Positions 1 to 28,155 of a DNA stretch of 28,155 bases are shown one piece after another (position 1 is the first letter of the stretch; each line of letters starts with the position of its first letter). The DNA comes from a virus. Under the pieces are notes generated by a model. It made no database searches. It worked only from the letters and a program-made list of their open reading frames with translations, and was not told the DNA's origin. The stretch covers positions 1-28,155 of the IMG/VR virus record IMGVR_UViG_3300043446_003713; one strand, given 5' to 3'. A program made the position numbers and the translations under genes.

Positions 1-245
1 CCGACAAGCCCGACGACTTCGAACGCCAACTCAACAAACTTAACAACCCCACCCTCCCGCTTGTCGCCGCTTACGGCGAAACCCAACAAGCCTTCCTCAT
101 CGTCTGCGACAACGAAATCGACGAGGCCTGGCTTCGTCACGTCCTCAAACTTGAGGAGCCGCGCGAAAGTTACAAAAACCACAAATTTCAATCCGCCAAC
201 GTCGTCACCGTCGCCGAACTCCGCGCATCATGGACATCCCGCTGA
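1..245 (+). CDS. Unknown protein, C-terminal part only
   Basis: An open frame enters from the left edge (first whole codon at base 3) and stops with TGA at 243-245, giving 80 residues. The visible part contains LVAAYGETQQAFLIVCDNEIDE, a beta-strand-like stretch, and later ends in AELRASWTSR. I do not recognise the family. It overlaps the next gene by 16 bases, so the two are probably translated together. Codon choice (C-ending codons, few G) matches the downstream phage genes. Its position upstream of the terminase would suit a terminase small subunit or another packaging or modification gene, but nothing in the visible sequence proves this. Confidence 0.6.
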   Translation, partial: DKPDDFERQLNKLNNPTLPLVAAYGETQQAFLIVCDNEIDEAWLRHVLKLEEPRESYKNHKFQSANVVTVAELRASWTSR

Positions 246-967
246 TTATTCCCTCACGCGGCCGCCCCGCCTCCGTCCTGACCAAAATCTCAGGAGCCAA
301 ACTTTTTGTCCCAGAAGCCGAAGCGGACTCCTACCGCCTCCACAACCCCGACGTCGAAATCCTCACCCACGCGCCCACTCGAAATCTCGCCCACAAACGC
401 CAAACCATCCTCGACCGATGGCCCTCCGTGTTCATGCTCGACGACGACATCGCGTTCGTCTCCCGTCTCTACCTGTTAAACAACAGCACCGAACCACACC
501 TAACGCCGGACGAAGCCCACGAACTCATCCAAGCAACCGCAGTTTCAGCCCGCCGCGCCGGTTGCTTTCTGTTCGGTTTCTCAAACTACCCAAACAAAAT
601 CCACTACGCCGGACACAAACCCATCCGGTTTAACAAATACATCAACGCCTCCGCGTTCGGGATTCTCTCCGGTTCGCGCCTGTTCTTCACCGAGCGAACG
701 ACCGCCGCCGAAAGCTACTGGCTAAACCTGCTCAACTGTTACTACCACCGCCGGAGCTACCAAGATTCCCGCTTTTGTTTCGCGCAGGAAGAAGGATCGA
801 CCTTTTTCCGACCAGGCGGCCAAACCGCCAACCGCACGCTCGAAACCGAAAAAGCCGACACGCTTTTTCTTCGGCGAACTTTCGGAGACGCCATTCAACT
901 GCGAAAAACCAGAGGCTACGCCGCCGTCTCGCACCCATACCAGCGGATCATCAAATTCCCGTTCTAA
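230..967 (+). CDS. TET-associated-type glycosyltransferase (DNA base modification candidate)
   Basis: A 245-aa protein resembling the phage glycosyltransferase family named TAGT, which occurs in phages beside terminase and base-oxidation genes and is thought to glycosylate modified bases. Visible signs are an N-terminal strand followed by IIPSRGR (residues 6-12), a central VFMLDDDIAF with an acidic DDD at 71-73 that would bind metal and sugar nucleotide, and a late PGGQTANRT segment (195-203). That last segment matches the family's glycine-glycine-x-x-x-x-R-T signature as I remember it. The start is the first ATG and overlaps the preceding gene; the next gene begins one base after the stop. 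No TET/JBP oxygenase or hydroxymethylase is visible here, so the acceptor is unknown. A role on a protein or surface sugar is the main alternative. Confidence 0.68.
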   Translation: MDIPLIIPSRGRPASVLTKISGAKLFVPEAEADSYRLHNPDVEILTHAPTRNLAHKRQTILDRWPSVFMLDDDIAFVSRLYLLNNSTEPHLTPDEAHELIQATAVSARRAGCFLFGFSNYPNKIHYAGHKPIRFNKYINASAFGILSGSRLFFTERTTAAESYWLNLLNCYYHRRSYQDSRFCFAQEEGSTFFRPGGQTANRTLETEKADTLFLRRTFGDAIQLRKTRGYAAVSHPYQRIIKFPF

Positions 968-968
968 A

Positions 969-1280
969 ATGTTCCACGTTTACCACCTCATCGACCCCAA
1001 CGACCGCGCCGTTCGATACGTCGGCAAAAGCACCAAGCCAAAAGCACGACTCGCGCAGCACCTCGCGGACGCAGCCGCCGGCGACAACACCGCAAAAAAA
1101 CGGTGGATCCGGCAACTTGTCGCCGCCGGACAAAAGCCGGTTCTCATCATCGCCGGAACCTTCGCGACGGAACCCTTGGCCCGCGCCTTCGAATCCGCCG
1201 AATGCCACCGCAACATCTCGACCATTTACAACATCCACGACCCAGCAAAAAAAGCCTCCGACCTTCACCGCAAAAAATGA
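969..1280 (+). CDS. GIY-YIG domain protein (nuclease-like)
   Basis: A 103-aa protein made almost entirely of a GIY-YIG fold. VYHLID at residues 4-9 stands for the GIY motif and VRYVGKS at 15-21 for the YIG motif, followed by the helix KARLAQH with the usual arginine (R27). Family members cut DNA using the two tyrosines, the arginine and a later glutamate; E67 or E76 could serve. The spacing and the short KKRWIRQL segment are normal for minimal single-domain GIY-YIG proteins. It starts one base after the glycosyltransferase stop and overlaps the terminase start by ATGA, so it belongs to the packaging operon. It could be a free homing-type nuclease or a packaging helper; the sequence does not decide. 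Confidence 0.72.
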   Translation: MFHVYHLIDPNDRAVRYVGKSTKPKARLAQHLADAAAGDNTAKKRWIRQLVAAGQKPVLIIAGTFATEPLARAFESAECHRNISTIYNIHDPAKKASDLHRKK

Positions 1281-3037
1281 GCCTCTTTTACGAAACCCTC
1301 GCAGAGATTTTCTCCGCCAAAAAACAGACAACCCCGTGGAAATGGGCCGAGCAACACCTCACCCTCGACAACACAACGACCCTCCCTGGACGTTTCCAAA
1401 TCCGAAACGCGCCTTTTTGCGCCGAACCGATGGAGGCATTCGCCGACAACCGCATCGACGAACTCACCATCATGTGCAGCGCCCAAAGCGCAAAAACTCA
1501 GCTTTTGATAACCTGCCTTTGCTGGGCAATCGCGGAAGACCCTGGGCCGGCACTCTGGGTGATGGCCAACCAAGACGACGCCGAAGAGTTTCACCGTGTA
1601 CGGCTAAAACCGCAAATCTACTCCGCCGAACCCATCCGCCGATTAATGCTGCAACACCGATCGGCCGACAAGGCGTCGGCAATGAGTTTCTCCACGATGC
1701 ACCTTTCGATCCGAGGCGCACACTCTCCCGCCAAACTCCAATCACTCCCCGTTCGATGGCTCATTCTGGACGAGGTTCGGAACTATCCGCCCGACGCCCT
1801 CTCTCTCGTTCGCAAACGCGTCCGCGCCCAATGGAACCACCGCATCGTCCAAATCTCCACGCCCGACCTCGAAAATGACGAGATGCACCGAAGTTTCTTA
1901 AAAGGTGACCAACGGCATCTGTACTGGGCCTGCCTGCAATGCGGAGAACATTTCAACCCCGCATGGGAAACGATTAAATGGAACACCGACGAACAAACGA
2001 CCCGACCCAACGGAGACTACCTTTTCGACAAACTCGCCGAGACCATCCGAATGGAATGCCCCCATTGCCAGTTCGGACACATCGACACACCACACAACCG
2101 CAAACGCCTCCTCTCCAATTTTCGGTGGATTCCCCACAACGAAGCCGCGCCGGCCGCCCACCGCTCCTACCATTGGAACGCGTTCGTTCCGCTTTGGATT
2201 CCGTGGCGCAAAATCGTGGAAGAGTTTCTCGAAGCCAAACACCAACTCAACACCACCGGAACCTCCGGCGCCCTCGCAAAGTGGAAAGGGGAAAGCCTGG
2301 GCCTTCCGTGGACTCCCGACCTGCAGCAGGAAAACACGCTGGTTGTCGAAGCCGGCGCCGCCCCGTATCCGCTCCGCAAAACCGGCGACGGCATCCGCTT
2401 CCTCACGGTCGACGTTCAACAGGATCACCTTTGGTTTCTCGTTCGCGAATGGCAGACCGACGGAGCCTCGCGCCTTGTCGACTGGGGACGCGTTCACGGT
2501 TTCGCCGACCTCCCACCTATTCAAAACCAATACCAAATCCCAAACCAAAATGTCCTCGTCGACTCCGGTTTCGAAACCTCCGAAGTTTACGCCGCTATCC
2601 TCCGGCATGAAGACAACGAGGGCAACCGATGGAAACCGACCAAAGGAACCCCAAACACGGAAGGATGGACGCTCGACGGAATCAAGCGCCCGTTTTTCTT
2701 CTCGTTCACCGAAATCAACCGCACAAAAAAACCCCTCCGCCTTCTGCTCTTTTCCGTGGCACTTATGAAAGATCACCTTTGCGCTATGATTCGAGGTGGC
2801 CCTTATCAACCACGGTGGGAATACTCAGCCGACGCGGGAAAGGACTACCTTTCGCAACTCACCGCCGAGCGCCGCCGCGAAAAAGTGGACAGTTACGGTC
2901 GCGCAACGTATTTTTGGGAACGGATACGCCGAGCAAATCACGTTTTCGACCTTGAGGTTTTGCAACTTCTAGCCGCGACGGGACACCCGGAGATCCGCTT
3001 AAACGCCGAACTCGGAACCGATGCCAAACGAAATTGA
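1277..3037 (+). CDS. terL: Terminase large subunit, lambda gpA-like
   Basis: A 586-aa packaging motor and nuclease of the GpA family. It would pump DNA into the prohead through the portal and cut the concatemer. The ATPase half has a Walker A-like CSAQSAKTQ (residues 67-75) and a Walker B WLILDEV (161-167). A zinc-type insert has two CxxC pairs (C219/C222 and C261/C264). The nuclease half starts with LTVDVQQDHLWFLV (acidic D379) and continues with VLVDSGFETSEVY (D429). Length is close to the usual 600-650. The ATG at 1277 overlaps the preceding stop (ATGA); an upstream in-frame start would run inside the GIY-YIG gene. The Walker A is degenerate (SAKT instead of GKT/S), a known variation in large terminases. 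A small terminase subunit is not recognisable nearby. Confidence 0.93.
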   Translation: MSLFYETLAEIFSAKKQTTPWKWAEQHLTLDNTTTLPGRFQIRNAPFCAEPMEAFADNRIDELTIMCSAQSAKTQLLITCLCWAIAEDPGPALWVMANQDDAEEFHRVRLKPQIYSAEPIRRLMLQHRSADKASAMSFSTMHLSIRGAHSPAKLQSLPVRWLILDEVRNYPPDALSLVRKRVRAQWNHRIVQISTPDLENDEMHRSFLKGDQRHLYWACLQCGEHFNPAWETIKWNTDEQTTRPNGDYLFDKLAETIRMECPHCQFGHIDTPHNRKRLLSNFRWIPHNEAAPAAHRSYHWNAFVPLWIPWRKIVEEFLEAKHQLNTTGTSGALAKWKGESLGLPWTPDLQQENTLVVEAGAAPYPLRKTGDGIRFLTVDVQQDHLWFLVREWQTDGASRLVDWGRVHGFADLPPIQNQYQIPNQNVLVDSGFETSEVYAAILRHEDNEGNRWKPTKGTPNTEGWTLDGIKRPFFFSFTEINRTKKPLRLLLFSVALMKDHLCAMIRGGPYQPRWEYSADAGKDYLSQLTAERRREKVDSYGRATYFWERIRRANHVFDLEVLQLLAATGHPEIRLNAELGTDAKRN

Positions 3038-3263
3038 TTATCACGCGATCTTTCGAGCAATGACGACCGCGGACTTGTCCGCCGCCATCGCACGGTTGAA
3101 CCAAGAGTTCGCCGACCCCTACACCGCCATCTCAGCCGCCGGCACTTCCTCGCAACGCGACCGCGCACAAATCGCAACCGAACTCTCCGCCGCTTGTCAA
3201 GTTCACGCCGAACGCACCGCCTCCGGAAACCCTCGAACCCGCGCCCGCGCCTATTTCGCATGA
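3021..3263 (+). CDS. Small protein in the head-tail connector (gpW) position
   Basis: An 80-aa protein, MPNEIDYHAIF to RARAYFA, predicted mostly helical with alanine-rich stretches (LSAAIARLNQEF, ATELSAACQVH). It overlaps the terminase end by 17 bases and its stop overlaps the portal start (ATGA). In lambda-type genomes a small helical protein, gpW, lies exactly between terminase and portal and plugs the filled head, so location and size suggest the same job. I see no diagnostic gpW residues, so the assignment rests on context. A small terminase-interacting protein is an alternative. Confidence 0.7.
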   Translation: MPNEIDYHAIFRAMTTADLSAAIARLNQEFADPYTAISAAGTSSQRDRAQIATELSAACQVHAERTASGNPRTRARAYFA

Positions 3264-4969
3264 ACCTTTTCCACCGCATCAAACGCACCGCTTTCTCTTG
3301 GATCGGAGCCATGCCGAGCGCCGAACGAAAACTCACGCCGTCTCAAAACTCCAACCACCCCGAAACCTCAACCAACCAACGATCCCGCGTTCAACTGATT
3401 TGGGAAGCACGTGACCTGCAACGCAACCACCCACTAGTCGCCGGCATCCTCAAACGGTTGAGCTTGTACACCGTCGGAACCATCCGGTTTCAAGCCCGCA
3501 CCTCCGACCCCGCTTTCAACTCCGCTGCCGAAGCCTACTTCACCAGGTGGAGCAAAAACGCCGACATCGCCGGACGGTTCGACTTTGTCCATCTCATCCA
3601 ACTCGCGTTCGTCTCGTTTCTCCGCGACGGGGACGCCGTGATCGTCCACTCAATCACACCCGACGGGCTCAAACTCCAACTTGTGGAAGCAGACCGAGTA
3701 GGGAACCCCTACGCCTCAAACGTGGCCGACAACGAAATCGGCGGAATCTGTTTTGACGACCTCGGACGCCCAGAAACGTTCCGAATCTACCGGCGCAGCA
3801 TGGGCGCCGCCTACGTTGACCCGCAAGAAATCCCCGCCGCCCGTTGTCTCCACCTTTTCGACCCCGAACGCCACGACTCTTACCGTGGAGTTTCCGCCCT
3901 CGCGCCCGTAATCGCGACCTGTCGCGATATAGTCGACATCCTCGAAGGTGAAAAAGCCGCCGTTAAATGGGCCGCCGGACAATCCGGCCTCGTCAAAACC
4001 CAAGGAGGCAACGGCCAAGGATGGGACGAAACGACGTCAACCGGCGAACGCATCGAACGCATCAAACCCGGAACCATCCACTACCTAAAGCCGGGGGAAG
4101 AGGTGCAGAGTTTCAGAAACGAACGCCCCAGCGTGACCTTCACCGGTTTCCTCGAAACCCTGCAACGCCACCTTTCGGACGCACTCGGCCTGCCCTACGG
4201 TTTCTTCGTCGACTCCAGCAAACTCGGTGGCGTCACCGCACGTCTCGACTCCCAGCAAGCCGCCCGAGTTTGCCGACGCTACCAAGATTTAATCGCCCGC
4301 CAAATCCTCGACCCCATCGCGGAAGCCGTCGTCGCCCTCGGAATCGCCGAGGGAGCAATCCCCGAGCACCAAAACTGGACCGCGCACAGGTGGCAGTTTC
4401 CGCCGTGGCCGTCCGCGGACATCGGCCGCGAAACAAAAGCCGCCCTCGAGGAGATCGCCGCCGGTGGGGGAACTTGGGCCGAGTACTACGCAGAGAAAGG
4501 TGAAGATTGGGAGGAGGCGTTCAGCCAATCCGCTATCGAAACCGCACGCCGCAAAGCGATTTTCTCCGCAGCCGGAGTGGCCGACCCCATCATCGCAGCC
4601 GCCGCAATGAAACCCGGAGCCGGAGCCCCGCCACCGCCCGCAGCATTCGAAGCCAAGCCGGAATCCTATGAACCGCCAAAAGGCGTTCGCGACGCAGCCG
4701 CTCGAGCACTCCGCGAACGCCAGCAAAAGCCGCCGAGTCAACGCGGAATGACCCCTGTTGGACTCGCCCGCGCCCGCGACCTCGCCAACGGACGGAGGGT
4801 TTCGGTGGAGACACTCAAACGCATGAAAGCCTACTTCGACCGACACGAAGTCGACAAAAAAGGCAGCACTTGGGACGCATACGGCAAAGGCCGCCAAGCG
4901 TGGGACGGATGGGGCGGAGACGCGGGCCGCGCATGGGCAAATCGTATTCTGGCCGGCCTCGAAAAATGA
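3260..4969 (+). CDS. Portal protein, lambda gpB-like, with appended C-terminal module
   Basis: A 569-aa portal that forms the ring through which DNA enters the head and to which neck proteins attach. The N-terminal half has the typical ARDLQRNHPLVAGILKRL helix (50-67), then FVHLIQLAFVSFLRDGDAVIVH (109-130), the GDAxxxH-type segment of lambda-family portals. The middle has a YRGVSALAPV strand-turn and a SDALGLPYGFF segment. The last 77 residues are different: a proline- and alanine-rich linker leads into RDLANGRRVSVETLKRM, HEVDKKG and WDGWGGDAGRAWANRIL, a small module I recall on the ends of various phage structural proteins. The ATG at 3260 overlaps the preceding stop; an earlier in-frame ATG would overlap that gene much further. 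The HAD gene begins inside the stop codon. Confidence 0.9.
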   Translation: MNLFHRIKRTAFSWIGAMPSAERKLTPSQNSNHPETSTNQRSRVQLIWEARDLQRNHPLVAGILKRLSLYTVGTIRFQARTSDPAFNSAAEAYFTRWSKNADIAGRFDFVHLIQLAFVSFLRDGDAVIVHSITPDGLKLQLVEADRVGNPYASNVADNEIGGICFDDLGRPETFRIYRRSMGAAYVDPQEIPAARCLHLFDPERHDSYRGVSALAPVIATCRDIVDILEGEKAAVKWAAGQSGLVKTQGGNGQGWDETTSTGERIERIKPGTIHYLKPGEEVQSFRNERPSVTFTGFLETLQRHLSDALGLPYGFFVDSSKLGGVTARLDSQQAARVCRRYQDLIARQILDPIAEAVVALGIAEGAIPEHQNWTAHRWQFPPWPSADIGRETKAALEEIAAGGGTWAEYYAEKGEDWEEAFSQSAIETARRKAIFSAAGVADPIIAAAAMKPGAGAPPPPAAFEAKPESYEPPKGVRDAAARALRERQQKPPSQRGMTPVGLARARDLANGRRVSVETLKRMKAYFDRHEVDKKGSTWDAYGKGRQAWDGWGGDAGRAWANRILAGLEK

Positions 4970-5304
4970 GCTTTTCCCTTCACCAACTTCCAAACGGGGA
5001 CTGGGTAAAACTCGCCCGACGCCTGACTTTCTCTCTCGACTTCGACCAAACCTTCACCGCCGCCCCCGCATTGTGGCGCGACTTCATCGCCGCAGCCCAC
5101 GCAGCCGGACACCGCGTCGTTATGATCACGCGCCGACCCGACACGGCCGCCGACCGTGACGAGGTAACGCGCCGCACGCAGGACGCCGGCCTCGACCGCC
5201 TAATCTTCGCCGGAGCCACGCAAAAGGAGGACGCCGCGCGCGCAGCCGGCGAACAAATCGACATCTGGATTGACGACTACCCCGCCGGCATCCCCACCGC
5301 CTAA
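4966..5304 (+). CDS. Small HAD-superfamily phosphatase
   Basis: A 112-aa HAD-fold protein with all four family motifs: LDFDQT (D25, D27) as nucleophile motif I, VVMITRR (T55) as motif II, ATQKED (K87) as motif III and WIDDYP (D103, D104) as motif IV. Without a cap domain it would hydrolyse phosphate from an accessible substrate, possibly a nucleotide, DNA end or modified protein; the substrate cannot be read from sequence. About 20 residues precede the nucleophile and include HQLPNGDWVKLA, almost repeated at the start of the next gene. The start is ATGA on the portal stop. A phosphatase inside a head module is unusual in the classical lambda plan. It may be linked to the base-modification candidate upstream, which is inference only. 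Confidence 0.82.
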   Translation: MSFSLHQLPNGDWVKLARRLTFSLDFDQTFTAAPALWRDFIAAAHAAGHRVVMITRRPDTAADRDEVTRRTQDAGLDRLIFAGATQKEDAARAAGEQIDIWIDDYPAGIPTA

Positions 5305-5308
5305 ACCC

Positions 5309-5470
5309 ATGCCCTACGCCGTCAAACAACTCCCTAGCGGGGACTGGGTAAAGGTGAAACGCTCACACGCCGACACCATCGTTTCTCGCCACAAAACCAA
5401 GGCGGACGCCATCGCCGCCATCCGTGCCTACTACGCCAACAAACGAAGCCTCGAAAACCGCTCAAAATGA
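5309..5470 (+). CDS. DUF2188-like mini-protein
   Basis: A 53-aa basic protein starting MPYAVKQLPSGDWVKVKRS and continuing SRHKTKADAIAAIRAYY. The pattern of a short strand with G-D/K-W-V, a loop, then F/H-x-T-K-x-x-A-I on a helix resembles DUF2188-type small domains, whose function is unknown to me. The ATG at 5309 follows the HAD stop by four bases. A longer reading frame from 5270 would overlap the HAD gene with a proline-rich prefix and is less likely. The stop overlaps the protease start by ATGA, placing it firmly in the head operon. Its first dozen residues nearly repeat those of the HAD protein. Confidence 0.7.
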   Translation: MPYAVKQLPSGDWVKVKRSHADTIVSRHKTKADAIAAIRAYYANKRSLENRSK

Positions 5471-6366
5471 ACACGACCTTCTCAGCCCTCGCCCCCGAAT
5501 CCGTCGAATACCGCGTCCTCCGTGGCGTTTCTGTTATTACGACCGGCCCCGCAAAAGGGCACGGTTTAATCGTCGACGACCAAACACTCGCCCAGGTTGT
5601 CCAATGCGCGAAAGCCCGCGCCGTAAAGGTGAAGATGCTCCACAATTCCGACCTTTCCCAAGTGGTCGGAACGCTTAAAAACTTCCGAATCGAAGGCCCA
5701 AAGGTACTAGCCGACCTGCACCTTTTATCCTCCGCCCCCGCCCGTGACTTTGTCCTAGAAATCGCGCAGACAATGCCGACCGCCTTTGGCCTCTCAATCA
5801 GCTTCGAAGGCACTCCCGACGGCAACCTCGCCAGATGCTCTCGTTTGCTCTCGGTTGACCTAGTCGATGAACCCGCCGCAAACCCCGACGGACTCTTCGA
5901 AGAAAAACCGATGGACGCCCCCGCCGCAGATGTTACAACAACAGCAGAACCTATGACCGAGAACCCCGAAAAGATGGAAGCCCCAACGCCCGAAGACCGC
6001 CTCGCGGCCCTCGAATCCGCTGTCGGGGAAATAAAGGCAATGCTCGCAGCATTAACCGCCGAGGAATCCACCGAATCCGAAGCAGAGATGGGCGCAAAAC
6101 CCGAAGCACCCATAACTCCGGAACCTCCCGCAGCACCCGAAGAGCAGGCCGGACAAGCCTTCGAGGCGATCGAGACGAAGATTCTCGGAGCAGTCGAAAC
6201 CCGTTTCGAAGCCCTCGCAACCCTCATCAAATCGATGGGCGCCCCCGTCGCACACGGAGCAACCGGCGACTCCAACAAACCCGCCGAAATCAGTTTTGCA
6301 GAACTTCGCAAATCTCCCGCCGCCTATCGAGCACACTTGATCGAACGTGGGATTCTCAAACACTAA
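5467..6366 (+). CDS. Prohead protease fused to scaffold-like C-terminus
   Basis: A 299-aa protein. Residues 1-145 match the layout of HK97-type prohead proteases: KVKMLHNSD with H59, VGTLKNFRIEGPKVLADLHL strands, FGLSISFEG with S110, then LLSVDLVDEPAANPDGLF, the usual S-V-x-L-V-x-x-P-A-N/A end. His and Ser would be the catalytic pair. From about 146 the sequence turns into an acidic Pro/Glu/Ala-rich segment with a coiled-coil-like helix (EDRLAALESAVGEIKAMLAAL) and a C-terminal helical tail, the composition expected of a scaffold. One gene would therefore template the prohead and then cleave it. The start is ATGA on the preceding stop. An internal ATG could give a separate scaffold product, as lambda Nu3 does, but none has an obvious ribosome site. 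Confidence 0.82.
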   Translation: MNTTFSALAPESVEYRVLRGVSVITTGPAKGHGLIVDDQTLAQVVQCAKARAVKVKMLHNSDLSQVVGTLKNFRIEGPKVLADLHLLSSAPARDFVLEIAQTMPTAFGLSISFEGTPDGNLARCSRLLSVDLVDEPAANPDGLFEEKPMDAPAADVTTTAEPMTENPEKMEAPTPEDRLAALESAVGEIKAMLAALTAEESTESEAEMGAKPEAPITPEPPAAPEEQAGQAFEAIETKILGAVETRFEALATLIKSMGAPVAHGATGDSNKPAEISFAELRKSPAAYRAHLIERGILKH

Positions 6367-6381
6367 CCCAAACCAAAAAAC
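6367..6381 (+). promoter_or_regulatory. C/A-rich leader without Shine-Dalgarno
   Basis: The short gap before the decoration gene reads as a run of C and A (CCCAAACCAAAAAAC) with no GGAGG-like site. Nearly the same CCAAACCAAA string precedes the first gene of the right-hand module and similar strings precede 24549 and 25787. It probably acts as an unstructured ribosome-loading leader. Confidence 0.4.
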
Positions 6382-6753
6382 ATGGCTCAAAACGACTCTG
6401 GCTTCAAGGCCTTCACAGTAGGAGCAACGGCAATCTCCGCCGGCGCTCGCGTTCAATTATCCTCCGGCGTCCTAGTGGCAGCCGCAGCAGCAAACGGTTC
6501 CTCAATTGGCGTCGCAATCGCTGACGGTCCGATCGGCGGAACGGTAACCGTGAAACTCAACAACGCTTCGGGGACATTCGATATGCTCGCCGGTGGAGCA
6601 ATCACGGCCGGAAATCCGGTCTATCCTGCAGCATCCGGCAAAGTTCTAGCAACCGCAACTTCCAGCAACAATGCGATCGGCATCGCGTTGGAAGACACGA
6701 CCGCAGACGGGCAGCGGATCGAAGTGGTTCTCCAACCTCAAACCCACGCTTAA
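6382..6753 (+). CDS. Capsid decoration protein, DUF2190-like
   Basis: A 123-aa all-beta protein that looks like the DUF2190 capsid-cement family, which sits on the outside of HK97-fold heads and stabilises them. Signs are the early AFTVGATAISAGARVQLSSG, the GVAIADGPIGGTVTVKL repeat, the LAGGAITAGNPVYPAASGKV core (family: G-x-x-V-Y) and the end AIGIALEDTTADGQRIEVVL. Length is normal (110-130). It lies between protease and major capsid gene, the usual place. The ATG follows a 15-base C/A-rich gap and is the only reasonable start. Confidence 0.82.
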   Translation: MAQNDSGFKAFTVGATAISAGARVQLSSGVLVAAAAANGSSIGVAIADGPIGGTVTVKLNNASGTFDMLAGGAITAGNPVYPAASGKVLATATSSNNAIGIALEDTTADGQRIEVVLQPQTHA

Positions 6754-6765
6754 CCTCGAATAACC

Positions 6766-7710
6766 ATGTACGCAAATTCTACAGCAATTCTACGGGCCGA
6801 CATCCAGGAGGCCGTCATCCAATCAGGCGGAGCAGACGCAGGCCTCATCGGTGGCCTTGTGATGCCTCCCCTCGAAGTTTCCGCTAAATCCGGGCAGTAC
6901 CTCAAAATCGAAACCGCAGCCGGCAACTTGATGAAGGTTGACGCGGACGCGGCCAAACGGGCGCAGGATGGCAGTTATTCACGCATCAACCGTTCTTGGG
7001 TGGCCGATACCTACCTGACAGAAGACCGCGGCCTTGAAGAACTCGTCGACGATTCCCAACAGGCGGATCTGTCGCGGTTTCTCGATGTTGAGGCGACGGT
7101 GGCAAAACTCCTCCTCCGCAACATCAAACTCGCGCACGAAACACGCGTCGCGGGCGCAATCTTCAACTCGTCCAACTTCAACGCAACCGCAGCCGGAACA
7201 GCGTGGACAAACTCCGCCGCCGACCCCGTCTCAGACATCCTCGACGCAATCGCCCGCCTCCTCAAAAAAGGAGTTTCGGCAAACGCGTTGGTGATCAACC
7301 AAGAGGTCTACAACCTCCTCCGCAAAAACGCGAAGGTGCAGTCGTTTATCTTCGGATCCGTTGGAACCGGTGACCTCCGCAACGTCGACGCCACACTCAT
7401 CGGCGCAAACCTCGGACTCCAAAACGTGTTCGTGGCCTCCGCAGCCTACGACTCCTCCAAACGCGGAGCAACAACGGCCGCCGGTTCGTTCGTGTGGTCA
7501 TCAGCAAAAGCCTGGGTCGGAAACGTCGCCGGGGGCAACTTCCAAGCGGGCGGAGCAGGCCGGACGTTGACGTGGAAAGACGACTCGCCGGATCTGTTCA
7601 CGGTTGAAACCTACCGCGACGAATCGCGCCGTTCCGGCGTTGTTCGCGTTCGTCAATCGACCGCCGAGAAAATCGTCGACTCGACCGCAGGCGAACTCAT
7701 CACTTGGTAA
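6766..7710 (+). CDS. Major capsid protein, HK97-fold
   Basis: A 314-aa major head protein. The order of segments fits HK97-fold coat proteins of the family found beside lambda-like terminases: an N-terminal arm, the SWVADTYLTEDRGLEELVDD segment, a long helix with LLLRNIKLAHETRVAGAIF (the spine-helix region), SDILDAIARLLKKGVSANALVINQEVYNLLRKN, then the strands FVWSSAKAWVGNVAGG and VETYRDESRRSGVVRVRQSTAEKIVDSTAGELITW. It follows decoration gene by 12 bases and is followed by a strong terminator, as expected for the most abundant virion protein. There is no separate cleavage peptide visible; the protease may act mainly on the scaffold. A lambda gpE relationship is plausible but not certain. Confidence 0.88.
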   Translation: MYANSTAILRADIQEAVIQSGGADAGLIGGLVMPPLEVSAKSGQYLKIETAAGNLMKVDADAAKRAQDGSYSRINRSWVADTYLTEDRGLEELVDDSQQADLSRFLDVEATVAKLLLRNIKLAHETRVAGAIFNSSNFNATAAGTAWTNSAADPVSDILDAIARLLKKGVSANALVINQEVYNLLRKNAKVQSFIFGSVGTGDLRNVDATLIGANLGLQNVFVASAAYDSSKRGATTAAGSFVWSSAKAWVGNVAGGNFQAGGAGRTLTWKDDSPDLFTVETYRDESRRSGVVRVRQSTAEKIVDSTAGELITW

Positions 7711-7728
7711 TCTAGCCGACACCCTCGA

Positions 7729-7758
7729 GGGGGACGGGGCACCCCGTCCCCCTTTTTT
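7729..7758 (+). terminator. Rho-independent terminator after the capsid gene
   Basis: A perfect 11-bp GC-rich inverted repeat (arms 7729-7739 and 7742-7752, GGGGGACGGGG with its complement) with a very short loop, followed directly by six T (7753-7758). This is the clearest terminator in the window. It would limit read-through from the heavily expressed capsid gene into the neck genes. The next start codon lies only three bases after the T run. Confidence 0.93.
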
Positions 7759-7761
7759 ATT

Positions 7762-7983
7762 ATGGTTCCGCCCACCTCACTTGTTCAACGCTTCACCGGA
7801 CTTGACACCCCCGGAGGACTCGCCGTCCTCGCAAAAAGCCATTTCCAGCACGGACCGAAGGCGACCAACCCACCACCAGTCACCGCCGCGCCGCTGACAC
7901 CCCCAGGCGCCGGAATCTACGACGCCTCTGGAAAACTCCCACAGATTAAAGGAGCCGGCCTTGAGTTTCTCGCCTACGCATGA
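7762..7983 (+). CDS. Small unknown protein downstream of the capsid terminator
   Basis: A 73-aa protein, MVPPTSLVQRFTGLDTPGG to GAGLEFLAYA, rich in Pro and Ala with little predicted structure. I do not recognise it. The stop overlaps the start of the next gene (ATGA), which supports translation as part of the neck operon. In many head modules a short protein here covers the head-tail joining role or assists it. The start codon lies three bases downstream of the terminator T run, so there is no room for a normal ribosome site; translation must use a read-through transcript with the hairpin just upstream. Confidence 0.6.
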   Translation: MVPPTSLVQRFTGLDTPGGLAVLAKSHFQHGPKATNPPPVTAAPLTPPGAGIYDASGKLPQIKGAGLEFLAYA

Positions 7984-8303
7984 ACCCCCTCTTCCAGTCT
8001 TCAATCCGCCGAGCATTCAACCACTCCGTCACCGTCTTCGGCGCGGACGTACTCCTCAACGGCGAAACCGTGCAAGCTATCGTCTCCGAGTCTGAGTTTT
8101 CGACCGTCCCAGAGGAGGGAGGCGTCAACGCCGGAGGAGAAATCACAATCCGGATCTCGCGCACAACTTTTGAGGAGTTTGGAAAAGCAGGCGACCCTCG
8201 CAAAAACCTGTTCAGCGTCAACGGGCAAAAATACCGCCCAACCTCTGTCACCGACATTCCCGAAAACCCCATCCTCATTTTCCAAACGAGGCAGGATCAA
8301 TGA
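7980..8303 (+). CDS. Head-tail joining protein candidate (lambda FII-like)
   Basis: A 107-aa beta-rich protein. It has an N-terminal FQSSIRRAFNHSVTVFGADVLLNGETVQAIVSESE, then GEITIRISRTTFEEFG and SVNGQKYRPTSVTDIPENPILIF. The order resembles small neck proteins such as lambda gpFII and the phage-attachment family, where a G-x-x-V-x-A-I-V segment is followed by strands and a V-x-G-x-x-Y turn. Such proteins form a ring beneath the portal to which the tail docks. It starts on ATGA and ends inside the next start. Position directly after the capsid gene and before tail genes supports this. Confidence 0.65.
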   Translation: MNPLFQSSIRRAFNHSVTVFGADVLLNGETVQAIVSESEFSTVPEEGGVNAGGEITIRISRTTFEEFGKAGDPRKNLFSVNGQKYRPTSVTDIPENPILIFQTRQDQ

Positions 8304-8731
8304 GCACGTTTCTTTACGACCTCGAAGCCGGAATCGTGGCCGCAATCACGGCAGACCCCGACGTTGCCGGAATCACGGTGACGACCTCGCAAACCGACGA
8401 AGTCAAAGATACCCTCTCCGCCTTCGTCGCCCTCGAACATTCCCGGGAAGTGGTCGCCGGTTCGCGAATTTTCATCCTCGACGGAAACCTCGCCCTCCGC
8501 ATTAATCGCTCGCAATACTCCGCAGACGAAGCCGCCGCAGCCGTCCAAAATCTCACCGCAGCACTCCTCAACGCCCCGACCGGCGCAGACGGTTTCGACG
8601 TGTTCTCCAACGGTTCCGCAAAATCAATCGGCTTCGTAATGGGCCCGCACAACACGAACTACAAAGACGAGGTGGAACTCCACGTTTTTTCGTTTAAGAT
8701 TTGGGCGTTCCAACTTCAACCCGCACCCTAA
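8300..8731 (+). CDS. Tail terminator or completion protein candidate
   Basis: A 143-aa protein with an N-terminal helix (LYDLEAGIVAAITADPDV), a central VALEHSREVVAGSRIFILDGNLALRINRS and a C-terminal strand pair ending DEVELHVFSFKIWAFQL. Small alpha/beta proteins of this size between neck and tail-tube genes are usually the tail terminator (lambda gpU type), which caps the tube and joins it to the head. The start has one of the few purine-rich sites in the window (GAGGCAGGA, 8288-8296). No decisive motif is visible, so the role rests on size, shape and order. Confidence 0.55.
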   Translation: MSTFLYDLEAGIVAAITADPDVAGITVTTSQTDEVKDTLSAFVALEHSREVVAGSRIFILDGNLALRINRSQYSADEAAAAVQNLTAALLNAPTGADGFDVFSNGSAKSIGFVMGPHNTNYKDEVELHVFSFKIWAFQLQPAP

Positions 8732-8735
8732 ACAC

Positions 8736-9074
8736 ATGGCAACAATCATCAAAAACGACCAAGAATACGGAACGCTAGGCGTCACGACCACACTCGACGG
8801 AATGATCGTGACGCAGGCAAATCGGCGCAAAGTAGCGCAAACGAAGGAAATCATCGGCCCGGCCGGTGACGTCTTGTCCTTCGCAATCTTCAACCAAAAG
8901 ACCGAGGTGACGCTTGACGGTTTCATCTCCGGCAGTTACGACCGCACAATCGGGCAGACAATTTCTGGGAGCGAGACGACAACCTTTATCGACTCGATCT
9001 CGCGCAGTTTCTCCGCCGAAGACGTCGCAAAACTCACCATCTCCGCGACCGTTTACGCAGGCCTCACCGCTTAA
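8736..9074 (+). CDS. Virion protein, first copy of a tandem pair (tail tube position)
   Basis: A 112-aa protein beginning MATIIKNDQEYGTLGVTT. It aligns over its full length with the next gene: the same MAxIIK start, a central KxxxxxKEI followed by a glycine turn and a strand, and SAEDVAKLTISATVY matching SAEDMTKRTLTAVAY at the end. Between the tail terminator and the tail chaperone lambda-like phages encode the tail tube, so these may be tube or tube-decorating proteins, but 112 residues is short for a tube protein and no tube-specific motif can be recognised. The gene has its own ATG five bases after the preceding stop. Confidence 0.7.
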   Translation: MATIIKNDQEYGTLGVTTTLDGMIVTQANRRKVAQTKEIIGPAGDVLSFAIFNQKTEVTLDGFISGSYDRTIGQTISGSETTTFIDSISRSFSAEDVAKLTISATVYAGLTA

Positions 9075-9087
9075 CCTATCAAAACTT

Positions 9088-9426
9088 ATGGCAGCAATTA
9101 TCAAGGGACAGGCACTCACTTTCGGGACAGGCACAACCCCTAACCTCATCACCTCCGCAACCGTCAATCGCAATTCGTCAAAAAAGGAGATTGCCAACGG
9201 TTCCGGCGGTTTCGGCGCGGTCGTTTACTACGCCGTCAAGGACGAAATCAACATCGAAACCTACGCAGCCGATGACGCCGACGCAGGCGACGAATACACC
9301 CTCCCGGGCCTCATCTCGGGTTATGTCCAAGGCCTCGTCATCATCACCGCAGCCGACAGCATCCAATCCGCCGAAGACATGACAAAACGCACGCTGACGG
9401 CCGTTGCCTACGCTCAGATCGACTAA
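9088..9426 (+). CDS. Virion protein, second copy of a tandem pair
   Basis: Also 112 aa, beginning MAAIIKGQALTFGTGTTPN. Beta-strand-rich, with VVYYAVKDEINIETYAADD in the middle and SAEDMTKRTLTAVAYAQID at the end. Low but clear full-length similarity and identical length to the preceding gene indicate a tandem duplication followed by divergence. The ATG at 9088 is 13 bases after the previous stop and preserves the shared MAxIIK start; longer upstream in-frame reading would overlap its sister. One of the pair could form the tail tube and the other an outer domain or assembly partner. Confidence 0.7.
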   Translation: MAAIIKGQALTFGTGTTPNLITSATVNRNSSKKEIANGSGGFGAVVYYAVKDEINIETYAADDADAGDEYTLPGLISGYVQGLVIITAADSIQSAEDMTKRTLTAVAYAQID

Positions 9427-9445
9427 CAGCCCCGCGAAGTTTCCG

Positions 9446-9469
9446 GGAGCCTAGGGCAAAATAGGCGCC
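9446..9469 (+). other. Weak hairpin in the gap before the next gene
   Basis: GGAGCCTA and TAGGCGCC form an 8-bp arm with one mismatch around an 8-base loop. It lies in the 79-base gap 9427-9505, one of the longer gaps in the structural region. No T run follows, so it is not a standard terminator; it might slow transcription or protect the RNA end. Confidence 0.35.
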
Positions 9470-9505
9470 TTCGATAAAAAACCGGATTCCCCGACAACTC
9501 CGACC

Positions 9506-9994
9506 ATGCTCTCCTACTTTTCGACCGACAACCAACGCCTCGCCGTCACACTCGCAACCCTAGGCATTCAGCCATCGCCTCAAAACCCCGTTTCAAGCGA
9601 GGAAGTCAACGCAACGACAAACCGCCTGACGTTCCACTTCCAACCAGCAGGCACCTGGGCGCCGTTTGGCGGCCAACCGGAATCACCAATCCGCGCCGAG
9701 GACGTGGCCGCCGCATTTAACGGACAAGCCTCAACACTCCCCGCCGGAGCACTCGCCGAACTCGAGCAAATCCGCGACGCGTTGAAATCGCCTGGGACGT
9801 TCCAAGCCATGCGGAAAAGTGAAAACCCCGCCGTCTCTTATCTCGCCATCGCAGCATCCGAGAACGCTTGCATCCTCGCAAAACTCGCCGCCGCCGCGCC
9901 AACATACCGGAGGAGCCGTCTTCGTGGAGGAACCCTTCACGCCCCCATTGACAAATGGGACGAAGCCATGAAAACCTTCCGAGCTTTCCGCTAA
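9506..9994 (+). CDS. Unknown tail-region protein
   Basis: A 162-aa protein, MLSYFSTDNQRLAVTLATLGIQP at its start. The N-terminal part includes a beta-type stretch TNRLTFHFQPAGTW, the middle is helical (AGALAELEQIRDALKSPGTFQAMRKS), and the end is basic and helical (DKWDEAMKTFRAFR). I do not recognise the family. It lies between the 112-aa pair and the frameshifted tail chaperone, so it is probably a tail assembly or accessory protein. There is no Shine-Dalgarno sequence; the start is the first ATG after a 79-base gap. Confidence 0.6.
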   Translation: MLSYFSTDNQRLAVTLATLGIQPSPQNPVSSEEVNATTNRLTFHFQPAGTWAPFGGQPESPIRAEDVAAAFNGQASTLPAGALAELEQIRDALKSPGTFQAMRKSENPAVSYLAIAASENACILAKLAAAAPTYRRSRLRGGTLHAPIDKWDEAMKTFRAFR

Positions 9995-10015
9995 ACCCCA
10001 AACAACCCGCGCCCC

Positions 10016-10393
10016 ATGCTAGACGACCTGCAACACCTCATCCTGCCCGAAGCCGAAACCGTCGCCGGACTCACCCTCCGGCCGCTCACGCTCCAAACTT
10101 ACGCGCTCCTCGAGATGTCGGAGAATCAAATCCTGACCGCCCCAGAGGCACGGATGCAGGATGTCCTCGGTTTTCTTTATCTGCACACCGCGGATCTAAA
10201 AGCGGTTTGCTCCACCGTTTCCGCCTACGTCAACGGGAACAAGGCCGCCATCCTTCAAGCGGCACTCACCCTTCCACCAATTCCTCTCTCAAACCTCGCC
10301 GCCATCGCGCAACAGATCCGCGGAATGATTGAACGCGCCACCGCCGCGCAACCAATCGTCGACGCGCCAAACACCACCACGGCGGGAAACTAA
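10016..10393 (+). CDS. Tail assembly chaperone, short form (lambda gpG-like)
   Basis: A 125-aa protein with TVAGLTLRPLTLQTYALLEMSENQ near the start, a strand-then-helix pattern I associate with tail assembly chaperones, then helices carrying DVLGFLYLHTADLKAV. Chaperones of this type bind the tape measure protein and recruit tail tube subunits. It lies upstream of the tape measure gene, as gpG does in lambda. It ends in AGN followed by TAA, and the last two sense codons sit in a GGGAAAC slippery heptamer, so a fraction of ribosomes should continue into the -1 frame. No Shine-Dalgarno site is visible. Confidence 0.78.
   Translation: MLDDLQHLILPEAETVAGLTLRPLTLQTYALLEMSENQILTAPEARMQDVLGFLYLHTADLKAVCSTVSAYVNGNKAAILQAALTLPPIPLSNLAAIAQQIRGMIERATAAQPIVDAPNTTTAGN
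10384..10390 (+). other. Programmed -1 frameshift site GGGAAAC
   Basis: The heptamer is split by the zero frame as G-GGA-AAC, exactly the X-XXY-YYZ form in which both tRNAs can re-pair one base back. It lies one codon before the TAA stop (10391-10393) of the chaperone gene. The -1 frame is open from 10333 to 10608. Lambda uses GGGAAAG at the same place in gene G. Confidence 0.85.
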
Positions 10394-10611
10394 GCAGGGC
10401 GGGAACCGTCGCACGCTTCGTGCATTTCTTCGCCGCCCGCTACGGTTGGCCGCCCGCTCAAATCCTCGCCCTCTCCGTTTGTGACGCAAACCACTTGATG
10501 CGAGCGGCGCTAGAAGCCGAAGGAATTCGACTCCGGCCCGCAGCCGGTTTAATCTCCGCACATGGCACGCCCGAGGATCACGTTCGAGATGAACCCGAAG
10601 GAATGGACTGA
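10390..10611 (+). CDS. Tail chaperone frameshift extension (lambda T-like)
   Basis: This is the -1 frame part of the chaperone fusion: 73 residues starting LSRAGTVARFVHFFAARYGWPPAQILALS and ending GTPEDHVRDEPEGMD, to TGA at 10609-10611. Joined after the AAC codon it would give a 198-residue gpGT-like protein, in which the T part recruits tail tube protein. The segment has no good start of its own: its only ATG-like starts lie beyond the conserved-looking FVHFFAARYGW. An independent GTG at about 10420 would give 63 residues and is less likely. It overlaps the next gene by 50 bases, which also resembles lambda-type packing. Confidence 0.75.
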   Translation, partial: LSRAGTVARFVHFFAARYGWPPAQILALSVCDANHLMRAALEAEGIRLRPAAGLISAHGTPEDHVRDEPEGMD

Positions 10612-11275
10612 CGTTTTCACACGTTACGTTCAAGAAACGCGCATGGACGCCAAGACGGCCTTCAAAAAAAAGGCGGTTTCAATCTCCTTCGCACTCCTCG
10701 CCGACCACCGAAAACTCCGTGGACGGATTCTCCGCGCCATCGACGCCGTCGCAAAACCTGGAAACGCAATCCGAATCCGCTCGAAAATCAAAACCGCACA
10801 GGCAAACCGCCTCGCAAAAGCCGAACAATCCGCCCGAACAAAAGCCGCCCGACTCGCGGCCATGATCAACAAAGAATCCAAATCCGCCCGCCGCACCAAA
10901 ACCTCTCTCGATAAGATGCGGGCGACAGTCAAAAGGCTAAGAGGCGAAACGACCGTCACCGACTTTCTCGGACGTGAGACAACCGACGAACGTAACCGAG
11001 AACTCATGGCCCGCCGACGTTCCGCCGGATTCATCGCCGCCAAATCGTGGAAACTTCAAGGACAAACACTCGACGACCTCGCCCCGACGGATAAAAAATC
11101 AAAACTTCGAAAACGACTCGACCCCGACAACCTCGGTCTCGAAATCGAAAACACGCGACCAAACATGGGCGACTTTGTTCGGAAAACCAAATATACACAG
11201 CAGACCCTGGACAACGAAGTCGCCGATATGCTCTTCAAAATTCGCCAAACCATCGAAAAACGTCTCGCAAAATGA
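10562..11275 (+). CDS. Basic helical tail-region protein between chaperone and tape measure
   Basis: A 237-aa, very basic and helical protein. The N-terminal WTDVFTRYVQETRMDAKTAFKKKAVSISFALL resembles the first helices of HK97 gp10-type tail completion proteins. The middle is rich in Lys/Arg/Ala (AKAEQSARTKAARLAAMINKESKSARRTK) and the end EVADMLFKIRQTIEKRLAK is helical again. In lambda the tape measure follows G/T directly, so this insertion is a departure. Its charge may help bind the acidic tape measure or DNA. The stop overlaps the tape measure start by ATGA. I am unsure of the function. Confidence 0.65.
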   Translation: MARPRITFEMNPKEWTDVFTRYVQETRMDAKTAFKKKAVSISFALLADHRKLRGRILRAIDAVAKPGNAIRIRSKIKTAQANRLAKAEQSARTKAARLAAMINKESKSARRTKTSLDKMRATVKRLRGETTVTDFLGRETTDERNRELMARRRSAGFIAAKSWKLQGQTLDDLAPTDKKSKLRKRLDPDNLGLEIENTRPNMGDFVRKTKYTQQTLDNEVADMLFKIRQTIEKRLAK

Positions 11276-13440
11276 GCACCGCATCCGCAACAGTCAAAAT
11301 CGGCGCATCAATCCAAGGCCTCACTCAAGGCCTGACCCAAGCCAAATCCGCCCTGTCTTCGTTCGCCGCACAGGCCGTTTCAGTCGCCGGAGGGCAAGCC
11401 CTTTTTGCAGGCATTCAAGGTGCGATCGGCCTCGTCTCAAAAGGGGTTCGCGGCCTCGGAGCAACTTTCGCCGAAGCCGTCGGGGAAGCCGGCAACTTCG
11501 AAAGCATTGTCGCGCAGTTCAACACGTTCTATAAAGACGCCAACCTCGCCGCCGGCGCCGTCGCCGAGCTTTCGAAATACTCAGCCACCACCGCCTTTCA
11601 GCTTGAGGAGGTGGCCAACGCCGGCGCAGGACTCGCCGCCGCCGGAGTTCCCGCCGAGCAACTCAAAGAGACCATCCGCGTTCTTGGCGACATCGCCGCC
11701 GGTTCCAAACGCCCCCTCGCGGAAATCCTCCAACCCTACGTCAAAACACTCTCCGTCGGAAAACTCCAAACCGAAGGATTCCTCCAGTTTCTCGAACGCG
11801 GCATTCCTTTGGGGGAACAACTCAAGAAAAGCCTCAACCTCGACGACGCCGGACTGACAAAAGCCCTCTCCTCCTCCGCAATCTCCGCGCAGGACGTCGT
11901 CTCCGCTTTGCAGGAAATCACGAAAACCGGCCTTTTCGCCGGAGCCGCAGCCGCACAGGGAGAAACCCTCAACGGCAAACTCTCCACCCTCTCAGACACC
12001 ATCACCGAAATCAAACGGAACCTCGGCCTCGCAGCCACCGCCGGACTAAAACCCCTCATTCAACTTGGAACCGACCTCGCCGCCAGTTTCGCCCCGATTG
12101 GAACCGCCCTTGGCAATATTTTCTCCGCCGCCTCGCAAACCGCCCTCCGTTTCGCCGACACGTTCAAAACCAAGTTTCAAGAAGCGGTCGACGGTGGCAT
12201 CAAAGTTTTCCAAATCCTGGAAGGAGCAATCCGTACCGGCACCCTCTGGGACGTCCTCGCCACCTCCGGCAAAATCGCTTTCGGGGAACTCAAACTCGCA
12301 GGCATCCAACTTTTCCAAGGCCTGCAAGCCCTTTTCGAACAGGGCGACCTGTTCTCATCCCTCGCCAGAATCTCAGACAAAATCATCCAAACCCTAATCG
12401 ACGGAGCGCCAAGGATCGGCGCAGCCTTCGAAGGGCCAGTCGGCACGGCATTCAAGAACGCCGCAAACGCTTTCGGCTCTTATCTAAAAGAACAAATCGA
12501 CTTCGCAGTTTCCGGACTCGCCGACCTCGTCCTTCCAAGTTTCCTATCCCCAGGTCGCGCCGACGTCACCGGCGCAGGGATGAACAAGGCCGGAGTCGAC
12601 TTTTCCGGAGGCACTATGTACGCCTCCGGCGGAATCACCGACGCCCAAGCCGCCGAGATGGCCGCCGCCGACGCCGCAGGATACCCCGTGCCACTCAGGC
12701 CGTCCGAAGTTCGCCAGACGTTCGCCGGTGGACGTCGCATCACCTACAACACGCGCGAAAGCCTCGCCAACGGGGAAATCATCCCGCCCTCCAACTCCCT
12801 GGCATTCGCCGGAGGCACAAACGCCGACCTCTCCCGCCTCGCCGACGTGTTCACCGCCGGAGCCACCAAGCAAACCGACGCAACCAAACGACTCGAAGCC
12901 TCACAAAAGGAACTCCGCGCGGAACTAAAACGCCTCGCCGAAGCCGCCATCGCCAACTCAACCGCAATCAAAGAACAAACCTCGTCCCTTCAAAATTCGC
13001 AAACGCTCACCGCTAAAACCGGCGCAGCCGAAGCACCAAAGCCCGAAGGAGGCGCAGCCGGAGGAGGCAAAGAGTTTACTTCGCTCGAAAAAATCGGAGG
13101 CGGCCGCCGGACTCTCAACCTAGCACCCCGCGCCCCTATGATCGGCCTCGAAGGAACCGCGCCTGGACTCCGCGCAGCCGGAGACCTCGGCGGAGGTTTC
13201 GCAAACTCTCCGGCATTCGAAGCCGCAAAGAAAAAGGCCGAACTCCTCAAAATACCCATCCAAGGCCCGCCCGTCGCGCCGTTCTTGCAACAGCAGGCCG
13301 CCCAACAACAAATCGCGCCAAAACCAGAAGTCGACCCCGAAGTGGCCCTCCGCGCTCTCATGGAAGAGATCTCCCGCGGACTAAACGGAGTCACCGACGC
13401 AATCACGCGCCAAGGTTCGCTCAACGTAGCCGTCGTATGA
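11272..13440 (+). CDS. Tail tape measure protein
   Basis: The longest gene in the window (722 aa). The N-terminal third is the usual conserved tape measure domain: GSKRPLAEILQPYVKTLSVGKLQTEGFLQFLERGIPLGEQL matches the pattern seen after a helical start with SIQGLTQGLTQAKSALSSFA. Residues about 250-400 contain long amphipathic or hydrophobic helices (LGLAATAGLKPLIQLGTDLAASFAPIGTALGNIF) able to enter the membrane. A Lys/Glu/Gln coiled coil follows (TKQTDATKRLEASQKELRAELKRLAEAAI). By the rule of about 0.15 nm per residue the tail would be near 108 nm. It starts ATGA on the preceding stop and is followed by another ATGA overlap. Confidence 0.9.
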   Translation: MSTASATVKIGASIQGLTQGLTQAKSALSSFAAQAVSVAGGQALFAGIQGAIGLVSKGVRGLGATFAEAVGEAGNFESIVAQFNTFYKDANLAAGAVAELSKYSATTAFQLEEVANAGAGLAAAGVPAEQLKETIRVLGDIAAGSKRPLAEILQPYVKTLSVGKLQTEGFLQFLERGIPLGEQLKKSLNLDDAGLTKALSSSAISAQDVVSALQEITKTGLFAGAAAAQGETLNGKLSTLSDTITEIKRNLGLAATAGLKPLIQLGTDLAASFAPIGTALGNIFSAASQTALRFADTFKTKFQEAVDGGIKVFQILEGAIRTGTLWDVLATSGKIAFGELKLAGIQLFQGLQALFEQGDLFSSLARISDKIIQTLIDGAPRIGAAFEGPVGTAFKNAANAFGSYLKEQIDFAVSGLADLVLPSFLSPGRADVTGAGMNKAGVDFSGGTMYASGGITDAQAAEMAAADAAGYPVPLRPSEVRQTFAGGRRITYNTRESLANGEIIPPSNSLAFAGGTNADLSRLADVFTAGATKQTDATKRLEASQKELRAELKRLAEAAIANSTAIKEQTSSLQNSQTLTAKTGAAEAPKPEGGAAGGGKEFTSLEKIGGGRRTLNLAPRAPMIGLEGTAPGLRAAGDLGGGFANSPAFEAAKKKAELLKIPIQGPPVAPFLQQQAAQQQIAPKPEVDPEVALRALMEEISRGLNGVTDAITRQGSLNVAVV

Positions 13441-14114
13441 CAACCATCAAACGCCCCGCCGATTTCAACGTCGACTCTCTCGTTTCCGCGCAGGTTGACG
13501 AATACGGCGCCCTCGAATGCGTCTACCGTCGACGCTATCTCCGCGCCTCCCCATCCGCCGACCCATACGAATGGCCGGTCGAAAAACAGTTCAACGACAA
13601 AACCCTCGCTTTCACCGGAGCACGCGAAAATTTCGACGTGTTCAACCAAAGCGCCATCATCAGCGAAGCCACCTATCGCGGCCACGCGTTCACAAAAAAC
13701 TTCGTGTCGATGGAGGGAACCGTCACGCCGGAACCCATCACCGCACATCCAGATTTTGAAGAGTGGGCCGGAACCTCGGAAGCACCAATCCACGCAAACG
13801 CAATCTGGGAGACGCAGAACGGCAAAACCCGTTTCGTTCAGTTTCGCGACGACTACGACCTCGCCGGCATCACGACCTATCTTGCCCCCCAATGGACAGT
13901 CAACCTGACCTGGCTTTCAGAAAGCATTAACCTTTCCGCGACACCGGGCAAACGCTACAACCTGCCGACCGTCCCGAACTTCGAACCCCTCGATAATCTC
14001 GAATACATCGCCACCGCAGTTTCTCAGGAACAGAACGGAGGCGCGTTCAAAATCACGGCGCAACTACTCGGCGCCCCCAACTGGTCAACCGACATCTACG
14101 AAGCCGGACAATGA
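13437..14114 (+). CDS. Tail protein, first copy of a tandem pair
   Basis: A 225-aa beta-rich protein directly after the tape measure, the usual place for a distal tail protein. It contains ITAHPDFEEWAGTSEAPIHANAIWE, then KTRFVQFRDDYDLAGITTYLAPQWTVNLTW. The next gene carries the same HP-x-F-x-x-x-AGT block, a following N-A-I/L-W and the same RFV-x-F then G-x-x-x-Y strands. No named family is recognised. The start is ATGA on the tape measure stop. Confidence 0.7.
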   Translation: MTTIKRPADFNVDSLVSAQVDEYGALECVYRRRYLRASPSADPYEWPVEKQFNDKTLAFTGARENFDVFNQSAIISEATYRGHAFTKNFVSMEGTVTPEPITAHPDFEEWAGTSEAPIHANAIWETQNGKTRFVQFRDDYDLAGITTYLAPQWTVNLTWLSESINLSATPGKRYNLPTVPNFEPLDNLEYIATAVSQEQNGGAFKITAQLLGAPNWSTDIYEAGQ

Positions 14115-14845
14115 GCACCACATCAAACGGACTAGCCCTCTTTGCCGGACAGGAACGCACACTCTCCGGACGCACCATTGAAACCGACGAGTGGGGCAAC
14201 GTCACCGAAACCCGCGTTTTTTACATCAAAGGAAACGCCGTCCTCGATATCACCGGCACGCATCAAGAGCTTAATCTCGACAACATGGCAAGCGATGACG
14301 TTCGAAACATCCTCAGTCGTTCAGCCGCCTTTGACGAAGCCTCGCAAATCACCGAACTTCAAGAGCGACGCGTCATAAAATACGCCCAAGCGACACGAAA
14401 ACGAATCTCCGTGGAGGCGCAATCCTCGACCGAAAATATCCAAGCCCATCCGAAATTCCAAGACCTCGCCGGAACTCCGGACGAACCCAACGAAACAAAC
14501 GCTCTTTGGGTGATCACAAACAACACCGAACAAACCAAACGGTTCGTCGAGTTCAAAAAATCCGGCCTCGTCGGCGTTTCGTCCTACATTGCCGGCACCG
14601 GCTCAACCCTCCGCGCAACCTATTTCGACACGTGGGCAAACTTTAAGGAACTGACCAGCGAAATCGGAACAGCCAACTTTCCCGATATCGAAAACCTTTG
14701 GGGATCGTCCCGTTCGTGGCTTCTCGCAGGAGCAAACGCTGAACCATTCGGCACTCGCTGGAAAATCACTCTGCTCTACAAAAACGCCTCGGAAAATTTC
14801 GGCCAATACGAAAACGGCGCATGGTCGCAACAAATCTATCCATGA
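14111..14845 (+). CDS. Tail protein, second copy of a tandem pair
   Basis: A 244-aa protein sharing the block QAHPKFQDLAGTPDEPNETNALWV and TKRFVEFKKSGLVGVSSYIAG with its upstream neighbour, so the two arose by tandem duplication. Both continue to a similar terminal part (FGTRWKITLLYKNA here, GGAFKITAQLLGA there). The N-terminal domain (GQERTLSGRTIETDEWGNVTETRVFYIKG) is strand-rich and differs from the sister. The pair may build alternate rings of the tail tip. The start overlaps the preceding stop by ATGA and the next start overlaps this stop. Confidence 0.7.
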   Translation: MSTTSNGLALFAGQERTLSGRTIETDEWGNVTETRVFYIKGNAVLDITGTHQELNLDNMASDDVRNILSRSAAFDEASQITELQERRVIKYAQATRKRISVEAQSSTENIQAHPKFQDLAGTPDEPNETNALWVITNNTEQTKRFVEFKKSGLVGVSSYIAGTGSTLRATYFDTWANFKELTSEIGTANFPDIENLWGSSRSWLLAGANAEPFGTRWKITLLYKNASENFGQYENGAWSQQIYP

Positions 14846-16314
14846 CGCCCCAACCAACCACGCAGGACGCTTTCTCTCGAGTCATCAACCGCATTCGCGA
14901 ACAACTCGCCGCACTCAAAATCCAACAAACGCCAACCCTCCGGCCGCGCACGACGCCACAAGGAACCTATCTGGAACTCCAACCCATCGCCAACACCTCG
15001 TCACAACCGCCGTTTTTCAAACCCTTCATCAAAATCAACGGAATCCCGCACCTCGTCGCGCCGTGGCACCTCGGTTTCGTTGCTCCAGAGGTAACCCTCG
15101 ACGCTCAAACCGGCGCAAAAACCCGCGCCCTCCAACTCTCAGGAGATCAGCAGGTGATGGTTGCAAGAGTCAAAATCCGTTGGGTGGCAACCCGCCGGCG
15201 CCTGCAAGATGAAACGCCCCCATTCACGCTTTACCCCGTCGAACCGTGGTGTGCGTACTATAAATGCCTGTACGACAACCCGCCAGAATACGATGAACAG
15301 GGAAACCAAACGAACGCGGACGCCTGCACCCCGCCGGACTTCCCATCCTGGCTTGTGGGCACACCCATTCCTCAAGAGCCGCCACCGCCTCGATACTACT
15401 GGACGCTCGAAGACCCAATCCTCACCGACGACGTCAACGCTTCCGGAACAGTTTGGAATGGTCAACAAATCCGCCTCATCACCGATCCCGTTATCGGATG
15501 GACGCCGGAAAATCCAACCAGCAACGCCAGATGGTTTTTCCCAGTCCAACTCGTCTCGGCATGGAACGAGCAGGAAAACCGTGTATCCGCAGAAGAGATC
15601 GGCAGTCTCAATCAACGAGTTGTACCGCTAGAAGAAGGAGAGGAAGACGACCCAAACTCGCCCACACAGTTCTACCAAGACAAAGAGATCCAAATCCCAA
15701 TCCTTCACGTGTTTCAAATCCGGCAAGGAATTTACGACGTGAAAACCTACGGAGGCCCGATCCAAAACATAAGCCCCGTCCCAACATCAACCGACATCGC
15801 CGGAGCCGAAACCACCGACGCAGCCGACCCCTGGACACGATATCACGGCGAAACCCTAGTCCTACCAAATACCACGACCCCAAACTGCGACTACGCCATC
15901 CCGCAGAATGCAGGAGATCCACTCCTAGACTCCGCTGAAAACCACGCGACCAAGCCTTACTGGACGGACGGCGAAACCATCACCCAACGAGACGCAACCT
16001 CACACCTACAAAACCCGAAAGCCTACCTCGTTTCCAACCTGCAACCCTCGACGACCTGCGCTATCGATCCAGCAACCGGCGAATTCACCGGCGGCCGCGA
16101 CGAAACGCAGGACTCCTACTTTCTCGACCCGTACATCGAAGAAGCCACGACTTCGAACTTTTACCGAGAAGACATCGACCGGCCGCTGACGATGAGAGCA
16201 CCCCGCGCCGTCGCCTTCCCTCTACCGTTCCAACTCGGAGGCGGATACAAAATTCTCTCCCAACGTGGCCCAACCGTCGTCAACGACCAACGCCCTGACC
16301 CCGAACCATGCTAA
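14842..16314 (+). CDS. Large tail-tip or baseplate protein of unknown family
   Basis: A 490-aa protein starting MTPQPTTQDAFSRVINRIREQLAALKIQQ. The first helix and the following PTLRPRTTPQGTYLELQPI resemble the start of the next gene, so both probably share an attachment module. The rest has many Pro, Tyr, Trp and Asp residues with loops (YDNPPEYDEQGNQTNADACTPPDFPSW) and little helix, as in tail-tip or receptor-contact proteins. The chosen ATG at 14842 gives ATGA coupling; an in-frame ATG at 14821 would overlap more. No gpJ-like host-specificity protein is seen elsewhere, so this may carry the hub role, but I cannot show that. Confidence 0.65.
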   Translation: MTPQPTTQDAFSRVINRIREQLAALKIQQTPTLRPRTTPQGTYLELQPIANTSSQPPFFKPFIKINGIPHLVAPWHLGFVAPEVTLDAQTGAKTRALQLSGDQQVMVARVKIRWVATRRRLQDETPPFTLYPVEPWCAYYKCLYDNPPEYDEQGNQTNADACTPPDFPSWLVGTPIPQEPPPPRYYWTLEDPILTDDVNASGTVWNGQQIRLITDPVIGWTPENPTSNARWFFPVQLVSAWNEQENRVSAEEIGSLNQRVVPLEEGEEDDPNSPTQFYQDKEIQIPILHVFQIRQGIYDVKTYGGPIQNISPVPTSTDIAGAETTDAADPWTRYHGETLVLPNTTTPNCDYAIPQNAGDPLLDSAENHATKPYWTDGETITQRDATSHLQNPKAYLVSNLQPSTTCAIDPATGEFTGGRDETQDSYFLDPYIEEATTSNFYREDIDRPLTMRAPRAVAFPLPFQLGGGYKILSQRGPTVVNDQRPDPEPC

Positions 16315-16901
16315 TCCCACGCCTCAAATCCGGTGGCCCGCTCGCCCAGGCAGTCAACGCCATCATCGACTACCTGCCCCGCCTCGCGGTTCAAAACACG
16401 CCGGAGGTTCAAGCCGTCATCACCCCTCGCGGACAGTTCGTGACGCTCAATCGCACGGTGGCCGGCGCAAATCCAATCCCAGCCGATTTCCCATTTCGTG
16501 TTTTCATAAAAGCCCGCAAACAAAACCCAAACGACCTCGTCAATGAATGTTGGGTCCGATGGGGGACAATCAACGGACAACCCGCCCTCGACTATCCGCA
16601 GGAAAAGGTCTCAGGGAATCTGTCTGGATCGCAAAGAGTCACCCTCGAAGTCACCGGCAACTTTCAAACCCTCAGCGCCGCCGGAGTCACAAATCCTACC
16701 CTCAGCCTCGAAGATTCAGCGGATCCACTCGCCGCCACGGAGAACCAAGACCAAATCACTTGGAAAATCGTTCTGGCAATGCTCGAAACCGAACCGGGAC
16801 TCCCCGATGAAAACGGAAACCCAACCGCCGACACCACGACGGTTTCGCAGGTGACACGCGGCCACCTGACAATCGGAAACGGAGTACCTTTTTCCACATG
16901 A
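16308..16901 (+). CDS. Tail-tip protein sharing an N-terminal module with its neighbour
   Basis: A 197-aa protein. Residues 13-50 (AQAVNAIIDYLPRLAVQNTPEVQAVITPRGQFVTLNR) follow the pattern of the preceding protein's start: a helix, a TPxxxxxxTPxG turn and a strand. The rest is beta-rich (GSQRVTLEVTGNFQTL, DQITWKIVLAML) and ends VTRGHLTIGNGVPFST. I do not recognise a named family. It overlaps the previous gene by 7 bases. A 19-codon frame begins at 16898 within the stop and is not called. Confidence 0.62.
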   Translation: MLIPRLKSGGPLAQAVNAIIDYLPRLAVQNTPEVQAVITPRGQFVTLNRTVAGANPIPADFPFRVFIKARKQNPNDLVNECWVRWGTINGQPALDYPQEKVSGNLSGSQRVTLEVTGNFQTLSAAGVTNPTLSLEDSADPLAATENQDQITWKIVLAMLETEPGLPDENGNPTADTTTVSQVTRGHLTIGNGVPFST

Positions 16902-16935
16902 CAACCGACGCCGAGTCCGTACAATCCCGCACAGG

Positions 16936-17976
16936 ATGCTTCTCTCCGTCGCCCTAGACTCGGGTATCGTTTACGTCTCCGGCCTCCGCCGCTCAGACGA
17001 TCAGGAGGTTCTGCACCGTAACGGCGACGTTATACCAACTCAAATCGAATTCCGGACCACCATCACCGCATCCTCGACGGTGGACATGGGATCATCAACC
17101 GGCCTTCGCCTGACGATTAAACCGAAGGGGGAGTTTGACGCAAACGCCTTGCTGAGCTTCACGAACTGGACCCGCACCGTTACAGGTTCAGCCATCGACT
17201 ACCGCGCCACGCTCAACACCGCTTCCGGTGGCATCGACCGCCTGTTAGGCATCGACCCGTTCGACGTCGCCGAAAAAGTCGCCATCCAGACAACCGCGAC
17301 GACCGCAGCCCGCTCCTACTTCGACCTCGCCGACGACGCCGGAGCCGTTCGCGTATGGTTCGGCCTCGACGGACTCGTCCCAACGGAACCGCCCCTCGCG
17401 CCGGAATCCGGCCGCCTGCTGAAAGTGGCCGTCCTCGGAACCGAAAACGCCTCCGCCATCGCGGCCAAAATCGCCGCAGCCCTCGACGCCGACCTCGCGT
17501 TCATCGCATCGTCGGCGGGCGACATCGTCACCGCAACCGCAGCCGCCGCAGGTCAACGCATCCCGCCTCACCCCCGCTCCTCGGGTTACGGAATAACCGT
17601 CCTTGATGCAGGCGGAGATGAGACGGTGGCCGACCAGCCATCCGTTACGCTTCAAGCCGAAATCGCCTGGACAAACTCCGGCAACCTCACGACCACCCAA
17701 GCCCTCCGGTGGCGTGTTCAAAATACAAACCGCCGCGCATCGCAGCCCGCATCGCTCCCCTACTTTGACTCCGCCAACATCGCCGCCGCAGCCGTTCTTT
17801 TCACGCCGCAAACCCTCACCGGCCCGCAACAAACCCAAGCCCGCGCTAACATCGGCGCAGGGGGCGCAATCGGTGGCACCGCCACCAACGGAAACGTCGT
17901 CGGCGTCATCGCCGGTTCAACCGTTTACACCGACTTTTCAACCCTAGCGGCCGCCATCGACGGTGGCCAAGTTTAA
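16936..17976 (+). CDS. Tail fibre or tip protein with NIGAG hinge
   Basis: A 346-aa beta-rich protein. It begins MLLSVALDSGIVYVSGLRRSDDQEVLHRNGD and ends with LTGPQQTQARANIGAGG, the Q-x-x-A-R-x-N-I/L-G motif common at trimeric fibre hinges. That puts it at the base of the fibre locus. The middle contains a region with SAIAAKIAAALDADLAFIAS helix and then strands. The ATG at 16936 has an AGG two to four bases upstream (CACAGG) after a 34-base gap. Shared receptor-binding or baseplate-attachment function is plausible; no enzyme motif is visible. Confidence 0.65.
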   Translation: MLLSVALDSGIVYVSGLRRSDDQEVLHRNGDVIPTQIEFRTTITASSTVDMGSSTGLRLTIKPKGEFDANALLSFTNWTRTVTGSAIDYRATLNTASGGIDRLLGIDPFDVAEKVAIQTTATTAARSYFDLADDAGAVRVWFGLDGLVPTEPPLAPESGRLLKVAVLGTENASAIAAKIAAALDADLAFIASSAGDIVTATAAAAGQRIPPHPRSSGYGITVLDAGGDETVADQPSVTLQAEIAWTNSGNLTTTQALRWRVQNTNRRASQPASLPYFDSANIAAAAVLFTPQTLTGPQQTQARANIGAGGAIGGTATNGNVVGVIAGSTVYTDFSTLAAAIDGGQV

Positions 17977-17988
17977 ACTCCGCACACC

Positions 17989-19125
17989 ATGCCCAACACG
18001 ATCCAAATCAAACGCCGCATCGCCTCCACAGGTGTTGCAGGCATCACCCTTTCCACCGGCGAACTCCTCTGGCAGGAATTCGACAATCAGCTCCTTCTCA
18101 AAAAATCGACAGGCGACGTCATCCCCGTCGGGGGCGAAGGTTCCGCGACCTCGGATGGATTCGTCACGACCGCCAACCGAAACCAAAGCATCGCCGGAAC
18201 AAAGACCGTCGCCGGAACGCTCAACATCACCGGCACTTTTCAAATCGGCGGAACAGCCGTCACGGCGGACGCCTCCGAACTAAACAAACTCGACGGAGTC
18301 ACGACAACCACCGCCGAGTTTAACAAACTCGCCGGAATCTCCGACGGAACCGCAGCCGCAAACAAGGTTCTGATCGTCGACGCCTCGAAGAATCTCAACC
18401 TCGGTGCGGGCCTCATTTCGACGACCGCAACGCCGACGCAGGACGCCCACCTCGCAACCAAAAAATACGTCGACGACGTCGCCCAAGGTCTCGACATTAA
18501 AGCATCCGCTCACGTCGCAACAACCGCCGCCCTCTCCGCCTGCACCTACAACAACGGGTCGTCCGGCATTGGGGCAACGCTGACCGCGGACGCTTTCGGC
18601 GCGCTCACAGTCGACGGACACGCACTCGCCGCCGGTCAATCCGTGCTAGTCAAAAATCAAGCCGCCGGACTCCAAAACGGCCTTTATTCCGTCACCTCAG
18701 CAGGCGCGGCCGACGCTCCCTTCATCCTGACACGCCGGACAGACGCGGACAGCGGAGCCGAGCTTTCGAGCGGTTCGTTCGTTTTTATTGAGCAGGGCAC
18801 CGCCAACGGATCCACCGGTTGGGTTCTTTCAACCTCCGGCGCAATCACGATCGGCTCAACCGCCCTTGTCTTCACGCAGTTTTCAAGCGCAGGCATCGCC
18901 GACGCAGGCGACGGTCTCCAAAAGACGGGGACGACGTTTTCGGTGAAGACCGCGTCCGCGCAACGCATCACCGTTTCCTCCGGAGGCGTCGACCTTGCCA
19001 CGACCGGAGTTTCCGCAACCACGGACGCAGTCCTTTTTTCGGTCGACGTGTACGGCCGCCTGACGGCAGCATCCAAGACCGTCGCAGCCTCCGCCGGAAT
19101 CTCGATTGATTGCGGCGAATTCTAA
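17989..19125 (+). CDS. Tail fibre protein
   Basis: A 378-aa Ser/Thr/Ala/Gly-rich protein. It starts MPNTIQIKRRIASTGVAGITLSTGELLWQE, a pattern common in head-proximal fibre domains. It contains HLATKKYVDDVAQGLDIKASAHVAT (residues about 155-180), a widely shared fibre segment, and AGDGLQKTGTTFSVKTASAQRITVSSGGVDLATTG towards the end, a repeat type also seen in fibres. GTKTVAGTLNITGT and GTAVTADASELNKLDGVT repeats lie in the N-terminal half. It probably trimerises on the tail tip. An intramolecular chaperone tail is not seen. Confidence 0.78.
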   Translation: MPNTIQIKRRIASTGVAGITLSTGELLWQEFDNQLLLKKSTGDVIPVGGEGSATSDGFVTTANRNQSIAGTKTVAGTLNITGTFQIGGTAVTADASELNKLDGVTTTTAEFNKLAGISDGTAAANKVLIVDASKNLNLGAGLISTTATPTQDAHLATKKYVDDVAQGLDIKASAHVATTAALSACTYNNGSSGIGATLTADAFGALTVDGHALAAGQSVLVKNQAAGLQNGLYSVTSAGAADAPFILTRRTDADSGAELSSGSFVFIEQGTANGSTGWVLSTSGAITIGSTALVFTQFSSAGIADAGDGLQKTGTTFSVKTASAQRITVSSGGVDLATTGVSATTDAVLFSVDVYGRLTAASKTVAASAGISIDCGEF

Positions 19126-19136
19126 GCCCGCCCAGG

Positions 19137-20174
19137 ATGCCCAACTACATCCGCCAACTTCGGAAAAACACCACGGGGAACCCGCCCATCGCGGGAATCC
19201 CGACGGGCGTTCTGGTCGTCAACACCGCCGACCAGACCATCTCGTTTCCCAACGCGGCCGGAAACGCTTGGATCTCGCTTCAGGGCGCAAACTCCACGCC
19301 GAGTTTCGCATTGGAGCAGTTCACATTCACCGGAAACGGGGCGCAAACGGTTTTCCAAACCACGTCGACCAGTTCGACCGCGTCGCATTACATGGTCGCA
19401 GTCGGCGGCGTCTTCCAAACCGCAGGCACCGACTACACAATCACCACCGGCACCGTCTACTTCACAACCGCCCCGCCGGACGGTGAAACAATCAACGTCC
19501 TGGTCGCCTCCGGTGGCATCGTCGGCCCACAAGGCCCACAAGGCGACCAAGGCCCAACCGGCCCAACGGGCGCAGCCGGTGCAGACGGAGCAGATGGTGC
19601 GGATGCAGTTTGGAACTATCGCGCAGCCTACGACCTCGGCTCGTCCTACGCCGTCGGCGACATCGTCACCTACACCGGATCCCTTTGGTATCGTTCCGAC
19701 GCCAACGGCGGAAACATCGGCGACGCACCCAGCACCGAATCCCCGTTCTGGGATTTACTCGCAGCCAAAGGCGACACAGGCGACCAAGGCCCAGCAGGCG
19801 ACACCGGCCCAGCAGGAGCAACCGGCGCAACCGGCGCGACAGGTGCGACAGGAGCAACCGGAGCGCAAGGCCCGCAGGGGCAGGCGGGTACCTCGTTCGT
19901 TTTCGTCGGCGTTTACTCAGCGGGCACCACGTACTACGTCGGCCAAGTTGTCCGCTACGAAGACACAACAGCGCAAACCATCGGATGCTACGTTCGCAAA
20001 ACCCTCCCAGGCTCTGAGCTTCCCACCGACGCCACAAAATGGGACGCCATGCTCGTTATGACCACGACGGGCGGAGGCGGAGGCGGAACCTCCGCCAGTT
20101 ATTACAAACGCCCCGACGGCAGCGACTATCTCAGACCAAACGGAATAGACACCTATCAACGCCCCGCAGCTTAA
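19137..20174 (+). CDS. Collagen-like tail fibre protein
   Basis: A 345-aa fibre. Two collagen-type G-x-y blocks are visible: bases 19524-19607 (GPQGPQGDQGPTGPTGAAG and on) and 19770-19889 (GDTGDQGPAGDTGPAG, then four GAT repeats). Collagen stretches give trimeric, rod-like fibres. Between and after them lie two related beta modules, AVWNYRAAYDLGSSYAVGDIVTYTGSLWYRSDA and VFVGVYSAGTTYYVGQVVRYEDTTAQTIGCYVR, of the Y-x-x-G-D/Q-V-V-x-Y-x-G/D-x-x-Y type seen in small carbohydrate-binding modules. The C-terminus is a GGGGGG stretch plus YYKRPDGSDYLRPNG. The start at 19137 has CAGG just before it. Confidence 0.83.
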   Translation: MPNYIRQLRKNTTGNPPIAGIPTGVLVVNTADQTISFPNAAGNAWISLQGANSTPSFALEQFTFTGNGAQTVFQTTSTSSTASHYMVAVGGVFQTAGTDYTITTGTVYFTTAPPDGETINVLVASGGIVGPQGPQGDQGPTGPTGAAGADGADGADAVWNYRAAYDLGSSYAVGDIVTYTGSLWYRSDANGGNIGDAPSTESPFWDLLAAKGDTGDQGPAGDTGPAGATGATGATGATGATGAQGPQGQAGTSFVFVGVYSAGTTYYVGQVVRYEDTTAQTIGCYVRKTLPGSELPTDATKWDAMLVMTTTGGGGGGTSASYYKRPDGSDYLRPNGIDTYQRPAA

Positions 20175-20189
20175 CCACTCCTTCCCACC

Positions 20190-21422
20190 ATGGCCAACGT
20201 AACCACCACAAACGCAGTCGATACCTTCATGCAATCGACGGACGCAGCCGGAATGCGAACCAACCTCGGACTCGGGGACTCCGCAACAAAAGCCGTCGGC
20301 ACAACCTCGGGAACCGTCGCAGCCGGTGACGACTCGCGCATCGTCGGCGCCGTTCAAACCTCACGCACAGTTTCAGCCGGAACCGGCCTCGCCGGAGGCG
20401 GAAACTTATCGGCCGACCGCACGCTTTCGGTGGACTTCGGCAAGACCGCAACGACCGTCGCCCGTGGGAACCAAACCGTTTTCCAAGTTTACGGACCCGG
20501 AAACTACACCATCGAAAACCCCTTCGGAAACTCCGAGTTCGCACTCCTCGACATCATCCTATGCTCCGGCGGCGGAGGAGGAGGTGGTGGTTCAGTTCAT
20601 CTGATGAACGGACGCGGAGGCAGCGGAGGCAGCATGGGCAAAATCAAACGACTTTTCGGTGTTCACTTCCTCCCCAACTCCGGCCCAAACTTTCTCACCG
20701 TTGGAGCCGGCGGAACCGGTGGCACGGGCTACATTTGGCAATCAAGCACGCAATTTACCGAAGCCACCAACGGAGGACCAGGTGGCGGTTCAATCTTCAC
20801 ACGCGGGAGTGGACAACTGATCCTTGATTGCTCAACCGGCCTTGATCAAACTGGCGGACCCTCGAACAGTTCTATACCGGCAAACATCACCGATGTCGTC
20901 GACCGCACCATCAACGAACCTTACCTGGGAGGACTTTGTGATGAATGGGGCGCAGCCGGCGTTCCAATCGCCTACAACTCGCAAGCCTACCAAGTCGCGC
21001 AGCCTTGGGTGGCCTCCGGCGCTTCGGGTGGCGGGAGCAACTCGACGCAGTCGACCCAAAACGGCGGAGAAGGCCAAGACCTCTACAATCTCTCAAGCGC
21101 ACCACTCGCCGGAACCTCCGCAAACGGTTTCGACGCCCTGCAATGGAGCGACACAGGCACCGCCGCATCAGACAGCCTCGCGCCACGCATCTTCTCAACC
21201 GGCATCGGCGGTTCGGGCGGATCGTCCGCCATCGTCAGTTCATCAGTCGCCGACGGACTCAACCTCCGCGCCGGACACGGAGCCAAAGGCAGTCCAGGAT
21301 CGGGAGGAGGAGGCGGAGGCGCTTTCTACCACGACGGCACCTACACAGACGGAACACTCAGCGGGGGGAACGGTGGCGCCGGTGGTGACGGTTTCGCAAT
21401 CCTTGTTTGGCATCGCATCTAA
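20190..21422 (+). CDS. Glycine-rich tail fibre tip or adhesin
   Basis: A 410-aa protein. The first 90 residues have fibre hinge motifs (DAAGMRTNLGLGD and GTVAAGDDSRIVGAVQ, then AGTGLAGGGNLSADRTLSV). The rest is very glycine-rich, with an 8-Gly run (residues about 129-136) and blocks such as GGSGGSMGK, GGTGGTGYIW and SGGGGGGAFYHDGTYTDGTLSGGNGGAGGDGFAIL. This composition suits a polyglycine-type sandwich like that in some phage tip adhesins, and the last motif (GGxGGDGFxxLxWxxI) resembles the end of glycine-rich phage appendage domains. It would contact the receptor. Its stop overlaps the next start (TAATG). Confidence 0.75.
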   Translation: MANVTTTNAVDTFMQSTDAAGMRTNLGLGDSATKAVGTTSGTVAAGDDSRIVGAVQTSRTVSAGTGLAGGGNLSADRTLSVDFGKTATTVARGNQTVFQVYGPGNYTIENPFGNSEFALLDIILCSGGGGGGGGSVHLMNGRGGSGGSMGKIKRLFGVHFLPNSGPNFLTVGAGGTGGTGYIWQSSTQFTEATNGGPGGGSIFTRGSGQLILDCSTGLDQTGGPSNSSIPANITDVVDRTINEPYLGGLCDEWGAAGVPIAYNSQAYQVAQPWVASGASGGGSNSTQSTQNGGEGQDLYNLSSAPLAGTSANGFDALQWSDTGTAASDSLAPRIFSTGIGGSGGSSAIVSSSVADGLNLRAGHGAKGSPGSGGGGGGAFYHDGTYTDGTLSGGNGGAGGDGFAILVWHRI

Positions 21423-22789
21423 TGCAAAAAATTTCCAACAGCCTATTGCAGGATGCAACCGCGACGGGAAAGGCGTTGCTCGCCGCAACCGACGCCGACG
21501 CCGCAAAATCCGCGCTCAGTCTCGCGCAGGTGGCCACCTCGGGCAGCTACAACGACCTGAGCGACAAACCCGCTGGAGGTGGCGGTGTCACCTTCGCGCA
21601 AACCAAAATTGTTGGGGTCGACGCAAACACCATTCAAGGGTGCATTGACCTAGTCACGAACGCCACCGCCCAAAATCAAACGCAAATTCTAATCCCGCCC
21701 GGATTTTACACCGAAAACTTGACTCTCAAACGGTGCGTTTCCCTCGCCGCGACAGGACAAAACAACGGACAGGCGACCACGATTCGCATCGTAGGACAGC
21801 ACACGCTTGCAGGAGGCGCAACAGCCGGCGACAACATCATACAGTTTGCCGGTCTACGGTTCGACAACACCCACGCAACGACCCCAACCTTCACGTTCAG
21901 CGCACAAAGTGGCGTGCCTCTCCTAGTGCATTTCGACTCTTGCATGGTCGGAAGTTCGAACGCCGCAACGACATCGGTCGGAATGCTCATCGGCACCGAT
22001 GTTTCGGTGCGATGCAACGACGTCAAAAGCCTCGCGAACGCCACCGCAGGATCCGGCGGCACTCACTTCGACATCAACGGAGGAACCCTGTACGGCACAA
22101 ACCTTTCGACCGAATACGGAACCCGCGCAATCCTCATGCGTGGGACGCCGACCGCGTATCGTCCCTACTGCGAACTCAAAAACTGCGACCTCCGCACGTG
22201 GGGCGCAAACCTCATTGAGATTCAATCGACCACGGCCCTTTTGACCGCTGGATGGTGTAGCTTCGAAAACACCAACAGCACAGGCAGCGGAATCGTACTC
22301 GCTGGAGCCGTCACATCCGGCGCCGTCGCGGGGATTTTCAACTGCGCCTTCACGATCACATCCGGCGCTTCCAACTACGTCGTCACGGGCGACGCTGGGT
22401 GCGCGTACTATGCTCTTGGCAACTCCTACAGCAACGCCACCTACGCACCTTACGAGACAAAAATCGGCGCGAACGTCCTGCAACTCACTTACGCAGGCGG
22501 CCCGATTGCATTCGCTGACGGTACCTCAATCTCTTCCGGTTTTCTCACCGGATCCAAAACGCACGATTTTCCATCACTCGCCGCCAACTCGACCTCAGCA
22601 ACCACCGTGACCTGCACCGGCGCGACCGTCGGAATGTTTGCGCTCGCCTCACTTTCGACGAACTCAAACGGAATAACACTAGTGGCCAATGTGACCGCCT
22701 CAAATACCGTGACGGTTCGCGCCATCAACAACACCGGCGCAACAGTCGACCTCGCGAGCGGCACGCTCAAGGTGCGCGTTTTCTCTTAA
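21422..22789 (+). CDS. Beta-helix tail spike or fibre
   Basis: A 455-aa protein. It begins with a hinge segment (DATATGKALLAATDADAAKSALSLAQVATSGSYNDLSDKPAGG), where SYNDLSDKP is a standard fibre motif. From about residue 60 it shows short repeating strands (NTIQGCIDLVTNATAQNQTQILIPPGFYTENLTLKR, and later VHFDSCMVG, ELKNCDLRTWGANLIEIQS, GIFNCAFTIT), the appearance of a right-handed parallel beta-helix as in pectin-lyase-fold spikes. Residues 380-455 form a beta-sandwich-like C-terminal domain. It may bind or degrade a surface polysaccharide; no acidic catalytic cluster can be assigned by eye. ATG at 21422 lies on the preceding stop. Confidence 0.75.
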   Translation: MQKISNSLLQDATATGKALLAATDADAAKSALSLAQVATSGSYNDLSDKPAGGGGVTFAQTKIVGVDANTIQGCIDLVTNATAQNQTQILIPPGFYTENLTLKRCVSLAATGQNNGQATTIRIVGQHTLAGGATAGDNIIQFAGLRFDNTHATTPTFTFSAQSGVPLLVHFDSCMVGSSNAATTSVGMLIGTDVSVRCNDVKSLANATAGSGGTHFDINGGTLYGTNLSTEYGTRAILMRGTPTAYRPYCELKNCDLRTWGANLIEIQSTTALLTAGWCSFENTNSTGSGIVLAGAVTSGAVAGIFNCAFTITSGASNYVVTGDAGCAYYALGNSYSNATYAPYETKIGANVLQLTYAGGPIAFADGTSISSGFLTGSKTHDFPSLAANSTSATTVTCTGATVGMFALASLSTNSNGITLVANVTASNTVTVRAINNTGATVDLASGTLKVRVFS

Positions 22790-22801
22790 AATCAAAACAC
22801 C

Positions 22802-22966
22802 ATGCACTACCTAATCGCCCGCCTTTTTGAACCGTCCACTTGGAGAGGACTGGTTAGCCTCGCGACCCTTTTTGGCCTCAAAATGGCGCCCGACCAAGCC
22901 GACGCGGTTTTAACCGCCGGTGTTTCGGTTTACTCCGCAATCAACATCTTCCGCCGCGAAAAATGA
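22802..22966 (+). CDS. Holin-like small membrane protein
   Basis: A 54-aa protein, MHYLIARLFEPSTWRGLV at the start and INIFRREK at the end. It has two short hydrophobic stretches, residues about 16-28 and 34-50, and a basic C-terminus. The EPSTWRGLVSLATLFG start is like that of short phage holin-type proteins. It would make the inner-membrane lesion that releases the lysozyme. It is immediately upstream of a membrane-anchored coiled-coil protein and lysozyme, with an ATGA overlap to the former, which is the classical lysis order. Two instead of three membrane segments and tiny size leave some doubt. Confidence 0.7.
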   Translation: MHYLIARLFEPSTWRGLVSLATLFGLKMAPDQADAVLTAGVSVYSAINIFRREK

Positions 22967-23211
22967 CCCTCGCCGCCGCCGACATCCTCGACATCGTCGC
23001 CGCTCAAGGTCCGGTCGCCGCAGTCCTGGCCGCCGGCCTCGTTTGGTTAGCCCGTCGCCTCAACGAGTCGGAAGCAAAAGCCGACCAACGCCTGGACGCA
23101 ATGGAAGCAAAACACGACCAGCGCATCGAAGCCGTCGAACGTCGCGCAGCCGCTTGCGAGGAAGACCGCGCACGTCTTTGGGGGAAACTCGCCGAACTTT
23201 TCGAAAAATGA
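22963..23211 (+). CDS. Membrane-anchored coiled-coil protein (i-spanin-like candidate)
   Basis: An 82-aa protein. Residues about 14-33 (AQGPVAAVLAAGLVWLARRL) are one hydrophobic segment, and the rest is a highly charged coiled coil (NESEAKADQRLDAMEAKHDQRIEAVERRAAACEEDRARLWGKLAELFEK). An N-terminal membrane anchor with a long periplasmic-type coiled coil is the plan of an inner-membrane spanin, although 82 residues is short and no outer-membrane partner with a lipobox is visible. Alternatively it is a holin regulator. It starts on ATGA with the holin and ends inside the lysozyme start. Confidence 0.65.
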   Translation: MTLAAADILDIVAAQGPVAAVLAAGLVWLARRLNESEAKADQRLDAMEAKHDQRIEAVERRAAACEEDRARLWGKLAELFEK

Positions 23212-23819
23212 CCCTCTCACCCGAAGGCCGAAAACTTCTGCTCGATTACGAAGTCGGGGGTGGAGAACCGTATTACCGGAAGTTTCTCCGCTTCCCCACA
23301 TGGCCAGGGGAATCCTCCGGCGTCACGATCGGAATCGGTTTCGACCTCGGGTACAACTCGCCAGACCAGTTTCGAGAAGCCTGGGCCGCAATCCTCGCCG
23401 ACGACAACTCCGCCATCCTCGCCCGCGCCCTCGGTGTCAAAGGCCAACCGGCGCGACAAATCCTCGCCGACGACGACCAGATGCGCGACGTCGAAATCCC
23501 CTGGGAAAAAGCCCTCGATGTTTTCGAGCGGATCACCACCCCACGGTTCTACCTCGCAACCCTTCGGATTTACCCGCAACTCGTCAACCTTCCACCCGCA
23601 GCCCGGGACGCTTTGGTTTCATTAGTCTTCAATCGAGGCGCAGCCCTCGCCGGTGACCGACGCGCCGAGATGGTCGGAATTCAAAACGCACTCCGCGACG
23701 GGAGATTTTACGACGTGCCCGCCATGCTTCGGTCGATGAAACGCTTGTGGCCCAACACTTTAGGATTGCAACGCAGACGAGAAGCCGAAGCTATTCTCTT
23801 TGAAAAGGCAATCGCATAA
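23208..23819 (+). CDS. Lysozyme-like endolysin (GH24-type)
   Basis: A 203-aa muramidase-like protein. Near the start it has EVGGGEPYYRKFLRFPTWPGESSGVTIGIGFDLGYN, in which E15 would be the general acid and the GVTIGIGxDLG block with T40 corresponds to the T4-lysozyme Thr region. The Trp/Pro-rich PTWPGESSG insertion before it is seen in a phage subgroup of this family. The second half (AARDALVSLVFNRGAALAG, then LGLQRRREAEAILF) matches the helical lobe (family: SL-x-F-N-x-G and GL-x-R-R-x-x-E). No signal peptide is visible, so export depends on the holin. The ATG at 23208 is coupled to the preceding stop. Confidence 0.88.
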   Translation: MTLSPEGRKLLLDYEVGGGEPYYRKFLRFPTWPGESSGVTIGIGFDLGYNSPDQFREAWAAILADDNSAILARALGVKGQPARQILADDDQMRDVEIPWEKALDVFERITTPRFYLATLRIYPQLVNLPPAARDALVSLVFNRGAALAGDRRAEMVGIQNALRDGRFYDVPAMLRSMKRLWPNTLGLQRRREAEAILFEKAIA

Positions 23820-23829
23820 AGCACACGGA

Positions 23830-23976
23830 AACCAGCACTTTCCGCATACCGTCGCAACCACCACGCAATCAACGGTTTCCGCATCGCGCCGTAAACGCTA
23901 CATAATCAACGGTTTCCGCATCACGCACAACTCGCACGCCATCAACGCTTTCCTGCGTTCGTTGTAAATCGCGCAT
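23830..23976. repeat. Tandem array of four 37-bp units with conserved 19-bp core
   Basis: Units start at 23830, 23867, 23904 and about 23941. Units 2 and 3 share an identical 19-base core (AATCAACGGTTTCCGCATC at 23867-23885 and 23904-23922). Unit 1 has TTTCCGCAT at 23839-23847, exactly 37 bases before the same string at 23876, and unit 4 has ATCAACGCTTTCC, one base short of register. The other 18 bases of each unit differ. The spacing is about 3.5 DNA turns. Iteron-like protein binding sites or a regulatory array is the most likely reading. Confidence 0.75.
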
Positions 23977-23997
23977 ACAGAACGCTTTACAGATAAA

Positions 23998-24029
23998 CCA
24001 CCCGCCGAAACCTCACTTTCGACGGGTGG
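23998..24029. other. Long imperfect hairpin, no T run
   Basis: CCACCCG (23998-24004) pairs with CGGGTGG (24023-24029), then after one mismatch CGAAA pairs with TTTCG around a six-base loop CCTCAC. The 13-position stem follows the repeat array. No T run follows on + and only a weak one on -, so it could be a factor-assisted terminator of the late transcript, an RNA-stability hairpin or part of an origin. Confidence 0.55.
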
Positions 24030-24064
24030 CCCCCAGACAACGCCGTAGCGCATCCGGAAAAATC

Positions 24065-24094
24065 GTCACATTTCGCAAGATTTTTTCAAGTGAC
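24065..24094. promoter_or_regulatory. Inverted repeat, candidate operator
   Basis: GTCAC at 24065-24069 and its complement GTGAC at 24090-24094 flank an AT-rich core with a six-T run. The arms are spaced about 25 bases centre to centre, near two and a half helical turns. It lies upstream of the putative rightward promoter and may bind a dimeric regulator. Confidence 0.4.
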
Positions 24095-24113
24095 AACGCA
24101 AACCGCTGAAACC

Positions 24114-24156
24114 GTGCAGGTTACCGAGTGCAGAAAAAGAAAAAAAAGATTTGCAC
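24114..24156. promoter_or_regulatory. Three GTGCA half-sites around an A tract
   Basis: GTGCA occurs at 24114-24118 and 24128-24132 in direct orientation, 14 bases apart, and inverted as TGCAC at 24152-24156. Between the last two lies an almost pure A/G tract (24133-24149) resembling an UP-type element or bendable DNA. The inverted copy overlaps the candidate -35 box TTGCAC, as expected for a repressor site. Confidence 0.42.
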
Positions 24157-24179
24157 GAACTCAGGGAGTATGGTTGAAT
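24151..24179 (+). promoter_or_regulatory. Weak promoter candidate for the right-hand module
   Basis: TTGCAC (24151-24156) and TTGAAT (24174-24179) are 17 bases apart, with an A tract directly upstream. Match to the sigma-70 boxes is only partial (3 of 6 and 4 of 6). Position before the first gene of a new block is its main support. Confidence 0.33.
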
Positions 24180-24235
24180 AAAAACCGTCGGGGGCGCGGT
24201 AGTCTCCGGCAAAACCCCAAACCAAAGACAACACT

Positions 24236-24499
24236 ATGAACATCATCAATCTTTTACCTTACGTCCGCCAAACCCGCCAGTACGGGCACACCTACATTCA
24301 CTCAGGAGTCCGAAAGGAAACTTTCGGCCACGCCGGATTCGTCGGAACGCTCGATGGCGAGTTGGTCCGTGCAACCTATTGCGGATGGGGGCGCTCGCTC
24401 CAGTCCCCACGGGGTCACAAATACAAGGCGCACATTCGGTTTGAGGCGACCGGAAAACCCGTCCCTTCCGCTCGTCTGTCCGAAGTGCGTCCTGTCTGA
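24236..24499 (+). CDS. Small unknown protein, first gene of the right-hand block
   Basis: An 87-aa protein, MNIINLLPYVRQTRQYGHTYIHSGVRKETFG at the start, with a middle strand pair GFVGTLDGELVRATYCGWGRSL and the basic segment SPRGHKYKAHIRFEATGK. It looks like a compact beta protein with many Gly, Tyr and His. I do not recognise it. It is preceded by a C/A-rich leader with CCAAACCAAAG and no Shine-Dalgarno site. First genes after a control region are often regulators or takeover proteins, but there is no helix-turn-helix or zinc motif. Confidence 0.6.
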   Translation: MNIINLLPYVRQTRQYGHTYIHSGVRKETFGHAGFVGTLDGELVRATYCGWGRSLQSPRGHKYKAHIRFEATGKPVPSARLSEVRPV

Positions 24500-24548
24500 T
24501 TCGACACCCAACCCACAAACCAAAACCAAAACCCAAACATCTCACGCC
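24500..24548 (+). promoter_or_regulatory. Unstructured C/A-rich leader
   Basis: Almost the whole gap is built from C and A (CCCACAAACCAAAACCAAAA and on) with G nearly absent, so it cannot fold. It has no Shine-Dalgarno site and shares the CAAACCAAAA string with other leaders. It probably helps ribosome loading at 24549. Confidence 0.4.
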
Positions 24549-24863
24549 ATGAAACACAACCTCCAAACCGCAGCCGACCTCATCAACGGACATTTCGCCT
24601 GTCACTCACTCGTCAGCGTCAACGCGTCCATTTTATGGGACGCAGATTTCGGCGACCACGAAACGCAGATCACGGTGGACATCGTCGCGCCCCGAGCACG
24701 CGCGACGTTTGAAGCCGAGCGGGAAAGGGAATCCGCCATGTTCGCCGCTGTCGCCGAACTGGAAGCACTCCCCTTCGTGCAGTCAGTCGACCGTGGCGGT
24801 TGGATAGATTCCGAGAACGGAAGGGGACACTTTTATCTCGTGACCATCAAATCCGCCCTCTAA
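24549..24863 (+). CDS. Small unknown protein
   Basis: A 104-aa protein, MKHNLQTAADLINGHFACHSLVSVNASILWDADFGDHETQITVDIVAP, then a charged helix ATFEAERERESAMFAAVAELEAL and a final strand GGWIDSENGRGHFYLVTI. The alternation of helix, strand, strand, helix, strand suggests a small alpha/beta fold. I do not recognise the family. The ATG at 24549 is chosen because upstream in-frame reading would overlap the preceding gene in a frame without phage-like residues. It precedes the predicted RNA structure at 24872. Confidence 0.6.
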   Translation: MKHNLQTAADLINGHFACHSLVSVNASILWDADFGDHETQITVDIVAPRARATFEAERERESAMFAAVAELEALPFVQSVDRGGWIDSENGRGHFYLVTIKSAL

Positions 24864-24871
24864 ACCAAACT

Positions 24872-24945
24872 TGCGCCGGCGGAATAGAACCGGAGGAGAA
24901 CTCCGGCGGGGGAAACTGACCCCTTCATTGAACACCACCGGCGCA
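24872..24945 (+). ncRNA. Predicted three-way-junction RNA element in a leader
   Basis: A 74-base stretch in the 91-base gap before the gene at 24955. The outer 8-bp stem joins TGCGCCGG (24872-24879) with CCGGCGCA (24938-24945). Inside are a 6-bp hairpin CCGGAG/CTCCGG with loop GAGAA (24890-24906) and a 4-bp GGGG/CCCC hairpin (24909-24923). This could be a cis-acting leader element or small RNA. It is not a tRNA: the D and T arms and an anticodon arm at the right places are missing. No known family is recognised. Confidence 0.45.
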
Positions 24946-24954
24946 CCCCTTCCC

Positions 24955-25125
24955 ATGACTGACAAACAACTCGCCCCCCTCTGTTTTGCAATGGCATCCT
25001 TCGACGCCGTCGCAATCTCTCAAACCAAGGAACCCGCATTCCAGATTGCGCTAGGCATTCTCCTTCTGGTCTCTTACTGGATCGGATTCTTAGCCGCTTT
25101 CGGGGAACCCTCCGACGACCAATGA
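24955..25125 (+). CDS. Small membrane protein
   Basis: A 56-aa protein, MTDKQLAPLCFAMASFDAVAIS at the start, with one clear hydrophobic segment FQIALGILLLVSYWIGFLAAF (residues about 30-50) and an acidic end GEPSDDQ. The first 20 residues are weakly hydrophobic and might form a second segment. The function is unknown; small phage membrane proteins often modulate the host membrane or block superinfection. The ATG at 24955 is preferred, but an in-frame TTG at 24871 would extend it through the predicted RNA structure. The stop overlaps the next start by ATGA. Confidence 0.62.
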   Translation: MTDKQLAPLCFAMASFDAVAISQTKEPAFQIALGILLLVSYWIGFLAAFGEPSDDQ

Positions 25126-25343
25126 ACCCCGCGCTTCAAACCCTCCTTCAAAAACACCAAGACCAAATCGCCGCCGCGTTTCGAACCGGCGACAAAATCA
25201 CCCTCGCCGATGCCTACATCCAGATCTCAATCGACCCGCCCGCACTCTGCCGCAGGTGCGGAAACCCACGACCCCGCGTTCAAGGCCGCCGCCTTTGTTT
25301 CCGGTGTGGAAAAGGTGAGTTTGCACCCCGTGGTCGCCGTTGA
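25122..25343 (+). CDS. Small zinc-ribbon protein
   Basis: A 73-aa protein. The N-terminal half is a helix (LQTLLQKHQDQIAAAFRTGDKITLADAY). The C-terminal half has two CxxC pairs, C43/C46 in LCRRCGNPR and C59/C62 in LCFRCGKGE, in a basic context ending APRGRR. This is a typical zinc ribbon able to touch nucleic acid or protein. It starts on ATGA with the membrane protein and overlaps the resolvase start. A role in transcription control or recombination is possible, but nothing further can be read. Confidence 0.7.
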   Translation: MNPALQTLLQKHQDQIAAAFRTGDKITLADAYIQISIDPPALCRRCGNPRPRVQGRRLCFRCGKGEFAPRGRR

Positions 25344-25764
25344 CCCCGGCGTGAACGGCGGGGTTGCTTGGGTTGACTGTCAAATCGGCCCCCAGGCAAT
25401 CCGAATGCCGGAAACCGACGGTGACATCCTCCACACCTTCCGCGGACTCCGCCGAGCGGGGGCGCAAACCATCGCAATGGAACTCCCCGCAAAATGCATT
25501 TTCGGCGCAGGACACTCCGCGCTCGCCACCCTCCACCGGAACGTCGGTTTCTTGCAGGGCGTCGCCATGGCCGAGGGATTCTCCCTCCTCCTTTTGGCCC
25601 CGCAAAAATGGCAGGCCAAACTCAGCCTCAAAAAACGGACCGGCGAAGAGCAGCGCCACTGGAAAAACCGGTTGAAGGAGGAAGCCCAGCGCCGATTCCC
25701 TTCTCTCCGCGTCACCTTAAACAACGCCGACGCCCTTCTGATCCTCGCTTCTCAGCAGCAGTAA
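25315..25764 (+). CDS. RuvC-like Holliday junction resolvase
   Basis: A 149-aa RNase H-fold nuclease if started at GTG 25315. It has VVAVDPGVNGGVAWVD (D10) as the first catalytic strand, TIAMELP (E56) as the second, and NNADALLIL (D139) near the end, matching the D-E-D pattern of RuvC. The middle has a SALATLHRNVGFLQGVA helix and the family's basic APQKWQAKLSLKK segment. It would resolve branched phage DNA before packaging. GTG is preceded by GGAAAAG, and the frame upstream to ATG 25210 looks like shadow of the zinc-ribbon gene, so the shorter start is chosen. A longer form cannot be excluded. Confidence 0.82.
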   Translation: MSLHPVVAVDPGVNGGVAWVDCQIGPQAIRMPETDGDILHTFRGLRRAGAQTIAMELPAKCIFGAGHSALATLHRNVGFLQGVAMAEGFSLLLLAPQKWQAKLSLKKRTGEEQRHWKNRLKEEAQRRFPSLRVTLNNADALLILASQQQ

Positions 25765-25786
25765 AAACCCAGACAAACAAAACCAA

Positions 25787-26653
25787 ATGGAAAACAAACT
25801 AAGCCTGTTCCAAGGCATCACAAACCCCATCGAAGCCGCACACCAACTCGGAGAGGCGTTCGCCGCCTCCGGCTTGTTCGGTTGCTCCCGACCCCAGCAG
25901 GGAACCGTCCTCGCGATGCAATGCCTCGCAACCGGAATGAGCCCGTTCGAACTCACCCAGACCTACCACATCATCGACGGGAAACTTTCGATGAAAGCCG
26001 ACGCCATGCTTGGCCGCTTTCTCTCCGCCGGAGGGAAAGCAGTCTGGGGTGCCCGTACGGCGGAAAAGGTCTCAGCCCGTTTCATCTACCGGGACAACGA
26101 CCTCGAAATGTCGGTCTCAATGCAAGAACTCATCGCCTCCGGCGTGGCCCTCTCCAAAGGTGACCAACTCAAAGACAACTACCGACGCCACCCGCGCCAA
26201 ATGCTCACCGCCCGTTTAATCTCCGAGGCCGTGCGCCTACTCGCGCCGGAAATCGTCGCCGGAGTTTACACACCGGAGGAGATCGGCGACTTCGCCACCG
26301 AATCGACGCCACCAAACCCAGTACCCCCTAAACCGGAACCACCAAAAGCCGAGCCGGAAACAAAGCCAAAGCCGACCAAAACCAAAGCGCCAACCATCGA
26401 AACAACCGCAGAAATCATCCCCGACTCCTCATTCGCACCGTTCTCTCGCTCGTTTTCCTCGCAGCCGGTCGCCGCAGACCCCGAGGACGAGTGGAAACAA
26501 ATCCTCGGCGAACACTACAAACTCGCCCTCGACTTCTTCCACGCGACCGGCGTTCTGAAAGACGCCCAAAAACTACAACACCTGCCCGACAGCTACAAAT
26601 CCGCGACCCGCACCAGGACCGCCGATCTCATCGCCAAAATCACCAAAAAATAA
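25787..26653 (+). CDS. RecT-like single-strand annealing protein candidate
   Basis: A 288-aa protein. Residues 1-165 have the order seen in a large phage family often named recombinase: QQGTVLAMQCLATGMSPFELTQTYHIIDGKLSMKADAMLG, then a strand region ARFIYRDNDLEMSVSMQEL, then NYRRHPRQMLTARLISEAVRLLAPEIVAGVYTPEEIG. A Pro/Lys/Glu-rich linker (about 175-205) leads to a C-terminal helical region (DEWKQILGEHYKLALDFFHATG). RuvC-like and SSB genes on its two sides support a recombination role. The resemblance to RecT proper is weak by eye, so this is provisional. The leader is C/A-rich (AAACAAAACCAA) and lacks a Shine-Dalgarno site. Confidence 0.6.
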   Translation: MENKLSLFQGITNPIEAAHQLGEAFAASGLFGCSRPQQGTVLAMQCLATGMSPFELTQTYHIIDGKLSMKADAMLGRFLSAGGKAVWGARTAEKVSARFIYRDNDLEMSVSMQELIASGVALSKGDQLKDNYRRHPRQMLTARLISEAVRLLAPEIVAGVYTPEEIGDFATESTPPNPVPPKPEPPKAEPETKPKPTKTKAPTIETTAEIIPDSSFAPFSRSFSSQPVAADPEDEWKQILGEHYKLALDFFHATGVLKDAQKLQHLPDSYKSATRTRTADLIAKITKK

Positions 26654-26659
26654 CCAGCC

Positions 26660-27163
26660 ATGTTCAAACCAGACCGCAACGCCCCCACCGCCGGAGGGTA
26701 TCTGAAGCAAGCCGGAATCTTCGCCGGAACGATCGTGTTCCCAGACGAAATCAAATCGAGCAGCAGAGGCGAAACAATCGTCCGCCTCAAAATCGAAACC
26801 GACGCCGGAGCCGCCACCGACGACTATATCAACAGCGAGAAGATGTGGTGGAAATTGAACTACCTTTTGGCCGCCGTCGACCCCGAGGGGACCAAAATCC
26901 CGGTGGCCGATGGGGCGGACCTCGACTTTTCCAAGGAGGGAAACTTCATCGCGTTCCTCCGCCACTTCGACGGGAAAACGCTGAGTTTCGCGCACTTCGA
27001 GGAAACCTACACCAAACGCGACGGAACGCAGGGGACTTCGTGGCGAGTTCGACCGCTCGACCCGCGCAAAAAGCCGGCCGAGCAACTCTCAAAAGCAATC
27101 CTCGCCCTTGTCGCCTCGCCGGCGCCAACAACCCAAGAAGAACCCGACGAAATCCCCTTCTAG
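26660..27163 (+). CDS. Phage single-stranded DNA-binding protein
   Basis: A 167-aa protein. The first 115 residues are a beta-barrel-like mix (GETIVRLKIETDAGAATDDYI, SFAHFEETYTKRDGTQGTSWRVRPL). The tail is loose and acidic and ends EEPDEIPF, the typical SSB C-terminal tip (acidic residues, then I-P-F) used to dock partner enzymes. It follows the RecT-like gene by 6 bases and would coat single-stranded DNA for annealing. The N-terminal half has features seen in phage SSBs of the DUF669 type but no exact motif is claimed. A C/A-rich AACCAGCC leader precedes the ATG. Confidence 0.82.
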   Translation: MFKPDRNAPTAGGYLKQAGIFAGTIVFPDEIKSSSRGETIVRLKIETDAGAATDDYINSEKMWWKLNYLLAAVDPEGTKIPVADGADLDFSKEGNFIAFLRHFDGKTLSFAHFEETYTKRDGTQGTSWRVRPLDPRKKPAEQLSKAILALVASPAPTTQEEPDEIPF

Positions 27164-27166
27164 ACC

Positions 27167-27379
27167 ATGCTCACCGACGCCGACCGAGCCGAAATACTGG
27201 CAATGATTCGAGACGAAATCATTGACGCAGCCCCCCCGAAAGGCGGGGGCGCAGGGGACGGAACCCTGCAACACTACGAACGCAGCCCCGCCGCCCTAAC
27301 CTTCGAGATCCGCTTTCTACGACGGGAACTCGAAGCCCTGACCCGACAACTCCACAACCTTAACAACGCCACCGAATGA
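27167..27379 (+). CDS. Small unknown protein
   Basis: A 70-aa protein, MLTDADRAEILAMIRDEIIDAAPPKGGGAGDG, with a helix, a Gly/Pro linker and a second helix FLRRELEALTRQLHNLNNATE with heptad-like leucines. It follows the SSB stop by three bases and its stop overlaps the next start (ATGA). Two helices joined by a flexible linker suggest a small oligomeric accessory protein, possibly a partner of the recombination genes. I do not recognise it. Confidence 0.55.
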   Translation: MLTDADRAEILAMIRDEIIDAAPPKGGGAGDGTLQHYERSPAALTFEIRFLRRELEALTRQLHNLNNATE

Positions 27380-27633
27380 ACCCAGCAGATAAACTCCGCA
27401 ACTACCTCTCCGAAATTGCCAACCTTATCAACCAACCCATCCGAGGTTGGAACTACTACATGAGCCTCGAAGAATTCAAATACCACCTTTTTGAAAAAGA
27501 AGCACTCCGCCAAGCGGCCGCACTCACCGCCGAGCAACAGGCAACGGTCGCCCAAGCCCTCGACCTCATCGAGCAATCGCGCCGCGCCTACACCGATCCG
27601 GAACCACTCCGACACCTCCTCGCCACACTATGA
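27376..27633 (+). CDS. Small helical unknown protein
   Basis: An 85-aa protein, MNPADKLRNYLSEIANLINQPIRGWNYYMSLEEFKYHLF at the start, then LTAEQQATVAQALDLIEQSRRAYTDPEPLRHLLATL. It is predicted to be mostly helical with aromatic residues at 25-38. No family is recognised. It is coupled by ATGA to both neighbours, so it is very likely translated. Small helical proteins of this kind are common in phage early blocks. Confidence 0.58.
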   Translation: MNPADKLRNYLSEIANLINQPIRGWNYYMSLEEFKYHLFEKEALRQAAALTAEQQATVAQALDLIEQSRRAYTDPEPLRHLLATL

Positions 27634-27839
27634 CGCCGCAATCAACTCTCTACTGGATCCCAGCATCCATCGAACTACCCAAACGCGACGTCCCCGTAAT
27701 TGTCGCGGTTCACTCGCCCACCCAATCGTTCACCGCCGTTTCCCACCGCACCTCCCGTGCTTGGTCTGGGATCGCATGGCCCGCCGCCGTCGCCTACTGG
27801 GCCAAACTCCCGCCTCCACCTCCACCTCCAACCGAATGA
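27630..27839 (+). CDS. DUF551-like small protein
   Basis: A 69-aa protein with LYWIPASIELPKRDVPVIVAVHSP at the start and AWPAAVAYWAKLPPPPPP at the end. This matches the DUF551 plan: W-I-x-x-x-x-x-x-P-x-x-x-x-x-V-x-V first, then a V-x-x-W-x-x-L-P-x-x-P end. DUF551 proteins are frequent in phage early regions and have no known role that I can state. The C-terminal proline run is coded by repeated CCTCCA-type triplets. Coupled by ATGA to both neighbours. Confidence 0.7.
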   Translation: MTPQSTLYWIPASIELPKRDVPVIVAVHSPTQSFTAVSHRTSRAWSGIAWPAAVAYWAKLPPPPPPPTE

Positions 27840-27925
27840 AAACCGCCGCCCGACTTGCCGGATTTTGTTTTTTCCTCGTCGCCCTCGCCCTAACCCTCGC
27901 CCACCATGACAAAGACCAACCTTGA
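27836..27925 (+). CDS. Very small membrane peptide
   Basis: A 29-codon frame, MKTAARLAGFCFFLVALAL then a short polar end HHDKDQP. It has a basic start and one hydrophobic segment (residues about 8-22), like a signal-anchor peptide. Its start overlaps the DUF551 stop (ATGA) and its stop overlaps the next gene, supporting translation. It may be a real microprotein or an accidental frame; the hydrophobic block is the main reason to keep it. Confidence 0.42.
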   Translation: MKTAARLAGFCFFLVALALTLAHHDKDQP

Positions 27926-28094
27926 ACGCGAAAACGCCCGACTCCGCGCCGAACTCGACGAACTCCGCGCCGCCGCCAAAGAAATCTGGGAGGGAACCCA
28001 GTTCTACCTGCAACAGCACGAAATCGACGAACTCCGCGACCACCTCGCCGACCAACTCGAAATGTTCGAGGGGGAGAAGGAGGTGCAACCGTGA
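27906..28094 (+). CDS. Small coiled-coil protein
   Basis: A 62-aa protein, MTKTNLERENARLRAELDELRAAAKEIWEG, with leucines in heptads, then a second charged helix HEIDELRDHLADQLEMFEGEKEVQP. It is probably a dimeric coiled coil. The stop overlaps the GTG of the next frame. Function unknown; the leading E-N-A-R-L-R-A-E-L-D-E-L is a common coiled-coil phrase and does not point to one family. Confidence 0.6.
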   Translation: MTKTNLERENARLRAELDELRAAAKEIWEGTQFYLQQHEIDELRDHLADQLEMFEGEKEVQP

Positions 28095-28155
28095 GCGACG
28101 AACTAGAGCAATTGCGCCAAGCCTTGCATGACGCACGGATCGAGAACAGCGGACA
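28091..28155 (+). CDS. Coiled-coil protein, N-terminal part only
   Basis: A GTG start overlaps the preceding stop (GTGA) and the frame stays open to the right edge: MSDELEQLRQALHDARIENSG. It is preceded by a purine-rich site (GGGGGAGAAGGAGG, 28069-28082). The visible 21 residues are helical and charged. The family cannot be given. Confidence 0.5.
   Translation, partial: MSDELEQLRQALHDARIENSG

Follow-up and report, generated by a model that had tools for sequence, protein, structure and literature searches.

Introduction

Is the tail chaperone gene of an uncultured phage read in two ways, as a short protein and, after a programmed −1 frameshift of the lambda G/GT kind, as a longer one? The question is raised by an IMG/VR virus record of 28,155 bases (IMGVR_UViG_3300043446_003713), analysed over its whole length and called the window here, in which two overlapping frames lie shortly upstream of a PF20155 tape measure gene (start at 11272), with one gene between. 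The slip site of lambda is GGGAAAG, and a sequence-only reading of the window had proposed a frameshift of this type in the tail chaperone. A conserved heptamer, a conserved −1 frame protein and an RNA stem, all found among relatives, support that proposal. We consider it highly probable that the frameshift is used at this junction and yields short and long forms of the chaperone.

Gene order and the chaperone gene

Open reading frames and family searches give the window a gene order typical of a tailed phage: terminase, portal, capsid, small head–tail and tail genes, chaperone, tape measure and further tail genes. All features of the junction lie on the + strand. The 0-frame, G-like gene (10016–10393) encodes 125 amino acids and is kept in relatives. 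Its product matched no Pfam or PHROG family; fold predictions are middling (pLDDT 69 and 74) and Foldseek gave no significant match (E > 0.1), the best viral matches including tail assembly chaperones, which at this level we do not count as evidence. We assign it as a probable tail assembly chaperone from its position, the architecture of the locus and distant homology. A major tail protein gene was sought among the small genes upstream (8300–9994), none of which matched a family in our searches. The tape measure protein (11272–13440, 722 aa) matches PF20155 TMP_3 (E 1.5e-19) and phrog_9959, tape measure (E 2.1e-21).

A 237-aa gene (10562–11275; a homologue in the relative L002 is 69% identical) separates the chaperone pair from the tape measure gene. 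It starts within the −1 frame, which ends 50 nt inside this gene. Only shifted ribosomes would reach its start region, so expression of the 237-aa gene is possibly coupled to frameshifting. The start of this gene also lies inside the −1 frame in L002.

Three further observations concern other parts of the window. Positions 230–967 match the TET-associated glycosyltransferase PF20691 (E 1.9e-7, above the cut-off), a hint that the DNA of this phage contains hypermodified bases. The C-terminal ∼ 100 aa of the portal protein (3260–4969) match many otherwise unrelated viral contigs at 50–72% identity and the rest of the protein does not, which suggests that this part is a mobile domain. Positions 25787–26653 encode a RecT-family single-strand annealing protein (PF03837, E 5e-6).

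Relatives of the window

Viral contigs yielded no relatives when the query was the single chaperone or tape measure sequence of the window. These were reached through searches with the 237-aa gene and the portal protein, and the alignments were built from the sequences so obtained. Twenty-three chaperone loci were found, two of which (L098 and L106) end before the junction; one further locus, L130, lacks only the gene start. Together with the window, the 21 loci with a full junction make 22 sequences, which reduce to 15 distinct junctions. The INPHARED phage collection contained one distant relative, Akkermansia phage Moulinsart, and two scans of bacterial and archaeal genomes detected no prophage relative. 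The L024/L027 group, a weak chaperone match, was left out: its protein is longer, has no −1 extension after it, and adjoins a long frame that resembles a tape measure gene.

The slippery heptamer

The 0-frame gene ends in ACG GCG GGA AAC TAA, which places the heptamer G_GGA_AAC (10384–10390) in X_XXY_YYZ phase and adjoining the stop codon (TAA, 10391–10393; TAA or TGA in relatives). The sequence-only reading had noted GGGAAAC in phase directly before the chaperone stop, and its coordinates and phase were right. It had also described a −1 frame open for 73 codons, a 198-residue fusion and an end just inside the next gene, all of which the open reading frames confirm. The −1 frame is open from 10333 to 10611; reading after the slip would start from base 10390 and give a T-like extension of 73 codons plus stop (10390–10611), and thus a predicted fusion of 125 + 73 = 198 aa.

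How much of this could arise by chance was estimated within the window, where 40 phase-correct X_XXY_YYZ heptamers occur in 8,879 codons, five of them G_GGA_AA[C/G]. In an overlap of ∼ 20 codons some tandem heptamer is expected ∼ 9% of the time and G_GGA_AA[C/G] ∼ 1%, and the −1 openings that follow other in-phase heptamers of the window reach 210 codons. Taken from this genome alone, the heptamer and the open −1 frame are real but weak evidence, and only suggestive. Since in-phase heptamers and long −1 openings are common here, the case must rest on the relatives. The same frequencies are what a chance heptamer in a GC-rich genome, followed by a fortuitously open frame, has in its favour. Against it stands the comparison of the 15 distinct junctions, in which site, frame, protein and RNA stem are all conserved, and we find such a coincidence scarcely credible. 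We rejected both chance and sequencing error on the agreement between independent contigs, and transcriptional slippage for want of a long A or T tract.

GGGAAAC is invariant in 14 of the 15 distinct junctions, while the codons around it vary. Where the heptamer adjoins the stop (13 sequences), GGA AAC is preceded by CCG, GCG, ACG or GTG, codons for four amino acids with G as the third base without exception. Of 117 windows of three codons in the chaperone gene, NNG GGA AAC is the only one whose third bases are all invariant. This pattern indicates that the heptamer is selected at the nucleotide level, as DNA. The relative L105, at ∼ 40% identity, reads GAG GGA AAC GAA, with its 0-frame stop seven codons downstream; as the heptamer is kept despite the shifted stop, the fixed element is the heptamer and not the stop. 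Across the related phages, heptamer, phase and both frames are kept in all junctions except that shared by L084 and L104. L085 and L100 have internal Shine–Dalgarno-like stretches ∼ 11 nt upstream of the heptamer; as the window lacks them, we do not claim them as part of the signal.

The −1 frame

The protein-like look of the −1 frame, remarked on in the earlier reading, is matched by conservation at the protein level, whose absence that reading had named as grounds for refutation. The frame is 62–69% identical to its counterparts in relatives, compared with 53–56% for the chaperone itself, and its median dN/dS is ∼ 0.10 (chaperone, 0.125). Variable positions fall at 28, 16 and 46 of 50 codons for codon positions 1, 2 and 3. 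Past the junction, every relative has stops in the 0 frame, and most relatives also have them in the +1 frame. From these comparisons we conclude that the −1 frame encodes a real protein, on which purifying selection acts.

Such a protein could also come from a separate small gene, translated either from a start codon of its own or through re-initiation coupled to termination at the chaperone stop. One group of relatives has an ATG close to the junction, in L084 a GTGA overlaps the stop with a G-rich stretch upstream, and in Moulinsart the pair is annotated as two ORFs. However, no start codon is conserved: the one column concerned holds ACC, ATG, ATC or GTG (ACC in the window, ATC in L085 and L100, ATG in that one group), and the first in-frame GTG of the window's −1 frame, at 10420, has no Shine–Dalgarno sequence at normal spacing. 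Re-initiation would moreover leave unexplained both the invariant wobble positions of GGGAAAC and the retention of GGGAAAC in L105, where the stop has moved. We therefore regard a separate gene as very improbable, and the frameshift as the reading that accounts for the −1 protein.

The downstream RNA stem

A feature missed in the first reading lies just beyond the heptamer. A 10-bp stem begins after a spacer of 6 nt (10391–10396) that is equal in length in all aligned relatives; its 5′ arm is at 10397–10406 and its 3′ arm at 10462–10471 (columns 23–32 and 88–97 of alignment A6). Among 12 sequences, 96.7% of the cells in the stem columns are paired, compared with 43–68% when the columns are slid. 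Two pairs that join codon third positions covary, as G–C/A–U/U–G at one and G–C/A–U at the other, and in the 3′ arm the third base of an alanine codon is C in 13 of 13 sequences. Synonymous recodings, which preserve the protein, served as controls: relative to them, the 80 nt downstream fold more stably in 10 of the 12 aligned junctions, with z-scores of −2.9 to −5.0. Rfam gave no match.

The folding signal is weaker in the window and in L084, at only about 1.1–1.2 SD from recoding (z −1.1 for the window). The outer stem nevertheless has a pair probability of > 0.99 in L084. Its occupancy in the window is ∼ 25%, and there a shorter, compact hairpin that uses the same 5′ arm (10393–10441; 50-nt fold z −3.0; minimum free energy −24.6 kcal/mol for the fold of columns 17–69) competes with it. 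A stimulatory stem would be expected 5–9 nt after the heptamer and with covariation; here the spacer is 6 nt, the stem 10 bp and the number of covarying pairs two. The alignment thus points firmly to a covarying 3′ stem-loop conserved in the window's clade, and its position suggests that it stimulates the shift.

A variant site in L084 and L104

The contigs L084 and L104 come from different metagenomes and have an identical junction, in which GGGAAAC is absent. At the homologous codon they read CTG GGG GAG TCG, i.e. G_GGG_GAG, with the 0-frame stop five codons after the site and the downstream stem kept. A slip here would allow perfect P-site re-pairing on GGG, and the A-site tRNA-Glu on GGA would need a G–U pair. 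The related heptamer GGGGGAA accounts for about a thousand motifs in SEA-PHAGES genomes, and the authors of PRFect describe re-pairing of this kind (PMC10885494). The tail assembly chaperones of these actinophages have a G-run slip with G–U re-pairing (PMC10885494), as is predicted for L084; the window has the classical heptamer.

The sequence-only reading had named relatives with the heptamer destroyed and both frames kept as evidence against frameshifting. L084 and L104 fit that description to the letter, but they carry G_GGG_GAG at the homologous codon together with the same stem, and the comparison indicates that their site was changed rather than lost. This clade might instead have given up frameshifting for re-initiation, with frameshifting retained in the window and the other relatives. 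A GTG start that overlaps the TGA (GAG TGA TC), with GGGG five bases upstream, speaks for this, as does the missing GGGAAAC. It would not account for G_GGG_GAG at exactly the homologous codon, for the retained, almost fully paired stem or for the frequency of GGGGGAA as a chaperone slip motif in SEA-PHAGES genomes (PMC10885494), and we think such a loss unlikely. The fuller reading, which we favour with some reserve, is that of a lambda-type chaperone frameshift in a clade without a close cultured relative, with a covarying 3′ stem-loop in its signal, in which one clade has swapped G_GGA_AAC for G_GGG_GAG while keeping stem and frames. If true, this natural exchange at the same codon would show that the two sites are functionally interchangeable.

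Comparison with known systems

Compared with the phage collection, the chaperone fusions of the window's clade matched only Moulinsart (ON453896.1). At the aligned position this phage reads TCA AAA AAC TAG, with A_AAA_AAC before the stop and a −1 frame that continues. An hhalign comparison of the fusions with the Moulinsart fusion gave E 1.2e-10 over 167 columns, and the two junctions fall opposite each other; for the T part alone homology to Moulinsart was not significant (E 0.08). Moulinsart thus shares with the window distant homology, a heptamer followed by a stop, a −1 extension and a stem after a 6-nt spacer, this stem being a separate one of its own (z −2.4 relative to recoding). It differs in having AAAAAAC for GGGAAAC, two annotated hypothetical proteins and more genes before the tape measure gene. 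The two adjacent hypothetical proteins are WAK79076 and WAK79077 (L129 9962–10662, which corresponds to ON453896.1 10632–11332), and their sequence suggests a −1 frameshift pair, absent from the annotation, at AAAAAAC then TAG.

Other phages resemble the window in the signal. In Burkholderia phage KL1 a frameshift between gp18 and gp19 was predicted at G_GGA_AAC, directly before TGA (PMC3483164). KL1 shares GGGAAAC adjoining the 0-frame stop, a −1 extension, one gene before the tape measure gene and a possible stem downstream, but its proteins are longer (142 and 264 aa) and no sequence relation was found. The tail chaperones of the haloarchaeal virus HCTV-1 (PMC5009743) and of Caulobacter phage Colossus (PMC3556154) also have G_GGA_AAC; these phages are unrelated to the window, and the comparison with them covered the heptamer. 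Lambda G/GT shows no detectable homology to the window, which differs in having AAC for AAG, a stop directly after the heptamer and a conserved downstream stem.

A DNA-only pattern, GGGAAACTRAGNNGGGCNGG (heptamer, stop and GGGC.GG), was designed from the window's clade. It matched 43 viral contigs, 42 of them where a chaperone-like gene continues in the −1 frame (G/T-like) and one unrelated; the contig stretch of one of the 42, L145, ends just past the junction. About half of the matches belong to the window's clade and about half to an unrelated family, with phrog_569 as the first frame, phrog_680/DUF1799 as the −1 frame and Rhodobacter and Rhodovulum phages as named members. With a pattern derived from the window's clade, a stem arm common to this second family cannot be counted as evidence that the stem itself is shared, and the folds of that family are only weakly better than those of recodings. 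The same GGGAAACTGAG..GGGC.GG junction is found in L134, L137, L139, L140, L147 and other members of the second family. Both phrog_569 and phrog_680 are labelled tape measure, yet look like a chaperone pair.

Proposed mechanism

Support at the level of sequence comes from the heptamer and its phase, the −1 protein kept among relatives, a site conserved at the nucleotide level and the conserved RNA stem; from these we infer that slippage happens, at whatever rate. Most ribosomes would read the 125-aa chaperone and stop at the TAA at 10391. In a minority, tRNA-Gly on GGA and tRNA-Asn on AAC would move back jointly by one base, onto GGG and AAA, and these ribosomes would continue for 73 codons to give the 198-aa fusion. 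The stem-loop 6 nt after the heptamer would raise the rate of slipping, and slow termination at the adjacent stop possibly does so too. In lambda, the short form gpG coats the tape measure protein and the extension in gpGT recruits the major tail protein (Levin 1993; Xu 2013, 2014, reviewed in PMC5009743). Chaperone pairs of this type are made in a set ratio, and both products are absent from the virion. By analogy, the short form encoded in the window may coat its tape measure protein and the extension may recruit its major tail protein; for the window, the lambda roles are thus only inferred.

The mechanism itself is known; the conserved stem and the exchange of the heptamer in one clade are the parts that specialists may value. 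The family offers a clean comparative data set, in heptamer, stop position, spacer and stem, for asking which parts set the ratio of short to long form, and a DNA-level signature finds such junctions without protein similarity. The frameshift would extend the conserved tail-chaperone mechanism to an uncultured phage clade with a chaperone that neither Pfam nor PHROGs detects, and a cultured Akkermansia phage is predicted to carry a frameshift that its annotation lacks.
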